From: an uncultured Carboxylicivirga sp.
Lineage (GTDB): Bacteria > Bacteroidota > Bacteroidia > Bacteroidales > Marinilabiliaceae
Length of the DNA stretch: 64,000 nt
Direction of reading: 5' to 3'
Assembly (NCBI GenBank): GCA_947503525.1
Contig: CANNEA010000001.1
Span: 496,001 to 560,000 of the forward strand
Part shown: in pieces, positions 1 through 64,000 of the stretch
Numbering within the stretch: the first letter of the stretch is position 1
How the letters are laid out: every line of letters starts with the position of its first letter
Notes under the pieces: model-generated
What the model was told of the DNA's origin: nothing
Databases searched by the model: none
The model's input: the letters and a program-made list of their open reading frames with translations, nothing else
Translations under genes and position numbers: made by a program

Positions 1-77
1 ATGGTAATGGATCGGCTTCGCATCTACCTGACTTCCCTGATATGCAGGCAGGTTTTGATAAAGATATGCCGTTTTAG
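1..77 (+). CDS. possible C-terminal tail of a gene cut by the window edge
   Basis: Reading from base 3, one frame stays open to a TAG at 75-77 and gives a polar tail ending in AGFDKDMPF. The amino acid mix (Gly, Asp, Pro, Phe) looks more like protein than the Cys-rich alternative in frame 1. Only 24 codons are visible, so the product cannot be named. The following 130 bases up to the SDR gene hold a TATTTTTG at 125-132 that could be a -7 element, but I see no matching TTTG at the right distance. Confidence 0.3.
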   Translation, partial: GNGSASHLPDFPDMQAGFDKDMPF

Positions 78-207
78 AACTCTTTCATTTAATCGATGCA
101 ACCCTTATTGTTTTTGCTTGTCTTTATTTTTGGATGCAGGTAATAAAAGTATTAATTTATCGATAAGTTAATATGACTTGCTATATATAATATAGTAACT
201 AACCACT

Positions 208-1095
208 ATGAAAAACCACCTAACAAAGATTGCATTAATTACAGGGCCTACAAGCGGAATAGGAAAGTGTTTTGCTTATGAATTAGCGCGTAATGGTTAT
301 GGTTTAATTCTTGTTGCCCGAAATAAGCCTAAACTCGATAAGGAAGCTCGGAAAATCCGTGCTGAATTTGGGGTTGAGGTTGTAAGTGAGTGTGCCGATT
401 TATCAGATGAAAAAGGAATAGTTAAAATTCAAGATTATATTTCTTCCTTAAAACGACTGGATTTGTTGATCAATAATGCTGGATTTGGCGTTGGAGGTTA
501 TTTTATGGAAGTGCCGTTTGATGAGCAAATGAGAATGTTAAATGTTCATTTATCCAGTACTATTCGCTTTTGTCGGGCAGCAATTCCTGTTATGACAAAT
601 AATGACGGCGGTAGAATAATAAATGTGGCTTCATTCGCAGCGTTCTTTAATCTTCCGGGTAGTGTTTTGTATACCACAACAAAGGCGGCGGTAGTCAGTT
701 TTTCAAAAGCTTTGCAACTTGAGGTAGAGGGCTACGGAATTAAGGTACAGGTCTTAACTCCGGGTTTTACCCAAACATCATTTCATAAATCGATAAACAG
801 AGATGTGAAATTTCTCGATAAAATTCCTTCTTTTTTATGGACATCACCTGAATCAGTGGTAAGTACTTCATTGAAGTGTTTAGATTCTAAAAAAGTAATA
901 TGTATACCAGGTTCTGCTAATAAAACGTTTTTTTGGCTCAATCAACATCCTTTAATATCTGGGTGGATTCAAAAAATTGCAATTAGGATAAGTGAACGGA
1001 AGCAATTGCCAGTCCCTTTGCCGGTTAAAGAAACAAATAATAGGAAGGAGCTTATTAAGAAGAAAGTGAAGGAAGAATTAGCACCCTTTATTTAA
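208..1095 (+). CDS. short-chain dehydrogenase/reductase (SDR family)
   Basis: A cytoplasmic NAD(P)-dependent oxidoreductase of the classical SDR fold, 295 residues. The cofactor loop TGPTSGIG is at residues 12-19, the NNAG motif at about 89-92, and the catalytic Ser142, Tyr155 and Lys159 (YTTTK) are all present. The C-terminal 60 residues, rich in Lys and Arg, extend past the usual 250-residue core, as in SDRs of the YqjQ/DltE or 17-beta-hydroxysteroid dehydrogenase-like group. The substrate cannot be told from sequence. It is followed 62 bases later by a sulfatase on the same strand, with an AT-rich palindrome between them, so co-transcription is uncertain. Confidence 0.85.
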   Translation: MKNHLTKIALITGPTSGIGKCFAYELARNGYGLILVARNKPKLDKEARKIRAEFGVEVVSECADLSDEKGIVKIQDYISSLKRLDLLINNAGFGVGGYFMEVPFDEQMRMLNVHLSSTIRFCRAAIPVMTNNDGGRIINVASFAAFFNLPGSVLYTTTKAAVVSFSKALQLEVEGYGIKVQVLTPGFTQTSFHKSINRDVKFLDKIPSFLWTSPESVVSTSLKCLDSKKVICIPGSANKTFFWLNQHPLISGWIQKIAIRISERKQLPVPLPVKETNNRKELIKKKVKEELAPFI

Positions 1096-1129
1096 AACAT
1101 TTTCTACTAAGGTCTATTAGTATTAAGGC

Positions 1130-1150
1130 TATTTTTGAAATTCAAAAATA
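1130..1150. promoter_or_regulatory. 21-bp perfect palindrome upstream of the sulfatase gene
   Basis: TATTTTTGAA and TTCAAAAATA form perfect 10-bp arms around a single A, ending 7 bases before the sulfatase ATG. The left arm contains TATTTTTG, which fits the Bacteroidota -7 consensus TAnnTTTG. A repressor or activator site over a promoter fits best. It could instead be a weak AT-only terminator for the SDR gene, but the stem has almost no GC. No TTTG sits 19-20 bases upstream, so the promoter reading is only moderate. Confidence 0.45.
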
Positions 1151-1157
1151 AGAATTA

Positions 1158-2669
1158 ATGAGAAATTATAGCCTATTATTGTTTTCGCTAATCTTTGTTA
1201 GTTGTTCTTTGTCTACTAATAAAGAAATAACTACTACAAGTCATCCTAATATCGTAATTATCTATGCTGATGATTTAGGATTTGGAGATATGAGTGCCTA
1301 TAAAAGTGGTAATCTATCTACACCAAATATGGATCGAATAGCAAATGAAGGTATTCGTTTTAATAATGGATATGCAACTTCTGCCGCTTGTACTCCTAGT
1401 CGTTATGGTTTGTTAACAGGGATGTATCCATGGCGAAATAAGAATGCTAATGTATTACCCGGTGATGCTCCATTGTTAATTGATCCAAAGATGCCAAGTT
1501 TACCAAGGATGCTGAAAAATGTAGGATACGAAACTGCTGTTATTGGGAAATGGCATTTAGGAATGGGACTTGGAGATGTGGATTGGAATAAGTCAGTAAC
1601 GCCTTCAGCAAACGATATTGGTTTTGATTACACCTACCTTATGGCTGCAACTAACGACCGTGTTCCAAATGTTTATGTAGAGAATGGGAATGTTTTGGGA
1701 TTAGAGTCCGATGATCCTCTGCAGGTAAGCTATAAATCTAATTTTGAAGGAGAGCCTACGGGAAAGGATAATCCCGAGCTTCTGAAAATGATGTACAGCC
1801 ATGGGCATGACAATAGTATAAATAATGGTGTATCCAGAATAGGTTATCAGAAGGGCGGAAAATCAGCTCAATGGATTGATGAGAATATGGCTGATACCTT
1901 TCTGGTAAGGGCGCAGCAATTTGTTTCAGAGAAAAGAGATCAACCTTTCTTTTTATTTTACGCACTTCATCAACCTCATGTGCCACGAATTCCTCATCCA
2001 CGATTTGTAGGAAAAACTGGCATGGGACCTCGTGGTGATGTTATTGCTGAGGCAGATTGGAGTATTGGTGAATTCTTGAAGACTTTAGAAGAAAAAGGAA
2101 TACTGGATAATACCCTTATTATATTTTCGAGCGATAACGGACCTGTTTTAGATGATGGCTACCACGATGATTCTGTCGAGAAAATAGGTGATCATACGCC
2201 ATGGGGGCCTTATAGAGGTTCGAAGTATAGCCTGTTTAATGCAGGAACAAATGTACCATTTGCTGTGATGTGGAGAAACGAGATTAAATCAGGGGTGTCA
2301 AATGCTCTGATTAGTCAGGTGGATATTTATGCTTCACTTGCAAGTTTAGTTGGTCAGGAATATCCACAAAAAGGGGATAGTCAGGACATGTTAGATGTGC
2401 TTACCGGAAAAAGTAAAGTCGGAAGAGAAGATTTAATTATAGATGCTTTCGGCCAAAAGAAAGCATATAGAAATGGAGATTGGTTATTAATTCCTCCATA
2501 TCAAGGGCCGGCAAAACCGCCATGGGGTGTAGATGCGGAAACTGGTTTTTCCAAGGAAGTACAACTCTATAATGTTGAACTAGATCCGAAGCAAATAAAT
2601 AATGTTGCAGAGGACAATAAGCAATTAGTTAATGATTTATTAAAAGCATATCATACCGCAATTCAGTAA
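1158..2669 (+). CDS. lipoprotein sulfatase (arylsulfatase family S1)
   Basis: Hydrolyses sulfate esters, probably on a sulfated polysaccharide or glycan at the cell envelope. Residues 1-16 form a lipoprotein signal with lipobox FVSC (Cys16). The sulfatase core starts with the metal-binding IIYADDLGFGD at about 34-44. The signature CTPSR at residues 78-82 is the Cys-type motif, so the enzyme needs conversion of Cys78 to formylglycine. No maturase (anSME) gene is in this window. GKWHLG at about 131 and the SSDNGP metal ligands near 325 are intact. Length (503 aa) is normal. No SusCD pair or glycosidase accompanies it, so it is an orphan rather than part of a visible polysaccharide utilization locus. 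Confidence 0.9.
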   Translation: MRNYSLLLFSLIFVSCSLSTNKEITTTSHPNIVIIYADDLGFGDMSAYKSGNLSTPNMDRIANEGIRFNNGYATSAACTPSRYGLLTGMYPWRNKNANVLPGDAPLLIDPKMPSLPRMLKNVGYETAVIGKWHLGMGLGDVDWNKSVTPSANDIGFDYTYLMAATNDRVPNVYVENGNVLGLESDDPLQVSYKSNFEGEPTGKDNPELLKMMYSHGHDNSINNGVSRIGYQKGGKSAQWIDENMADTFLVRAQQFVSEKRDQPFFLFYALHQPHVPRIPHPRFVGKTGMGPRGDVIAEADWSIGEFLKTLEEKGILDNTLIIFSSDNGPVLDDGYHDDSVEKIGDHTPWGPYRGSKYSLFNAGTNVPFAVMWRNEIKSGVSNALISQVDIYASLASLVGQEYPQKGDSQDMLDVLTGKSKVGREDLIIDAFGQKKAYRNGDWLLIPPYQGPAKPPWGVDAETGFSKEVQLYNVELDPKQINNVAEDNKQLVNDLLKAYHTAIQ

Positions 2670-2673
2670 AAGA

Positions 2674-2699
2674 AAAAGGCGCTTAAAGCGCCTTTTTTA
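2674..2699. terminator. bidirectional intrinsic terminator
   Basis: Stem GGCGC/GCGCC with flanking A and T runs lies between the convergent sulfatase and rlmD genes. The T run serves the plus strand and the A run serves the minus strand. It overlaps the last codon of rlmD. Confidence 0.85.
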
Positions 2700-4106
2700 T
2701 TTTCGTTCTAATAATACAACATTCTCAACATGATGGGTGTGTGGAAACATATCAACAGGTTGGACTTTTGTTACTCTATATCTTAAATCAAGCATATTAA
2801 TATCACGTGCCTGTGTTGCTGAATTACAGCTTACATAAACTATACGATCTGGTGCTGCATTAAGAATTGTTTGAACTACATCGGCGTGCATGCCTGCTCT
2901 CGGTGGATCCACAATGATTACATCAGGCTTACCTTCTTTCATTAAGAAGTCATGATTAAGAACATCTTTCATGTCTCCTGCAAAAAAGCTAGTATTGTCA
3001 ATCTTGTTGATTTTTGAGTTAACTTTTGCGTCTTCAATCGCTTCAGGTACGTATTCAACACCAATTACTTTCTTAGCTGTTCGGGCCACAAAATTGGCAA
3101 TGGTTCCGGTACCAGTATATAAATCGTAAACTATTTCATTGTTTTTAATTCCGGCAAATTCACGTGTAACTTTATAAAGTTCGTAAGCTTGATCTGAATT
3201 AGTCTGATAGAATGATTTTGGTCCAATTTTAAATTGAAGACCTTCCATCTCTTCATAAATATGATCACGACCATTAAATAATTCTATTTTCTGATCGGTT
3301 ATGGTATCATTGCCTTTTGAATTGATCACATACATTAATGATGTTATCTCAGGAAATTTATCCTTTACATAGGTCAATAATGCTTCTCGAGCATCCTTGT
3401 CTTCATGAAATAGGGTTAAAATAACCATTATTTCACCATTTGAACTTGTTCTTATAATTAATGTTCTCAGAAAACCTTCCTGCTTTTTAAGATCAAAAAA
3501 AGTTAAGCCATGTTCTAGAGCATAGGCCTTAATGGCTAAGCGAATTGAGTTAGATGGATCTGCTTGTAAATGACATTTGTTGATGTCAACAATTTTATCA
3601 AACATTCCCGGAATATGAAACCCTAAAGCATTTCGATTATCGAAAACATCATCTGAATTCATTTCTTCCACAGATAACCAACGGTTATTCGAGAAGGTGT
3701 ATTCCATTTTATTACGATAGTAATCAGTTTTTGCAGAACCCAGTATGCTTGAGCATTCAGGGAGCTCAACCTTTCCAATTCGGGTGAGGTTATTTACAAC
3801 TTCGCGTTGTTTGTATTTTAATTGGTGATCGTACGGTAATGCCTGCCATTTACACCCACCACAGGTGCCAAAGTGCTCACAGATAGGATCAACTCTTAAG
3901 TCGCTATATTTGTGGAAATGAACCGGGAATCCTTCATAATAGTTTTTTCGCTTCTTACTGACTTGTACGTCAACAATATCGCCTGGCACAACTTTTTGAA
4001 CGAAAACAACTCTATCTTCAATTCTACACATCGCTTTCCCTTCGGCAGCAACATCTGTTATTTCAACCTGTTTTAAAAGCGGTTTGCTTTTTCTTGATCT
4101 TCCCAC
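2697..4106 (-). CDS. rlmD: 23S rRNA (uracil-C5)-methyltransferase, RlmD type
   Basis: SAM-dependent RNA m5U methyltransferase, 469 residues. An N-terminal TRAM domain (about 10-65) is followed by the iron-sulfur cysteines Cys76, Cys82 and Cys85 (CEHFGTCGGC) and a fourth in DINKCHLQ near residue 178. The methyltransferase domain has the SAM loop DLYTGTGT, the DPPRAGMH motif and the catalytic Cys in YVSCNSATQARD. All key residues are intact. The family includes RlmD (U1939), RlmCD and TrmA, and in Bacteroidota the product is usually called RlmD. The exact target base is inferred. The gene is divergent from the QueF-like gene across 222 bases and looks monocistronic. Confidence 0.88.
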   Translation of the reverse strand: MGRSRKSKPLLKQVEITDVAAEGKAMCRIEDRVVFVQKVVPGDIVDVQVSKKRKNYYEGFPVHFHKYSDLRVDPICEHFGTCGGCKWQALPYDHQLKYKQREVVNNLTRIGKVELPECSSILGSAKTDYYRNKMEYTFSNNRWLSVEEMNSDDVFDNRNALGFHIPGMFDKIVDINKCHLQADPSNSIRLAIKAYALEHGLTFFDLKKQEGFLRTLIIRTSSNGEIMVILTLFHEDKDAREALLTYVKDKFPEITSLMYVINSKGNDTITDQKIELFNGRDHIYEEMEGLQFKIGPKSFYQTNSDQAYELYKVTREFAGIKNNEIVYDLYTGTGTIANFVARTAKKVIGVEYVPEAIEDAKVNSKINKIDNTSFFAGDMKDVLNHDFLMKEGKPDVIIVDPPRAGMHADVVQTILNAAPDRIVYVSCNSATQARDINMLDLRYRVTKVQPVDMFPHTHHVENVVLLERK

Positions 4107-4262
4107 AATTCTTAGTTTTTCGGGCGCAAAATTAACTAAAATTCAATGAAAAAGGTAAAAGAATATGACTTTAATACAAATGAGCAAGGTTAATAATTGT
4201 ATCTGTAAGTCATTTAATTTTCAATAAGATTAGTTTTTCCAGAGTATCATTGAATAGTTCAA

Positions 4263-4293
4263 TTTTTCCATCATAATATTTTGAGTAGTTTTG
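4263..4293 (+). promoter_or_regulatory. candidate promoter of the QueF-like gene
   Basis: TAGTTTTG at 4286-4293 matches the Bacteroidota -7 consensus TAnnTTTG and is followed by GCAGG. A T-rich stretch lies at the -33 distance, but TTTG itself is not present. The ATG follows 35 bases later. Confidence 0.45.
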
Positions 4294-4328
4294 CAGGTGA
4301 ATAGCAAAATATTATACCAAATTATTTT

Positions 4329-4769
4329 ATGGAACAAAAAGTATTGACCTACAAAGAAATTGATTCCAGTATTTTAAAATCTTTGCCAAATCCTACGGAA
4401 CAAGCTTATGAGATTAAAATTAAAATACCGGAGTTTACATTTCTGGGTGTAAAGAATCAACCTGATTTTGCAGATGTATTTATTACATTCTATCCGAAGA
4501 AAAGAATAATTGAGCTAAAATCATTAAAGGAATACGTTCATCATTTGAGAGATATTACCGTGTCGTATGAGCGATTAATTAATGTCTTTTATGATCATTT
4601 AGTGGAAGCCTATGATCCGGCGCGTATCAGATTAACCATGATCTGCAATCCGCGTGGAGGCATTAGCTCAAAGTTAACTGTAGACTCAGATTGGAAAGTT
4701 AGAGGAGGAGATGAAACTTTCAGTGATTGGAAGAATAATCTGGAAGATACATGGAATGTTACTATGTAG
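4329..4769 (+). CDS. QueF-like T-fold protein lacking the catalytic cysteine
   Basis: The 146-residue protein aligns by eye with NADPH-dependent preQ0 reductase (QueF, short type I). PEFTFLG at 34-40 corresponds to PEFTSLC, QPDFA at 44-48 keeps the catalytic Asp47, ELKSLK at 62-67 corresponds to ESKSLK, and NPRGGIS at 107-113 to TPRGGIS. Two catalytic positions differ. The Cys that forms the thioimide with preQ0 is Gly40, and the His of the His-Glu pair is Tyr80, with Glu81 retained. The bases at these codons are unambiguous and the frame is intact. Classical preQ0 reduction is therefore unlikely. A binding protein, or a T-fold enzyme with other chemistry, is possible. No other queuosine gene is nearby. 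A terminator follows directly. Confidence 0.75.
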   Translation: MEQKVLTYKEIDSSILKSLPNPTEQAYEIKIKIPEFTFLGVKNQPDFADVFITFYPKKRIIELKSLKEYVHHLRDITVSYERLINVFYDHLVEAYDPARIRLTMICNPRGGISSKLTVDSDWKVRGGDETFSDWKNNLEDTWNVTM

Positions 4770-4788
4770 CTTAAAATTGATATAAAAG

Positions 4789-4817
4789 AAAAATCCCGCC
4801 AAAAGCGGGATTTTTTT
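4789..4817. terminator. bidirectional intrinsic terminator
   Basis: AAATCCCGC at 4791-4799 pairs with GCGGGATTT at 4805-4813, with A and T runs outside the stem. It serves the QueF-like gene on plus and the small-peptide gene on minus. Confidence 0.9.
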
Positions 4818-5004
4818 ATTCTTTTTCCTCGAAAGGATTGGACTCAAAGCTATTTTGTTGGGTAGGTTGCTGAGGAGCAGCCTGTGTCCCAAACGGATCA
4901 TCTGGTGGGTTATCCTCATCATTATGAGTCATCATTACCAGTGATATATCTTTGTCTATCAAATATGTTTCTATCTGGGGTTTATGATAGTTTTGTTTCT
5001 TCAT
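4816..5004 (-). CDS. small 62-residue Bacteroidota peptide of unknown function
   Basis: Starts MKKQNYHKPQIETYLID and runs through an acidic, Pro/Gln-rich tail with DPFG and NPFEEKE. Short proteins that begin with a Lys/Tyr-Pro-Gln-Ile-Glu stretch, then a short ISLVMM segment, then a disordered Pro/Asp/Asn-rich tail are common in Bacteroidota and unexplained (recalled from memory, not searched). There is no signal peptide or Cys. The gene starts 34 bases after the stop of the large T9SS surface protein and ends at a terminator, so the two are probably co-transcribed. A role in export or assembly of that partner is a guess. A ribosomally made, modified peptide is another possibility. Confidence 0.65.
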   Translation of the reverse strand: MKKQNYHKPQIETYLIDKDISLVMMTHNDEDNPPDDPFGTQAAPQQPTQQNSFESNPFEEKE

Positions 5005-5038
5005 TGGTACAAAAATAGAAAATATACAATACTTAGCT

Positions 5039-8000
5039 CTATTTGATTACAATTTTTTGCGCCTCAGTACCTTTGTCATGAGTCACCTGAACAATGTAAA
5101 TTCCTTTTTGCCCAATGGCAACCCTGTTAACAGTAGATGGGGTAAGTATACCTTGATCCACTAGGTTTCCACTTGTATTGAATATTTTATATGTTGGATT
5201 ATTAAGATTATTTAATTTCACGTAAGCACTATTTTCAAAGGAATAAATAGAAATTGCATTGTTTATTGTACCCTCACCTATATCCGTCGCTACTCCTTTA
5301 AAGTGAAGTCTAAATCTGTCATTTACATCTCCGCTCACACTTGTGGTAAAGTTATAGTTTGATGTAAGAGAAAGATCTATTGTTGTACTGGTAAGTACAT
5401 CCTCCAATAAGACATCAATACCAAGGCTTTCAAAATTATTTAATTGAACCTTTTCTATAGAATAATCACCGGCCGAGCTCACGCGATAACTTAATGGAAT
5501 GACTTTGTCTTCAGTCAGGCTCATTAAGCTATTAATACATAAATCTTCTTCCGTGGTCGAAGTGTATAACTGAAGATAATTGCCCGATGAACTAAATTTT
5601 TTCTCACAATCGAAGTTGTCTAAATCATCAGTGGCATTATCATTAAAGGCAATAACTGTTTCATCGCGATACGATCCATTTGAACCAGCAAGTTTTAAAG
5701 TTGGATTACTACTTGCTTGATTTGCTTTTAAATACGATGTGTTATTATGAATACGTGAAGCGTTTGTAAAACGAACATCTCCTGTCGTATAGCTTCCTTC
5801 AAGAACTTTTACCCAAAAAGCATGCTGAGATGGAATTCTTGAATTAGGAATGTTGACTGCTTCACCAATACTTGAATTATAGACCCCGTAAATACTTTGG
5901 TCATTTAGATATATCCAAAATGCATCGACAATGTCTGTTTTAATAATGTCTGGAGTATCCCATTCGACTGCTGATGGGTAAGGGTTTCCAATTAAATTCC
6001 AACCCAAACCTTTTTCACTTCTATACACTGTTGCTAACTGGCTGCCATTATTAAGTGCACCTGAAAAAACCAGATTATTATTACTTCTTAATACATACCC
6101 TGTTGTTTCTACCATTGAAGCAGATGGGTTCACAGTAACATAATTACCAGTTGAATTATCCCAACTAAACATACCAACATCAGCACCAATTGAATTTTGG
6201 GTAGCTCCAACTACAGGTGAAGCCATGTAATATGATCGGTTATTAGCTGAAATAGCTTGATGTACTCTAACATTTGAAGAAGAAATATTAAGAGTTCCAT
6301 TTTGCAATAATGAAGCATTTTGATTGGCTGAAGAATAAAGATCAAGAGATCCTAGTACAGTTATATTTCCAGAATTTCCAATGGTTAATTCAGCTCCTGC
6401 TTCAACCTCAATGTTATTTACTGTTATAACATCATTCATTAAAGGGAAGTTTGCGGAAGAAGCAGGTATGTATATGCTACCTTGGTTCACATAGCTACCT
6501 GACCAGTTACCGGGTTCATTATATACATTTGAAACATCACCTGTCCAGGTGTTAAGAACGTTCCTTATCAATAATAACTGTTCAATAGTTGAATATTGAT
6601 TGTATACGGTTTCTTTAGCAACTACATAGACAAAGTGATCAATGTTTATGGTTAGTATTGAAATATCAATATTTGTTGCATTAAATTCAATGTCAGCTGT
6701 CATAATTCCATTACCCGAAATCAGAGCAGTTTGACCTAATTCGTCTTGGCCCGCTTCAATCTGAGCTTCAGTTGGAGCTACATTACTTGTTGTTATTACA
6801 TAATAGTATTCGCCTGATTTATGTGTTTGACCAGATAGATCAACCGTTGTCTCTGTTTGGTTTTCTAATAATGGATAATTATTAGCCCAGATTGGAGCAG
6901 TTATGGTTGTAAAGCGCCAATTATTAGATCCACTATTATCAATGCCTCCAAATGGATCACCTGATAAGGCCTCAATTGCTCCGGCATCAATTACAACGTA
7001 ATAGTTTGTATTTAATTCCAGATCAGTTGGGGTATCAATTACTAATGTATTGGTGCCCGATATGTATACTTGAGATGGGAACTGGGAGCTACCTCCTTGA
7101 ATTATGCATTGGTATATTGGCGATCCGGGAGCATTGGAATCATAAATGTATACATAATTATTTGCGACACTTTGGTTAAATTGGATATCCTTATCAAATT
7201 GCAAAGAGAGTACTTGATTTGTTGGGACTTCAATAGCATCTTGTATAGGTGTATATATGGTTATGCCAGGAGGGTTGGTGACAGTAGAAAAGGAATAATT
7301 ATTACTTGGACTATTGTCAATCCCTTCAAAAGCATTACCATTTGTGTCAAAAATTACGCCATAATCAATCTCTAAATAATAGGTTTTACTAGGTTCAAAA
7401 CTACTAGGAGGATCAATGGTCAAAATTGCATTTGAAATGCTCGCTCCTTTACCTGATTCAAACGCACCATTTCGAACATAAATACTTAAAAAATCAGAAT
7501 CATCCTCGGCATCCTTAATTTTGATATATCTAAAATCAGGGCTAGCGTTTGCAACAATGTTTTGGTCAAAGGTAATTTGAATGGTTTTGTTAATGTCAAC
7601 TTCGATAGCATCCTGAATTGGATCATAAGTCAGAATTGAAGGGTGTGTTTCTGTAGTAAAGGCCCATGTCGTGACAGAGTTATCTATTCCAGCATAAGGA
7701 GCACCTTGCAATGATTCAACTGCACCAGCATCTATAGTGAAATAATAAATTGTGTTTTCTTTTAAATCACTAGTTGGGGTTATTGTTAGGACATCGCTTG
7801 CAATGCTAACACCTTTTCCTGGTTCAATTACACCATTATCAATTAAACATTCTATTACAGGCGTACCAATCCCTTGTTCATATAGGCGAACATATGTTGA
7901 CGTGGCAGATTGATTAGCCTGTATTTCCTGATCAAATGTAAGTGAGAAGGATTGTTTAATACTAACCTCTGTAGCACCATCTATTGGAGTATAGGTGAGT

Positions 8001-9154
8001 ACTGTTGGAGAAGGTAAGTCAGTTGCTGTGGTAAAAGCCCAACCAGGATTAAGTGCGTTATTAAAACCATTGAATGGGTTGCCTCCAACAAAAATAACGC
8101 CTGACTCGGCGTAAACGCCATATTCCGTATCTCCATCTAAAAGATCAGAAGAAAGGTCTATTGTAAATTCATTTCCATTAATACTTAACCTTGAATCCCT
8201 GCCGGCATAAAATGGAGCTTCACCTGTTGCTAGGTTAATAGGGTTATCCGCAGGGCTAGAAACCTTAAATAATGTAATAAATTCATTGTCTGCAAATGTT
8301 ACCGAATTCGAAAAAGTTGCACTTAATGTTGGTGTCCTTGAAATATCTGTTGATCCGTCAGCAGGAATAAGAGTGGGGGTTTCAGCTGCAACTGTTGTAA
8401 ATGCCCAAGTCGGATTATTAAAGTCGTTAAAGTCATCAAAAGATATTCCATCTATAAGTATAACATTACTAGGTGCGTAAACCGCGAAAGTTTTGCCACC
8501 CAACAAAAGGTCACTACTTAAATCGATAGTAAGATTATTATCTACTATTGATAGTCTGCTATCACGACTCACAAATGGAGGGTTTCCTGTATTTAAAGTA
8601 ATTGAATTTCCAAAATCATCGGTTTGAAATACAATAATACTTTGATTGTTGGTCAGAGTTACGGCCCCAGAAAACAGTGCGGAAAGGTTCGGACTTTGAC
8701 TTATATCTGTAGCACCATTAGCAGGATCTAGTGTAGGAGTAGCATCTGTTGTAAATGCCCACGAAGGATTTCCAAAATCATTAAATCCATCATATGAAAC
8801 ACCCCCCACGAATATAGTGTTACTTGCGGCATAAACTGCATATTCTGTTCCTGGGGTTAATAAATCTCCAGAAAGGTCAATTGTTAATTCATTGCCACTA
8901 ATAGTTAACCTGCTGTCTGGAGCAGCAGGAGGAAATGTAACGCCTGTTGATAACGCAATGTTTTCTGCAGGGTTGGAAGTTTTAAATACATAAATTGTTT
9001 GCCCCGAACCTAGTGTGACAACATCTCCAAACGTTGCTGTGAGAACAGGACTTTTACTAACATCTGTAGCTCCATCTGTTGGCGAAAACGTTTGAGCCAA
9101 TGATGATAGACTTGTTAGAGCAACAAGAAACAAAGTAATGTAGATATTTTTCAT
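5039..9154 (-). CDS. large T9SS-secreted surface protein with six Ig-like (SbsA-type) repeats
   Basis: A 1371-residue extracellular protein. A Sec signal peptide ends near AQ at 20-21. Six tandem repeats of about 115-125 residues follow, each starting with a motif such as SPTDGATDVS, DPANGATDIS, IPADGSTDIS, TPIDGATEVS or PIQDAIEV and ending in WAFTT or a close variant. They match SbsA-type Ig-like (Big_5) domains. Repeats 1-3 resemble each other most, as do repeats 4-6, which suggests two rounds of duplication. A spacer then leads to a segment typical of T9SS cargo (NTWTGDVSNVYNEPGNW). The C-terminal about 75 residues form a type A sorting domain ending in KIVIK. No catalytic domain is seen. 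An adhesin or matrix role is likely. A 62-residue peptide gene follows on the same strand. Confidence 0.88.
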   Translation of the reverse strand: MKNIYITLFLVALTSLSSLAQTFSPTDGATDVSKSPVLTATFGDVVTLGSGQTIYVFKTSNPAENIALSTGVTFPPAAPDSRLTISGNELTIDLSGDLLTPGTEYAVYAASNTIFVGGVSYDGFNDFGNPSWAFTTDATPTLDPANGATDISQSPNLSALFSGAVTLTNNQSIIVFQTDDFGNSITLNTGNPPFVSRDSRLSIVDNNLTIDLSSDLLLGGKTFAVYAPSNVILIDGISFDDFNDFNNPTWAFTTVAAETPTLIPADGSTDISRTPTLSATFSNSVTFADNEFITLFKVSSPADNPINLATGEAPFYAGRDSRLSINGNEFTIDLSSDLLDGDTEYGVYAESGVIFVGGNPFNGFNNALNPGWAFTTATDLPSPTVLTYTPIDGATEVSIKQSFSLTFDQEIQANQSATSTYVRLYEQGIGTPVIECLIDNGVIEPGKGVSIASDVLTITPTSDLKENTIYYFTIDAGAVESLQGAPYAGIDNSVTTWAFTTETHPSILTYDPIQDAIEVDINKTIQITFDQNIVANASPDFRYIKIKDAEDDSDFLSIYVRNGAFESGKGASISNAILTIDPPSSFEPSKTYYLEIDYGVIFDTNGNAFEGIDNSPSNNYSFSTVTNPPGITIYTPIQDAIEVPTNQVLSLQFDKDIQFNQSVANNYVYIYDSNAPGSPIYQCIIQGGSSQFPSQVYISGTNTLVIDTPTDLELNTNYYVVIDAGAIEALSGDPFGGIDNSGSNNWRFTTITAPIWANNYPLLENQTETTVDLSGQTHKSGEYYYVITTSNVAPTEAQIEAGQDELGQTALISGNGIMTADIEFNATNIDISILTINIDHFVYVVAKETVYNQYSTIEQLLLIRNVLNTWTGDVSNVYNEPGNWSGSYVNQGSIYIPASSANFPLMNDVITVNNIEVEAGAELTIGNSGNITVLGSLDLYSSANQNASLLQNGTLNISSSNVRVHQAISANNRSYYMASPVVGATQNSIGADVGMFSWDNSTGNYVTVNPSASMVETTGYVLRSNNNLVFSGALNNGSQLATVYRSEKGLGWNLIGNPYPSAVEWDTPDIIKTDIVDAFWIYLNDQSIYGVYNSSIGEAVNIPNSRIPSQHAFWVKVLEGSYTTGDVRFTNASRIHNNTSYLKANQASSNPTLKLAGSNGSYRDETVIAFNDNATDDLDNFDCEKKFSSSGNYLQLYTSTTEEDLCINSLMSLTEDKVIPLSYRVSSAGDYSIEKVQLNNFESLGIDVLLEDVLTSTTIDLSLTSNYNFTTSVSGDVNDRFRLHFKGVATDIGEGTINNAISIYSFENSAYVKLNNLNNPTYKIFNTSGNLVDQGILTPSTVNRVAIGQKGIYIVQVTHDKGTEAQKIVIK

Positions 9155-9365
9155 CTGCTTATCAATTTATTTTTCATTCTTCAATTCTAACCATTTAATT
9201 AAGGTAGGTAAGAATTAATTCGTTCACATTAGAATTACTGAATTATTTTAACCTGCAGTAATTTGTCAAAAAATGATAAAACTGTTATAAAGATTTAAAG
9301 TTAATTAAATGTGTAAGAATTCGTGATTACTAACACGAAAAGAGTATGTTTTTTTGATAAACAAC

Positions 9366-10076
9366 CTATTTAATTAATTCAAGCCGTCCCAAATAGTCAT
9401 AATGCGGACCGTCAGCCAATTTCTCAAAACTAAAACTATTTTCACGTGCTTTTTCCGCAAGAAGATTTTCATCAATAAAGAGCCATGGGAAAGGTTTACT
9501 TTTAATGTTATCGTATTCAGTAGTGTATATTATTTCTCCATAATACTTTTCTCCAATGGGAATTAGGTAGCTATCCTCATCAATGTAAAGATATCGTAAG
9601 TCAGAGCTGTCGAGAAGAATTTGACCTCCGGGGGCTAACAGATCTTTGGCTTTCTGAAAGAAAGTGTTTAACCTATCGATGGTTCCAACAAGTCCGATTC
9701 CATTCATCATTAATAAAATAGTGTCGTACTTATGGTCTGTATTAAAGTCGAATAAGTCTACTTGATAATAGTTCTTGATGCCTCTTTGTTTGGCAGCTTC
9801 CAGGCAGCCTTTGGAGGTGTCGATGCAAACTACATCAGAACCCTTTTGTTGTAAGTACAAGGCATGCGATCCAACTCCGGCACCGACATCAAGAACTTTT
9901 CCTTTGCAATGAATTAAAGCTTTTTGCTCAATTTCAGGCATTTGCTTATGTGATCTGAATAGATAATCGACAGGGATGAAATCATCTTCTGCAATATTAG
10001 AATGTACTTTTATTTTTATATTGCGCTTTCCTTGCATATAGTCAAGGGCAGCTTTGCCCATCGGATCGTTACTCAT
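9366..10076 (-). CDS. class I SAM-dependent methyltransferase
   Basis: A 236-residue cytoplasmic methyltransferase with a Rossmann core. The SAM-binding loop VLDVGAGVGSHA is at about 75-86, the acidic residue that binds the ribose is in VVCIDTS, and the post-II motif is LLMMNGIG. LLAPGGQILLDSSD marks motif III/IV. The target cannot be named. The small family is common in Bacteroidota genomes. The gene is divergent from the AlkD-like gene with 91 bases between start codons. A CAAAATTA at 10087-10094 (TAATTTTG on this strand) could be its -7 box, without a good -33. Confidence 0.8.
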   Translation of the reverse strand: MSNDPMGKAALDYMQGKRNIKIKVHSNIAEDDFIPVDYLFRSHKQMPEIEQKALIHCKGKVLDVGAGVGSHALYLQQKGSDVVCIDTSKGCLEAAKQRGIKNYYQVDLFDFNTDHKYDTILLMMNGIGLVGTIDRLNTFFQKAKDLLAPGGQILLDSSDLRYLYIDEDSYLIPIGEKYYGEIIYTTEYDNIKSKPFPWLFIDENLLAEKARENSFSFEKLADGPHYDYLGRLELIK

Positions 10077-10167
10077 ATTCAGAAATCAAAATTATCCTGT
10101 AAAATTACTAAAAATGTGTTTATTACCTCATTTAATAGGTAAATTACATGTTTTACCAATTGAGGAT

Positions 10168-11277
10168 ATGGCAGAATTATTTAAAGATTTATATACAGCA
10201 AAGCATATTAATGAGGTGACAATAAGTCTGTCACAAATTGATGATACTTTCAATTCCAAATGCTTTATTGAAGAGGTATTGAAGGATAACTGGGATGTGC
10301 TAGGGTTTAAGCAAAGAATTCAAAAAATTGCCGAATTATTAAATAAATATCTACCTCAAGACTTTGAGCGGGCATCGGATGTATTACTAGCATATGTTGA
10401 GAGGCTTGAATCGGAGAATAAAAACCAAGCCAATTTACAATATTGGTTTATTCCGACTTATATCGAAATGTATGGTTTTCGGTATTTTGAAACTTCAATG
10501 GCGGCCATCGAGCGCATAACCCGTTTCGTAACTTGTGAATTTGCAGTTCGACCATTTTATGAAAGATATTTTGATCAGATGTGTAAGGAAACCATTTTAT
10601 GGACTGATCATCATGATTTTCGAGTGCGTCGATTGGCTAGTGAAGGTTGTCGAACTTTATTGCCATGGGGTAAAAGAGTTAAAGAATTACAGGAGAACCC
10701 ACAGTTTATCATTGGTGTTTTAAATAAGCTAAAAAACGATCCTCATGAATGGGTTCGGAAGAGCGTGGCAAATAACATGAATGATCTATCTAAGCATTAT
10801 CCTGATTTAGTTATCAATTTGATGAAAGAATGGTACGGACAAGGCAAGGAGTTAGATGTCCTTGTGAAACACGGGTGTCGTACTTTGCTGAAAAAGGGTG
10901 TTCCGGAAGTAATGCGCTTATTCGGGTATGGAACAGATGGTCAAATTATAGTTGATGAATTTAGTGTTATTTCAAAGGATGTTGAATTTGGGGGTGGACT
11001 GGAGTTTGAGTTTAAGCTCAGGAACAAAACTTCCCAAAAAGTGTTAGTGCGGATTGAATACACTGTTTATTTTAAGAAAGCCAATGGTTCTTTGACGCCG
11101 AAGATTTTTAAGATATCCGAAATTGTTATGGGGCCAAATGAAGAGGTATATAGACTAAAGTCTCACATTATAAAGAAGATTACAACACGAAAGTATTACA
11201 GTGGTGAACATCAAATCGCTTTGGTTATTAATGGATTTGAACAGAGGGGCGTTTCTTTTCAATTGCATATGGAATAA
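10168..11277 (+). CDS. AlkD-like HEAT-repeat DNA alkylation repair protein
   Basis: Start chosen at 10168, MAELFKDLYT, preceded by GAGG and matching the usual start of the family. A longer frame from 10054 would overlap the divergent methyltransferase gene. The 369-residue product has stacked HEAT-like helices (FKQRIQKIAELLNKYLP, then WTDHHDFRVRRLASEGCRTLLPW and DPHEWVRKSVANNMNDLSKHYPDL). The RRLASEG and VRKSVANN segments match the DNA-facing helices of AlkD-type glycosylases. The last about 90 residues form a beta-rich extension (LEFEFKLRNKTSQKVLVRIEYTV). This two-part form is common in bacterial DNA alkylation repair proteins. Glycosylase activity is inferred. Confidence 0.8.
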   Translation: MAELFKDLYTAKHINEVTISLSQIDDTFNSKCFIEEVLKDNWDVLGFKQRIQKIAELLNKYLPQDFERASDVLLAYVERLESENKNQANLQYWFIPTYIEMYGFRYFETSMAAIERITRFVTCEFAVRPFYERYFDQMCKETILWTDHHDFRVRRLASEGCRTLLPWGKRVKELQENPQFIIGVLNKLKNDPHEWVRKSVANNMNDLSKHYPDLVINLMKEWYGQGKELDVLVKHGCRTLLKKGVPEVMRLFGYGTDGQIIVDEFSVISKDVEFGGGLEFEFKLRNKTSQKVLVRIEYTVYFKKANGSLTPKIFKISEIVMGPNEEVYRLKSHIIKKITTRKYYSGEHQIALVINGFEQRGVSFQLHME

Positions 11278-11303
11278 AAAAGCCAACTCATCCGAGTTGG
11301 CCT
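11276..11303 (-). terminator. intrinsic terminator of the alpha-oxoamine synthase gene
   Basis: GCCAACTC at 11282-11289 and GAGTTGGC at 11294-11301 form an 8-bp stem. The U run (A run on plus, 11276-11281) follows the stem only on the minus strand. It lies between convergent genes. Confidence 0.85.
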
Positions 11304-11326
11304 TATGTATATTGTTCCTCGTCAAT

Positions 11327-12580
11327 TTACGAAGGACTTGTGACTTTATCAGCTTTGTATTTACCAGCTTTAAGTTTTTCTAATACCTCAGAAAAAGCTT
11401 TAATAGTATAGTCTACATCTTCAATTGTATGTGTAGCCGTAGGAATAATACGCAACATGATTTGATCCTTTGGAATAACCGGATATACCACAATAGAACA
11501 GAAAATATTATAGTTTTCACGTAAATCCATCGTTATTTGAGTCGCCTCAGGTACATCACCTTCAAGGAAAACCGGAGTTACCGGAGATTCTGTTACACCA
11601 AGATTAAAGCCGGCATCTCTTAAACCCGACTGAAGCTTGTTTACAATGGTCCAAAGTTTTTCTTTATGCTCTGGTTGAGTACGTAACATTTCAAGTCGTT
11701 TCAAAGCACCATAAACCATAGGCATTGGAAGTGATTTGGCAAAAATTTGAGAACGTAAATTATATCGTAAATAATTTACGACTTCTTCAGTTCCTGCAAC
11801 AAAACCACCGATACCTGCCATTGATTTGGCGAAAGTGCTAAAATGCACATCGATTTGATCTGTAACTCCAAAATGCTCAGCAGCACCAGCACCTGTTTTT
11901 CCCATTGTGCCGAAACCGTGCGCATCGTCAACTAAAATTCTGAAATCGAATTTTTCTTTTAGTTTAACAATATCTTTTAAATTACCTAAGTCACCAGCCA
12001 TGCCAAATACACCTTCTGTAATAAGAAGAATACCACCACCAGTTTCTTTAGCGCGTTTGGTTGCAAACTCAAGCATTTTTTCACATTTGTCCATATCGTT
12101 ATGGGCAAATACGAAGCTTTTACCACCCTTTGCTTTATGAATAAAAATTCCATCCATAATACAGGCATGTGACTCAGAATCGTATACAATAACGTCTTTA
12201 CGACTGGCCAATGTATCGATAATGGATACCATGCCCTGGTAACCAAAGTTTAATAAGTATGAATCTTCATGACCAACAAATTCAGCCAAATTAGCTTCTA
12301 ATTCTTCGTGCTTGCTTGTATGACCCGACATCATGCGCGCACCCATAGGGTAAGCCATACCAAACTCTGCTGCAGCATCCGCATCAGCTTTTCGTACATC
12401 CGGGTGATTGGCTAATCCTAAATAATTATTTAAACTCCAGGTTAGTACTTCTTTTCCACGGAATTTCATTTTTGAATTGATTTCACCTTCCAATTTTGGG
12501 AATATGAAATATCCGTGAGCTTCCTTACCATATTGGCCCAATGGCCCCATGTGTTCTTTTATCTTGTCGAAAATGTCCAC
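11327..12580 (-). CDS. PLP-dependent alpha-oxoamine synthase (SPT/KBL/AONS family)
   Basis: Condenses an amino acid with an acyl-CoA or acyl-ACP, releasing CO2. The 417-residue protein has the family landmarks: LNNYLGLANHP at about 50-60, SGHTSKHEELE, LVDDAHGFGTMGKTG with the PLP-binding Asp and His, and STFAKSMAGIGGF with the Schiff-base Lys. The family includes serine palmitoyltransferase, cysteate acyltransferase for sulfonolipids, glycine C-acetyltransferase and 8-amino-7-oxononanoate synthase. It does not resemble the classic Bacteroides/Porphyromonas Spt sequence as I remember it. No threonine dehydrogenase or biotin genes are nearby, which argues against Kbl or BioF. A lipid role (sphingolipid or sulfonolipid) is plausible but unproven. 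It has its own terminator. Confidence 0.8.
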   Translation of the reverse strand: MDIFDKIKEHMGPLGQYGKEAHGYFIFPKLEGEINSKMKFRGKEVLTWSLNNYLGLANHPDVRKADADAAAEFGMAYPMGARMMSGHTSKHEELEANLAEFVGHEDSYLLNFGYQGMVSIIDTLASRKDVIVYDSESHACIMDGIFIHKAKGGKSFVFAHNDMDKCEKMLEFATKRAKETGGGILLITEGVFGMAGDLGNLKDIVKLKEKFDFRILVDDAHGFGTMGKTGAGAAEHFGVTDQIDVHFSTFAKSMAGIGGFVAGTEEVVNYLRYNLRSQIFAKSLPMPMVYGALKRLEMLRTQPEHKEKLWTIVNKLQSGLRDAGFNLGVTESPVTPVFLEGDVPEATQITMDLRENYNIFCSIVVYPVIPKDQIMLRIIPTATHTIEDVDYTIKAFSEVLEKLKAGKYKADKVTSPS

Positions 12581-12775
12581 GTTGTTGAGCTTTTAAATTT
12601 CGGGCAAATGTAATGTTTTTGCCAATCTTATTGAAGAAAACTCGTTAAAAAATACTAAACATGTCCTTAATCATGTTTGTTGATCGCATATGGATGATCA
12701 CATTGAATGTGCAGTAAACTAAGCTATTTATATAAATTATATACTTTTAAAATTAAGAGCTGTTAGTATTAAGGG

Positions 12776-12806
12776 TTGTGAGGTTATAAACTAAAAACTA
12801 TCTTTG
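12776..12806 (+). promoter_or_regulatory. promoter of bamD-rpoZ
   Basis: TTG at 12776-12778, a 20-base spacer, then TATCTTTG at 12799-12806, followed by CAGG. This matches the Bacteroidota -33/-7 consensus and predicts a leader of about 65 bases before bamD. Confidence 0.65.
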
Positions 12807-12877
12807 CAGGATGTTTAAAAGCGTCTAGTTTTAGCTTTAGCCTTAATGTATTGAAGAAAATTTTATAGCTAAGTCTT

Positions 12878-13708
12878 ATGAGATTAAGGAACTTATTGTT
12901 TTTTTTAGTGGTGTTGACTGGTCTTTTGAACAGTTCTTGTAGTAAATATCAGAAGCTTCTGAAGAGTCAGGATTCTGAGCAATGGTATATTGAAGGGATT
13001 AAGTACTATGAGAAGGAAGACTATACCAGAGCGGCTACTTTGTTGGGGCAACTGGTAAATGTTTACAGAGGTACCGACAAGGCTGAAGAAGTAAACTATG
13101 TGTATGCAAATTGTTTGTATGGTTTACATGATGATGTAACATCGGGACATTATTACCGAGAGTTTGTAAAGAACTTTCCAGCGAGTGAAAAGGCGGAAGA
13201 GTGCCAATTTATGAGTGCATATACATATTATAACTTGTCACCTAAACCACGTTTGGATCAAACAGCAACAGAACAAGCCATACAGGAATTTCAGTTGTTT
13301 ATTAATATGTATCCAAATAGTCCTCGTGTGGAAGAGGCTACTCGATTAATGGATGAACTTAGAGATAAGTTGGTTTATAAATCGTATTTAAGTGCTAAGT
13401 TATATTATAATTTAGGCGATTATTTAGGTAATAATTATCAATCAGCAGTTATTGCTGCTCAGAACAGTTTGAAAGATTTTCCTGATACAAAATACAGAGA
13501 AGAGTTATCTTTTCTAATTCTGGAGTCAAAGTTTATTCAGGCGATAAAGAGTATTGAAGAAAAGAAGGAAGAAAGAATCAGGGATACTATTGACGAATAT
13601 TATTCGTTTGTTAATGAGTTTCCTGAAGGGAAATATAAGAAGAGAGCTGACCGAATATTGATCGATTCAGAATCAATGTTAAAGTCATACGATAATCAAG
13701 CAGTATAA
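12878..13708 (+). CDS. bamD: outer membrane protein assembly lipoprotein BamD
   Basis: Part of the BAM complex that folds beta-barrel proteins into the outer membrane, facing the periplasm. A lipoprotein signal has lipobox LNSSC (Cys21). The remaining about 255 residues are tetratricopeptide-like helices (EGIKYYEKEDYTRAATLLGQLV, GHYYREFVKNFPASEKAEECQFM, IQEFQLFINMYPNSPRVEEA) that match the five-TPR BamD fold. The length of 276 is typical. It is followed after 14 bases by rpoZ, an order conserved in Bacteroidota. Confidence 0.92.
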   Translation: MRLRNLLFFLVVLTGLLNSSCSKYQKLLKSQDSEQWYIEGIKYYEKEDYTRAATLLGQLVNVYRGTDKAEEVNYVYANCLYGLHDDVTSGHYYREFVKNFPASEKAEECQFMSAYTYYNLSPKPRLDQTATEQAIQEFQLFINMYPNSPRVEEATRLMDELRDKLVYKSYLSAKLYYNLGDYLGNNYQSAVIAAQNSLKDFPDTKYREELSFLILESKFIQAIKSIEEKKEERIRDTIDEYYSFVNEFPEGKYKKRADRILIDSESMLKSYDNQAV

Positions 13709-13722
13709 TAAATAGGATAGAT

Positions 13723-14067
13723 ATGTCAATCGATTACAAAAAAACAAATGCACCTGTTTCAACTATAACTTGGGACAAAAACGAATTGTCGGAGCCAACA
13801 GGTAATATTTATGAATCGGTAGTAGTTATCGGTAAGCGCGCCAATCAGATCAGTGCTGAAATGAAGGACGAGCTAAATAAGAAGTTGCAAGAATTTGCTT
13901 CTTATACAGATAATTTGGAAGAGGTTTTTGAAAACCGTGAGCAAATTGAGATTTCGCGTTTTTACGAACGTTTGCCAAAGTCAGTTTGTATTGCTGCGCA
14001 AGAGTTTGTTGAAGGTGGTGTGTATCATCGCAACGCTGATAAAACAGAAGAAAGTGCCAGCGAATAA
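13723..14067 (+). CDS. rpoZ: RNA polymerase omega subunit, Bacteroidota type
   Basis: A 114-residue protein with the Bacteroidota omega signature NIYESVVVIGKRANQI at about 28-43 and a long conserved tail that includes ENREQIEISRFYERLPK. The family is longer and more divergent than Escherichia coli RpoZ. It binds the beta-prime subunit and helps assemble core polymerase. It lies between bamD and coaBC, the same neighbourhood seen in many relatives. A terminator-like hairpin follows, so read-through into coaBC may be partial. Confidence 0.9.
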   Translation: MSIDYKKTNAPVSTITWDKNELSEPTGNIYESVVVIGKRANQISAEMKDELNKKLQEFASYTDNLEEVFENREQIEISRFYERLPKSVCIAAQEFVEGGVYHRNADKTEESASE

Positions 14068-14113
14068 TTATTCGCCTAGTTGTTTTTACATTGGTGTTTA
14101 AAAAGATATCAAT

Positions 14114-14156
14114 AAAAGATAATGGAGAATTAGGATTCTCTTTTATCTTTTTTTTA
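14114..14156 (+). terminator. intrinsic terminator between rpoZ and coaBC
   Basis: A 17-bp AT-rich stem with two mismatches (14114-14130 with 14135-14151), loop TAGG, followed by a T run. The coaBC start is only 10 bases beyond it, so coaBC either depends on read-through or has a promoter inside this region. Confidence 0.75.
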
Positions 14157-14165
14157 TTTTAGGGT

Positions 14166-15368
14166 ATGCTTGAAGGTAAAAAGTTTATACTGGGAATTTC
14201 TGGTGGTATTGCGGCTTATAAATGTGCTCAGCTAACACGTTTACTTGTTAAAGAGGGAGCAGAGGTGCAGGTCATTATGACTAAATTGGCTAAAGAGTTT
14301 ATTACCCCATTAACCATGGCTACGCTTTCTAAACGTCCGATTTTGGTTGACTTTTTTAATCCTGAAAATGGAGACTGGAATAGTCATGTTGATAATGGCC
14401 TTTGGGCCGATGGAATGATTGTAGCACCTGCTACGGCTAATACTATGGGTAAAATGGCCAATGGTATTGCAGACAACCTTTTAATTACTACTTATCTGTC
14501 AGCCAGGTGTCCTGTTTTTGTTGCTCCAACAATGGATCTGGATATGTATAAGCATCCTTCTACCATGCGTAATTTAGAAACTTTACGTTCATATGGTAAT
14601 GAACTTATAGAGCCTGAATCGGGTGAGTTGGCTAGTGGTTTAATAGGCAAAGGACGCATGGCAGAGCCCGAAGCTATTGTCGAGTATTTAAAAGCATACT
14701 TTAAAAAAAAAGCTAATAAAGATTTAGACGGTAAAAAGATACTCGTTTCTGCAGGACCAACGCATGAAAAGATTGACCCTGTTCGGTTCATAGGTAACTA
14801 TTCATCCGGAAAAATGGGATTTGCCATTGCTGAAGAGTTAGCTGAACGCGGAGCACAAGTTACATTGGTTAGTGGTCCGTGTGCATTGAAGATTACAAAT
14901 TCTAATGTTAAGAGAATTGATGTAGTTAGTGCTGCTGAAATGAATGAAGCCTGTAAGAATGAATTTAGCAATTCAGATGTGGCTATTATGTCGGCAGCTG
15001 TTGCGGATTATTCTCCTGTTGAAAAGGCCGATCAAAAAATAAAACGAAAATCAGACGAGTTAAGCATTGCTTTAAAGTCCACCGTCGATATTGCAAGAGG
15101 TTTAGGGGAAAAGAAGCGAAGTGATCAGTTTTTAGTTGGATTTGCCCTGGAAACAAATGATGCTCTGGATAATGCCAGAAATAAAATGGCTTCAAAAAAT
15201 CTGGATATGATCGTTTTAAACAGTTTAGCTGATACCGGAGCAGGTTTTAATGTCGATACAAATAAGATTACTATTTTAAGTCAGCAAAATAAGATGAAGG
15301 AATTTGCGTTAAAATCTAAGGCTGAAGTAGCTGTTGATATTGTCAATGAATTAGTTGGATTGCTTTAG
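14166..15368 (+). CDS. coaBC: bifunctional phosphopantothenoylcysteine decarboxylase/synthetase (CoaBC, Dfp)
   Basis: Two consecutive steps of coenzyme A synthesis. The N-terminal CoaC flavoprotein (about 1-185) has GISGGIAAYKCAQLTR, the decarboxylase His in NPENGDWNSHVDNG, the APATANTMGKMANGIADNLL motif and the substrate clamp segment near PTMDLDMYKHPS. The C-terminal CoaB domain (about 188-400) starts with ILVSAGPTHEKIDPVRFIGNYSSGKMG and has AAVADYSP. The length of 400 is standard. It sits upstream of porD and recN with very short gaps. Confidence 0.95.
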   Translation: MLEGKKFILGISGGIAAYKCAQLTRLLVKEGAEVQVIMTKLAKEFITPLTMATLSKRPILVDFFNPENGDWNSHVDNGLWADGMIVAPATANTMGKMANGIADNLLITTYLSARCPVFVAPTMDLDMYKHPSTMRNLETLRSYGNELIEPESGELASGLIGKGRMAEPEAIVEYLKAYFKKKANKDLDGKKILVSAGPTHEKIDPVRFIGNYSSGKMGFAIAEELAERGAQVTLVSGPCALKITNSNVKRIDVVSAAEMNEACKNEFSNSDVAIMSAAVADYSPVEKADQKIKRKSDELSIALKSTVDIARGLGEKKRSDQFLVGFALETNDALDNARNKMASKNLDMIVLNSLADTGAGFNVDTNKITILSQQNKMKEFALKSKAEVAVDIVNELVGLL

Positions 15369-15399
15369 ATTTATTTTGAATAAAACCAAGTCTGCCGTT

Positions 15400-16296
15400 A
15401 TGAGAGTGTTATTTCTGCTTGTTATTATAATGTTGTCCTTAGGCGCAAATGCTCAGGAGTTTCAATGTGCTGTGCAAGTTGTATCTCCAAGTATACAAGG
15501 GTCAAATAAAAAAGTATTTGAGACTTTGCAGAAGGCCATTATGGAATTTATGAATAATCAGAAATGGTCTGATGATGTATTTAAAGCTGAGGAACGCATT
15601 GATTGTAATATCATGATTAATGTAGCCGAAATGATTTCGATGGATGAGTTTAAGGCTACTATTCAAATACAAGCACGACGTCCTGTTTATAATTCATCCT
15701 ATCATACTGTGTTGTTTAACCATCAGGATCAGGATTTGCACTTTAGGTATGTAGAATTTGAACCATTAATTTACAATCCAAATAATTTCGACTCTAACCT
15801 GGTAGCCGTTTTGGCGTATTATGCTTATATAATGTTAGGTATGGACTATGATTCTTTTCAACCCAATGGCGGTGCCCCGTACTTTCAGCAAGCCGAACAA
15901 ATTGTAAGTCGATCTCAGAATGCAGTTCAGTCGGGTTGGAAATCTTTTGAAAATCAAAGAAACAGGTATTGGTTAGTGGAGAATATATTAAATGAATATC
16001 ACAGGCCTTTGCGTCAATGTATGTATGATTATCACCGACGAGGATTGGATAGGATGAGTGAAAAGCCTGAAGAGGGAAGGGCGCAGATTCTTAAAAGTAT
16101 AGAGGATTTACGAAAAGTGCATCGCCAAAAACCGGGTTCATTTTATATGCAGGTTTTTTTCACGGCAAAATCAGACGAATTAGTTAAGGTTTTTGGTGAA
16201 TCATTCTCCATGGAGAAAGGCCGGGCAGTTGAAGTTCTGCAGGAAATTGATCCATCAAATAATAAAAAGTACGAAGGATTATTAAAAGGGAATTAG
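15400..16296 (+). CDS. porD: PorD-like (DUF4835) T9SS-associated exported protein
   Basis: Start chosen at 15400 (MRVLFLLVIIML) because it gives a clean signal peptide ending near ANAQ. A longer frame would begin inside coaBC with a charged tail. The mature 280-residue protein contains FQCAVQVVSPSIQGSNKKVFETLQKA and FEPLIYNPNNFDSNLVAVLAYYAY, as in the DUF4835 family. Family members sit between coaBC and recN throughout Bacteroidota and are often labelled T9SS protein PorD. That label is from memory and the function is poorly defined. The two T9SS cargo proteins in this window show the organism uses that pathway. Confidence 0.75.
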   Translation: MRVLFLLVIIMLSLGANAQEFQCAVQVVSPSIQGSNKKVFETLQKAIMEFMNNQKWSDDVFKAEERIDCNIMINVAEMISMDEFKATIQIQARRPVYNSSYHTVLFNHQDQDLHFRYVEFEPLIYNPNNFDSNLVAVLAYYAYIMLGMDYDSFQPNGGAPYFQQAEQIVSRSQNAVQSGWKSFENQRNRYWLVENILNEYHRPLRQCMYDYHRRGLDRMSEKPEEGRAQILKSIEDLRKVHRQKPGSFYMQVFFTAKSDELVKVFGESFSMEKGRAVEVLQEIDPSNNKKYEGLLKGN

Positions 16297-16300
16297 TTAA

Positions 16301-17956
16301 ATGCTTAAATCACTTTCCATATCAAACTATGCACTCATTGATCAGGTAGATATCAATTTTGATAGTGGCCTGACTGTTATTACAGGTGAAACTGGTGCTG
16401 GTAAATCGGTATTGCTTGGAGCTCTATCCTTAATACTTGGACATAGGAGTGATTTAAATGCCTTACTCGATCGCGATCGAAAATGCATTGTAGAGGGTGA
16501 GTTTTTTGTTGGTAATTATGGCCTTCAGGACGTTTTTATTCAGTATGACGTTGATTATGAAGATTCAACAATTATTCGTAGAGAAGTTCTGCCCAGTGGT
16601 AAATCTCGTGCATTTGTAAATGATACTCTTGTCAACTTAAACTTCTTAAAAGAAATAGGGAATAAATTAATAGATGTGCATTCTCAGCATCAAAATTTAT
16701 TATTGGACGATAGTGGCTTTCAGCGCATGGTCATCGATTCGGTAGCCAATAATAAGATATTACGAGAGCAATACGAAAGTGTCTATAAGAAATATAAAAG
16801 CTTATTATCCAAAATTGAAGGTTTAGTTGAAGAAAATAATAGGCAGAAAGATGATCTGGACTATATGCAGTTTCAATTTAAGCAATTGGATGAAGCCAAT
16901 TTGGTAGATGGAGAATTGATTGAACTCGAACAAAGCCTGCAAGAATTATCGCATGCTGAAGAAATAAAAACAACTTTATCGGATATTGATCGGGTTCTGT
17001 CTCATGAGCCCAATCAAATAGTTGAGGCTTTATATTCAGCTCTGAATAATATTCAAAAAATAAGTTCGTATTTGCATGATGGAGAGGAATTGGTCAAACG
17101 AATTGAGTCATCTTATATTGAACTTAAAGATTTAGCTGATGATTTGGGTACTCGAGCTGAAGATATGGAATATGACCCAATTGCTATTCAGAATGTGCAG
17201 GAGCGACTGGATTTAATATATGGCTTACAAAAGAAACATCACCTAGAGTCAATTGCAGAATTAGTTGAATTAAAAGATGATCTTCAATTAAAGATTGATA
17301 AAATTAATTTTTTCGACGATGAATTAAAGAACTTGAAAGTTGAGTTAGCTGAAATGGAAAAGGATTTAGCTTCTAAAGCCAAACAATTGACCAAATCACG
17401 CGAAACTGTTTTCACAAAAGTCAAGTCGGAAATTGATGGTAAACTAAAGGCCTTAGGAATGCCTCATGCAAATTTTGTCATTCAATCTGGTGTAATGGAT
17501 AGTTATGGTCCTTTTGGAAAGGATGCCATTGAATTTTTATTCTCAGGGAATAAAAATGGCGAGCCATCATCAATTAATAAGGTCGCTTCCGGAGGAGAAA
17601 TGTCAAGGGTAATGTTAAGTATTAAATCTTTGCTTTCGTCTGCCAAAGGATTGCCAACTATCATTTTTGATGAAATTGATACCGGGGTTTCTGGTGAAGT
17701 AGCTGATCAGATGGGAGTAATAATGACGGAAATGGCTAATGCATTACAGGTGGTTAGTATTACTCATTTACCACAAATTGCGGTAAAAGGAGATCATCAT
17801 TTTAAAGTATTTAAAACTGATAATGAAGAAAAGACCATTTCGCAAATCACTAAAATGTCGCATGAAGACAGGGTTGTAGAAATTGCAAAGATGCTAAGTG
17901 GGTCTAAATTATCAGATGCTGCACTTGAAAATGCACGTACACTCTTGAAAAACTAG
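16301..17956 (+). CDS. recN: DNA repair ATPase RecN
   Basis: SMC-like ATPase for double-strand break repair. An N-terminal Walker A, GETGAGKSVLLGAL, is at about 29-42. Long coiled coil arms occupy about 150-370. The C-terminal ABC part has the signature VASGGEMSRVMLSIKSLL and Walker B TIIFDEIDTGVSGEVA, followed by the H-loop VVSITHLPQIA. The length of 551 is typical. It begins 4 bases after porD and is probably the last gene of the coaBC-porD-recN operon. Confidence 0.95.
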   Translation: MLKSLSISNYALIDQVDINFDSGLTVITGETGAGKSVLLGALSLILGHRSDLNALLDRDRKCIVEGEFFVGNYGLQDVFIQYDVDYEDSTIIRREVLPSGKSRAFVNDTLVNLNFLKEIGNKLIDVHSQHQNLLLDDSGFQRMVIDSVANNKILREQYESVYKKYKSLLSKIEGLVEENNRQKDDLDYMQFQFKQLDEANLVDGELIELEQSLQELSHAEEIKTTLSDIDRVLSHEPNQIVEALYSALNNIQKISSYLHDGEELVKRIESSYIELKDLADDLGTRAEDMEYDPIAIQNVQERLDLIYGLQKKHHLESIAELVELKDDLQLKIDKINFFDDELKNLKVELAEMEKDLASKAKQLTKSRETVFTKVKSEIDGKLKALGMPHANFVIQSGVMDSYGPFGKDAIEFLFSGNKNGEPSSINKVASGGEMSRVMLSIKSLLSSAKGLPTIIFDEIDTGVSGEVADQMGVIMTEMANALQVVSITHLPQIAVKGDHHFKVFKTDNEEKTISQITKMSHEDRVVEIAKMLSGSKLSDAALENARTLLKN

Positions 17957-18041
17957 TTTTACCTTCCTAAATTGTAAGAACTAATTACGTTTCCATTTGT
18001 TATTTAAAACTGGATTAGATTAAAATAAATTAAATTGTAAC

Positions 18042-18071
18042 TTGTGTTGTACAACATATGACTTATATTTG
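18042..18071 (+). promoter_or_regulatory. promoter of fabI
   Basis: TTG at 18042-18044, a 19-base spacer and TATATTTG at 18064-18071 match the Bacteroidota consensus. The predicted start of transcription near 18078 rules out the longer reading frame that begins at 18042 and supports translation from 18093. Confidence 0.75.
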
Positions 18072-18092
18072 TGCGCTCAAAAAAAAACTGAT

Positions 18093-18938
18093 ATGGGATT
18101 TGATCTTTTAAAAGGAAAAAGAGGAATTATTTTCGGAGCACTTAATGACATGTCTATTGCATGGAAAGTGGCGGAAAGAGCTCATGAAGAAGGTGCTCAA
18201 TTTACATTATCTAATACTCCTGTTGCTTGCCGTATGGGTGAAGTAATTGAATTAGGTAAAAAGTGTAATGCCGAAATAATTCCAGCTGATGCGACTAAAG
18301 TATCCGACCTTGAGGATGTTTTTACCAAGTCAATGGAAGTGTTGGGAGGAAAAGTTGACTTTGTTCTTCACTCTATTGGAATGTCGTTAAATGTGCGCAA
18401 GAAGCGTGTTTACCATGATTTAGACTATAACTATCTAAATAAAACCTTAGATATATCTGCTATTTCGTTTCATAAAATGTTACAAGTAGCTTTTAAAATG
18501 GATGCAATTAGTGAGTGGGGCTCTGTTTTAGGTTTAAGTTATGTAGCTGCACAACGTACTTTATATGGATATAATGATATGGCTGACGCGAAAGCTTTGC
18601 TTGAGTCAATTGGTCGTAGTTTCGGATATATTTATGGACGCGAACGCAAAGTACGTGTAAATACAATTTCTCAATCGCCAACGATTACAACAGCCGGTAG
18701 TGGTGTAAAAGGTATTGATGGCTTAATTGACTTCTCGGATCGTATGTCACCTCTTGGTAATGCCGATGCTGATGATTGTGCGGCTTATTGTTTAACCATG
18801 TTCTCTGATTTAACTAAAAAAGTTACCATGCAAAACCTCTTCCATGATGGTGGATTTTCCAACATGGGAATGAGTCTCAGAGCCATGACCCAATACAATA
18901 AAAGTTTCGATCAGAACGATATAGAAAACTTATATTAA
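18093..18938 (+). CDS. fabI: enoyl-[acyl-carrier-protein] reductase (NADH) FabI
   Basis: Last reduction step of each fatty acid elongation cycle. Start at 18093 (MGFDLLKGKRG), set by the promoter and by family length; 281 residues. The cofactor region is GKRGIIFGALNDMSIAW, a FabI-type divergent glycine motif. FVLHSIGMS is the NNAG equivalent. Catalytic Tyr and Lys lie in LYGYNDMADAKALLE with Tyr-x6-Lys spacing, as in FabI and not the Tyr-x3-Lys of ordinary SDRs. The C-terminal FHDGGFSNMG segment is typical. The gene is monocistronic, with a strong terminator. Confidence 0.92.
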   Translation: MGFDLLKGKRGIIFGALNDMSIAWKVAERAHEEGAQFTLSNTPVACRMGEVIELGKKCNAEIIPADATKVSDLEDVFTKSMEVLGGKVDFVLHSIGMSLNVRKKRVYHDLDYNYLNKTLDISAISFHKMLQVAFKMDAISEWGSVLGLSYVAAQRTLYGYNDMADAKALLESIGRSFGYIYGRERKVRVNTISQSPTITTAGSGVKGIDGLIDFSDRMSPLGNADADDCAAYCLTMFSDLTKKVTMQNLFHDGGFSNMGMSLRAMTQYNKSFDQNDIENLY

Positions 18939-18945
18939 AAGAAAG

Positions 18946-18976
18946 AAAAAAGGGTGTTAAAAACACCCTTTTTTTA
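18946..18976 (+). terminator. intrinsic terminator of fabI
   Basis: AGGGTGTT at 18951-18958 pairs with AACACCCT at 18962-18969, followed by seven T. Confidence 0.9.
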
Positions 18977-19114
18977 TAGGGATTATTTACTGAAAACCAT
19001 AGGTTTAAAATTTTCAAAACCGCTCCAGAATCATTACATTTGGCGTCGTTTTGATTTAAACTTGCCATGAGCTTGATCATGGCTAGTAATATAGTAGGAA
19101 AAATATATCTTATC

Positions 19115-20020
19115 ATGGATAAATACCGGATAAATCACCTTAAGGAATTAGAAGCAGAATCGATTTACGTTATCAGAGAAGTTGCTGCTCAATTCGAAAA
19201 TCCAGTGATGTTATTTTCAGGAGGTAAAGACTCTATTGTAATGTTTCATTTAGCGCGTAAGGCTTTTTGGCCAGCTAAGGTGCCATTTCCTTTGATGCAT
19301 ATTGACACAGGACATAACTTTCCTGAAACAATTGAATATCGCGATAGAGTAATGAAGGAGACCGGAACCAAATGTGTTGTTGCATTGGTTCAGGAATCAA
19401 TCGACCAGGGACGTGTAGTTGAGGAGCAAGGTGTTAATGCCAGTAGAAACAAATTACAGACCACAACATTATTAGATGCTATCGAAGGAAATAAATTTGA
19501 TGCAGCTATGGGTGGAGGTCGACGCGACGAAGAGAAAGCACGTGCGAAAGAACGTTTCTTTTCACACCGCGATGAATTCGGTCAATGGGATCCGAAGAAT
19601 CAGCGTCCGGAATTGTGGAACTTGTTTAATGGCCGTAAAAATATGGGAGAGCATTTTCGTGTATTCCCTATTAGTAATTGGACTGAGATGGATGTGTGGC
19701 AATACATCTATATGGAGCAAATAGAATTACCTAATTTATATTTCACGCACAAGCGCGAGGTGTTTAATCGCGATGGTACGTGGATGGCCAATGAGCCTTG
19801 TATGCAGTTGAAAGAAGGCGAAAAGCTGGAAGTTAAAGATGTTCGTTGTCGCACTATCGGTGATGTGACTTGTACAGGTTTAACATTATCAAAAGCCAAT
19901 ACACTTGAAGATATTATTCAGGAGGTTGCAGCAACACGCACAACTGAGCGTGGAGGACGAGCAGATGATAAACGTTCAGAATCAGCGATGGAAGATCGCA
20001 AACGCGAAGGGTATTTCTAA
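19115..20020 (+). CDS. cysD: sulfate adenylyltransferase small subunit CysD
   Basis: With CysN it makes adenosine phosphosulfate from ATP and sulfate. Start at 19115 (MDKYRINHLKELEAES) gives the standard 301 residues. A 16-codon upstream extension is not family-like. The PP-loop is VMLFSGGKDSIVMFHLA. GGGRRDEEKARAKER and the C-terminal TERGGRADDKRSESAMEDRKREGYF are the classic CysD segments. A TACATTTG at 19035-19042 could be the -7 box. cysN follows after 114 bases. No cysC, cysH or sulfite reductase gene is adjacent. Confidence 0.94.
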   Translation: MDKYRINHLKELEAESIYVIREVAAQFENPVMLFSGGKDSIVMFHLARKAFWPAKVPFPLMHIDTGHNFPETIEYRDRVMKETGTKCVVALVQESIDQGRVVEEQGVNASRNKLQTTTLLDAIEGNKFDAAMGGGRRDEEKARAKERFFSHRDEFGQWDPKNQRPELWNLFNGRKNMGEHFRVFPISNWTEMDVWQYIYMEQIELPNLYFTHKREVFNRDGTWMANEPCMQLKEGEKLEVKDVRCRTIGDVTCTGLTLSKANTLEDIIQEVAATRTTERGGRADDKRSESAMEDRKREGYF

Positions 20021-20134
20021 AGTTTTGTTAATATGAAAAGAGCTGTCTAAGTTTTATGAACAAGCTAATTGATTATCAGGCGAGTTCTAGCTAAGCATGG
20101 AAAGCAATTTTGACACATAAAAAATTACGATACT

Positions 20135-21412
20135 ATGTCCGGAAAAGAATCAGGATATTTAAATATGGAGCTTTTACGATTTACCACTGCAGGTAGTGTG
20201 GATGATGGTAAAAGTACCTTGATAGGCCGATTGCTTTATGATAGTAAGGCCATTTTTGAAGATCAGATGGAAGCCATTGAGCGTGTTAGCGAGCGTTCGG
20301 GTCATGAAGAGGTAAACCTGGCATTGTTAACTGATGGTCTTCGATCGGAGCGTGAACAAGGTATTACAATTGATGTGGCCTACCGTTATTTTGCTACTCC
20401 CAAACGTAAATTTATTATTGCAGATACTCCGGGGCATATCCAGTATACTCGTAATATGGTTACCGGCGCGAGTACGGCTAATGTGGCATTGATACTAGTT
20501 GATGCACGTCATGGAGTATTGGAGCAAACATTACGTCATGCTTTTATTGCGTCTCAATTGCAAATTCCTCATGTTATTTTCTGTATCAACAAAATGGATT
20601 TGGTTGATTATGATCAGGAAACATTTGAGAAAATTAAATCTGATATTGATGCGGTGTCATCGAAACTATCCGTTAGAGATATTCGATTTGTACCCATTAG
20701 TGCTTTAAAAGGTGATAATGTGGTTGATCGTTCTGAAGTGATGGATTGGTATGATGGACCAACTTTAATGTATCTTCTTGAAAATATACATATCAGTAGC
20801 GATGTGAATCATGAAGATTTCCGTTTCCCGGTACAATATGTTATTCGTCCTCAATCGGTCGATTGGCCGGATTATAGAGGTTATGGCGGGCGTATTGCCA
20901 GTGGAGATGTTAAGTTGGGAGATGAAGTTGTGGTGTTGCCTAGTGGATTTACATCTAAGGTAAAAACCATTGATCTGATGGATGAATCTTTGGAAATTGG
21001 TTTTGCTCCTCAATCTGTATCAATTACATTGGAAGATGATATTGATATCAGCAGGGGGGATATGTTGGTAAAAACTACTAACGGAGCCTCTCCTAAAAAT
21101 AGTCAGGATATTGAATTAATGGTTTGTTGGTTCAATGAAAGAGGACTGATGCCAAGGGGTAAGTATGTTGTTCGTCACACTTCAGCTGAGGCACGTTGTA
21201 TGATTACCGATGTGACCTACAAGATGGACATTAACACTCTTGAGAAAAATGTAGAAGATAAGTCGGTTAAAATGAATGATATTGCTCGTATTAAAATACG
21301 AACAACTAAGCCATTGTTCTTCGATTCATATATCCGAAACAGAAATACGGGAAGTTTGATTTTGGTTGATGAAGCTACCAATGAAACTGTTGCTGCAGGA
21401 ATGATTATTTAA
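20135..21412 (+). CDS. cysN: sulfate adenylyltransferase large subunit CysN (GTPase)
   Basis: The GTPase partner of CysD, which couples GTP hydrolysis to APS formation. G1 GSVDDGKST is at about 18-26, DTPGH near 93, NKMDLVDY near 148, and SALKGDNV follows. Domains II and III resemble EF-Tu. The 425 residues stop after domain III, so there is no fused APS kinase (CysC) as in NodQ-type proteins. A terminator follows, so cysD-cysN forms a two-gene unit. Confidence 0.94.
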   Translation: MSGKESGYLNMELLRFTTAGSVDDGKSTLIGRLLYDSKAIFEDQMEAIERVSERSGHEEVNLALLTDGLRSEREQGITIDVAYRYFATPKRKFIIADTPGHIQYTRNMVTGASTANVALILVDARHGVLEQTLRHAFIASQLQIPHVIFCINKMDLVDYDQETFEKIKSDIDAVSSKLSVRDIRFVPISALKGDNVVDRSEVMDWYDGPTLMYLLENIHISSDVNHEDFRFPVQYVIRPQSVDWPDYRGYGGRIASGDVKLGDEVVVLPSGFTSKVKTIDLMDESLEIGFAPQSVSITLEDDIDISRGDMLVKTTNGASPKNSQDIELMVCWFNERGLMPRGKYVVRHTSAEARCMITDVTYKMDINTLEKNVEDKSVKMNDIARIKIRTTKPLFFDSYIRNRNTGSLILVDEATNETVAAGMII

Positions 21413-21437
21413 AGATCTTCTTAAATATATAGGATTT

Positions 21438-21474
21438 AAAAAGCCGCTAAACGAAATTTGTTTAGCGGCTTTTG
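21438..21474. terminator. bidirectional intrinsic terminator
   Basis: Perfect 12-bp stem, AAGCCGCTAAAC (21441-21452) with GTTTAGCGGCTT (21460-21471), between convergent cysN and the FadL-like porin gene. Confidence 0.92.
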
Positions 21475-21503
21475 TATAATTAGGGTTTGGGTTATAGTGT
21501 AGA

Positions 21504-23084
21504 TTAAAATTTCCATCCAAAAGTGAAAGAAGCCTGATGTCTTCTGTGTTCCACATCAATGGTATTGAGGTTTAATCCATACCACATGGAGTTTTCAGAA
21601 GTGTCAATTTGATAGTCCTCTTCATTAAAGGTTAGGGAGTACGCCAGGTCAAAAAAGAATTTCTTATTTCGAATCCCAATGCCACCTGTGGCCATCCACT
21701 TCGACATAATTGTATTGTTAGTGTACTCTTTCTTCAAAGGAGAATCGAAGTAGGCAGCTCCACCTCGTATGGTGAAGTATGGTACTGGTCGTATTTCTAT
21801 TCCAGCTTTAAGGTCGTGTGTCATTTTAAACTCTTCCTTAATGTGTTCATTTAAGGCTTCAAATCCCGAATCATAACCATCCTTTGAGCTAATGTTTGAA
21901 GTGGTGTGATCAGTCATCTCATAGTCAAGAGAAAGTAAAGCAAACTTACCCATGACGAAAGCAAAGCTTCCCTGAGCACGATAAGGCGTACGATAGTTGT
22001 ATGAGAAGATGCCCAGATCAGAGTTTTTAATATATCTATCATAGTTAATGTAGAATGATTCAATTCCACTTTGGTATTCTTCATCAATGCCAAAGAAGGT
22101 TGGTGTGTGAAACGAAGCTCCAAATCTGAAGGGATGCAGATTTAGAATCAAACCAAGCTTTCCGTTCACCCCAAAGCCATTTTGATGCAGTTTCTGATAG
22201 GCATCGTAATAATCCAAATCTTCATTATAGGCCGGGTCAAAGCTATTGGTATTGATCTCCCTAAACGTATTTTTTTGATCAAATTTAAAAGATTGAAAGT
22301 TTAATGAAATACCTAGCATTAATACATTGCTTACATTAGCTCCAAATGTTAAACCATACTCACCGGCATAACCACTGGATTCTGAGAGGTATTTTTGCTT
22401 AACTCCATTTAAGTTGCGATTATGAATTAAGCTTGTGCCATCAACAAAGTCTTCAACTAATTCATAATGGCTAAAATATTCAGTTGCATCATCATATAAA
22501 GGATCAATAAGAAAGTTTTCATAAGCGAAATAGGCTCTGTCACTCATGCTTTGAATTGTATTGCCTTGAGCATCAAGTAACATATTATTAAGTAAAGTGT
22601 TAACTTGGCTAAAGTTGCCATTGTCACCATATACATCAACCACGTTTTGACCAATTGTAATATTCATGCTGTTGTTAAAATCAGCAGTTCTGTTATATGT
22701 GAATCCAAAATGTGTACTAATTAATCCACTTTCTTTTTCTCTCAAAGGGCGGTTAGTAGCAACTCCTCCTATTTGGTTAAAAGGAAAACTATATTTATTC
22801 TCAGTTGACTTAAATGCACCATATCTTGATGTGTTTTGGTTTAAGGATATGGATGGTGTAAAAGCAAATTCGGATGTGCGATAAACAGCTATACCTGCAG
22901 GATTTATGCTTATAGCACTTAAATCTCCACCTAAGGCTCCAAAGGCATTCGCCATCCCAAGTGATCTCGCCGTGCCGGTTAATTCTCTTTGATTAAACCT
23001 AAGTACATCAAGTTGATTCTGGCTAATGACTAATTGTGAAAACATTAGCCCTATGGTCAAAAACGAATAGAGTATCTTTTTCAT
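21504..23084 (-). CDS. FadL/OmpP1-family outer membrane transport protein
   Basis: Outer membrane beta-barrel for hydrophobic compounds. A signal peptide (MKKILYSFLTIGLMFSQLVIS) is followed by LTGTARSLGMANAFGALGGDLSAISINPAGIAVYR, the N-terminal hatch motif of Bacteroidota OmpP1/FadL/TodX proteins. The rest alternates aromatic beta strands, ending in an aromatic residue (FTFGWKF) as expected for BAM recognition. The 526 residues fit the family. It starts 32 bases after the upstream Gly/Ser-rich lipoprotein gene, so the two probably share a transcript. The substrate is unknown. Confidence 0.85.
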   Translation of the reverse strand: MKKILYSFLTIGLMFSQLVISQNQLDVLRFNQRELTGTARSLGMANAFGALGGDLSAISINPAGIAVYRTSEFAFTPSISLNQNTSRYGAFKSTENKYSFPFNQIGGVATNRPLREKESGLISTHFGFTYNRTADFNNSMNITIGQNVVDVYGDNGNFSQVNTLLNNMLLDAQGNTIQSMSDRAYFAYENFLIDPLYDDATEYFSHYELVEDFVDGTSLIHNRNLNGVKQKYLSESSGYAGEYGLTFGANVSNVLMLGISLNFQSFKFDQKNTFREINTNSFDPAYNEDLDYYDAYQKLHQNGFGVNGKLGLILNLHPFRFGASFHTPTFFGIDEEYQSGIESFYINYDRYIKNSDLGIFSYNYRTPYRAQGSFAFVMGKFALLSLDYEMTDHTTSNISSKDGYDSGFEALNEHIKEEFKMTHDLKAGIEIRPVPYFTIRGGAAYFDSPLKKEYTNNTIMSKWMATGGIGIRNKKFFFDLAYSLTFNEEDYQIDTSENSMWYGLNLNTIDVEHRRHQASFTFGWKF

Positions 23085-23116
23085 TTGTTAGAATTTTAAG
23101 GTTATGTTGAAGACGG

Positions 23117-24595
23117 TTATCTTGAGCCTCTGCTTGATCCTCCTCCTCTTGATCCACCTCCGGACGAACCACCTGAACTTCTTGATCCACCTGAACTGCG
23201 AGAGCCGCCACCAGATGATCGACTTGGAGAATAGCTGTTACCACCTCCCGATGATCGACTTGGAGAATAAGTGCTTCCTCTTGATCCCGATGATTTGGAA
23301 GGTGTATAGTTTGGTTTTGATGAACTTCTACTGTAAGTCCTTGTTCCTCCTGAGGCCGGATTCGATGTTCTATTACCTGATCCAGAATTATAGCTTCTAG
23401 TTCTTCCGTTACCTGACGGTCTTGTATATGAACTTTTAGCGTTATAATTAGATCTGGTGTATCTATTATTTTGGTTTTGATTAGCGGGGCTGTAACTTCT
23501 TCTGGTAGTTCTTGTTTTACTAGGGTTTGTATTTCCAGAATTGGTTGATTGTGAGCTACCTGTTCTTACATAAGTTCGCCCATCATTTTTATTAGTAATG
23601 ACTCTTTGATTGGTTTGATTATAATTAACACGTGTATTGCCATTTTCATAAGCCCCAGTAGGTCTGTTATTAGAGCTCTTCAGTGAACTACCGCCTCTAC
23701 TTTCTGTGGTTGAACGATTTGTTGCTCTTGTTTCGCTTTGTGTATATGCTGATGAAAAGCCTCTTGGGCGATTAACTGTCTGACGAGCTGTAGCTGATCC
23801 TCCACCTCCCGGGTAGTAACCACCGCCACCGCCGGACCAATAGCCATCATTCCATCCATTGTAATAGCCATGATGATATCCGCCGTAATGGCCTCCATAA
23901 CCTGGACCACACCAGCCACCACCATGCCACGGATTGCAATAGCCATAACCATATCCCCAACCATATCGCCAAGGATCGTAGTAACCACGACCATATCCCC
24001 AACCAGATCGCCAAGGATTGTAGTAAGCACTACCATACATATAAGAATTATACATAGGGTTAGTCCAGCTAGGAAATGCATAAGCGTAGTTGCCGTCTAC
24101 ATATACGTTCCAATTCCAATTGTTCGAATAAATAATATCATTATACATTGGTGACCAATATGGAATGCCATTAAAAGGCCCATGGAATCTAATCATCCGT
24201 TCGGCATAATCCTGATCCATTTGCGAACCTTCAAAATCATTTACCCAATAGCCCGTTTCTTCATTGTAATAGACTAAAGTATCAGTTTCCTGAATAGTAT
24301 CATTGTCCAGTAAGGCAAGGTATTCCGATTGAATTTGTGAGAAATTACGATTATCCTCCTGAGCTAAGTCTGATTTCTGATATTCGTTAGCCATCTGATT
24401 GAATTCCTTCTTATCAGCCTTCTTAATTTCTTTTTGAGTCTGCACAGGTGCATATTCATCCGAAACAGTTGTTGGCTGACTCTGTGGACGGTAGTACAAA
24501 TCATCATCGTAATAACTGCTATCTGTCCATTTTGCAGAGCTACAAGCAGAAAGCAATGAGATGATTAAAATGCCTATGTAAAATTTAGATTTCAT
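23117..24595 (-). CDS. Tyr/Gly- and Ser/Gly-rich low-complexity lipoprotein
   Basis: A 492-residue envelope protein with lipobox LLSAC (Cys18). After an acidic N-terminal part comes a Trp/Tyr/Gly/Pro-rich block at about 165-265 with near repeats such as YNPWRSGWGYGRGYYDPWRYG, 42 bases apart in DNA. A long Arg/Ser/Thr/Asn-rich region follows, and a C-terminal tail of SRSSGGG units includes a 36-base DNA repeat. No enzyme domain is visible. An unusually good Shine-Dalgarno (GGAGG) lies 7 bases before the ATG, rare in Bacteroidota. The basic, disordered tail could bind polysaccharide or peptidoglycan, which is inference. The FadL-like gene follows. Confidence 0.75.
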   Translation of the reverse strand: MKSKFYIGILIISLLSACSSAKWTDSSYYDDDLYYRPQSQPTTVSDEYAPVQTQKEIKKADKKEFNQMANEYQKSDLAQEDNRNFSQIQSEYLALLDNDTIQETDTLVYYNEETGYWVNDFEGSQMDQDYAERMIRFHGPFNGIPYWSPMYNDIIYSNNWNWNVYVDGNYAYAFPSWTNPMYNSYMYGSAYYNPWRSGWGYGRGYYDPWRYGWGYGYGYCNPWHGGGWCGPGYGGHYGGYHHGYYNGWNDGYWSGGGGGYYPGGGGSATARQTVNRPRGFSSAYTQSETRATNRSTTESRGGSSLKSSNNRPTGAYENGNTRVNYNQTNQRVITNKNDGRTYVRTGSSQSTNSGNTNPSKTRTTRRSYSPANQNQNNRYTRSNYNAKSSYTRPSGNGRTRSYNSGSGNRTSNPASGGTRTYSRSSSKPNYTPSKSSGSRGSTYSPSRSSGGGNSYSPSRSSGGGSRSSGGSRSSGGSSGGGSRGGGSSRGSR

Positions 24596-24837
24596 AAGAA
24601 TTCCTCCAAATTAGAACTGTTTAATTATTATAGAAATTAACAAAAAACGTACCACAAGCTTAAAAATTGTAAAAAAATCAAAAATAAATTTTAGTTGTGG
24701 ATTTTGGGTCTTTTGCAGGCGAATGTAATTAAACCATGACAATATTAAAAAATCACACCTAAGAGCCTAATGTTTTGCACGAAATTTTGTTATTTTGTGC
24801 GACTTACATGAATTTGGAATAAAACAAGAAAATAGAT

Positions 24838-26313
24838 ATGGCAAAAGTACTAACGCCTAGAAGTGAAAGTTACTCACAATGGTATAATGACCTGGTGTTG
24901 AAAGCTGATTTGGCTGAAAATTCAGCTGTGCGTGGTTGCATGGTTATTAAGCCTTATGGTTATGCGATTTGGGAAAAAATGCAAGCCCAACTGGACAAGA
25001 TGTTTAAGGAAACCGGACATGAAAACGCCTATTTCCCCATATTTATTCCAAAATCTTTTTTCAGTAAGGAAGCAGATCATGTTGAAGGTTTTGCTAAGGA
25101 GTGTGCAGTTGTTACGCATTATCGCTTAATGAATAATCCTGATGGTGACGGTGTTGTTGTTGATCCGGAGGCAAAATTGGAAGAAGAATTAATTGTTCGC
25201 CCTACATCAGAGACTATTATTTGGAATACATACAAAAATTGGATTCAATCCTATAGAGACCTGCCGATTAAATGTAATCAATGGGCTAATGTTGTAAGGT
25301 GGGAAATGCGTACGCGTTTATTCCTACGTACTGCTGAATTTCTATGGCAAGAAGGGCATACAGCTCATTCAACCAAAGCTGAAGCCATTGAAGAAACGGA
25401 AACAATGATTAATGTGTATGCTAAGTTTGCTGAAGAGTTCATGGGTGTTCCGGTTATTCAGGGATTCAAAACTGCTAGTGAGCGATTTGCAGGGGCATTA
25501 GAAACCTATACCATAGAAGCATTAATGCAAGATGGTAAAGCTTTGCAATCAGGCACTTCACATTTTCTGGGACAAAACTTTGCTAAGGCATTTGATGTTA
25601 AGTTTGCCAGCAAGGAAGGAAAGGAAGATTATGTTTGGGCTACTTCATGGGGTGTATCAACTCGTTTGATGGGCGCCTTAATAATGGCACATTCTGATGA
25701 TCATGGTTTAGTATTACCTCCGAAATTGGCACCTTACCAGGTGGTTATTGTTCCTATCTATCGTAAGGACGAAGAATTAGAGAAGATAAAGGTGGTTGCT
25801 GAAAACATTAAGTCTAAACTTGGAGCTAAAGGTGTTGATGTTAAGTTTGATTTTAGTGATAACAGAAAGCCGGGTTGGAAATTTGCGCAGTACGAATTAA
25901 AAGGTGTACCCGTAAGATTAGCCATCGGACCTCGTGATATTGAAAATGGTACAGTTGAGGTTGCACGTCGCGACAACCTGACAAAAGAAACGGTATCCAT
26001 TGAAGGTATTGACGAATATATTTCCACACTTTTGGATGAAATTCAGGAGAGCATTTATAATAAGGCCTTAGAATTCAGAGCAGAGAATACACGTTCTGTG
26101 GATACTTACGACGAATTCAAAAAAGTTTTAGATGACAAAGGTGGATTTGTATTCGCTCATTGGGATGGAACAGAAGAGACTGAGAAACGAATAAAGGATG
26201 AGACAAAAGCTACAATTCGTTGTATTCCTTTGGATCAACCTGATGAAGATGGAATAGACATGGTGAGTGGTAAACCATCTAAGAAGCGTGTTATTTTTGC
26301 AAGAGCTTACTAA
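24838..26313 (+). CDS. proS: prolyl-tRNA synthetase (archaeal/eukaryote-like ProS)
   Basis: Charges tRNA-Pro. The 491 residues match the type without the long bacterial insertion domain. Class II motif 1 lies around [17 protein letters not shown], motif 2 in [28 protein letters not shown] and motif 3 in [25 protein letters not shown]. The anticodon-binding domain (about 300-400) and a C-terminal zinc-like domain follow. The C-terminal domain ends in a Tyr, RVIFARAY, as in this group. Bacteroidota normally use this form. It is monocistronic with a clear terminator. I found no tRNA-like T-box structure upstream. Confidence 0.95.
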
Positions 26314-26367
26314 AGGTAGTTTATTTGTTGAAAGTTCTAAAGTAGAAAGTTAAATACAAGGATATAG

Positions 26368-26399
26368 AAAGGGAAATCATTTTGATTTCCCTTTTTTTT
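26368..26399 (+). terminator. intrinsic terminator of proS
   Basis: AAAGGGAAATCA pairs with TGATTTCCCTTT around loop TTT, followed by a long T run. Confidence 0.92.
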
Positions 26400-26449
26400 G
26401 TCTTTATTTATACTAGTGTTATATGCTTTCACCCTTAAAGACTAAATAG

Positions 26450-27142
26450 ATGAATCCAAAGGAAATTGTGCCTCAAGCGATTGTTCAAATGTTAAATAAT
26501 AAGGCGGTCATTAAACAAGATGTATTTGCCTCAACACGAAAATATTTTGGAGTCCTTAAAAATGTATTGCAAGAGGTGGTAGAAATATATAATCCTCAGA
26601 TAAAACCAGAGGATAAACGCATTCAATTACGATTTCATGACAAGGGAGAGTTTGTTTCTCAATTAAAGGTCGCAGGTGATGTACTGGTATTTCATATGCA
26701 TACCAATACTTTTAATTTTGATCGTGACCATGAAGTGTGGAAAAGCCAATATGTTAAAGATGATGTTGCAAACTCATACTGTGGAGTGATTAACATTTAC
26801 AATTTTCTGCACGACTCCTTTCGTTATAATCGACAAAACGATATTGGATATTTAATAGCAAGGGTTTTTATAAATAAGGATGGTCACTTTTTTGTTGAAG
26901 GGAAAAGGCAAAAAGGTACAGGTATCAATAATTTTGGTACAAATGTGTTAACCGAGGACAGATGGAAACAAATAATTGAAACAGCTGTTTTATATGCTCT
27001 GGAATTCGACCTTTTGGTTCCGCCTTATGACGATATGAAGCTGATTTCAATGCTTCAGATGAATGACGAAATGTTACATTCTCAGATGCGAACAGGCAAA
27101 CGTCTGGGATTTATTTACAATGCCGACGATGTAAAACAGTAA
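26450..27142 (+). CDS. conserved hypothetical protein, 230 aa
   Basis: Not recognised. No signal peptide or membrane segment, so cytoplasmic. It is a mixed alpha/beta protein with [30 protein letters not shown] in the first half, a His- and Asp-rich centre (NFDRDHEVW), and [30 protein letters not shown] in the second half. It looks like a full-length single-domain protein. It is 11 bases upstream of pepT and probably co-transcribed with it, but this does not reveal its function. Confidence 0.7.
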
Positions 27143-27153
27143 GAATAAATACA

Positions 27154-28380
27154 ATGGATAATTTATTAGAGCGTTTTCTAAAATATGTGCAGATTGATAC
27201 CGAAGCTGATGCAAATACAGGATTAACTCCTTCAACTCCCGGTCAGATGGTGTTTGCCAGGCAACTTATTGAGGAGTTAAAGTCAATTGGTTTATCAGAT
27301 GTTGATTTGGATGAGAACGGTTATGTGATGGCTACAGTGCCTTCAACTGTTACAGAAGAAGTGCCTGTTATTGGTTTTGTGGCGCATATGGATACGAGCC
27401 CTGATTTTAGTGGAAAGCATGTTAAACCTCGTGTTATTAATAATTATACCGGTGGTGATATTGTTTTAAATGAAGCCAAAGGCATAGTGTTAAAGGTTAA
27501 TGACTTTCCTGAAGTTGAAAATTATAGAGGTCAGGATTTGGTAGTAACTGATGGAACTACTCTTCTTGGAGCCGATGATAAAGCCGGGATAACAGAAATT
27601 GTTACGGCAATGGAATATTTAATTCAGCATCCTGAAATCAAGCATGGTAAAATACGAATTTGTTTTACGCCGGATGAGGAAATTGGTGCTGGAGCTGATC
27701 ACTTTGATGTTGAGAAATTTGGAGCTGAGTTCGCCTATACAATGGATGGGTCGGAGATAGGAGAGTTGGAGTATGAAAACTTTAATGCTGCCGGAGCTAA
27801 TATAACAGTTAAAGGGCGAATGGTTCATCCCGGATATGCAAAACACAAAATGCGTAATTCAATCCGAATTGCAAATCAGATAATGACCATGTTACCAAGG
27901 TTTGATACTCCGGAGCATACGGATGGTTATGAAGGTTTTTATCACCTGATGTCGTTTAATGGCGATGTTGAAGAAACAAAAATGACCTATATAATCAGGG
28001 ATTTTAGACGCGATAGATTTGAAGATCGTAAAAAGGAGTTGAAGCATTTGGTGCGTAAAATAAACGCAGAATATAACGAGGAAGTAGCAACTGTTGAAAT
28101 TAAGGATCAATACTACAATATGCGCGAAAAAGTTGAGCCTGTAATGTATGTGGTTGATTACGCCAAAACAGCCATGGAAGAGCTGGGAATCAAGCCTATT
28201 GTAAAACCAATCAGAGGAGGTACAGATGGCGCCCGACTTTCATATATGAACTTACCAACCCCAAATATATTTGCCGGGGGGCATAATTTCCATGGGCGTT
28301 TCGAATTCGTTCCGGTTCAAAGCATGATAAAAGCCAGTGAGGTAATAATTCGGATCTCTGAATTAGTAGCAAAAAAATAA
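27154..28380 (+). CDS. pepT: tripeptide aminopeptidase PepT (M20B)
   Basis: Zinc aminopeptidase that removes the N-terminal residue of tripeptides in the cytoplasm. Metal and catalytic motifs of peptidase T are intact: [13 protein letters not shown] (His and the catalytic Asp), [10 protein letters not shown] (bridging Asp), [16 protein letters not shown] (catalytic Glu pair), [12 protein letters not shown], and [11 protein letters not shown] with [12 protein letters not shown] for the last His. The 408 residues equal the family length. It follows a hypothetical gene by 11 bases. Confidence 0.95.
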
Positions 28381-28571
28381 CATGCCAGGTTGAACATCTG
28401 CAAACTTGCTTTGTTTGATTGAGAGTCTGGAACTTTATACGAAGAGCAGATTAAAATTAATCCTTTCGAAAAGATTCTTTTTAATTGGATTAACTTGATT
28501 AAAAGTGATTAAAGTTCTAATTTGATTATCAGAATTAAAAGCAATTAATTAACGAACAAATAAATAAAATT

Positions 28572-29204
28572 ATGGCTGTTTTAGTAGGAAAAAAAGCTCC
28601 TTCTTTTAATGCAAGTGCTGTGGTAAACGGCGGCGAAATTGTAGAAAACTTTTCATTGGATCAGTACATTGGTAAGAAATATGTAGTTCTTTATTTCTAT
28701 CCTGCTGACTTTACTTTTGTATGTCCTACAGAGATTATTGCTTTTCAGGACAAGATGGCTGATTTTGACAGCCGTAATGTAGAAGTAGTTGGTGTTTCTG
28801 TGGATTCAGAGTTTTCGCACTGGAAATGGTTACAGACAGAACCAAAAGATGGTGGTATTAAAGGGGTTAAATATCCTTTGGTAGCGGATAATAGCAAAAC
28901 TATTTCTGAGAATTTTGATGTTTTGGCTGGTGAGTACGATTACAACGACGATGGTCAGATTGTATTCAACGGTACTCCAATGGCTTACCGTGGTCTTTTC
29001 TTAATTGACAAAGAAGGTACAGTTCGTCATCAGGTAGTTAACGATATGCCACTTGGACGTAGCGTTGATGAAGCTATACGTATGGTTGACGCCCTTCAGT
29101 TCTTCGAAGAAAATGGTGAGGTTTGTCCAGCTGACTGGCACAAAGGTGATAAAGGTTTAACAGCAACACAAGATGGTATTGCTGATTTCCTGGGAAGCAA
29201 ATAA
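28572..29204 (+). CDS. ahpC: typical 2-Cys peroxiredoxin (AhpC/Prx1 type)
   Basis: Reduces hydrogen peroxide and organic peroxides. The peroxidatic Cys is in DFTFVCPTEIIAFQ (about residue 50) and the resolving Cys in GEVCPADWHKG (about 176), typical of a homodimeric 2-Cys enzyme. The length of 210 is normal. No ahpF or other reductase is adjacent, so the electron donor is probably encoded elsewhere. The 191 bases upstream are AT-rich and hold imperfect inverted repeats, but no operator I can name. Confidence 0.9.
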   Translation: MAVLVGKKAPSFNASAVVNGGEIVENFSLDQYIGKKYVVLYFYPADFTFVCPTEIIAFQDKMADFDSRNVEVVGVSVDSEFSHWKWLQTEPKDGGIKGVKYPLVADNSKTISENFDVLAGEYDYNDDGQIVFNGTPMAYRGLFLIDKEGTVRHQVVNDMPLGRSVDEAIRMVDALQFFEENGEVCPADWHKGDKGLTATQDGIADFLGSK

Positions 29205-29226
29205 GAAGCTAAGATTAGATAAATCA

Positions 29227-29256
29227 GAAGCACCTCATACGGGGTGCTTTTTTTAT
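29227..29256 (+). terminator. intrinsic terminator of the peroxiredoxin gene
   Basis: AGCACC and GGTGCT form the stem, followed by TTTTTTT. Confidence 0.88.
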
Positions 29257-29407
29257 GTGCTTTCTTTCGCCTTTGAATGTGGGTGCTCAAGCTTACACAT
29301 AAAGGTTGATAAACAATTCAGATCTACTGAATCATAAAGACGATCAATTCTTAATTTGAGCAAATAGATAAAGCCGAAGCTCAATAAATATTTCTTATTT
29401 TTGCAGG

Positions 29408-30709
29408 ATGCGCAAATACCTCGACATTCATCCTACTGATGATTCGGCATTCAAACAAATGGTCTGTCAGGCAACCCGTAATGAAGGCACGGGTGTGGTA
29501 CTTGACGGTAATGGCTTTGATGCACCTATATTTATAGAGAGTACACATCGTTACGATTTTGTTGCCGGACTTCAAAGTGTGAGTGATTGTACCAATGATT
29601 TGGCGCAAGTGCAATTATTGCACAATCAATACAAGGATTGGATTCTGGGATTTTTGTGCTACGATGTGAAGAATCAACTTGAAAAATTATCTTCCTCTAA
29701 TCCCGATAAGATTGAAATGCCTGAGGTTTATTTCTTTCGTCCACGTTACCTTTTTCTGAAAGATGCAGAACAATGGAAGGTGGGTTATCTGGACGACTAC
29801 GATAATGAAGAGTCGGTGAGAAATTACATCGAAGAACTCAATAATTGCGATGAGTCGGAGGAAGACTATGGAGAAGTTAAGTTAAATCATCAGGTTTCTC
29901 ATACGGATTATTTGAAGGCAATTGAAAAAATCCAATGGCATATCCAACGTGGTGATATTTATGAGTTGAATTATTGCATGGAGTTTTTTGTGAATGATAT
30001 TCATCTCACTCCTCAGTGTGTTTACCAGCGCCTTAAAGAAGTTTCACCAACACCATTTTCGGCATTTGTAAAATACCATGATAAATTCCTGATGGGAGCT
30101 TCTCCGGAACGCTACTTAAAAAAGGAAGGGAGTCGATTGATTTCCCAGCCCATTAAAGGAACATCGCCAAGAGGAAAAAATCCTTTTGTTGATAAAGCCA
30201 ACAAGAGATACCTGTATACATCGGAAAAGGAACGCGCAGAGAATATTATGATTTGCGATCTGGTACGTAACGATTTATCAAGAGTGGCAAAACGGGGAAG
30301 TGTAAAAGTGGATGAGTTGTGCGGTGTATATTCTTTTAAACAAGTGCATCAAATGATATCAACGGTTTCAGCTGAATTGAAGGATGAGCACAGCTGGATG
30401 GACGCCATCAAAACTTCATTCCCAATGGGCTCAATGACCGGTGCGCCTAAAATTAGTGCCATGAAGCTGATTGAGGAATATGAACAAAGTAAGCGTGGAT
30501 TATATAGTGGAACTGTCGGGTATGTAACACCTGAGGGAGATTTTGATTTTAATGTTGTGATCAGAAGCGTACTTTATAATCGTAAAAAAAGCTATATGTC
30601 GTTTATGGTTGGTGGAGCTATTACCAATCAATCGGATGCTCAAAAAGAATATGATGAGTGCCTGCTTAAGGCTTCAGCTATTATGAAGGTTTTTAATATT
30701 AAGGATTAA
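29408..30709 (+). CDS. pabB: aminodeoxychorismate synthase component I (PabB)
   Basis: Chorismate-utilizing enzyme that makes aminodeoxychorismate for folate. The C-terminal catalytic domain has SHTDYLKAIEKIQWHIQRGDIYELNYC, SPERYLKKEGSRLISQPIKGTSPRG, ENIMICDLVRNDLSRVAKRGSVKV, TGAPKISAMKLIEEYE and GLYSGTVGYVTPEGDFDFNV, all standard for the anthranilate synthase component I family. The PIKGT motif with Lys in the active site points to PabB rather than TrpE (PIAGT in many TrpE). A TATTTTTG lies 5 bases before the ATG, which would leave almost no leader. tilS overlaps the stop by one base. Confidence 0.88.
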   Translation: MRKYLDIHPTDDSAFKQMVCQATRNEGTGVVLDGNGFDAPIFIESTHRYDFVAGLQSVSDCTNDLAQVQLLHNQYKDWILGFLCYDVKNQLEKLSSSNPDKIEMPEVYFFRPRYLFLKDAEQWKVGYLDDYDNEESVRNYIEELNNCDESEEDYGEVKLNHQVSHTDYLKAIEKIQWHIQRGDIYELNYCMEFFVNDIHLTPQCVYQRLKEVSPTPFSAFVKYHDKFLMGASPERYLKKEGSRLISQPIKGTSPRGKNPFVDKANKRYLYTSEKERAENIMICDLVRNDLSRVAKRGSVKVDELCGVYSFKQVHQMISTVSAELKDEHSWMDAIKTSFPMGSMTGAPKISAMKLIEEYEQSKRGLYSGTVGYVTPEGDFDFNVVIRSVLYNRKKSYMSFMVGGAITNQSDAQKEYDECLLKASAIMKVFNIKD

Positions 30710-32043
30710 TGGCTAAACTCTCTCATCATTATATAAGGGAAATTCTTCAAACCAGGTGCAATGTTGTTTCTGAGGATAGACTTCTTGTAGCCGTTAGTGG
30801 AGGTGCCGATTCCATGGCCTTACTTCATTTACTTCATGCTACCGGAAGAGAGCTAGAAGTTGCACATTGTAATTTTCTATTGCGTGATAGTGAGTCGGAT
30901 GGTGATATGCAGTTGGTTAAGGATTATTGCGCACAGCTTGATATCACGCTTCATGTTAAACGATTTGAAACGGAAGCATATGCCGAAGAAAACAAAGTGT
31001 CCATTGAAATGGCTGCTCGAGATCTGCGGTATGAATGGTTTAATGATTTATTGGAGCAGCAAGGACTAAATGCAATTGTTACCGGTCATCATGGGCATGA
31101 TTCAATTGAAACATTTTTCCTTAATCTGGTGCGGGGTGCAGGAGTAAAGGGATTGTCCGGTATGTCATTTCGAAACGACAATATTATTCGCCCACTTTTA
31201 GAGTGTTCGAGTGATGAGGTTCAGGAGTATTGCAAAGTTAAACAAATTCCTTATCGCGAGGACAGTTCAAATTCGGATACGAAATTTTTGCGGAATAAGA
31301 TCCGTCATGAAGTTATTCCTGTTCTGGAATCCATTAATCCATCTTTCTTTAAAACGATGCTCAATAATATGTCTCATATTAAAGAAGCTGAGCAATTATT
31401 AGAGAATGAAGTGGACCGTTTTCGAAATGAAATTCTAGTGGAAGAGCACGGGAAAGTTTTAATTCCAATTTCTAAACTGGAGTTGTTTCCTCAAAAACAG
31501 AGCATATTATTTGAAGTGCTTCGACCATATGGTTTTAATACAACTGTGGTTGATGATCTTGTGGCTCATTTGGATGGAATATCGGGTAAGCAGTTTTTTA
31601 GTGAAACGCATCGCTTAATAAAAGATCGCCATAACCTGCTGGTTGTAAAACGGGAAAACATAGATGTTGATCATTTTTGGTTGGATGAGGGTGAAACACA
31701 GAGTCCTCTTTCAATCGGTGTAAAGCTTTATGATATTCCGGAGGATTTTAAGTTTTCGAAGGATAATAATTTGGTACAGCTTGATGCCGACACGATCGAA
31801 CTTCCTTTACTGGTTCGTAAATGGAAACAAGGTGATAGCTTTATGCCGCTTGGAATGAGTAAGTTCAAAAAGGTTAGTGATTTTTTTATTGATAACAAGT
31901 TTAGTCTCCTTGAAAAAGAAGAGGCCTGGCTAATTGTGTCAGGGGAAGATATCATTTGGATTGCTGGTCATCGGATAGATGATAGAGTGAAAACGACCAA
32001 AAGAACAAAACGTATTCTGGAATTAAAGCTTGCTAATGTATAG
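30709..32043 (+). CDS. tilS: tRNA(Ile)-lysidine synthetase TilS
   Basis: Converts C34 of the CAU-anticodon isoleucine tRNA to lysidine, so that it reads AUA. The N-type ATP pyrophosphatase loop LLVAVSGGADSMALLHLL is at about 24-41, TGHHGHDSIETFFLNLVRGAGVKGLSGM follows, and the substrate-binding and C-terminal domains (FMPLGMSKFKKVSDFFIDNK) are present. Length is 444. Start and stop overlap with pabB as TAATG, a sign of translational coupling. Confidence 0.95.
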   Translation: MAKLSHHYIREILQTRCNVVSEDRLLVAVSGGADSMALLHLLHATGRELEVAHCNFLLRDSESDGDMQLVKDYCAQLDITLHVKRFETEAYAEENKVSIEMAARDLRYEWFNDLLEQQGLNAIVTGHHGHDSIETFFLNLVRGAGVKGLSGMSFRNDNIIRPLLECSSDEVQEYCKVKQIPYREDSSNSDTKFLRNKIRHEVIPVLESINPSFFKTMLNNMSHIKEAEQLLENEVDRFRNEILVEEHGKVLIPISKLELFPQKQSILFEVLRPYGFNTTVVDDLVAHLDGISGKQFFSETHRLIKDRHNLLVVKRENIDVDHFWLDEGETQSPLSIGVKLYDIPEDFKFSKDNNLVQLDADTIELPLLVRKWKQGDSFMPLGMSKFKKVSDFFIDNKFSLLEKEEAWLIVSGEDIIWIAGHRIDDRVKTTKRTKRILELKLANV

Positions 32044-32084
32044 CTATTCGTTTAATTTGCATAGTCTAACTATGCCAACTAACT

Positions 32085-32843
32085 ATGGACCCTATTCATG
32101 TATTTGACATTACACCCGATAATGTAGAACAGGAAACACTTTTCTGTATAAAAGATTTAAAAAGCCCCGGATTTAAAGCAAAGCAAGAGTGGTTTGAAAA
32201 ACGTTATGCTGAAGGCCTGCGAATGAAGGTACTCAAAAACGAAGCAGGCAAACTTTTGGCTTTTATCGAGTATGTACCCGCAGAATATGCCTGGAGGCCG
32301 CTTAAAGCACCCCAATTTATGTTTATCCATTGCATGTATGTCTATTCTAATAAGGACAAAGGCCTTGGTATGGGTTCGCTCCTGGTTAATGCTTGTATCG
32401 ATGATGCAAAAGCGCAAGGCATGAGCGGGGTATGTATAATGACTAGCAAAGGGACCTGGATGGCCGACAAGCGATTGTTTGAGAAGAATGGCTTTACCCA
32501 GGTGGATGCCGGTGAGCGCTTTGAATTAATGAGTCTTAAATGGGATTCTAGCGCTGCTGATCCTTGTTTGCTGAATTGGAATAAGGAGCTGGAGAAATAC
32601 AAAGGTTGGCACTTATTATATGCCGATCAATGCCCCTGGCACCTTAAGGCTGTTGATGTTATTCGACAAACGGCCCAAAGTAATGGTATTGATATAAAAC
32701 TAAGCCGATTTGAATCGAGGCAGGATATAGAAAAGGCGCCGTCTGGATTTGGAACCTTTGCACTTATTCGAGATGGTAAATTACTGTCTGATCATTATAT
32801 AAGCGAAACGCGATTTAAAAATATACTGAAGAAGGAACTGTAG
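32085..32843 (+). CDS. GNAT acetyltransferase fused to a YoaP-like C-terminal domain
   Basis: The N-terminal GNAT part (about 1-150) contains LLAFIEYVP, MFIHCMYVYSNKDKGLGMGSLLVNACIDDAKAQGMSGV (acetyl-CoA loop) and KRLFEKNGFTQVD. The C-terminal part (about 165-252) begins YADQCPWHLKAVDVI and resembles the YoaP domain, which has a thioredoxin-like fold with a Cys near its start. The two-domain layout matches Bacillus YoaP. The substrate is not known. It lies 41 bases after tilS, with no terminator seen between them. Confidence 0.78.
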   Translation: MDPIHVFDITPDNVEQETLFCIKDLKSPGFKAKQEWFEKRYAEGLRMKVLKNEAGKLLAFIEYVPAEYAWRPLKAPQFMFIHCMYVYSNKDKGLGMGSLLVNACIDDAKAQGMSGVCIMTSKGTWMADKRLFEKNGFTQVDAGERFELMSLKWDSSAADPCLLNWNKELEKYKGWHLLYADQCPWHLKAVDVIRQTAQSNGIDIKLSRFESRQDIEKAPSGFGTFALIRDGKLLSDHYISETRFKNILKKEL

Positions 32844-33007
32844 CCATCCACAGATTAATCAGATTTTTAGCTTTGATTTCCTTGCGCTCAAGGTGGATAA
32901 TGACAATTATTGGCTAAGCTGAGCTAAGCGAAGTTTACGACTTTGTTCGTGGTAAAAGTTATTTTGATGGCCAATGTGATTTAACTAACAAAACACAATG
33001 AGCTAAA

Positions 33008-34237
33008 TTAGCTATTCCCCGCTACCCAACCGGTGGAGTAGGCTATTTGTAAATTATAGCCACCTGTTTCGGCATCCAGATCGATAATTTCGCCCGCAAA
33101 GTGCAGGCCTTTTACCAGTTTCGATTCCATTGATTTGGCGATGATTTCAGTGGTAGGTATACCTCCAGCCGTAATAATGGCTTCTTTAAAGGAGCGGTTT
33201 TTACTGACCTTAAAAGGCAGATTCTTTAGCAGGTGACGAATTTGTTTGCGCTCCTTGGCCGATAGTTGATGGCATTCCTTATCGCTGTCAATGCCCAGCT
33301 CTTCGATAAAAACCGAAACCATGGTTGATGGTAGCCAAAACTTAAAGATGTTAGCTATTTTCTTTTTGCCATGCTCATTCAAGTCGCGTTGGAGGCGTAA
33401 ATCCAGCTTTTGTTCATCCAATGCAGGCTTTAAATCTACTGTTACTTCCACCTTATTACCCTTATTGAGTTCGGTCACAGCAATTCGGCTAAGGGTTAGA
33501 ATAATGGGGCCCGATAAGCCAAAATGGGTAAATAACATCTCTCCAAAAGCTTCACCCATTTTTTTGCCATTCGACCAGATCACAGCTTTTACATTCTTAA
33601 GGTTTAAGCCCTGCAGTTTTTGAGCTAAGCCATTTTCAGTTTCAAGAGGTACAAGAGCAGGTATGGATTTCTCGGAAGAATGACCTACAGATTTAGCCAG
33701 TTCATAGCCATCGCCTGTTGAACCAGTTGCAGGGTAGGACATACCACCGGTGGCCAGGATGACTTTATCCGCATGAAAAGTTTTGCCATTGGAAACAAGC
33801 CCTTTTATCGCATCTTCAGCGACTAATAATTTTTCAACCTTCTGACCACATTTAATCTCCACATTTAAATCACGACACCAGGATAGAAGGGCCTGCAATA
33901 CATCATTTGATTTCTGGGATGTGGGGAAGTAGCGTCCACCTCGTTCAAGAGTGACATTCACCTTATATTTTTCAAGTAGCGCCAGTATATCCTGTGAATA
34001 ATATTGTGAGAATACCTTTTTTAAGAAACGACCATTCGGAAAAACATGCGTTATAAATTCACTAATGGGAGCACTGTTGGTGATGTTACATCTGCCCTTG
34101 CCGGTAATCAGTAATTTACGACCGGCATTGCGCATTTTTTCAAGTAGCAAAACGCTTTTGCCTAATTCAGCCGCTCGTCCGGCAGCTATCAAGCCGGCTG
34201 GGCCGCCCCCTACAACTATCACATCATATTTGTCCAT
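33008..34237 (-). CDS. HI0933-family NAD(P)/FAD-dependent oxidoreductase
   Basis: A 409-residue flavoprotein. The N-terminal FAD-binding motif is VIVVGGGPAGLIAAGRAAELG with the downstream Glu in LLLEKM. GRKLLITGKGRCNITN is the family hallmark. A second nucleotide motif, VILATGGMSYPATGSTGDGY, and the C-terminal GLHFAGEIIDLDAETGGYNLQIAYSTGWVAG are also present. These match the HI0933/YhiN family, sometimes called aminoacetone oxidase-like. The cellular role is undefined. Single gene, divergent from the T9SS gene at 34362. Confidence 0.88.
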   Translation of the reverse strand: MDKYDVIVVGGGPAGLIAAGRAAELGKSVLLLEKMRNAGRKLLITGKGRCNITNSAPISEFITHVFPNGRFLKKVFSQYYSQDILALLEKYKVNVTLERGGRYFPTSQKSNDVLQALLSWCRDLNVEIKCGQKVEKLLVAEDAIKGLVSNGKTFHADKVILATGGMSYPATGSTGDGYELAKSVGHSSEKSIPALVPLETENGLAQKLQGLNLKNVKAVIWSNGKKMGEAFGEMLFTHFGLSGPIILTLSRIAVTELNKGNKVEVTVDLKPALDEQKLDLRLQRDLNEHGKKKIANIFKFWLPSTMVSVFIEELGIDSDKECHQLSAKERKQIRHLLKNLPFKVSKNRSFKEAIITAGGIPTTEIIAKSMESKLVKGLHFAGEIIDLDAETGGYNLQIAYSTGWVAGNS

Positions 34238-34361
34238 GGCGCAAAGGTATTGCTAATAAATTTAAAATTGACAATGTAATTCAACTTGTGTAAGTTTGCC
34301 TGATTAAGTATTGATAATGCTTAATAGGAATTAGATTACTTAATTAACCAAACTTATAACC

Positions 34362-35687
34362 ATGCGAATAATTACTCTTATTATGAGCTTGCTATTCTGT
34401 GCAAGCATCTTTTCTCAAAGCATTTTTAATCACGAGAAGCGGCCGCAGATGAAGAGTCCGTCATTTGGACTTAAGTCAGAATTAAAAAATGCAGAAGCAC
34501 AAAAACTGCCCTTGGTGGAAGAGCACTATTATGTCCTCTCTTCAGGTGTTTTTGCCTTTCTTGAAAAGGCGGAGTATGATTTCTACGATTCCGAGTTATT
34601 TAAAGAAGGCAGAAATTACATGAGAGATAGTGAAGTGGCAACATGGCAAGGGAGCTATTATGAATCCTATAAATACAATGCCAGTAACGAAAAATCGGAA
34701 TATGCCTATTCGGACTATGGACATGCACTGGATAAGCGGGAATTGTATAGTTATAACGGCTCAGCTCAGTTAATAGAAACTATTTACCAATATTATGATG
34801 GAGGAGTGTGGTACAATTCTACAAGGGAAGTGATGGATTATACCTTAAAAACTAAGGTACATTATAAATGGGATGTTCAAAGTTCAGCTTGGGTATATAA
34901 CTATACCAGCTCGTATGAGTTTGATACGGAAGATAGGATTATTGAAGAAATTATATTGGACAAAGATTATAATGGTGATGAAGTCATTACTTATCACGAT
35001 CATCAACGTTTTGTCTATCAGTATACCGGTGATAAGATGGTCTTAGAGCAGCATTATGATAAAACTTCTGACGATGTATGGCGTTTGTTTTGGTATTTAG
35101 AACGGGACTATACCGACGGTAAACTGGTATCCTATGAGAGCTATCGCTTGAAAGATGATGGTCAGTTTGAATTAAGCTGGGATGAAACCTGGGAATATGA
35201 TGCGGCCGGCAATCCGGAAAACTGGCAGTATCGATTCCTTGATACTGAGGATTGGTTCGAAGCTAAATCAGTTTTGCAATATGATCTAAATGAAGATGCA
35301 AATGATTATTTGTTTCCACCCATTGAAATGGATATTGCCTTTGTGAATAAGTTAGTTGGATTTATACATTATAAAAAAGAAGGAAGTGAGTTTGTAAATG
35401 AACGCAATGGCTATATGTATTACGAAGGGGAGGTGCCAACATCGATTAATAAAACAAGTGCCAATGACCTAAAAGTATTGAGGGTACAAGATCAAATAAG
35501 TTTTGATTGGAAAAAGGCCGATACAGGTTTCTTTGTTAAAGTATATGATGTGAGTGGCAAGCAGGTGTATCAATCGCCGTTAGAAAATAATGTGCCTATC
35601 CATCTGAACCAAATGGCTAATGGCTTATATATTTATCAATTAACAAGTGGGTACGATAGCGTAAGTGGTAAGTTTGTGATAAAGTAA
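34362..35687 (+). CDS. T9SS-secreted repeat protein
   Basis: An extracellular protein of 441 residues. A signal peptide ends near CASIFSQ. The middle consists of tandem strand-turn units rich in Tyr and Asp, such as YNYTSSYEFDTEDRIIEEI and WYLERDYTDGKLVSYES, similar to the antiparallel repeats of many Bacteroidota surface proteins. The last about 75 residues (KTSANDLKVLRV to SVSGKFVIK) form a type A sorting domain with GLYIYQLTSG. No enzyme motif is seen. Monocistronic, with a terminator. Confidence 0.82.
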   Translation: MRIITLIMSLLFCASIFSQSIFNHEKRPQMKSPSFGLKSELKNAEAQKLPLVEEHYYVLSSGVFAFLEKAEYDFYDSELFKEGRNYMRDSEVATWQGSYYESYKYNASNEKSEYAYSDYGHALDKRELYSYNGSAQLIETIYQYYDGGVWYNSTREVMDYTLKTKVHYKWDVQSSAWVYNYTSSYEFDTEDRIIEEIILDKDYNGDEVITYHDHQRFVYQYTGDKMVLEQHYDKTSDDVWRLFWYLERDYTDGKLVSYESYRLKDDGQFELSWDETWEYDAAGNPENWQYRFLDTEDWFEAKSVLQYDLNEDANDYLFPPIEMDIAFVNKLVGFIHYKKEGSEFVNERNGYMYYEGEVPTSINKTSANDLKVLRVQDQISFDWKKADTGFFVKVYDVSGKQVYQSPLENNVPIHLNQMANGLYIYQLTSGYDSVSGKFVIK

Positions 35688-35693
35688 TAAACG

Positions 35694-35727
35694 ATGAACC
35701 GACTAGAGCGTTTTAGTCGGTTCTTTA
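35694..35727. terminator. intrinsic terminator between convergent genes
   Basis: Perfect 10-bp stem GAACCGACTA (35696-35705) with TAGTCGGTTC (35714-35723), overlapping the end of mnmA. The T run is short on both strands. Confidence 0.8.
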
Positions 35728-36771
35728 TACCACCCCGCCGCCAATAAGCATCTCGTTTTGGTAAAAAACTATCGATTGGCCGGGTGTGATGGCCCATACT
35801 TTTTCATCAAAGCTTACCAATAGCTTGTTTTGTTTTATAGAGATCTGTCCAAAATAACCGGGTACACTATCTATACCTCTAATGCGAATAAAAACTTTAC
35901 GATCCTTCCATTGACTTTCGTTGGGCGTAAGTATATAATTTTCCAATTCAATCGAATGGGAATATAGTAATTCACGCTCACCTGCAATCAATGCACTTGT
36001 TTTAGGGTTTATGGCAATAACACATTGGCCTTTAGCTACGCCCTCAATGCCTCTGCGTTGACCTATGGTATAAAAGGGGTAACCTTCATGTTGGCCCAGC
36101 AATTGATTGTTTTTGTCCAGCACTGGTCCCGGTTTTAAAGCCTTATGTTCGGTCGGTAAAAGTTGTTTTAGATAATCACGATAATCCGTTCCATTCAGAA
36201 AACAGACCCCCATGCTTTCTTTTTTCTCGGCTATGTTTTTATAACCCAATTCAAGGGCCAAAGCTCTAACTTCTGCCTTATGTAGTTCGCCCAATGGAAA
36301 CAAGGCTTTGGAAAGGACATCCTGGCTTAGGTTCCACAAAAAATAGGATTGATCTTTACCCGGATCTAGGCCTTTTAAGATATAATAATGTGAGTTGACT
36401 TGTTTTGCTCTGACGTAGTGTCCGGTGGCTATAAATGCACAATTATAATCTTCTGCAGCTTTAAGAAGGTATTTCCACTTAATGGTTTGATTGCAGTGAA
36501 CGCAAGGATTTGGAGTTCGGCCACTAATGTATTCATTGGCAAAATAAGCAATGACTTCCTTTTCAAATTCTGATCGGCAATCGATGAGTTGGTGATGAAT
36601 GCCAAGGGACTTGGCCAGGTTTATAGCTTCAACAATATTTTTATCATCTGCTTCGGTATGGGTTTGAAGGGTGACGCCAATCACCTCATAATCTTGTTTC
36701 AATAAGAGGACAGCTGCCATTGAACTGTCCATTCCGCCACTCATTCCAAGAATCACCTTTTCTTTCCGCAT
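35725..36771 (-). CDS. mnmA: tRNA 2-thiouridine(34) synthase MnmA
   Basis: Adds sulfur to U34 of Glu, Gln and Lys tRNAs. The PP-loop is VILGMSGGMDSSMAAVLLL. The first catalytic Cys is in TPNPCVHCNQTIKW, and the second (persulfide) Cys in KKESMGVCFLNGTDYRDYL. GPVLDKNNQLLGQHEGYPFYTIGQRRGI is the conserved central domain. The 348 residues are slightly short of the 360 usual but complete. Single gene. Confidence 0.93.
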   Translation of the reverse strand: MRKEKVILGMSGGMDSSMAAVLLLKQDYEVIGVTLQTHTEADDKNIVEAINLAKSLGIHHQLIDCRSEFEKEVIAYFANEYISGRTPNPCVHCNQTIKWKYLLKAAEDYNCAFIATGHYVRAKQVNSHYYILKGLDPGKDQSYFLWNLSQDVLSKALFPLGELHKAEVRALALELGYKNIAEKKESMGVCFLNGTDYRDYLKQLLPTEHKALKPGPVLDKNNQLLGQHEGYPFYTIGQRRGIEGVAKGQCVIAINPKTSALIAGERELLYSHSIELENYILTPNESQWKDRKVFIRIRGIDSVPGYFGQISIKQNKLLVSFDEKVWAITPGQSIVFYQNEMLIGGGVV

Positions 36772-36940
36772 CTACTCTTTATTTGGTTTGCAAGATAAGG
36801 GATTGAAATGATTTGTTGATAATAGTAAAAGGGGTATGCAAAACAGTTGAAGTTTTATTTAGCGGAAGGGGTGTTGGTTCAATGTACTAATCAACATCAA
36901 GTTTCTCTGCTAATAATTTCTAAAACTAAGATTGAATTCT

Positions 36941-36963
36941 TATTTTTGTATCCAAATGGATAC
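36941..36963 (+). promoter_or_regulatory. promoter -7 box and palindromic operator of the toxin-antitoxin module
   Basis: TATTTTTG at 36941-36948 fits the Bacteroidota -7 box. Overlapping its last base is GTATCCAAATGGATAC (36948-36963), with perfect 7-bp arms around AA, ending 7 bases before the toxin ATG. A palindrome at the transcription start is where an autorepressing antitoxin would bind. No clear -33 TTTG is seen. Confidence 0.6.
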
Positions 36964-36970
36964 ACTTTAG

Positions 36971-37270
36971 ATGTACTTTATTGAAAAAACAATAGAATTT
37001 GACAAGTGGCTGAAGAAATTAAAAGACTTAAGAGCTAAGGCCAAAATATTATTTCGGATTCACAAAATTGAAAATGACGGACACTTTGGAGATTGCGAAA
37101 CAGTTGGTGATGGTATTAGAGAATTAAAAATAAATTACGCCAAAGGTTACAGAGTTTACTTCAAAGAAAAGGATAGAAGGATTATTGTTTTGTTAGTTGG
37201 AGGAAATAAATCAAGCCAACAAAAGGACATTGATAAAGCAAAAGAAATTTGGAGAAGAATTAAAAGCTGA
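36971..37270 (+). CDS. RelE/ParE-superfamily toxin (HigB-like addiction module killer)
   Basis: A 99-residue basic protein with the short RelE-fold pattern: IEFDKWLKKLKDLRAKAKILFRIHKIENDGHFGD, then IRELKINYAKGYRVYFKEKDRRIIVLLVGGNKSSQQKDIDKAKEI. This layout matches the COG3657 killer proteins, probably ribosome-dependent mRNA interferases. The toxin precedes the antitoxin, as in higBA. A palindrome over the likely promoter suggests autoregulation. The module is flanked by terminator hairpins and a short repeat element, consistent with an inserted accessory cassette. Confidence 0.85.
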   Translation: MYFIEKTIEFDKWLKKLKDLRAKAKILFRIHKIENDGHFGDCETVGDGIRELKINYAKGYRVYFKEKDRRIIVLLVGGNKSSQQKDIDKAKEIWRRIKS

Positions 37271-37274
37271 GATG

Positions 37275-37559
37275 ATGGAAACTTCGAAATTTGACATAGC
37301 AGATTATTTAGACGATAAGGAGATGATTGCAGAATACCTCAATACAGTATTGGAGGAAGGAAATGAATCTGATATAATTATAGCTATTGGATATGTTGCA
37401 AAATCAATAGGGATGACAAAAATAGCTAACGAAGCGGGTCTAAGTAGACCCAGCTTATACAAAGCCTTATCAGAAGGAGCAAAACCCCAATTTGAAACTA
37501 TACTAAAAGTATTAAAAGCAATTGGAGGTCAGCTAAGAATAAACCCTACTACAACTTAA
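37275..37559 (+). CDS. HTH antitoxin of the toxin-antitoxin module
   Basis: Start placed at the second ATG of an ATGATG pair just after the toxin stop (METSKFDIADYLDDKEMIAEYLN), which matches the normal start of COG3636 antidote proteins. Starting at 37272 would add one Met. The 94-residue product ends in a Cro/XRE-like helix-turn-helix, GMTKIANEAGLSRPSLYKALSEGAKPQFETILKVLKAIGGQL. It should bind the toxin and the upstream palindrome. Toxin and antitoxin are separated by 4 bases. Confidence 0.85.
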   Translation: METSKFDIADYLDDKEMIAEYLNTVLEEGNESDIIIAIGYVAKSIGMTKIANEAGLSRPSLYKALSEGAKPQFETILKVLKAIGGQLRINPTTT

Positions 37560-37591
37560 CTCCTCAGCAAGGAAGCGCTAAAAGAAAATTT

Positions 37592-37626
37592 AAAGCCTCA
37601 GGTTAATATTATCTGAGGCTTTTGTT
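37592..37626 (+). terminator. intrinsic terminator of the toxin-antitoxin operon
   Basis: AAAGCCTCAG (37592-37601) pairs perfectly with CTGAGGCTTT (37613-37622), followed by a T-rich stretch. Confidence 0.88.
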
Positions 37627-37720
37627 ATTTGAGGAATTTAGGTGTATTCTTTAATCTTATAGCGTTATGATATAGATGCTTGTGTCTTCTAGATTGAATG
37701 ATGTTCTATGAATTTTTAAT

Positions 37721-37755
37721 CCCCCTCTGGCTACGCCAGCTCCCCAATGGGGAGC
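37721..37755. repeat. REP-like double palindrome
   Basis: A GC-rich island in AT-rich sequence. CTGGCTACGCCAG (37727-37739) is a 5-bp-arm palindrome, followed at once by GCTCCCC AAT GGGGAGC (37739-37755) with 7-bp arms, preceded by CCCCC. Similar short GC-rich elements recur between genes in many Bacteroidota, from memory. Only one copy is in this window, so its dispersed nature is inferred. Confidence 0.5.
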
Positions 37756-37771
37756 ATAGTAATAGTTGATG

Positions 37772-38548
37772 TTACTCCTCAATATTAGCCCGTACCATTT
37801 TTAAAAACTCCTGCATCCCTTCTGAATCTTTATTATCGATAAGCCCCAACAAGTGTTTCAGCTGAAAACGAATATTCTCAACCTGCTGGTAGGTAAAGGG
37901 ATTAAAAAGTATTTCTGTTAATAAATGATCCTCTTCAGATAACAGACCTTTTGCAATATTCATGTGCTTGTTGAATGTTGTACCAGGTGCTTTCTGATGT
38001 TTCATACAAGCTGCAAATACCAGGCTCGACGAGAAAGGTATGGATAAGGAGTAGGCAATAGTTTCGTCATGATCATCAAACGAATACTCATGAATATTAA
38101 GTCCTAATGATGCATAAAAGTCCTTGAAAAATGCTTTACCTAAATGATCACTTTGGGTGATAATTATGGCATGATGCATACTCAGGTCCTTAAGGTTGGC
38201 AAAAGTAGGTCCAAACATTGGATGTGTTGATACATATCGGTATCCACTTGTTTCATAGAAATCCTGAAAACCGGTTTTAACAGAGGCAATATCTGAAAGG
38301 ATACAATCCTGAGGTAAATAAGGGAGTACTTCTTTAAAGGCTTCCAAAGTGTGTTTTAAACTTACCGCATTGATTAATATTTCAGGGGCAAATTCAGTGA
38401 TTTCTTCCAGTTTGGTTAATCGCTGGGTGTTGAATACGTATCGCAGTCTGGAAATATCATGGTCAAAAATTGCTACCTCATGTTCCAAACATAAGGCATC
38501 GGTTAGCCATGTTCCCATTTTTCCGGCACCCAGTATACAGATCTTCAT
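37772..38548 (-). CDS. tyrA: prephenate dehydrogenase TyrA
   Basis: Makes 4-hydroxyphenylpyruvate for tyrosine. A Rossmann NAD motif, ILGAGKMGTWL, is at residues 4-14. LINAVSLKHTLEAFKEVLPYLP, DIASVKTGFQDFYE and STHPMFGPTFANL carry the catalytic His region of TyrA. The helical C-terminal dimer domain is shorter than usual (258 aa in all) and there is no ACT domain, so feedback regulation may be at the RNA level or absent. It is the last gene of the aromatic operon, behind a terminator hairpin and a short Tyr/Phe-containing ORF whose stop is 2 bases before this start. Confidence 0.88.
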   Translation of the reverse strand: MKICILGAGKMGTWLTDALCLEHEVAIFDHDISRLRYVFNTQRLTKLEEITEFAPEILINAVSLKHTLEAFKEVLPYLPQDCILSDIASVKTGFQDFYETSGYRYVSTHPMFGPTFANLKDLSMHHAIIITQSDHLGKAFFKDFYASLGLNIHEYSFDDHDETIAYSLSIPFSSSLVFAACMKHQKAPGTTFNKHMNIAKGLLSEEDHLLTEILFNPFTYQQVENIRFQLKHLLGLIDNKDSEGMQEFLKMVRANIEE

Positions 38549-38550
38549 AA

Positions 38551-38622
38551 TTATTGTTGTGTGGAGATATTTGTATCAATAGAAGAAAAGTATAAAGATG
38601 CAAAATACATCTTTATACTCAT
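38551..38622 (-). CDS. possible tyrA leader ORF, 23 codons
   Basis: ATG at 38622-38620 is preceded by CACAGG. The ORF reads MSIKMYFASLYFSS and then nine further residues to TAA at 38553-38551, 2 bases before the tyrA ATG. It holds two Tyr-Phe pairs (residues 6-7 and 11-12), and codons 2-12 lie exactly in the terminator hairpin between aroG-type gene and tyrA. Ribosomes on this ORF would open the hairpin, and its stop is placed to couple to tyrA. Two YF pairs in 23 codons are suggestive but could be chance. Confidence 0.4.
   Translation of the reverse strand: MSIKMYFASLYFSSIDTNISTQQ
38586..38619 (-). terminator. intrinsic terminator between DAHP synthase and tyrA
   Basis: Perfect 12-bp stem AGTATAAAGATG (38589-38600) with CATCTTTATACT (38608-38619), loop of 7. 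On the minus strand it is followed by TTTTCTTCT. It lies inside the operon, so it should reduce tyrA expression unless it is disrupted, for example by translation of the short ORF that spans it. Confidence 0.7.
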
Positions 38623-38630
38623 CCTGTGTT

Positions 38631-39728
38631 TTATTTTTTAGCCAGTTCTTTGTTCATGACAATGTTCTGTCTGTTTACAGATTCTTCATGAATATTTTCG
38701 AACACCTTAACGATAAACTCAGGATTAAGCTTTGCATCCTTAGCCTGCTCTTTTCGCTTATTCATTATTTCATCGTAACGACGCGTTTGAAGGATGGTAA
38801 TGTTGTTGTCGAACTTGTATTTACCTATCGCCTCTGATGTCTTCATTCTGGCACTTAATGTTTCCAAAAGCTGTTCATCCAACAGATCAATCTTTTTACG
38901 AAGTTCATCAATTGTTACACGTGGCTTTTCACCAATGGCAGATTGACGAACAACAAGATCGCTTATTATAGTAGAAAGATGATCTGGCGTTACCTGCTGG
39001 CTGGCATCACTCCATGCTTTCTCAGGACACATGTGTGATTCGATAATTAAACCGTCGAAGTTAAGGTCCATTGCTTCCTGTGACACATCAGCTATCATTT
39101 CGCTTTTACCTGAAATATGGCTAGGGTCAGTTATGATTGGTAAATTAGGAATGCGACGACGTAACTCAATAGGAATTTGCCATTCCGGGTTGTTACGGTA
39201 AACACTTTTATCGTAGGTGCTAAATCCTCGGTGAATTGCACCAATACGCTTTATACCGGCTTGATTAACACGTTCCATTGCGCCAATCCATAAATCTAAA
39301 TCCGGATTAACAGGGTTTTTAACCAGAACAGGGATATCTACTCCTGCCAGGGCGTCAGCTACTTCCTGAACCGCAAAAGGATTAGCTGTTGTTCTGGCAC
39401 CAATCCATAACATGTCAACCCCAAATTTTAGGGCTTCGTATACATGATGAGCTGTGGCCACCTCAACACTTACAAACATGCCTGTTTCTTCTTTTACCTT
39501 TTTAAGCCAAGGCAGGCCAACTGTTCCAACACCTTCGAAAGCTCCCGGACGAGTTCTTGGTTTCCAAATACCTGCTCTAAAAATTTTTACACCTTGCGCT
39601 GATAGCAAACGTGCTGTTTCTAAAGTTTGTTCTTCAGTTTCTGCACTACAAGGACCAGCAATTAATATTGGTCTTTCAAGCTTTAAACCTGGTAGCTCTA
39701 GTGGTAATAAATCTAGTTTATGATCCAT
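38631..39728 (-). CDS. bifunctional DAHP synthase/chorismate mutase
   Basis: First step of the shikimate pathway joined to the branch step to prephenate. The N-terminal DAHP synthase of the type I beta/KDO8P-like class (about 1-260) has PILIAGPCSAETEEQ, IFRAGIWKPRTRPGAFEGVG, LWIGARTTANPFAVQE and PIITDPSHISGKSE. The C-terminal AroQ chorismate mutase (about 270-350) has IDELRKKIDLLDEQLLETLSARM. The length of 365 is typical of the Bacteroidota fusion, in which the mutase domain follows the synthase. It is 2 bases from the upstream aminotransferase gene. Transcription of the operon is probably set by the upstream Phe/Tyr leader. Confidence 0.93.
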   Translation of the reverse strand: MDHKLDLLPLELPGLKLERPILIAGPCSAETEEQTLETARLLSAQGVKIFRAGIWKPRTRPGAFEGVGTVGLPWLKKVKEETGMFVSVEVATAHHVYEALKFGVDMLWIGARTTANPFAVQEVADALAGVDIPVLVKNPVNPDLDLWIGAMERVNQAGIKRIGAIHRGFSTYDKSVYRNNPEWQIPIELRRRIPNLPIITDPSHISGKSEMIADVSQEAMDLNFDGLIIESHMCPEKAWSDASQQVTPDHLSTIISDLVVRQSAIGEKPRVTIDELRKKIDLLDEQLLETLSARMKTSEAIGKYKFDNNITILQTRRYDEIMNKRKEQAKDAKLNPEFIVKVFENIHEESVNRQNIVMNKELAKK

Positions 39729-39730
39729 GG

Positions 39731-40903
39731 TTATTGTTTTAATATATTTTCTATTCTTTGTTTTGCTTCAATTAATACCTCTTGTTTAGTACAAAGGCTT
39801 ATGCGGATGTATTGTTTGCCCTTATCTCCAAAAATGAAACCGGGAGTGATAAACACATCAGATCCGTAAAGTATTTTATCTGATAATTCGCCACTATCGG
39901 AATACTTAGATGGAATTTTGGCCCATACAAACATGCCTGATTGCTTGTTGTCATAATCGCATTCCAACAAATCCATAATGTCTTCAACTAATAGGCGACG
40001 GGCTTTATATTCTTTATTTATGGTGGCATACCACTTTTCATCCAATTCAAGAGCTTTAACAGCTGCTAGCTGCAAGGGTTTAAACATGCCTGAATCCATG
40101 TTGCTTTTTACATGAAGTATATATTGTATAAATGTGGGATTTGACATAGCCATTCCAACTCTCCAACCCGCCATATTGTGCGACTTACTTAGTGAGTTAA
40201 GTTCTATTGCAATATCTTTAGCCCCTTCAACAGACATGATACTTTGCGGATCCTCGTTTAAAATAAAACTATAGGGATTGTCATTACATATCACAATGTT
40301 GTGTTTCTTTCCAAATGCAATGATGTCTTTAAAAAACTGAACATTCGCTTTGGCCCCGGTTGGCATATTAGGGTAATTGATCCACATTAGTTTAACTTTT
40401 GAAAGATCAAGTTTTTCCAACTCTGTCAGGTTTGGAAACCAGCCATTGTTTTCATCTAAATCATAATGAATAAGATTTGCTTGAGCAATTTTACTGGCTG
40501 AAGCATAAGTGGGGTAACCCGGATTGGGAACCAGTACGCTATCACCAGGATTAAGAAAAGCCATGGTAATATGCATTATACCTTCTTTAGAACCCATGAG
40601 CGGCAATACTTCCTTTGAAGGATCTACCTTTACATTGTAGTATTTATCATACCATGAGCTAAAGGCTGATCTTAATTCAGGAATACCAACATAGCTTTGG
40701 TAACCATGATTGGTTTTTTCATTACTTTGCTTATTAAGCTCTTCAAGTACGGAAGGAGCAGGAGCTAAATCAGGATTTCCAATCCCAAGATTGATAATAG
40801 ATTTTCCTTCTTGACGTAACTTTTCAAGCTCCTTAAGCTTAATTGAAAAGTAATACTCCTCAACCTGATTGATTCTATTTGCGGGGGCTATATTAAGACT
40901 CAT
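39731..40903 (-). CDS. class I/II aminotransferase, probably aromatic amino acid
   Basis: A PLP enzyme of 390 residues. SIINLGIGNPDLAPAPSVLEEL starts the fold. LVPNPGYPTYASASKIA, WINYPNMPTGAKANVQFF, and the Schiff-base Lys in ELNSLSKSHNMAGWRVGMAMSNP are all present, as is the C-terminal YIRISLC Arg that binds the carboxylate. It resembles LL-diaminopimelate/alanine-type aminotransferases. Its place between pheA and the DAHP synthase/mutase, with 2-base gaps, points to transamination of phenylpyruvate and hydroxyphenylpyruvate. This is inference from context. Confidence 0.85.
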   Translation of the reverse strand: MSLNIAPANRINQVEEYYFSIKLKELEKLRQEGKSIINLGIGNPDLAPAPSVLEELNKQSNEKTNHGYQSYVGIPELRSAFSSWYDKYYNVKVDPSKEVLPLMGSKEGIMHITMAFLNPGDSVLVPNPGYPTYASASKIAQANLIHYDLDENNGWFPNLTELEKLDLSKVKLMWINYPNMPTGAKANVQFFKDIIAFGKKHNIVICNDNPYSFILNEDPQSIMSVEGAKDIAIELNSLSKSHNMAGWRVGMAMSNPTFIQYILHVKSNMDSGMFKPLQLAAVKALELDEKWYATINKEYKARRLLVEDIMDLLECDYDNKQSGMFVWAKIPSKYSDSGELSDKILYGSDVFITPGFIFGDKGKQYIRISLCTKQEVLIEAKQRIENILKQ

Positions 40904-40905
40904 AA

Positions 40906-41796
40906 TTATATGGCTTGTTCAATTTTTGGACTTTGTGATGGATATGATTGCTTTCCTTTTTCGTATTCGCCAAGTATTTTTAGTTTTTGACATAGCGGAC
41001 GAATGGCATCTAATGATTGCAGATATCGCTTGTAATTATTAAAAGTCACGTCAACATAAAATAAGTATTCCCATTCATGCCCAACTATTGGTAGTGATTG
41101 TATTTTAGTCAGGTTTATACTGTAGAAATTAAGTATGGTTAATATTTTGGAAAGACTACCTTCTTCGTGAGGAAGTGAGAAAACCATTGATGACTTATTT
41201 ACTTTGTCTTGTTCCAATAACTCATCCGTTTCTGTTAAGGCTTTATCCGTAATTACGAGAAAACGAGTGAAGTTTTTCTTATTGGTTTCAATGCCGGCTG
41301 AAAGTATTTCTAGTTGATACATCTCTGCAGCTAATTCCGAAGCAATAGCGGCGATGCCTTCAATTTTTTCTTCTGCAATTCGCTTGGCACTTAAGGCTGT
41401 ATCTTCCGAAGCAATCAACTTAATATGAGGATGATGTTTGAAAAACTCTTCACATTGTGCCAATGCCATTGGATGAGAATGTACTTCCGTAATGTCTTCC
41501 AGCTTTTGACCTGGCAAGGCCATTAGTTGATGTTTGATGCGAAGTTTGTACTCTCCAATAATCATTAAGTCGCTATCCTTAAGCATGGTGTAGTTGGGAA
41601 GTAAGCTTCCTACCAAAGTGTTTTCAATGGCAATGATACCATAAATCGAACGATCGTTTTTTAGGGCTTGAAATAGATCCGGAAAGGTCAGGCATGGTAT
41701 TATCTCAAGATTATCGTTCTCGAAATAAGCCTTGGCAGCAATTTCGTGGTTTGCTCCCGGCCATCCTTGTATGGCTATTTTTTTCGTTTGTTTCAT
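40906..41796 (-). CDS. pheA: prephenate dehydratase PheA
   Basis: Makes phenylpyruvate from prephenate. The catalytic domain (about 1-190) starts KKIAIQGWPGANHEIAAKAYF and contains GIIAIENTLVGSL and the Thr-Arg-Phe catalytic triplet in KKNFTRFLVITDK. The C-terminal ACT domain (about 203-280) has SLPHEEGSLSKILTILNFYSINLTKIQSLP. The usual ESRP phenylalanine-binding motif is QSLP here, as I recall from other Bacteroidota too, so allosteric control may differ. It is the first structural gene of the aromatic operon, 20 bases after a terminator and 70 bases after the stop of a Phe/Tyr-rich leader ORF. Confidence 0.93.
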   Translation of the reverse strand: MKQTKKIAIQGWPGANHEIAAKAYFENDNLEIIPCLTFPDLFQALKNDRSIYGIIAIENTLVGSLLPNYTMLKDSDLMIIGEYKLRIKHQLMALPGQKLEDITEVHSHPMALAQCEEFFKHHPHIKLIASEDTALSAKRIAEEKIEGIAAIASELAAEMYQLEILSAGIETNKKNFTRFLVITDKALTETDELLEQDKVNKSSMVFSLPHEEGSLSKILTILNFYSINLTKIQSLPIVGHEWEYLFYVDVTFNNYKRYLQSLDAIRPLCQKLKILGEYEKGKQSYPSQSPKIEQAI

Positions 41797-41814
41797 GGTT
41801 CAATTGTATACATA

Positions 41815-41842
41815 TGAAAAAACCCGCCTTATGGGCGGGTTT
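41815..41842 (-). terminator. attenuator terminator of the Phe/Tyr operon
   Basis: On the minus strand AACCCGCC and GGCGGGTT form an 8-bp GC-rich stem with loop CATAA or similar, followed by TTTTTT (A run at 41817-41822 on plus). It ends about 20 bases before the pheA ATG and after the leader ORF, exactly where an attenuator belongs. Its 5-prime arm (minus-strand CCCGCCCAU) can instead pair with GGUGGGC inside leader codons 20-22. Confidence 0.88.
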
Positions 41843-41865
41843 TTACTATATTTTTAATGTTTTGA

Positions 41866-41943
41866 TTATCTCATAGCGTGCCCACCTCTTTTGCCTGATC
41901 CAAAAAAGAAATAATAAAAGTTATAAAAAAAGTTGTGAGCCAT
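41866..41943 (-). CDS. Phe/Tyr leader peptide of the aromatic operon
   Basis: A 25-codon ORF starting MAHN, then FYNFYYFFFG after a further F, so that residues 5-14 read FFYNFYYFFF read through as F-F-Y-N-F-Y-Y-F-F-F, then GSGKRGGHAMR and TAA. Nine of ten residues from 5 to 14 are Phe or Tyr. It lies between a consensus promoter and an intrinsic terminator ahead of pheA. Codons 20-21 (GGTGGG, plus 41881-41886) can pair with the 5-prime arm of the terminator, giving a candidate antiterminator. Ribosomes stalled for lack of charged tRNA-Phe or tRNA-Tyr would leave this segment free, whereas a ribosome at the stop codon would cover it. It is too short for ordinary gene calling. Confidence 0.88.
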   Translation of the reverse strand: MAHNFFYNFYYFFFGSGKRGGHAMR

Positions 41944-41963
41944 CTTTCTTTGATTTTATGCTA

Positions 41964-41994
41964 CAAATGTAGAGAAATATTTTCAATCACCAAA
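41964..41994 (-). promoter_or_regulatory. promoter of the Phe/Tyr operon
   Basis: On the minus strand TTTG (41994-41991), a 19-base spacer and TACATTTG (41971-41964) match the Bacteroidota consensus perfectly. The leader ATG at 41943 follows 20 bases after the -7 box. Confidence 0.85.
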
Positions 41995-42091
41995 TTGTGA
42001 GAAACTATTTATAATAAAATTCAAATAGTAAGAAAAAGCAACTTTTTAATAATGATTTGTAAATGTAAAAATGGGGCTATAGTAATAAGCT

Positions 42092-44149
42092 TTAATAGCT
42101 AGTTTCTATAGAATCTCTTTTCGCGGAGTTATCTGTATTCACAAATGGATGATAGATTTTGAATATACTGCCCTTATCAACTTCTGATTGGACTTCTATT
42201 TTACCTCCAAGAAGAGTAGATAAGTCGTTTGCAATAGTTAAGCCTAAACCAGAACCTGCGGCTTTCTTTAATTGCGTATTTTCAACTTGAGAGAAACGTT
42301 TAAAGATATTCTCCATTTGATCTTCGGCTATGCCTATACCGGTATCTTTAACATAGATTATAATCATCTCGCCCTCTGGATATGCGCCTAGAGTAACGCT
42401 TCCAATATGAGTGAACTTAAGGGCATTAGTTAGAAGGTTAAATATAATTTGCCGTAGTCGAATCGAATCAGAATGTAGTTCTAACTGACTATCCAACTCT
42501 TTTATTTCTAATACAACCTCAAGATCAGGTTTGTTGAATTTACTTTTTTCACTATTAAACTGTTCGTATATTTCTTTAAGGAGTGTAGTTAAATTAAAAC
42601 TAGTGTATTGAAGTTCAATATGTCCAGCTTCCAATTGGGAGAAGATAAGTATGTCGGAAATCAACTTAAGCAGTTGTTGGCCGTTGGATTGAATTATGCC
42701 TAAATAGCTTCCTTTTTGTTCTTCGTTAAGCGTTGTATCTTCTAATAACTCGGAGAATCCAATAATCGCATTCATTGGAGTTCGAATTTCGTGCGACATG
42801 TTGGCTAAAAAAGCGGACTTAAGAAAGTCGGATTCCTCAGCTTTCTCCTTAGCAGCGATAAGCGCTTCTTCATTTAGCTTCTTCTCCGTTATATCTGTGA
42901 TGATTTTTACAAAACCAATTGGATTTTTGCCGCCATCGTATACCGGACTGGTTTTTGCGATAAAGTACTTATTACTTATTTTATTATGATGCTCGTAAAT
43001 TTCTGTTTTATTTGATTTTACACTGTTGTCACACTGACAGAATTCACATGGTTCGTCTATGTCAAAAGCAATTTTATGACATTTCTTTCCAATTATTTCT
43101 TCATAACTCAGAGGTGATCTTTTTTTGTAAGCCTCATTTGCCCACAACATCCTGTATTTGGTATCAATAAAAACAACTTGATCCTCAATACTATTAAGAA
43201 TCAAAGATTTTTCGTTTTCAAGTTGCTTGATCAGCTTTTCATTTGTGGCTCTGTTTTTCAATTCCTCATCCAGATTCTTACTTTTTAGCAATACCTTACG
43301 TCGTAATGAAATAAGAAAATAAATAAGTAAAAAAGTACAGAGAGCAAGCGCAATAGCTGTATACCTAATCCAATTAGGAATAGACTTTTGCGGGGCATTT
43401 ATAAGCCAGGAGTCAATTATGGATTGAAATAATTCAGGCGTGTCATTTTTAAGAGAATTAAATTCACTATTAAATTCATCGAGTAAAGCAGCCGAAGATG
43501 TATTACATGCAAAATGTAATTGAACAGGATTGAACAGGATTGATGTTTCCTTAAGTTTATTGTCTGTATTATGAGTGTATCCAAAAAATTTATTAACAGC
43601 AGCAGCATCCACTTTACCTGATCTGAGTGACTCAATTAATTGATCTTGATTGTCAAACCAATGGATATCCACATCAACATTAAAATCGGAAAGTAACTGA
43701 CTGAAGGCTTTCCCATGAATATCACCTTTTTCTAATCCCACTTTCATTTCGTGAAGGTCGGGGATGTTTTTAATATCATCATGGGCATTTATATATACTG
43801 CGCCCCAATTGGTGAATACAACTTCATTTGAGAATAAGAACTGTTTATCTCTTTCACTGGAAAAGGCAATGGCAGGCAAAATCTCAATTTCCCTGTTTTT
43901 CAATGCCAGTAAGGCTTTTTCTAAATTGTAGAAAGTGTAATTTAATTGCCAATTTCGTTTTTCGGCAACATGTTCCATAATATCAATGAAAATGCCTGCT
44001 GCCTTTTCGGTAGAATCGGTATATATTAAAGGAGGATTTTGGTAAACGCCAACATTAACCTTTTTTAATGTTGCCTTGGTATTGGACATTGAAAATTGTG
44101 GTGCAACAAAACTGCACAACCATAGTATGGCTAAAAGTTTATTGGGCAT
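42092..44149 (-). CDS. sensor histidine kinase with periplasmic SBP-like domain and PAS domain
   Basis: A 685-residue membrane kinase. An N-terminal signal is followed by a family 3 solute-binding domain (about 30-250; VNVGVYQNPPLIYTDSTEKAAGIFIDIMEHVAE, VGLEKGD). One transmembrane helix (WIRYTAIALALCTFLLIYFLISL) comes next. A PAS domain at about 315-425 holds a cluster of cysteines (GKKCHKIAF and PCEFCQCDNS) that may bind metal or sense redox. The kinase core has the H-box ANMSHEIRTPMNAIIGF, N-box LTNALKFT, G1 DTGIGI and G2 GSGLGLTI. There is no receiver domain. Family 3 domains often bind amino acids, and the aromatic operon starts just downstream, but any link is speculative. Confidence 0.88.
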   Translation of the reverse strand: MPNKLLAILWLCSFVAPQFSMSNTKATLKKVNVGVYQNPPLIYTDSTEKAAGIFIDIMEHVAEKRNWQLNYTFYNLEKALLALKNREIEILPAIAFSSERDKQFLFSNEVVFTNWGAVYINAHDDIKNIPDLHEMKVGLEKGDIHGKAFSQLLSDFNVDVDIHWFDNQDQLIESLRSGKVDAAAVNKFFGYTHNTDNKLKETSILFNPVQLHFACNTSSAALLDEFNSEFNSLKNDTPELFQSIIDSWLINAPQKSIPNWIRYTAIALALCTFLLIYFLISLRRKVLLKSKNLDEELKNRATNEKLIKQLENEKSLILNSIEDQVVFIDTKYRMLWANEAYKKRSPLSYEEIIGKKCHKIAFDIDEPCEFCQCDNSVKSNKTEIYEHHNKISNKYFIAKTSPVYDGGKNPIGFVKIITDITEKKLNEEALIAAKEKAEESDFLKSAFLANMSHEIRTPMNAIIGFSELLEDTTLNEEQKGSYLGIIQSNGQQLLKLISDILIFSQLEAGHIELQYTSFNLTTLLKEIYEQFNSEKSKFNKPDLEVVLEIKELDSQLELHSDSIRLRQIIFNLLTNALKFTHIGSVTLGAYPEGEMIIIYVKDTGIGIAEDQMENIFKRFSQVENTQLKKAAGSGLGLTIANDLSTLLGGKIEVQSEVDKGSIFKIYHPFVNTDNSAKRDSIETSY

Positions 44150-44207
44150 TTACATAGGTAATTCCTACAAATATATGTTTTTGAAACATATTGATCTAAA
44201 ATTCGGC

Positions 44208-46076
44208 TTACATTTCTTCAATCTCCTTTAATTCAAGCCAACGAAGTTCTTTCAATTCAATACGCTCCATGGTTTCGGAGAGTTCTTTTGACTTTTTGAC
44301 TAACTCGTCTGTAGCCAGTTGGCCAGAATTTAATGCCTCTTGTAATGCGCCCTTTTGGGATTCCAACTCTGCCAGATCTTTCTCTATTCCTTCTAATTCA
44401 AATTTTTCTTTGAAGCTTAGTTTCTTAGCTTTCTCCTTTACAGTTGTTTGAACTACTGGTTTTTCTTTTTTCTCAGATTTGGCCTTTATTTTTTCTTCCT
44501 GTTTTTCACTTAAGTGATAATCTGAATAATTCCCAGGAAAGTCTTTGATTTTGCCTTCTCCCTTGAATACAAATAGGTGATCACATACTTTATCTAAAAA
44601 GTATCGATCGTGAGAAACAATAATTACGCAGCCCTTGAAGTTTTGTAAGTAATCTTCCAATACATTAAGGGTGAATATGTCAAGGTCGTTGGTGGGCTCA
44701 TCAAGAATAAGGAAATTTGGATTTTTTATTAGTACAGTCATTAAGAATAGGCGCTTTTTTTCACCTCCACTTAATTTACTAACTAACACATGATGCATTT
44801 CATTGGGAAACAAAAAGTAGCGAAGAAACTGAGCCGCCGACATTCTTTTTTCATCACCCAATGAGATGTCATCGGCGATTTCTGAAATAACGTCAATAAC
44901 TTTTTTACCTTCATCAATCTTAATGCCTTCCTGGCGATAATAGCCAAATACCACTGTTTCGCCTTTTTCGATGGTACCACTATCCGGCTGTAGTGTTTCA
45001 GTTAAAATATTGAGAAAGGTTGATTTTCCTGTACCATTTTTTCCAACGATACCTACTTTCTCAAATGGTGAAAATTTGTAGCTAAAGTCCTTAATGATCT
45101 GTAGTTCATCAAATGATTTAGAAACACCATGAAGGTTAACCACCTTTTTCCCCAATCGGGATTGTGAAATTCCTAATTCCAGATTTTGCTCATGGGTGTT
45201 CTGCGACGCTTTATCCTTTAAATCATAAAAAGCATCAATTCGGTACTTAGCTTTGGTGGCACGCGCCTGCGGCATGCGATTCATCCATTCTTGCTCCTTT
45301 CTCAGTAGGTTACGCGCCTTCTCAACCTCAGCTTGCTTATTCTCAATTCGCTCCTGTCTTTTTCTTAGGAAGTAACTGTAATTGCCTTCGTAGCGGAAAA
45401 GAGTCTCATCGGCTAATTCTATTATCTCATTACACACTCTGTCGAGAAAATATCTGTCGTGAGTAACCATTAATAAGGTGGCCTTTGATTTAGAAAGATA
45501 TTGTTCCAACCAATCTACCATTTCCAAATCCAAATGGTTGGTAGGTTCATCAAGAATCAATAGATCCGGTTCTCCAATTAGGATACTCGCCAAAGCTACT
45601 CGTTTTCGCTGTCCTCCTGATAATTCGGATACAGCTTGATCGAAGTGATTTATTTTTAGTTGCGACAGAACTTGTTTAATGCGTTGCTCATAATCCCATG
45701 CCTGTAACAAATCCATCTTTTCAATGAGCTTGCCCATTTTATCCTGATCGTTGTTTTCAATGGCTTGTTCATAATCCTTTATTGTTTGAACCACTTCACT
45801 CCCCGAATTAAAGACTTCCTCAATGACAGTATGCTTCTGATTCAAGTACGGATCCTGTGAAAGGTAGCCAAGCTTTAAGCCCGACCTTAAAGTCACCGTT
45901 CCTTCATTGGAAGGTAAAATGCCGGCCAGAATATTTAAAAGTGTTGTTTTCCCAGCACCGTTACGAGCTATTAAAGCAACCTTTTGCCCTTCGCCTAAAC
46001 CAATGTTAATATCATTAAATAGACGAACATCGCCCCAATGTTGTGTAATATTTTCAGCCGACAGATAATTAACCAT
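44208..46076 (-). CDS. uup: ABC-F ATPase, Uup type
   Basis: A soluble tandem-ATPase protein acting on ribosomes, not a transporter. Cassette 1 has Walker A ARNGAGKTT, signature LSGGQRKRVALA and LDEPTNHLD. Cassette 2 has GKNGTGKST, LSGGEKKRLFL and LDEPTNDLD. The linker between them (RQERIENKQAEVEKARNLLRKEQEWMNRMPQARATKAKYRI) is the ABC-F P-site interaction motif region. A C-terminal coiled coil (about 540-622, preceded by a Lys-rich stretch) marks the Uup subgroup. Length is 622. Single gene on the minus strand. Confidence 0.9.
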   Translation of the reverse strand: MVNYLSAENITQHWGDVRLFNDINIGLGEGQKVALIARNGAGKTTLLNILAGILPSNEGTVTLRSGLKLGYLSQDPYLNQKHTVIEEVFNSGSEVVQTIKDYEQAIENNDQDKMGKLIEKMDLLQAWDYEQRIKQVLSQLKINHFDQAVSELSGGQRKRVALASILIGEPDLLILDEPTNHLDLEMVDWLEQYLSKSKATLLMVTHDRYFLDRVCNEIIELADETLFRYEGNYSYFLRKRQERIENKQAEVEKARNLLRKEQEWMNRMPQARATKAKYRIDAFYDLKDKASQNTHEQNLELGISQSRLGKKVVNLHGVSKSFDELQIIKDFSYKFSPFEKVGIVGKNGTGKSTFLNILTETLQPDSGTIEKGETVVFGYYRQEGIKIDEGKKVIDVISEIADDISLGDEKRMSAAQFLRYFLFPNEMHHVLVSKLSGGEKKRLFLMTVLIKNPNFLILDEPTNDLDIFTLNVLEDYLQNFKGCVIIVSHDRYFLDKVCDHLFVFKGEGKIKDFPGNYSDYHLSEKQEEKIKAKSEKKEKPVVQTTVKEKAKKLSFKEKFELEGIEKDLAELESQKGALQEALNSGQLATDELVKKSKELSETMERIELKELRWLELKEIEEM

Positions 46077-46187
46077 GTTGTATTATTTGAGGCTGCAAAG
46101 GTAGTTACAATTTGTCAATGTGACGATTAATCACCAGGCCAATGTTATAGGTGATGGGTTTATTAAATTATCAGTTTTTAAATTGAT

Positions 46188-46958
46188 TTATCCACTAAAC
46201 CAGCTTTTAAAAGCTTGAACTTTATCTCGACTTACAATAATTTCACGATCAAAGTCCTGCTCCAGTTTTATCTTTAAACGACTATTTGAATGGACTAATA
46301 CTTCTTGTATCTTATTGATATTAACAATAAACGATCTGCTTATTCTGAAAAATTTAGCCGGATCAAGCATTTCTTCCAGCTCTTCTAATTTGTAATCAAT
46401 GATGTACCTATTTCCCTTTTCAGTTAAAAGAAAGGCCGTTCGACCTTCGGCATAAAATAACACACTTTGATCTGTAGTGACCGATTTGATGCGTTCGCCA
46501 AGTTTTACCATAAAACGCTCTTTGTAGGTTTTTCGGTATTGTAAAAGCGCTTCATTTAACTCCTCCAATTTTATACGTTGACTGGCAGATGATAAATTTT
46601 GACGGAGACTTTCAAGTTTTTCTAAACTATGGAATAGGTCGTCGTAATTGATTGGTTTTAAAAGATAATCTATGCTGTTGACCTTAAATGCCTGAATGGC
46701 ATATTCATTATAAGCAGTGGTGAAAATCACAGGAATGTTCACTTGTACTTTGTTGAAAATTTCAAAGCTTAATCCATCTGATAAGTGGATGTCCATAAAT
46801 ATCAGATCAACACTGTTCAAAGGGTTTTTAATCCATTCTACACTTTTTTCGACTGATTCCAATGTGTCTTCAATGCTTATGTTGGAATCATAACGGTGCA
46901 ATAGTTTAATCAGAATTTCACTGGCAGGCTTTTCATCTTCAATAATAAGTACTCTCAT
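46188..46958 (-). CDS. LytTR-family response regulator
   Basis: A two-domain regulator of 256 residues. The receiver (1-120) has the acidic pair EDE at 7-9, phospho-acceptor Asp56 in DLIFMDIHLSDG, Thr in FTTAYNEYA and Lys in YLLKPINYD. The LytTR DNA-binding domain (about 150-250) has FYAEGRTAFLL, FFRISRSFIVNINKI and the conserved C-terminal strands. It is the last gene of a four-gene operon. Two LytS-type proteins lie directly upstream, one with an intact and one with a degenerate phospho-acceptor site. Confidence 0.92.
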   Translation of the reverse strand: MRVLIIEDEKPASEILIKLLHRYDSNISIEDTLESVEKSVEWIKNPLNSVDLIFMDIHLSDGLSFEIFNKVQVNIPVIFTTAYNEYAIQAFKVNSIDYLLKPINYDDLFHSLEKLESLRQNLSSASQRIKLEELNEALLQYRKTYKERFMVKLGERIKSVTTDQSVLFYAEGRTAFLLTEKGNRYIIDYKLEELEEMLDPAKFFRISRSFIVNINKIQEVLVHSNSRLKIKLEQDFDREIIVSRDKVQAFKSWFSG

Positions 46959-46961
46959 AAT

Positions 46962-48056
46962 TTATTCTTCTTCGATTTCAAATAGTGGTACACTTATCTT
47001 GATTTCTTGTTTGTTTTCTGAAATTTCAGGGCGTTTAGAACTAAAAAAATCATAGGCCCTGTTTAATTGATTAAGGTTCCAATGATTTAAGCTATGCAAG
47101 GTGATTTTTGGGTTGTTGTTTGTGCTGAACAACAAATTGCCATTTTTACAATCCAGTTTTATTTCAAGGGCTTGATAGTTGTTAATGATTGAGCGCTTGC
47201 AGACTTCCATAACTAAAGTAGATATGGTACCTGGAACAATTTGTTTATCCGTATCCTTTTCCGGTAAGGCATCAGTAATTCTTATGGCACCATTGTGCTT
47301 AATGTTTAAAATGTATATTAGAGAATTAAGGTTGGCTAATTCTTCATTTAAACTCACCAGTTCAATATGTCTTGTGTCAAGAATGTACCTGTATATTTTG
47401 GATAAATGTGTAATGATGTTATCCGCCATCTTTTTATCCTGTTTTACTATTGATATTAGATTTTCTAAACTGTCATATAGTAAATTAGGATTGATTTGAA
47501 GCTTATAGTTTTCCAGATCGTGTTCCAGATTTTTTCTTAATTCTTTTTCCCGGATGTAATGGATTTGTTTGTGAACGGCTAAAAATGATGTGCTCACGTG
47601 AATAATAGAATAGATCACCGATACAATTCCGAAGACGCCATTAAAAACAAAGAGTTCACGGTAATAATCCTTTAGACCTAATCCATAAGTGAAATAAATT
47701 GCAACCAAAGGAGAGATAACAATTATTGAAAGAATTAGTGAAATGAGAGGAATAATTATGACGCGAGATGATGCGCTTGGAAGTTTAGTAGAATTCTGAT
47801 CCTGTTCTTCTTCTTCAACGTGTGGACTATTGATATTGATCGGATATCGCCTGTCAATTATCAATAAAACAAATCGTTGAATTTCCAGAAGAATAAATGA
47901 AAATGTTATAGTGATAGCCACTTCATCGCTGAAAAAATGACTGCCAATCTGCTCGAGTGTATCAAATACCAGCAAGATCAGAACGTATACAATTATCCCT
48001 GTTGGGATGGGCAGCAAAAATCGAAGCCACTTATTTAATGAGTTGTTTTTTTTCAT
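46962..48056 (-). CDS. LytS-like histidine kinase homolog lacking the phospho-acceptor His
   Basis: A 364-residue membrane protein with four predicted membrane segments in the first 165 residues. After a coiled linker it has LQINPNLLYDSLENLISIV, which aligns with the LytS-family box SQLNPHFLFNSLN. Asn191 stands where the phospho-acceptor His should be, and Asn to Asp is changed at the later position. The ATPase N-box (normally LLVENAIKHG) reads LVMEVCKRSIINNY, and no glycine-rich ATP lid is visible. It is therefore probably a pseudokinase that may dimerise with, or modulate, the intact kinase encoded next to it. It is 3 bases upstream of the regulator gene. Confidence 0.85.
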   Translation of the reverse strand: MKKNNSLNKWLRFLLPIPTGIIVYVLILLVFDTLEQIGSHFFSDEVAITITFSFILLEIQRFVLLIIDRRYPININSPHVEEEEQDQNSTKLPSASSRVIIIPLISLILSIIVISPLVAIYFTYGLGLKDYYRELFVFNGVFGIVSVIYSIIHVSTSFLAVHKQIHYIREKELRKNLEHDLENYKLQINPNLLYDSLENLISIVKQDKKMADNIITHLSKIYRYILDTRHIELVSLNEELANLNSLIYILNIKHNGAIRITDALPEKDTDKQIVPGTISTLVMEVCKRSIINNYQALEIKLDCKNGNLLFSTNNNPKITLHSLNHWNLNQLNRAYDFFSSKRPEISENKQEIKISVPLFEIEEE

Positions 48057-48109
48057 TAGGGTTGAGTTATTGCTGAAAGGTAAATTTACCGTATTAAAAT
48101 AAATTTACC

Positions 48110-49210
48110 TCATTTAAGCTTTGTAATAAGCGGTAGGTGAACAGTAAATAATTGGTCTCGGTTGATTTTTAATTCTTTATTTGTGAAATATGAGTAGCGT
48201 TTTTTAATGTTTTCTAATCCTACTTTATGGGAGACATGTTGTGTCGGTTTTTTAACCATTTGATTGTCTACTTCAATAAAACCGGGTTTGCGTTCAAAGT
48301 TGTTACTTACCTCAATACTTCCATTTTCATTCGATTCAATTTTTATTTTTAAAGGTTTTTCTTCTGAAAAATGATTGTGTTTTACTGCATTTTCAACCAA
48401 TAATTGTAAGGTCATTGGAGGTATGTACGAGCCTAGGTGAGCATCGTTAAGCTTAATGCTAAGTTGGAGTGCATTCTCAAATCGAATGCGCAATAAATAA
48501 TAGTATGATTTTATAAAGGTCATTTCTTCTTTGATCGCAACCAGATCTTTCTGATGACTTTTTAGAATGTAGTCAAAGGTATGGGCGAATTTGCGCACAA
48601 AACTTTCTGTTGTAGCCACATCTCTGTGAAGAAGAGAAGCAATGGTGTTTAAGGTATTAAATAGATAATGGGGACTCAACTGGCTTTTTAGTATCTCATA
48701 TTGCAATTTGAGTCGCTCTCGAATCATTTTTTCACTTTCAATATTGGCTTGTATAAAACTTGTATAGGAATATTGATACAAGTTAATTAAAACATAAACC
48801 AGGTTAGAAATAAGAAACAGGATAATAAACTTTAATGTAGGATCCCATTGTTCCGACAAGAAGCTACCTAACGAATGTTCGGAGTGTTTGAGTTGAACAT
48901 AAATACTTGTAGTTATTGTAATAAGAATGACGGCAATTAAAGTATTTACACCAAATTGCAAAAAGAAACGAGACGAGGTACCGGATAGCCAGGGAATAAA
49001 TCGGTTAAGATATTGCGTTGCCAAGGCAAAAACGGCAAATACCAGCCAGGATGTAATTATAAACAAGGAAAGTGCATCAGCCTGCGTTTTTATTGATGGT
49101 AAGCTTCCAGATTCACTGTAGCTAAGATAGCTATATGTCAGCACCCCATATAGAGTGCTGACTAAAGCAAGTATTAATAATTTTTTGGAAGAATAAAATG
49201 TTCCCGGCAT
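48110..49210 (-). CDS. LytS-type sensor histidine kinase
   Basis: A 366-residue kinase with four membrane segments (about 10-30, 46-66, 82-105, 126-147) and no recognisable sensor domain. The His_kinase box SQLSPHYLFNTLNTIASLL places His181 as phospho-acceptor. The N-box LLVENAVKHNHF and the C-terminal GLENIKKRYSYF with a short lid are intact, though reduced. It lies between the exported repeat protein (14 bases upstream) and the degenerate kinase homolog (53 bases downstream). It probably phosphorylates the LytTR regulator at the end of the operon. Confidence 0.9.
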   Translation of the reverse strand: MPGTFYSSKKLLILALVSTLYGVLTYSYLSYSESGSLPSIKTQADALSLFIITSWLVFAVFALATQYLNRFIPWLSGTSSRFFLQFGVNTLIAVILITITTSIYVQLKHSEHSLGSFLSEQWDPTLKFIILFLISNLVYVLINLYQYSYTSFIQANIESEKMIRERLKLQYEILKSQLSPHYLFNTLNTIASLLHRDVATTESFVRKFAHTFDYILKSHQKDLVAIKEEMTFIKSYYYLLRIRFENALQLSIKLNDAHLGSYIPPMTLQLLVENAVKHNHFSEEKPLKIKIESNENGSIEVSNNFERKPGFIEVDNQMVKKPTQHVSHKVGLENIKKRYSYFTNKELKINRDQLFTVHLPLITKLK

Positions 49211-49224
49211 AACTATTCCTCTTT

Positions 49225-50985
49225 TTACTGAATTGTTTTAAGTACTCTGTTTTTTTCGTATTCTGAATCCAAATCTTTTGCCATTGATTTGAATATGTAT
49301 TGTACAGATGAATCCTTTCCATGAATATGCGGACTAAGCCTTACCAGCAATGATGCTTTTTCGACATCCACATCTATTTGCTGAGTGCTTTCCATTATTC
49401 GAATTAACAATTTATCATTTAATGATGGATGATCAATTATAATTCTAAGTATTTCTTCAATTGTTGCATTCTGATCCATACGTGATATAATCTGGAAGAA
49501 TTGCTCATAATTATTGTTTGGCAATGGGAATTGTTGTACCACCTCCCTAAGAACAGCTCCTGCACCATGCTGGAAATCTGATGCGAGATAAGTTGTTTCT
49601 CTTAACAGTCGATACATGGCAGCTTCGTTTAGTTTATTCTTATTTAGTAAGTCCAGCATCACATTGTATTTCTCCATTTCACTATCCATTCCAGACAATA
49701 CACTAAAGTAGGCATCAATAACATCTTCATCATTAATAAATAGCCTGTTTGCCTTTCGAAGTATTTGTCCTCTCTGACTGTTTGATGATATGTTTTCTGC
49801 AGTTCTCAAATAACTCAATAAAGAGTTTTTGTTTGGCTTCTGAACACCTTGTGAGATGTTAGCTTCAAGCATAGCTGTAGTGATTTCTCCCTTTAGCACA
49901 TAATAGCTGTCTGACATATCATCCAAAGTATTACGAAATTCACTTTGCACCGACTCATCATTTGGCAAATACGGTAAACAATATAAAAGTAAAGCCCCCT
50001 TTTCGCGTTCGGATGAAAAATCTGAAACAACGTTTAACAGACTAATCCATGTATCATTTGACAAGGTCTTCTTCTTTATTAGATCCTTTAACACATTTCC
50101 TTTTTCCGAATTAATCTCCATATCATCAATGATATCGAAATAATTCTTCCTTACACTAAAGTCATCATTATAGTATTGATTTAGCAGGCGTAAGGTGGAA
50201 CCTCTCTCGGTATTGTATTCATGCGTTGAAGTTGCTCGTAACGCAGCAGCCAACTGTTCATTGTTAAGTTTGTAGTTTTCGATGATATGTCTGGTTAGAG
50301 TTCCTTTGGTGCTATTGGAGCCAATTTCTCCGATTTCGTTAAATAACTCAACAAGATCTCTGTTTTTTAACTCATTATCCAGTACCAGCGTTTTTAATGC
50401 ATTGCTTCTTGATCCGCTTGAATGTGATTCAATGGTAAAGAAATTCCATTTATTATTATAGCTATATGAAGACGAAGTGCTGGTTTCAATTTCATCAAGT
50501 ACCGCAGCTAAGCCATTTTTACTATAAATTCTTCGCACCCTTGACTCAATGCCCAAATCACTATTTTTTATGATTTCAGGTAGAATTTCGCCAAGCCATT
50601 TTCTTCCTTCCATCTCAAACTCAGTTTTTGACTTGCCAACATAGTATTCATAGCTTAAATTTCCCTTATCATCAGCATGTATAAATAAGCGCCGGTTATT
50701 GCCAAAAGCAGTTTTGTTGATCTCAACAAATCCGTTAGGAGAAATAGAAATTATCATTTTATCATCATCTGATAATTCAACAATTCCTTTGTATTTAAGA
50801 TCGAACGGGAAATCATCAATATTGGAGTTAATAACGATTTCACCATCGTTATAAACCACAACACTTTTTGACTTTTTAACAGGCTTTTTGTCCGCTCGTA
50901 ATGAGCTGGAGAATACACTTGCACTTAATGCAAAAAGCATCACAAAGCCTAATAGTCGTTTGGATATGGTAGATGTTCTTTTCAT
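49225..50985 (-). CDS. exported helical-repeat protein, first gene of a LytS/LytTR operon
   Basis: A 586-residue protein with a Sec signal (MKRTSTISKRLLGFVMLFALSASVFS). A beta-rich region follows (about 40-120, with IISISPNGFVEI and GNLSYEYYVGK), then RKWLGEILPEIIKN and a linker. From about 195 to the end there are repeated pairs of helices of about 36-40 residues, with the recurring core S-(D/E)-x-E-K-x-x-V-L, for example NSEKGNVLKDLI, SSEREKGALLLYCL, SNSQRGQILRKAN, DSEMEKYNVMLDLL and DSEYEKNRVLKTI. Similar repeats occur in exported parts of some M56/BlaR1-type proteins, from memory. No protease motif is seen. Its place as first gene suggests a periplasmic sensor or partner of the kinases. 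Confidence 0.8.
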   Translation of the reverse strand: MKRTSTISKRLLGFVMLFALSASVFSSSLRADKKPVKKSKSVVVYNDGEIVINSNIDDFPFDLKYKGIVELSDDDKMIISISPNGFVEINKTAFGNNRRLFIHADDKGNLSYEYYVGKSKTEFEMEGRKWLGEILPEIIKNSDLGIESRVRRIYSKNGLAAVLDEIETSTSSSYSYNNKWNFFTIESHSSGSRSNALKTLVLDNELKNRDLVELFNEIGEIGSNSTKGTLTRHIIENYKLNNEQLAAALRATSTHEYNTERGSTLRLLNQYYNDDFSVRKNYFDIIDDMEINSEKGNVLKDLIKKKTLSNDTWISLLNVVSDFSSEREKGALLLYCLPYLPNDESVQSEFRNTLDDMSDSYYVLKGEITTAMLEANISQGVQKPNKNSLLSYLRTAENISSNSQRGQILRKANRLFINDEDVIDAYFSVLSGMDSEMEKYNVMLDLLNKNKLNEAAMYRLLRETTYLASDFQHGAGAVLREVVQQFPLPNNNYEQFFQIISRMDQNATIEEILRIIIDHPSLNDKLLIRIMESTQQIDVDVEKASLLVRLSPHIHGKDSSVQYIFKSMAKDLDSEYEKNRVLKTIQ

Positions 50986-51110
50986 ACGAGTTGTTTTAAT
51001 TCATCCTTCTAATTTGATACAACAATATTAAAATGAAAGAACACTATATTAAAATAGAATGAACTGAGTTGTTGTTTTAATGTAGTCAATTGCAATTTGT
51101 CTGCAAATGC

Positions 51111-51143
51111 AACTGCCAGATTGAATTTTTCAATCTGGCAGTT
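51111..51143. terminator. perfect 15-bp inverted repeat, probable terminator
   Basis: AACTGCCAGATTGAA and TTCAATCTGGCAGTT flank TTT. It lies between the end of the aldo-keto reductase gene and the start of the signalling operon, both on minus. Neither strand has a T run directly after the stem (plus reads CTGGCTTTTT a few bases later). It may end the reductase transcript, or serve as an RNA or protein site ahead of the signalling operon. Confidence 0.5.
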
Positions 51144-51228
51144 CTGGCTTTTTACTTTTGAGCCGACTGTATTAATTGATTAATAAGCAGGCTAAAGAGT
51201 TTCTCAGTTTTGTTTAATGATTTTTGGT

Positions 51229-52230
51229 TTAAGAATTAATCACACCTTTCGAAATACGTTCGATCTGGTTTAGTTCATCATTGCTAAATTCCAGATTATT
51301 TAAGGCCTCCAAATTATTACTTAGTTGCTTGGTTGAGGATGCGCCAACAAGAACAGAGGTAACTGTTTTGTTACTCAATAACCATGCTACGGCCATCTGA
51401 GCTAGTGATTGCCCTCGTGAAATTGCCATATCATTTAAATCGATGATGGCGTTGCGTTTCTCTTCTGTTAGCATCGATTCTTTTAGGAAATGAGCCTTGG
51501 CCATTCGTGAATCTTTTGGAATATCTTTAATATAACGATCCGTTAATAAGCCCTGAGCAAGAGGTGAAAAAGGTATACAACCTATGCCTCGTTTATCCAG
51601 CACCTCCAATAATCCATCTTCTACCCATCGATCAAACATATTGTATCGCGGCTGATGAATCAGGCATGGAGTACCCATTTCACGAAGAATGGATTCAGCT
51701 TTTTGAGTTTGTTCAGCACTGTAATTTGATAAGCCAACGTACAAAGCTTTTCCCTGGCGAACAATTAAATCTAAGGCAGCCATTGTTTCTTCCAGCGGGG
51801 TATTCGGGTCTGGTCGATGAGAGTAGAAAATGTCAACATAATCAAGTCCCATTCGCTTAAGGCTTTGATTTAAACTGGCTATTAAACTCTTCTTTGACCC
51901 CCATTCGCCATATGGACCTTCCCACATTAAATAACCTGCCTTGGTTGAAATTACCATTTCATCACGATATGCTTTCAGGTCATTTTTCAACACTTTGCCA
52001 AAGTTTTCTTCGGCAGAGCCCGGTTCCGGACCGTAATTATTAGCTAAATCAAAATGAGTAATACCATTATCAAAGGCATGTAATAATATCGATCTGGAAT
52101 TATCAAATACATCGGCAGAACCAAAGTTATGCCATAATCCTAATGATATGGCCGATAGCAATAATCCGCTTCTTCCACATCTATTGTATTTCATTGTTTG
52201 ATATCTCTCGTTACTTGCTTTATAATTCAT
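51229..52230 (-). CDS. YghZ-like aldo/keto reductase
   Basis: NADPH-dependent carbonyl reductase of 333 residues. The start MNYKASNERYQTMKYNRCGRSGL matches the extended N terminus of the YghZ (L-glyceraldehyde 3-phosphate reductase) group, supporting this ATG over the internal one. ITHFDLANNYGPEPGSAEENFG carries the catalytic Asp and Tyr, STKAGYLMW the Lys, and YSHRPDPNTPLEE the His. The C-terminal cofactor site VTSVLVGASSTKQLSNNLEAL is normal. It begins one base after the stop of the M64 peptidase gene, so they form an operon. Confidence 0.88.
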   Translation of the reverse strand: MNYKASNERYQTMKYNRCGRSGLLLSAISLGLWHNFGSADVFDNSRSILLHAFDNGITHFDLANNYGPEPGSAEENFGKVLKNDLKAYRDEMVISTKAGYLMWEGPYGEWGSKKSLIASLNQSLKRMGLDYVDIFYSHRPDPNTPLEETMAALDLIVRQGKALYVGLSNYSAEQTQKAESILREMGTPCLIHQPRYNMFDRWVEDGLLEVLDKRGIGCIPFSPLAQGLLTDRYIKDIPKDSRMAKAHFLKESMLTEEKRNAIIDLNDMAISRGQSLAQMAVAWLLSNKTVTSVLVGASSTKQLSNNLEALNNLEFSNDELNQIERISKGVINS

Positions 52231-52231
52231 A

Positions 52232-53524
52232 TTATTTGGTTTTTTGAGTTAAGAATTCAATCATTTGCTGTCCTGCACCTGTGCATACCTCACAGAAACC
52301 TTTTGCTTCATTTGATTTCATTCGGCAATTAATTGCTGGACGATATATGCCTTTAGCAACATATCCACCTCCTTCAAAAACACCGGTAAGCTCATTATGT
52401 TTCGAGTTTGTTGGTGTGGGAATAAGAGTACTCTCAGTAACTTTGTTTTTCCATTTTGATTCAAAGTCAACTAGTGTTGTAATATTGGGTTGCCAGGGTT
52501 CTGTTTTTAAGTCAAAATAGTTTTGGTAGGCAACATCAGATGTATAGTATTCGTCGGCCAGACCAAATAAGCCGTGTCCGATTTCATGCATCAACACCTT
52601 TTCTGATAAGGAATGATCTGAGGTTCCAATGGAAAAATGATTATATATGCCACCACCACCATAACGTTTGGAATTTACCAGAACAACTATGTGATCGTAA
52701 GGGGCAGATGCAGCAATGTCCCTAAGCGATCTTACATCTGTTGTTTCGAGATAACGATCGATGTAAAATGTATTGAATGAAGAATTAACAGCTGTTCGTT
52801 TCCAATTTTTTTGCTCCGGTTCACTAGGTCCGCTTTCAAATGAAGGTGAGCAAATTGCCCAAATGTTTATTTTATTTTTTAAATCAAGAAATGGAGCTTG
52901 TTCCAATAGGTATTCGGCATGCCTCAGAACATCAGCTTTAAACTTGTTCATTTCGTCAGAAGTGTAGCCTTCAGCAATAAATGTAAGATCAAGGTTTTCA
53001 TCCGAAGGTCCATGATCAATAATTTTAACAGCTTCATATTGATTGCCCTCAACTATCCGAATATTATCATTCTTTGGATTTATTTCATGCCTCAATATCG
53101 TATTATATGAACCGTCCTTTTTTCGTTCATCAACAGAGAGAATAACTTTATTTTTGGGAAAGGGGAATGTAATACTTTGATAAAAGGCCTTGTTGCACAA
53201 TGTTGCCTCTAAAGTAGTTCTCCACTCTTCAAACAATGTGCAAAAACCTCTTGAATAAATGGTATCGCCCGATTCTTTACTTACTATGTAAAAACGATAT
53301 TCTCCGTATTTAAATTGGTCAATCAATCCAACTTTTGAACCACCCCAAAACGGTTCCTGTTTTATTTCAAACACATACGCGTTTTGATTCATATTATTAC
53401 CCGCTAAAATAAAATCGACCCGCATTGATTGGTCAATAAAATTTTTCTCAAACGAAGATTGAGCTCTTAAGCAGCTTGAGATTACAAAAAAGATAATGAT
53501 ATTTACTCCCAGAATTTTCATCAA
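52232..53524 (-). CDS. exported M64-family (IgA peptidase-like) metalloprotease
   Basis: A 430-residue zinc protease. The N terminus (MMKILGVNIIIFFVISSCLRAQ) is either a lipoprotein signal with lipobox ISSC or a Sec signal cleaved after AQ. An N-terminal beta domain precedes the catalytic part, which begins DLTFIAEGYTSDEMNKF. The zinc site is HEIGHGLFGLADEYY near residue 317, the M64 hallmark, with GGGIYNHFSIGTSDHSLSE before it. C-terminal CRMKSNEAKGFCEVC supplies conserved Cys. Substrates in Bacteroidota are not known, and immunoglobulin cleavage should not be assumed. Confidence 0.88.
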   Translation of the reverse strand: MMKILGVNIIIFFVISSCLRAQSSFEKNFIDQSMRVDFILAGNNMNQNAYVFEIKQEPFWGGSKVGLIDQFKYGEYRFYIVSKESGDTIYSRGFCTLFEEWRTTLEATLCNKAFYQSITFPFPKNKVILSVDERKKDGSYNTILRHEINPKNDNIRIVEGNQYEAVKIIDHGPSDENLDLTFIAEGYTSDEMNKFKADVLRHAEYLLEQAPFLDLKNKINIWAICSPSFESGPSEPEQKNWKRTAVNSSFNTFYIDRYLETTDVRSLRDIAASAPYDHIVVLVNSKRYGGGGIYNHFSIGTSDHSLSEKVLMHEIGHGLFGLADEYYTSDVAYQNYFDLKTEPWQPNITTLVDFESKWKNKVTESTLIPTPTNSKHNELTGVFEGGGYVAKGIYRPAINCRMKSNEAKGFCEVCTGAGQQMIEFLTQKTK

Positions 53525-53580
53525 TAATATTTTATAGCTATAAAAGTAATGGTTTTATGGCGGACTTTTAAACGGATCAA

Positions 53581-54870
53581 ATGAATACTGACGAAGCAAC
53601 TACTACCCAGAGTACAATTAATATTGATAATGTCATTAATGATTGGATTAATACTTATTTGGAACAAATAGGTGTGTCAGACACCTGGGCTTTGATATTG
53701 AAAGCCATTGTATTGGCAATGATTGTGTTGTTTATTAGTTATTTGGTGAATAAGCTTACCAAATATTATATCATAAAGGTAGTTGAAAAGGTAATTCGCA
53801 AAACCAAGTCTAAACACGATGATTTCTTTCTCGATCGTCAGGTTTTCCAGCGCTTGTCTCATCTTGCTCCTGCAATGGTCATTTATGTGTTAAACGGAAT
53901 TGTATTCAACGATTTTCCTGAATTTGGAGCCTTTGTTAAGAAAGGGATACTTATTTATTTGGTAGTTGTTTTCGTTTGGAGCGTGACGGCTTTTTTTAAT
54001 GCTATTCTGGATATCTACAATACGCATGATTATTCAAAAGAAAGACCGATAAAAGGTTATGTACAGGTTGTCCAGATAGTTGGCTATTTCATTGGTGTTC
54101 TTATAATTGTGTCCATTGTTTTTAATGTGGAACTCCTGGCTATTTTTACAGGTTTGGGTGCCATTGCTGCAGTTTTAATATTGGTATTTAAAGATACTAT
54201 TTTGGGTTTTGTTGCAAGTATTCAATTATCGGCTAATAAAATGGTTAGGAATGGAGATTGGATAAGCATGCCTTCGCATAATACGGATGGTACGGTTTTA
54301 GATATTTCTTTGAATACGGTTAAAGTCCAAAACTGGGATAAAACCATAAGTACGATTCCTACATACGCCTTAGTTTCAAATTCGTTTATGAACTGGAAGG
54401 GAATGGAGCGATCGGGAGGGAGACGAATCAAACGCTCGATTAATATTGATATGCATAGTGTAAAGTTTTGTGGCCCGGACTTAATCGAAAGATGCAAAAA
54501 GATACATTACCTGAAGGAGTACATTAATGATAAAGAAACTGAAATAGTTAACTATAACAAGGAGCAAGGTGTCGACGAAACTGTTACTGTTAATGGGAGA
54601 CGGCTTACAAACCTTGGAGTTTTCAGAAAGTACCTTGAAAAATACTTACATTTTCATCCCATGATTCATGATCAAATGACCTTTTTGGTAAGGCATCTGC
54701 AACCAACAGAAAAAGGTATCCCGATAGAAATTTATGTCTTTAGTAAGGATCAGGCGTGGGCAAACTATGAAGCTATTCAAGCAGATATATTTGATCATAT
54801 ATTGGCGGTTTTACCTGAGTTTGAATTGGAAGTTTTTCAATTTCCTACAAGTGGATCATTTAAATTCTAA
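53581..54870 (+). CDS. MscS-family mechanosensitive channel (YbdG-like)
   Basis: A 429-residue inner membrane channel that opens on osmotic down-shock. Membrane segments lie at about 36-60, 96-112, 120-142, 160-185 and the pore helix near 190-215 (LLAIFTGLGAIAAVLILVFKDTILGFVASIQL). The beta domain follows (MVRNGDWISMPSHNTDGTVLDISLNTVKVQNWDKTISTIPTYALVSNSFMNWKG). A long insertion in the C-terminal domain with VTVNGRRLTNLGVFRKYLEKYL fits YbdG rather than the small MscS. Single gene, divergent from the M64 peptidase. Confidence 0.9.
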   Translation: MNTDEATTTQSTINIDNVINDWINTYLEQIGVSDTWALILKAIVLAMIVLFISYLVNKLTKYYIIKVVEKVIRKTKSKHDDFFLDRQVFQRLSHLAPAMVIYVLNGIVFNDFPEFGAFVKKGILIYLVVVFVWSVTAFFNAILDIYNTHDYSKERPIKGYVQVVQIVGYFIGVLIIVSIVFNVELLAIFTGLGAIAAVLILVFKDTILGFVASIQLSANKMVRNGDWISMPSHNTDGTVLDISLNTVKVQNWDKTISTIPTYALVSNSFMNWKGMERSGGRRIKRSINIDMHSVKFCGPDLIERCKKIHYLKEYINDKETEIVNYNKEQGVDETVTVNGRRLTNLGVFRKYLEKYLHFHPMIHDQMTFLVRHLQPTEKGIPIEIYVFSKDQAWANYEAIQADIFDHILAVLPEFELEVFQFPTSGSFKF

Positions 54871-55129
54871 TTGTAGCTTTTATTCTTTATAATGCTTATA
54901 AATTAATGTTAATATATGAAGTCTTAATTTGAATTGTTTGGTTTATCTTCTTGAATAATAAGTTTTTGGATCGATTATATTCTTGTTGTAAATTAACACA
55001 TGGATTTACTAGTTAACCTTTTTTGAGGATTAATTTTATTGGATATTAAATAATTATGCTTTATTTTGTAGCAGATCATTAATGAAAGTGTGATTTTATT
55101 TACAGATTCTAACATTTGTCATATATAGT

Positions 55130-55594
55130 ATGGAGAGTAATTTACAAATCGATAGTTTAGATAAGAAAATTTTATCCCTGATAACCAAAAATGCACGTAT
55201 ACCTTTTCTGGAGGTGGCAAGAGAATGTAAGGTGTCAGGTGCCGCTATTCATCAGCGTATTCAACGTTTAATGAATATGGGTGTTATCAAAGGGTCTGAG
55301 TTTATTATCAATCCTAGTAAAATTGGTTATCATACCTGTGCTTTTATGGGTATCTTTCTTAAGAAGGCAAGCTTATTTGATAAGGTTGTTAAGATGTTGG
55401 AAGAAGTGCCTCAAATTGTTGAATGCCACTATACAACAGGGCAATATGCAATCTTTATTAAGATTTATGCTAAAAGTAATGAGCACTTGAAGCGTATTTT
55501 GCACGATAAATTGCAGGCTATTGTTGGTATATCGGCAACAGAAACAATTATTTCATTAGATGAAAGTTTCAAACGTCAGTTGCCAATCGACTAA
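55130..55594 (+). CDS. Lrp/AsnC-family transcriptional regulator
   Basis: A 154-residue regulator. The N-terminal HTH is DKKILSLITKNARIPFLEVARECKVSGAAIHQRIQRLMNMGVIKGSEF. The C-terminal RAM/ACT-like domain is CAFMGIFLKKASLFDKVVKMLEEVPQIVECHYTTGQYAIFIKIYAKSNEHLKRIL, where amino acids usually bind at the oligomer interface. Effector and targets are unknown. The 259-base upstream region is AT-rich, with AACATTTG near 55110 as a partial -7 match. Monocistronic with a terminator. Confidence 0.92.
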   Translation: MESNLQIDSLDKKILSLITKNARIPFLEVARECKVSGAAIHQRIQRLMNMGVIKGSEFIINPSKIGYHTCAFMGIFLKKASLFDKVVKMLEEVPQIVECHYTTGQYAIFIKIYAKSNEHLKRILHDKLQAIVGISATETIISLDESFKRQLPID

Positions 55595-55618
55595 GGTTAT
55601 AACGAAAAGAAATTATAG

Positions 55619-55655
55619 GGCCATCCATATTAGTATGAGATGGCCATTTTTTTTA
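55619..55655 (+). terminator. intrinsic terminator of the Lrp/AsnC gene
   Basis: GGCCATC (55619-55625) pairs with GATGGCC (55639-55645), followed by A and eight T. Confidence 0.88.
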
Positions 55656-56207
55656 TAATAACCACTTGCTGTGAATAATATTAAATAAGGCCTCATTAAA
55701 TTGATTAAAGGCATTTGAAATATTTTTATAGATATTTGAATCTAAGATTGCATTTAGGGTCAGATTCTCATCCATAAATTCCCTCTGATAGTTCGTGCTT
55801 CTTAAGCTTAATACCATGTGAGGTAATATTTGGGTAGTTGCTTTAACTTTATACTCATCCTCTTTCATAACTTCTTTCTCTATCAAAAAAGGGTAAGCTT
55901 CAAAGAAATTAAAGGTATTATTCCCAAGATATAAATGTAATTCGAAACGTTGCAATAAAGGAATTTGGTAATAAAAAGCAAATTTTTTCTGAGCGTCTTT
56001 TAAAGTAATTCTGACACAATTTGAAGATCGGTGAGTAGGCGAATAGTTTATTTGCCAGCTAAGATTACTTTCTTCGATAAACAAATCTTGGAGCTTATTC
56101 AGGAAGAGAATCCTTGGCTTAACAATTGTATTAAAGTGAGGATCATCAATGTAAAGTTGACCAAGGTTTTCAATATTTTCCGAATTAAGCAATGTTATAT
56201 CAGACAT
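55653..56207 (-). CDS. hypothetical protein, 184 aa
   Basis: Not recognised. Start placed at 56207 (MSDITLLNSENIENLGQLY) because the ATG overlaps the stop of the metallophosphoesterase gene as ATGTCTGA, a common coupling arrangement. A start at 56261 would add 18 residues and a longer overlap. The product is cytoplasmic, with many aromatic residues and alternating strands (KKFAFYYQIPLLQRFELHLYLGNNTFNFFEAY), then a helical end. It is the last gene of a three-gene unit with the split 5'-nucleotidase. Confidence 0.6.
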   Translation of the reverse strand: MSDITLLNSENIENLGQLYIDDPHFNTIVKPRILFLNKLQDLFIEESNLSWQINYSPTHRSSNCVRITLKDAQKKFAFYYQIPLLQRFELHLYLGNNTFNFFEAYPFLIEKEVMKEDEYKVKATTQILPHMVLSLRSTNYQREFMDENLTLNAILDSNIYKNISNAFNQFNEALFNIIHSKWLL

Positions 56208-57111
56208 GGCAAATGCGATTAAGTACGGTTGCTTGAGTACCTTGGTTTGAGAAAGTAACATCTAACCTACCTAACTGTACACCACCCCAACCTACTTGAT
56301 TTATTAATACCTCGCGACCATCTGAGTTTTTTACTTTAGCAGGTTCTTCCATGAAAGTATGCGTATGGCCACCTAAAATAAGATCAATGTCTTTACTGCT
56401 TTCAGCAACAACTACATCCGATACCTTATTATCGCGATAGCGATAACCCAAATGAGATAAGCAAATGACATAGTCGCACTTTTCTTTATCTTTTAATACT
56501 TTGGCTGTTGCATTGGCAATTTGAATAGGATCAGCATATTTAGTGTTGCCAAAAGCTTTTGAGTTGACTAACCCTTCTAGCTCTATGCCAATGCCGAATA
56601 CCCCAACTTTAATTTCACCTTTATCAAATGTTTTAAAGGGGAGTGTTAATCCTTTCATAGGAGTGTCTTCGAAATTATAATTGCTACAAACGAAAGGAAA
56701 TTTGGCATTTTTAACCTGCCTGGCTAACTCTTCAATTCCATTATCAAATTCATGATTGCCAATTGTAGCAGCGTCGTATGCCATCTTATTCATTAACTCT
56801 ATTTCAAGCTTACCTTTATAAAAGTTAAAGTAAGGTGTACCTTGAAAAATGTCACCACAATCGAGAAGAAGAACTTGTTCAGCATTTTTTCTAATCTCAC
56901 TCACAATGGTGGCCCGCTTTGCAAAACCGCCACCATTTGGGAATTTGTGATGATCTGCACCTAAAGGTTCTATTTGGCTATGTACATCGTTGGTATGTAA
57001 TATAGTCAGATTAACTTGTTTTTTTGAACATGAAAAAAGCATTGGAGAAGCTGACAGAGCTGCAGTACCTGTGACTAGTTGCTTTATGAAATGGCGTCTA
57101 TTTTGAGGCAT
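56200..57111 (-). CDS. 5'-nucleotidase metallophosphoesterase domain protein (Tat-exported lipoprotein)
   Basis: The catalytic half of a UshA-type nucleotidase, 303 residues. The N terminus has a twin-arginine motif RRHFIKQL and a lipobox LFSC, so it is probably a Tat-exported lipoprotein. Metal-binding motifs are intact: TILHTNDVHSQ, LLDCGDIFQGTPYF, TIGNHEFDNG, VCLSHLGYR-type CLSHLGY and LGGHTHTFMEEP. The C-terminal nucleoside-binding domain is missing here and is encoded by the gene immediately upstream, which overlaps this start by 14 bases. The two products should work together in the periplasm. Confidence 0.9.
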   Translation of the reverse strand: MPQNRRHFIKQLVTGTAALSASPMLFSCSKKQVNLTILHTNDVHSQIEPLGADHHKFPNGGGFAKRATIVSEIRKNAEQVLLLDCGDIFQGTPYFNFYKGKLEIELMNKMAYDAATIGNHEFDNGIEELARQVKNAKFPFVCSNYNFEDTPMKGLTLPFKTFDKGEIKVGVFGIGIELEGLVNSKAFGNTKYADPIQIANATAKVLKDKEKCDYVICLSHLGYRYRDNKVSDVVVAESSKDIDLILGGHTHTFMEEPAKVKNSDGREVLINQVGWGGVQLGRLDVTFSNQGTQATVLNRICHV

Positions 57112-57868
57112 AACTAATTCTATTATCTAGTTTTGAATCGATTAAGATGTTCTTTTCATTTAGTCCGTCAATGTGCTCTATGATCACATCGCGTAACTTG
57201 ATTCCTGTCCCTGTGCGTGATTCGGCTTCCTTGAAAATATTATAATTGTCACCTCCATTGGCAATGTAATCGGATGTAGCAACGATATACTTTTCTTTAT
57301 TAAGAGGAACATTATTAACTTTTATGTTTTTAGCCTGTTTGTCCAAGATTTCAAATGATGCACCAGCCATTCCATCTCCACCAATTGTCGACATATAATT
57401 AAACAGTTCAATAAGCTGTGTTTTGTTTAAGCTTAATAGAACGATTTCATTTTCGAAAGGCATTAGTCTGTATATGTTATTTATAGTAATTGGGCCTTGG
57501 TCGATAATAGCTCTCAAACCCCTGTGATTTATAATGGCTACATCCGGCAATGGTAACTCATTCGTTTTGCAATATGTTTTGCTCTCAGATAATACAAGAT
57601 CTGAAGTGAAATTGCTTAACAGACTCTCCGGAATCCCATTAGTGAGTTTTTGTGCTGACTGACCAATAACTTTATTCATTTTAGCATCTAAACTATCCTT
57701 ATATGGCTCAATATAGTTGTCGATAATACTTAACGAAGTATGTGTTTCCTCTAGTTGGATTACAGATGAAGTAGTTTCTTTTACTTGATAATCAGAGTAA
57801 GCACAACTATGGATGATCAATACTATTAATAGTATCTGAATGTGGATGAATACTAAACGTTTCTTCAT
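57098..57868 (-). CDS. 5'-nucleotidase C-terminal domain protein (exported)
   Basis: The substrate-binding half of a UshA-type nucleotidase as a separate protein. Start at 57868 (MKKRLVFIHIQILLIVLIIHSCAYS) gives a signal with lipobox IHSC. A longer frame adds only seven residues. The domain includes LTNGIPESLLSNFTSDLVL, LPDVAIINHRGLRAIIDQGPITINNIYRLMPFENEIVLL and VATSDYIANGGDNYNIFKEA, all normal for PF02872-type domains. It overlaps the catalytic-half gene by 14 bases. The split and the order, C-terminal domain first, recur in Bacteroidota as I recall. Confidence 0.88.
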   Translation of the reverse strand: MKKRLVFIHIQILLIVLIIHSCAYSDYQVKETTSSVIQLEETHTSLSIIDNYIEPYKDSLDAKMNKVIGQSAQKLTNGIPESLLSNFTSDLVLSESKTYCKTNELPLPDVAIINHRGLRAIIDQGPITINNIYRLMPFENEIVLLSLNKTQLIELFNYMSTIGGDGMAGASFEILDKQAKNIKVNNVPLNKEKYIVATSDYIANGGDNYNIFKEAESRTGTGIKLRDVIIEHIDGLNEKNILIDSKLDNRISYASK

Positions 57869-58000
57869 ATTTAATTTGACAATTAACAATAGATGATCGA
57901 TGGAGTTTTAATTAAAAGTCAAATATTAATAAAAGGTTTGAATTTTCGATGGTTTTTATGAAGAAATATAGACTGATTGGTCTATTGATCAGTAGAGTCG

Positions 58001-58042
58001 AAAAAAATAAGGCTCGGATTTATATTTAAACCGGGCCTTATT
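58001..58042 (-). terminator. intrinsic terminator of the hypothetical gene at 58059
   Basis: AATAAGGCTCGG (58006-58017) pairs with CCGGGCCTTATT (58031-58042), with one wobble. On minus it ends in seven T. Confidence 0.88.
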
Positions 58043-58058
58043 ATGGAGTTTTTTCGAA

Positions 58059-58772
58059 TTATTTTATTCTATCCAGGTAAACTTTTCTGATATCTAAGAG
58101 GTAATTTCGGTCGATACTTGGGTTGTAAACTCTAATCATATCCCGTATTCCAAAATTCTGATGAATGTGTCCGATGGCAGCATCAAAATTACTGTAATCC
58201 CAATTGTGTCTTACTTTTTGGGTTATGTCTTCAAAATACTTCCAGGTTAATTTATGAGGAATTGTGAAATATCCGTGGTCCTTTTCATCTAAATCGAAAT
58301 AAACGCCATCTTCAATTTCTTCAAGCATAAAAAATTTCTTCAACCTAATTATTCCCTGGCCTTCAACCTTTTTAGGTTTCTTTTTAAAGGCAATGCCTTC
58401 ATCAAGATAACAGGCTTGCAAATCTTGAATTTGATCAAAGTGATCTAAATGTCTAACCCGGATTACATGATGTAATTTGTTGTAGATATTAATTGTACCA
58501 GCTGCAGCACTATAATTGGCATTGAAATATTTTTTGATATTTTCAGTAGCTCGTGTTATTTCTTCCAGTGTATACAATTTATCCAGAACTAAATAAATGT
58601 ATAGAGGCTTAGTATCTGCTGGTATATCACTATAGTATCCAAAGTAGCCGGGAAAAGGTTCAGGAGCTTCAAGTACAAAAGTGTTAGGTAAAATCTTGTC
58701 TTCCATCGTTACTAAAGACTCTTGCTTAAGCAAGTTACCATATCGTTCCAAAATTAGTTTTTTCTGACTCAT
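58059..58772 (-). CDS. conserved hypothetical protein, 237 aa
   Basis: Not recognised. No signal peptide. The protein is alpha/beta and rich in aromatic residues. Features are FVLEAPEPFPGYFGYYSD at about 32-49, KPLYIYLVLDKLYTLEEITRATENIKKYF in the first half and KLTWKYFEDITQKVRHNWDYSNFDAAIGHIHQNFGIRDMIRVY in the second. The last part reads like a conserved domain end. It is monocistronic with a strong terminator, which supports a real gene. Confidence 0.7.
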   Translation of the reverse strand: MSQKKLILERYGNLLKQESLVTMEDKILPNTFVLEAPEPFPGYFGYYSDIPADTKPLYIYLVLDKLYTLEEITRATENIKKYFNANYSAAAGTINIYNKLHHVIRVRHLDHFDQIQDLQACYLDEGIAFKKKPKKVEGQGIIRLKKFFMLEEIEDGVYFDLDEKDHGYFTIPHKLTWKYFEDITQKVRHNWDYSNFDAAIGHIHQNFGIRDMIRVYNPSIDRNYLLDIRKVYLDRIK

Positions 58773-58878
58773 AAGATGTGTGTTTTAGAATTAGCAATCC
58801 ATTGATCTTATAGCATTTTAAAAAGTTAACAAAAAATTAAGAACAGGTCAACTGCAAAATGCAAAGTTTTATTAATTA

Positions 58879-59649
58879 TTAATGATCGCGCACAAAAGTG
58901 GGTTGATCAGGCGTTGACAAATCCTGATGGTAATAATAACCATCAAGATCAAATGCTCGCAAATCTTCAGGGTTCTCTATTTTATTTTGCACGATAAACC
59001 TGGTCATTAAACCTCTGGCTTTCTTAGCAAAAAAACTGATGATTTTATATTCCCCATTTTTTAGATCCTTAAAAACAGGAGTTATTATACGTTTATTAAA
59101 TTTCTTCTTATTTATTGATTTGAAATATTCATTTGAAGCTAAATTAACTAGGATATCTTCATTGAGCGATTTCATATCTTCCAATAGTATCTTGGTGATT
59201 TTATCTCCCCAGAATTCATATAAGTTCTTTTTGGACCTTGTTTTTAATTTGGTTCCCATTTCTAAACGGTATGGAAGTATATCATCTAATGGACGAAGTA
59301 AACCATATAGACCAGACAAAATTCTTAAATGATCATTTGTATAATGTATTTCTTCTGTGTTAAGACTTATCGCATCAAAACCAGTATATACATCACCTTT
59401 AAATGCAAAGAGAGCTGCCTTGGTTTCTGATGCGTTAAATGGGTGATGCCAAACCTGATAACGATGATGATTTAGTTGAGCCAGCTGACTACTAATATTC
59501 ATCAAGCTGGATAATTCTTTGGTTTTTATGGTTTTGAGCTTCTTTGCCAATGCAACAGACTCCTTCTCAAAACGAATTGATGAAGTATTCATTTGTGGTG
59601 CTTCAGACTCAAAATCAAGAGATTTTGCTGGAGATATTACTATTAACAT
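58879..59649 (-). CDS. yaaA: peroxide stress protein YaaA
   Basis: A DUF328/UPF0246 protein of 256 residues. MLIVISPAKSLDFESEAP is the family start. ALFAFKGDVYTGFDA, LRILSGLYGLLRPLDDILPYRLEMGTKL and LVNLASNEYFKSI follow, and KKARGLMTRFIV with FDLDGYYYHQDLS ends it. In Escherichia coli YaaA lowers free iron and limits damage during hydrogen peroxide stress and binds DNA. Length and motifs are normal. Single gene, next to a DeoR regulator on the same strand, with 82 bases between. Confidence 0.93.
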   Translation of the reverse strand: MLIVISPAKSLDFESEAPQMNTSSIRFEKESVALAKKLKTIKTKELSSLMNISSQLAQLNHHRYQVWHHPFNASETKAALFAFKGDVYTGFDAISLNTEEIHYTNDHLRILSGLYGLLRPLDDILPYRLEMGTKLKTRSKKNLYEFWGDKITKILLEDMKSLNEDILVNLASNEYFKSINKKKFNKRIITPVFKDLKNGEYKIISFFAKKARGLMTRFIVQNKIENPEDLRAFDLDGYYYHQDLSTPDQPTFVRDH

Positions 59650-59731
59650 GTGTTTGCGGTTTATTGTATTTTAGAACAAACTAATTGTTCAGAAGTTCAA
59701 ATAAACGCAAAGAGGAAAAATGAGTACTTTT

Positions 59732-60514
59732 TTAATCAGCAATAATCACTTCAATACCTGCATTTACAAGTTTGTCATAATCATCGTCGCTTAATCCCTT
59801 ATCAGTGACCACAACATCAATATCTGTAAGCTGTCCAATAATAGCCAGACTACGTTTTTTGAATTTGCTTGAATCAACAACCAAAATTACTTTTTTGGCC
59901 ATTTTTAGCATTGTCCTGTTCAGTGCGGCTTCTTCTATATGTGGAGTGCTAAATCCTAACTGGGAATCAATGCCATCAGCGCCAATGAATAGTTTATCAC
60001 TAAAGAAATTTTTAAAGTTGCCCTGAGCGATTGATCCCACCAATGAGAGTGATTTTTTACGCATTACGCCGCCAGGCATGATAATATTAATTTGTTCCAA
60101 TTCGGCTAAGGGGGCAGCAATATTTAAAGCATTTGTTATGACAGTCAGGTTCTTGTATCGGTGAAGATGATTAGAGACTTCTTTTGTCGTTGTGCCGGAA
60201 TCCAATACAATGGTATCTCCTTCCTCAATAAGTTTGGCAGCTTTTTTTCCAATGGCTTCTTTTTCCCGGGCGTGTTGAACCTTCTTCTCAGAAAGTTTCA
60301 TTTCCAGATTTACCTTGTCTGTTTTTATAGCTCCACCTCGGGCGCGAATCAGTAAGTTTTTGTGTTCCAGTTGGGTGAGATCATTTCGAATGGTGACTTC
60401 GCTAACATTAAATTGTTCACTCAGTTCATGAACATTAACTTGTCCTTTAGTATCTAGTATTTTCAGAATAATTCCTCTTCGGCCTACAGTCGTATTTGGA
60501 TCCAAGTCACTCAT
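59732..60514 (-). CDS. DeoR/GlpR-family transcriptional regulator
   Basis: A sugar-responsive repressor type of 260 residues. Start at 60514 (MSDLDPNTTVGRRGIILKIL); ten extra upstream codons are hydrophobic and unlike the family. The HTH is VNVHELSEQFNVSEVTIRNDLTQLEHKNLLIRARGGAI. The sensor domain has DTIVLDSGTTTKEVSNHL, LTVITNALNIAAPLA and KLFIGADGIDSQLGFSTPHIEEAALNRTM, as in phosphosugar-binding DeoR proteins. Its target is not evident. It is upstream of yaaA and divergent from the Dus gene, neither a sugar gene. Confidence 0.9.
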   Translation of the reverse strand: MSDLDPNTTVGRRGIILKILDTKGQVNVHELSEQFNVSEVTIRNDLTQLEHKNLLIRARGGAIKTDKVNLEMKLSEKKVQHAREKEAIGKKAAKLIEEGDTIVLDSGTTTKEVSNHLHRYKNLTVITNALNIAAPLAELEQINIIMPGGVMRKKSLSLVGSIAQGNFKNFFSDKLFIGADGIDSQLGFSTPHIEEAALNRTMLKMAKKVILVVDSSKFKKRSLAIIGQLTDIDVVVTDKGLSDDDYDKLVNAGIEVIIAD

Positions 60515-60634
60515 GAAAAAATGTTTTATACTGATTAAATACAAATAAACTAATTTTTTCTTTCAGTCATTGAATGAATGGCTGCAATTAAATCCTAAAA
60601 CTAATGGTTAATAGCACTTATCTCGATGTAGTGA

Positions 60635-60666
60635 TTGTTATTTCATTTAAAAACAAGGTACATTTG
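60635..60666 (+). promoter_or_regulatory. promoter of the Dus gene
   Basis: TTG at 60635-60637, a 21-base spacer and TACATTTG at 60659-60666. It lies inside a longer open frame and supports translation starting at 60700. Confidence 0.6.
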
Positions 60667-60699
60667 ATTTTTGAAATTCAACCTTTAGTGAAAGATTTG

Positions 60700-61647
60700 A
60701 TGGCCAATATGCCCGTATATTTAGCTCCATTACAGAGTTATACCACTGTGTTTTACCGTATGGCTTTTAATATGGTTTTAGGAGGAGTTGATAAATACTT
60801 TACTCCTTTTTTCGAAGAAGGAAAAAATAAAGGCACTGAGCCAAAGTTATTCCCTGAGATAAAACCCGAATTGAATAGAGGTTTGTATGTGGTACCTCAG
60901 GTGGCTACCAATAATCCGGAGTTTCTTATTTCCTTTGCCTCAGAGGCTCTTAAATTGGGTTATAAAGAAATTAACCTCAATATGGGCTGTCCCTTTCCAA
61001 TGCTTGTAAAACGAAAGAAGGGCGGCGGATTAGTAGGTGAGTTGGATATGCTTAAAGTTTTGATGGAGGGCTTTTTTAATGAGAAATTACCAATCCAACT
61101 CTCGGTTAAGATGAGATCCGGTTTAGCATCACCTAAGGAAGGCAGAGAAACTATTAAGGTTTTGAACAATTATTCACTTAATGAAGTAATTATCCATCCT
61201 AGATTGGTTACTCAAAAATATTCTGGTCATGCCGATTGGGATGTTTTTGAAGAGATGTCTAATGAAATTATGCATCCCATAGTGGCCAATGGTGATATCA
61301 ATAGTATTGAAGATTTAGAAAACCTTAAGAAACGTTTTCCGCAAGTTAAAGGCTTGATGTTGGGCAGAGGCTTGTTGAGTAATCCTTTAATTCTAAATTC
61401 AGCAAAGTTGAGTAAAGAGATGGAACTCAATCTATATAAAGAGTTTCATACACATTATAAAGAATTGGTGCTTAAATACTGTACTGATTGGAATCAAGCA
61501 TTTAATCATTTATCCAATTTTTGGTACTATCCATTAAGTGGTTCAATTATTGGTAAAAGGCAACTAAGAAAGTTGAAAAAACATAATACAGAAGAAACTT
61601 ATAAAAAATGGCTTAACGATGTTTGGTCAACACTATTTAATGATTAA
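60700..61647 (+). CDS. tRNA-dihydrouridine synthase family protein
   Basis: FMN-dependent reduction of tRNA uridines. Start at 60700 (MANMPVYLAPLQSYT), set by the promoter at 60635-60666 and by the usual Dus opening, where the first strand follows at once. The 315-residue product has the barrel strands VVPQVATNNPEFL, INLNMGCPFPMLVKRKKGGGLVG with the catalytic Cys, LSVKMRSG, VIIHPRLVTQKYSG, PIVANGDI and LMLGRGLLSNP. The usual Lys in NxGCPxxK is replaced by Met here. The C-terminal helical domain is shorter than in DusB. The specific uridine is not predicted. Confidence 0.86.
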   Translation: MANMPVYLAPLQSYTTVFYRMAFNMVLGGVDKYFTPFFEEGKNKGTEPKLFPEIKPELNRGLYVVPQVATNNPEFLISFASEALKLGYKEINLNMGCPFPMLVKRKKGGGLVGELDMLKVLMEGFFNEKLPIQLSVKMRSGLASPKEGRETIKVLNNYSLNEVIIHPRLVTQKYSGHADWDVFEEMSNEIMHPIVANGDINSIEDLENLKKRFPQVKGLMLGRGLLSNPLILNSAKLSKEMELNLYKEFHTHYKELVLKYCTDWNQAFNHLSNFWYYPLSGSIIGKRQLRKLKKHNTEETYKKWLNDVWSTLFND

Positions 61648-61663
61648 GCTGCTTTAAGATGGC

Positions 61664-61693
61664 TTTGCCACCCAACTAAAAGTGGTACATTTG
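61664..61693 (+). promoter_or_regulatory. promoter of the SIS isomerase and phosphohexomutase operon
   Basis: TTTG at 61664-61667, an 18-base spacer and TACATTTG at 61686-61693. The predicted start of transcription near 61700 lies after the ATG at 61696, so translation should start at 61714. Confidence 0.65.
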
Positions 61694-61713
61694 CATTGAA
61701 AAAATCAACATAT

Positions 61714-62325
61714 ATGAACTTAGAAGAAATTAAATCGCTTTTGACTCATGAAGCGCAGGCTGTAATGAATATTCCTGCCACTGATAATTTTATTAAAGCA
61801 GTGGATATTATTTATAAGCAAGTTCACGAAAAGGGGGGGAAGCTAATTACCTCTGGAATGGGTAAAGCCGGTCAGATTGCCATCAATATGGCTACAACTT
61901 TTAGTTCAACCGGAACAGCATCGGTATTTTTACATCCAAGTGAAGCTCAGCATGGAGATCTTGGAGTAGTTCAGGAAAATGATGTTTTACTAATGATTTC
62001 AAATTCGGGTAAAACGCGTGAAATAATTGAATTGATAGATCTGGCAAGGGGACTTCGTCCTGAAATACCTATCATCGTAATTACAAGTAATACGGAATCG
62101 ATATTGGCTAAGGAGTCAGATGTTTGTGTGGCTACAGGTAATCCAAAGGAGGTTTGTACTTTAGGATTAACCCCAACTACCTCTACAACTACCATGACGG
62201 TTATAGGTGATGTACTTGTTGTTTTATTAATGAAAAAGATCAATTTTACCAATGCTGATTATGCCAAGCGCCATCATGGTGGTTATTTAGGACATAAGTC
62301 TAGGGAAGCAGCAGGTTTAAAATAG
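61714..62325 (+). CDS. SIS-domain sugar phosphate isomerase (KdsD/KpsF-like, no CBS)
   Basis: Start at 61714 (MNLEEIKSLL), chosen because the promoter -7 box ends at 61693. The 203-residue product is a single SIS domain: KGGKLITSGMGKAGQIAINMATTFSSTGTASVFLHPSEAQHGDLGVVQENDVLLMISNSGKTREIIEL, then LGLTPTTSTTTMTVIGDVLVVLLM and the tail AKRHHGGYLGHKS. This matches the isomerase half of arabinose-5-phosphate isomerases, but the two C-terminal CBS domains are absent. It could make the arabinose 5-phosphate for Kdo, or act on hexulose phosphates. A phosphohexomutase gene follows after 5 bases. Confidence 0.87.
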   Translation: MNLEEIKSLLTHEAQAVMNIPATDNFIKAVDIIYKQVHEKGGKLITSGMGKAGQIAINMATTFSSTGTASVFLHPSEAQHGDLGVVQENDVLLMISNSGKTREIIELIDLARGLRPEIPIIVITSNTESILAKESDVCVATGNPKEVCTLGLTPTTSTTTMTVIGDVLVVLLMKKINFTNADYAKRHHGGYLGHKSREAAGLK

Positions 62326-62330
62326 TAGAT

Positions 62331-63854
62331 ATGGGTTTTGATTGGAAAAAGCTTCAGAATGGTTCCGATATCAGAGGAGTGGCTCTTGAAGGAATAGCGA
62401 ACCAAGCGGTTAATTTAGATGAGGATGTTGTGGCCCGATTGGCAATGGCATTTTATAAGTGGCTGCAAAAGGAAAATCCGAATAAAACGAAGTTGACGGT
62501 GGCGGTTGGAATGGATTCCAGAATCTCCGGACCAGCATTAAAAAAAGCTTTTGTAGATGCCATGATTAATCAGGGAGCTGAAGTACTTGATTGTGGAATG
62601 GCTTCGACACCAGCAATGTTTATGACTTGTATTACCAAACCATATGAGGCACATGGGGCAGTTATGCTTACAGCTAGTCATTTACCCTTTAATCGTAACG
62701 GGCTGAAATTCTTCACGCCAAAAGGAGGTTTGGAAAAGGCCAATATTACGGAGATACTTGAAATAGCGAAGCAAGGAACCGAAACTGCAAATGCAGTTGG
62801 GGGAGAGCTTAAGGAAGTACCATTTATAGATTTGTACTCTAGTATCTTGGTTGAGAAAATCCGATGCGAAGTGAATGATGTTTCAAACTTCGAAAAGCCA
62901 TTATCAGGTTTTAAAATTATTTTAGATGCAGGTAATGGAGCAGGTGGATTTTACGCCAATAAGGTTTTAGAGGTCCTTGGTGCTAATATTGAAGGAAGTC
63001 AATTTCTTGATCCTGATGGACGTTTTCCAAATCATATTCCAAATCCGGAGGATCAATATGCAATGGCTTCTATATGTAAGGCCGTTAAAGAAAATAAGGC
63101 GGATCTTGGGATAATATTCGATACAGATGTAGATCGTTCGGCTATTGTTGATGAACAAGGCAACCCTGTCAATAGAAATGAATTAGTTGCCCTATCTGCT
63201 GCAATCGTCAATGAGGAGCATCCAGGGTCTGTTATTGTAACCGATTCAATTACGTCAGATGGTTTAGCCTGGTTTATTAATGACCATTTGCATGCAAAGC
63301 ATCATCGTTTTAAGCGTGGCTATAAGAATGTGATCAATGAGTCTGTTCGTTTAAATGAAGCAGGTAAAGAATCATGGTTAGCCATCGAAACTTCCGGTCA
63401 TGCTGCCTTAAAGGAAAATTATTTCTTGGATGATGGAGCATATCTGGTAACAAAAATCCTAATAAAGATGGCCCGTTTGAAAAAAGAAGGCAAACGATTA
63501 ACTTCTTTAATAGAAAAATTGCCACGACCTGTTGAGAGTAAGGAATACAGAATTAAGATTGAAACAGAGGATTTTAAAACATACGGAGATAAGGTAATAA
63601 GTGAGCTGGGACTATATGCAGCGTCGCTTGCCAAGTGGAATCTGGCACCTGATAATTATGAAGGTGTTCGCGTTTCATGCGAGGCTGAAAATCAAAAAGG
63701 GTGGTTTTTGCTTCGCTTGTCACTGCACGATCCGGTAATTCCATTAAACATTGAATCTGATATTGAAGGAGGAGTAGATGCGATAGCTGAAAAACTACTC
63801 GAGTTCCTTAAGAAATATGAATTCTTAAATTTAATAGCATTAGAAAATAGATAG
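62331..63854 (+). CDS. alpha-D-phosphohexomutase (phosphomannomutase/phosphoglucomutase)
   Basis: Four-domain mutase of 507 residues. The phosphoserine loop is MLTASHLPFNRNGLKFF, the metal loop IIFDTDVDRSAIVDEQG, the sugar-binding loop AIETSGHAALKENYFLDDGAYL, and the C-terminal phosphate loop lies near NYEGVRVSC. All catalytic residues are present. Whether mannose or glucose phosphate is preferred cannot be told. It is 5 bases after the SIS isomerase gene and probably shares its promoter, a pairing that suggests a role in sugar phosphate or glycan precursor supply. Confidence 0.9.
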   Translation: MGFDWKKLQNGSDIRGVALEGIANQAVNLDEDVVARLAMAFYKWLQKENPNKTKLTVAVGMDSRISGPALKKAFVDAMINQGAEVLDCGMASTPAMFMTCITKPYEAHGAVMLTASHLPFNRNGLKFFTPKGGLEKANITEILEIAKQGTETANAVGGELKEVPFIDLYSSILVEKIRCEVNDVSNFEKPLSGFKIILDAGNGAGGFYANKVLEVLGANIEGSQFLDPDGRFPNHIPNPEDQYAMASICKAVKENKADLGIIFDTDVDRSAIVDEQGNPVNRNELVALSAAIVNEEHPGSVIVTDSITSDGLAWFINDHLHAKHHRFKRGYKNVINESVRLNEAGKESWLAIETSGHAALKENYFLDDGAYLVTKILIKMARLKKEGKRLTSLIEKLPRPVESKEYRIKIETEDFKTYGDKVISELGLYAASLAKWNLAPDNYEGVRVSCEAENQKGWFLLRLSLHDPVIPLNIESDIEGGVDAIAEKLLEFLKKYEFLNLIALENR

Positions 63855-63856
63855 TT

Positions 63857-64000
63857 ATGAGAATATTGAAGGCAAATACAGTTGGGGTTGTTGTTGATAT
63901 TCAGGAACGCTTGTTTCCTCATATTGATGGATATGAACAATTAGCAAAGAATGTTGAGATTTTAATTAAAGGACTAAAGGCCTTAGAAGTTCCTGTCTTG
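63857..64000 (+). CDS. isochorismatase-family cysteine hydrolase (5-prime part, cut by window)
   Basis: Forty-eight codons from ATG at 63857 to the window edge. MRILKANTVGVVVDIQERLFP has the opening strand and the catalytic Asp of the family (VVDIQ), followed by LAKNVEILIKGLKALEVPVL, the usual first helix and next strand. The catalytic Lys and Cys lie beyond the window. The start is 2 bases after the mutase stop, so it may be part of the same operon. The substrate is unknown. Confidence 0.8.
   Translation, partial: MRILKANTVGVVVDIQERLFPHIDGYEQLAKNVEILIKGLKALEVPVL

Follow-up and report, generated by a model that had tools for sequence, protein, structure and literature searches.

A candidate Phe/Tyr leader-peptide attenuator upstream of the pheA operon is conserved among Bacteroidia

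Attenuation has long been known as a principle of transcription control. The classical trpL and hisL attenuators contain an antiterminator helix (2:3) and a terminator helix (3:4), and their control codons are located in or before region 1. In the proteobacterial pheA/pheL system, a short Phe-rich leader ORF and an alternative terminator and antiterminator are positioned ahead of the prephenate dehydratase gene. Amino acid control in Bacteroidota, a phylum important in the gut and in the sea, is thinly documented in the searchable open-licence literature. For Bacteroides thetaiotaomicron, a putative attenuator of the operon pheA > hisHb > aroAIbeta-aroQ > tyrA was tabulated in 2005, taken from Merino's database (PMC1173090, Table 7), and leader-like small ORFs of this species have been mentioned (PMC7366714, in the part available). 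A study on Flavobacterium psychrophilum proposes, on strong clues, that leader peptides attenuate amino acid operons, and describes a 5' element with no Rfam match that is conserved ahead of pheA in Flavobacteriaceae; its available passages do not give the peptide, the helices or the spread beyond the family (PMC9723704). The Bacteroides entry has the same gene order and the same attenuator position as the locus described here, and is very likely the same element, although its table row says nothing of a leader peptide, the amino acid sensed, covariation or distribution (PMC1173090, as far as the accessible part goes). A reading made from the sequence alone had left it undecided whether such an element was already described. 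This table entry and the related Flavobacterium evidence anticipate the pheA element in part, but among the matches listed in searches of the open-licence literature there was no account of a leader rich in Phe and Tyr, of the helices it forms or of how widely it occurs in the class. The element is conserved across a large bacterial group.

Here, we analyzed the window, a 64,000-nucleotide stretch of DNA from an uncultured Carboxylicivirga sp. (Marinilabiliaceae). The leader ahead of its pheA gene shares the 2:3 antiterminator and the 3:4 terminator with trpL and hisL. It is unlike them in the amino acids presumably sensed, in the widely variable position of the stop codon relative to region 2, and in the protector function of the 1:2 stem, which is only a candidate here. 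Like proteobacterial pheL, it combines a short leader ORF with Phe codons and alternative terminator and antiterminator helices before a prephenate dehydratase gene. The Rfam Phe_leader model (RF01859) aligns with it over its full length (model positions 1-125 of 125, 39.3 bits) and is the best-scoring Rfam family in the window. Unlike pheL, it carries a mixed Phe/Tyr run, occurs in another phylum and precedes an operon that holds an aminotransferase, a DAHP synthase/mutase and tyrA. The Phe_leader gathering score (55 bits) was reached neither in the window nor in the 18 relatives scanned (best 45 bits), and 3 of these 18 matched at E<=0.01. Such scores measure similarity to the model alone, and the likeness to the proteobacterial leader may be convergent.

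The operon lies on the minus strand. It comprises pheA for prephenate dehydratase (PDT; 40906-41796; PF00800, E 4.5e-59), a class I/II aminotransferase gene (Aminotran_1_2; 39731-40903; PF00155), a DAHP synthase-chorismate mutase fusion (DAHP_synth_1+CM_2; 38631-39728; PF00793 and PF01817) and tyrA for prephenate dehydrogenase (PDH_N; 37772-38548; PF02153). These Pfam domains agree with the gene order proposed earlier from the sequence. Between the DAHP synthase/mutase gene and tyrA, an inverted repeat (38588-38620, minus strand) has 15 pairs, only three of them G-C, and a tail rich in T. Beyond tyrA, a plus-strand gene pair at 36971-37559 gives Pfam matches to Gp49 and to an HI1420-type addiction-module antidote, and is likely a toxin-antitoxin pair.

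All elements listed in the sequence-only reading, from the promoter boxes to pheA, were found at the positions it gave, again on the minus strand. The promoter-like boxes (41964-41994) consist of TTTG (41994-41991), a 19-nt spacer and TACATTTG (41971-41964), a promoter-like pair of the Bacteroidota type (-33/-7 consensus). The leader ORF, MAHNFFYNFYYFFFGSGKRGGHAMR, has 25 codons plus a stop and runs from the ATG at 41943 to the end of the stop codon at 41866; its codons 5-14 encode the putative sensing run FFYNFYYFFF (41902-41931). Region 2, the antiterminator segment, is GGUGGG (GGTGGG in DNA; 41881-41886) and coincides with codons 20-21. It lies within a block, AGAGGUGGGC (41889-41880), conserved in close relatives, and the block AAAAGAGGTGGGC lies ahead of the terminator hairpin. 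Region 3, the 5' arm of the terminator, is AAAAACCCGCC (41834-41844), of which CCCGCC (41839-41834) pairs with region 2. Region 4 comprises the 3' arm GGCGGGUUUUU and the U run (41817-41828). The whole hairpin reads AAAAACCCGCC-CATAA-GGCGGGTTTTT followed by the U run (41844-41818).

We assessed how readily such parts arise by chance. In the 300 nt upstream of pheA, a short ORF with 9 F/Y per 12 codons appeared in 1 of 2000 dinucleotide shuffles, and the same density was reached by 2 of the 850 overlapping 300-nt tiles covering both strands of the window. At least 6 F/Y of 12 codons appeared in 197 of the 2000 shuffles, indicating that low-scoring leaders are individually weak. In 56 stretches of 400 nt preceding the genus's other amino acid genes, which were identified by domain matches, the maximum was 6 F/Y of 12, versus 9 at the pheA leader. 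Neither an NCBIfam profile search with four leader peptides nor a Pfam search with the window leader peptide matched any model. The leader region folds better than its shuffles (z -3.08). A structured RNA ahead of an amino acid operon would also be expected if Phe, Tyr or uncharged tRNA were bound directly, by a riboswitch or T-box-like element, and the ORF were incidental. However, no Rfam family, T-box and riboswitches included, reached its gathering score in the window, the alignment shows little conservation outside the run and the alternative helices, and the in-frame codon run is conserved whereas the peptide beyond it varies. Direct binding was rejected on this evidence and is the least probable of the alternatives considered.

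The relatives searched included thirteen further genomes of the window's genus. The close set held 30 loci, the window's own and 29 relatives, one of which (L015) was set aside because a contig end truncates it. The other 29 (own plus 28) have DNA upstream of pheA, and every one of them has a leader with an F/Y run, a G-rich block and a terminator there. In the named set of 80 loci, 3 of them truncated and some from genomes common to the close set, the leader was present in 77/77 usable loci, 76 of which had at least 8 F/Y in 12 codons. Over the sets, L015, L065, L106 and L115 were left out for contig ends. A wider set of 61 loci covered more distant members of the order, a sample of the class and a few others. 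At least 6 F/Y of 12 codons were found in 39 of these 61 and at least 8 in 29, one locus without upstream DNA (L179) being counted as a miss. The leader is not universal in the class, some PheA genes of which lack it. Thirty PheA loci were chosen by best PF00800 score, 29 in genomes outside the class; none had more than 4 F/Y in 12 codons.

Loci with fewer than 6 F/Y of 12 codons were left out of an attenuator set of 138, which was thus selected for the run. A script found an intrinsic terminator between the leader and the first gene in 137 of the 138, the exception being L127. Removing L127 and repeated segments left 129 distinct attenuators. The promoter-like motif TAnnTTTG was found within 70 nt 5' of the leader start at 118/137 attenuator loci, compared with 142/2740 base shuffles. 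The last six codons of the run include both F and Y in 119 of the 129 attenuators and Phe without Tyr in 10, and the leaders together contain 774 F versus 518 Y. The ten Phe-only loci and the larger F total would be consistent with an attenuator of the same kind that in practice senses Phe alone and tolerates Tyr codons. The 119 loci with both residues, and an operon containing both pheA and tyrA, argue against Phe-only sensing, and we consider it unlikely.

Conservation of the neighbourhood bears on another explanation of the hairpin. Upstream of the leader lies a gene for a sensor histidine kinase with SBP_bac_3 solute-binding, PAS and HisKA/HATPase domains (42092-44149, minus strand). It is on the same strand as the leader, with about 150 nt between its end and the leader start, as would be expected if the hairpin were simply its constitutive terminator, with a chance U-rich tract and no regulation. 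However, a kinase-like match at any position occurs on only 5/80 named loci, whereas the leader is found in 77/77 usable ones; a promoter-like box lies in between, and region 2 covaries with the terminator. The constitutive terminator was rejected on these grounds and appears very improbable. Over three locus sets, counted where downstream DNA was present, the kinase-like neighbour occurs on 14/30, 5/80 and 0/29 loci and the aminotransferase on 30/30, 77/80 and 24/29.

To compare regions 2 and 3 among the 129 attenuators, which were selected for the F/Y run, we took the segment of up to 45 nt that follows the run and calculated its best duplex with the 5' arm plus loop of the terminator. Region 2 paired with its own terminator at a mean of -16.09 kcal/mol and with the terminators of other species at -11.24 kcal/mol. 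The own-pair energies summed to -2075.9, compared with -1455.5 (sd 31.1) after permutation, and none of 20000 permutations reached the observed sum. Own pairing was better than that of shuffled segments at p<=0.05 in 116/129, and the window is among the 13 with p>0.05; two Flavobacterium-like loci, L195 and L196, pair poorly (p 0.36 and 0.235). Block and arm change in step, with GAGGUGGG opposite CCCGCCUC, GAAGCGGGA opposite UCCCGCUUC, GGCAGGA opposite UCCUGCC and GCCGGGACU opposite AGUCCCGGC. In the window, the terminator arm is CCCGCCCAU, leaving 6 bp in the 2:3 helix. The six-pair antiterminator described earlier is a short form of a helix that has 8-10 bp in many relatives, such as those combining GAGGUGGG with CCCGCCUC. 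On its own, the window pairing (6 bp, -11.8 kcal/mol, p 0.075) is within chance, and conservation is what convinces.

Covariation was assessed in a MAFFT alignment of 35 loci hand-picked from the 129 for diversity, a non-random sample, with the 2:3 register taken from the alignment itself. In the 2:3 helix, 88.5% of cells were paired and 44 were changed on both sides; the covariation score was 0.428, compared with 0.245 when shuffled and at most 0.144 when slid. In the 3:4 helix, 100% of cells were paired and 43 were changed on both sides, with a score of 0.478 compared with 0.226 shuffled and at most 0.159 slid. Alignment column 110 covaries with both of its partners, as expected for a base common to two alternative helices. 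Two measures gave less support. For the number of further pair types, 499/500 (2:3) and 196/500 (3:4) shuffles reached the observed value; for 2:3 pairs changed on both sides, 17/500 shuffles did so and a slide of +3 gave the same 6. A conserved Phe/Tyr run with a co-varying terminator in relatives had been set beforehand as the test of the sequence-only reading, and both were found, the leader in 29/29 and 77/77 loci and covariation in both helices. Comparison among relatives supports a mutually exclusive antiterminator in evolutionary terms, weakly so in the window itself. The 3:4 helix also bears on whether the leader acts on pheA translation, by coupling or re-initiation, instead of on transcription. 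Leader ORFs near genes may raise translation through re-initiation (PMC4833913, in its accessible part), but here 69 nt separate the leader stop from the pheA start, a strong U-tailed hairpin lies in between, and the hairpin is paired in every cell of the 35 selected loci. Translational control was rejected on this evidence, being about as improbable as the constitutive terminator.

Region 2 appears to be maintained as RNA. At one alignment column, its reading frames were distributed as 13, 13 and 9 of the 35 loci, and a stop codon precedes this column in 11 of them. L001, L003 and L081 share the octamer GAGGUGGG but each reads it in a different frame, and in L008 it follows the stop codon. 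A cruder count at the end of each predicted duplex gave 48, 42 and 39 of the 129. Its occurrence in all three frames means that region 2 is conserved at the RNA level and not as peptide, and the idea of a conserved peptide was rejected. The proposal of a compact design, with region 2 inside the coding end of the leader, did not hold as a conserved feature: of the 129 stop codons, 30 precede region 2, 20 fall within it and 79 follow it, and the idea of a special layout was dropped because of this variability. Region 2 starts a median of 10 nt after the last F/Y codon in the 129, and a ribosome at the stop codon, with its footprint size assumed, overlaps region 2 in 119/129. This spacing would suit a stalled ribosome that frees region 2 and a terminating ribosome that covers it.

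Sequence comparison thus yields a leader ORF with its codon run, mutually exclusive covarying 2:3 and 3:4 helices, a frame-independent region 2 and ribosome-compatible spacing. Together these point to transcription attenuation mediated by the ribosome, with charged Phe-tRNA and Tyr-tRNA as the signals sensed, a reading to which we assign a probability of roughly 0.93. We infer from it stalling, premature termination and a response to Phe and Tyr of the OR type, in which shortage of either amino acid would suffice, with a possible role for a 1:2 stem. RNA polymerase would start just upstream of the leader ORF, followed by a ribosome. When both amino acids are plentiful, the ribosome would pass the Phe/Tyr codons to the stop and cover or pass region 2; region 2 would be kept from region 3, the 3:4 hairpin would form and transcription would end before pheA. 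When Phe or Tyr is short, the ribosome would stall in the run, leaving region 2 free about 10 nt downstream. The 2:3 helix would then form once region 3 is made, 3:4 would be blocked or delayed, and the operon would be transcribed. Pairing of the late Phe/Tyr codons with region 2 may form a further stem that acts as a protector or pauses the polymerase.

We folded the leaders in the corresponding states. When the ribosome occupies the last F/Y codon and transcription has not reached region 4, 2:3 is predicted to form in 128/129. In the full RNA, 2:3 beats 3:4 in 37/129 with a stalled ribosome versus 3/129 for free RNA, suggesting that stalling shifts the balance, and the terminator wins in 92/129 and 126/129, respectively. 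In the window, the terminator wins at equilibrium even with the stalled ribosome. Given that the terminator is still favoured in the window and in most loci, the switch has to work kinetically and may leak. The absence of 2:3 from the window fold with a ribosome at the stop follows from where the fold was cut and has no evidential value.

A possible 1:2 stem was found by prediction. In minimum-energy folds of the run plus region 2, at least 5 pairs join the F/Y codons to region 2 or to the six preceding bases in 120/129. In the window, UCUUUUUUG (41909-41901, minus strand, in codons 12-15) is region 1, the 5' arm of the predicted protector or pause stem, and in the fold of L001 forms 9 pairs with CAAAAGAGG (41893-41885). 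The 3' arm overlaps region 2 by two bases; these two belong to its paired part, and 1:2 and 2:3 fold together. Shuffling third bases among the F/Y codons weakened the fold (mean z -0.88 over the 128 loci with variance; Wilcoxon p 1e-17, which overstates the effect given that the rows are related), and only 8/129 loci were individually at p<=0.05. In free RNA before region 4, 1:2 and 2:3 formed together in 68 of the 129; 41 had only 1:2, 17 had only 2:3 and 3 had neither, so that 2:3 formed in 85/129. These competition folds do not support the stem as a full protector, and it is now given a candidate role only. A protector role is doubtful in these models; by analogy with other attenuators, the stem could instead pause the polymerase.

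A broader reading seems to us to have slightly better than an even chance. It holds that a two-input (Phe or Tyr) attenuator goes back to an ancestor of much of the class Bacteroidia and is missing from catalogues of RNA and peptide families, with region 2 free of frame and the late codons possibly serving as a protector or pause strand. The exact parts and covariation signal of the pheA leader could seed a curated RNA family. Mixed Phe/Tyr codons ahead of one operon for both branches would also offer a clean test of how a single attenuator combines the signals of two amino acids. The window's genus also has His, Trp and Ile/Leu/Val leaders, found before hisG, trpE and ilvD. If these readings are true, the Phe/Tyr attenuator is one of a wider set of leader peptides (Phe/Tyr, His, Trp, Ile/Leu/Val), and such attenuators may be a main control of amino acid synthesis in these bacteria. 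A rough scan upstream of one of two homoserine dehydrogenase copies found no Thr/Ile leader in 14/14 loci; the other copy has longer open frames.

Upstream of hisG (L202-L215), two leader ORFs with His runs occur in series in 13/14 genomes, and the window's own genome has one (L208). Script-found terminators follow 26/27 of the hisG leaders, and all 26 pair with their own at p<=0.035. Two leader-peptide attenuators in tandem for a single amino acid seem unusual; none appeared in titles or abstracts among the matches listed in a literature search. Upstream of trpE (L216-L229), a leader with a conserved Trp-Trp is followed by His-His or His-Tyr, reading WHWHH in the window's genome (L217), and pairing with the own terminator reached p<=0.05 in only 5/14. 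Upstream of ilvD (L236-L249), a leader with an Ile/Leu/Val run is present in 14/14 genomes, and a terminator-like hairpin is visible in the copy of the window's genome (L249).
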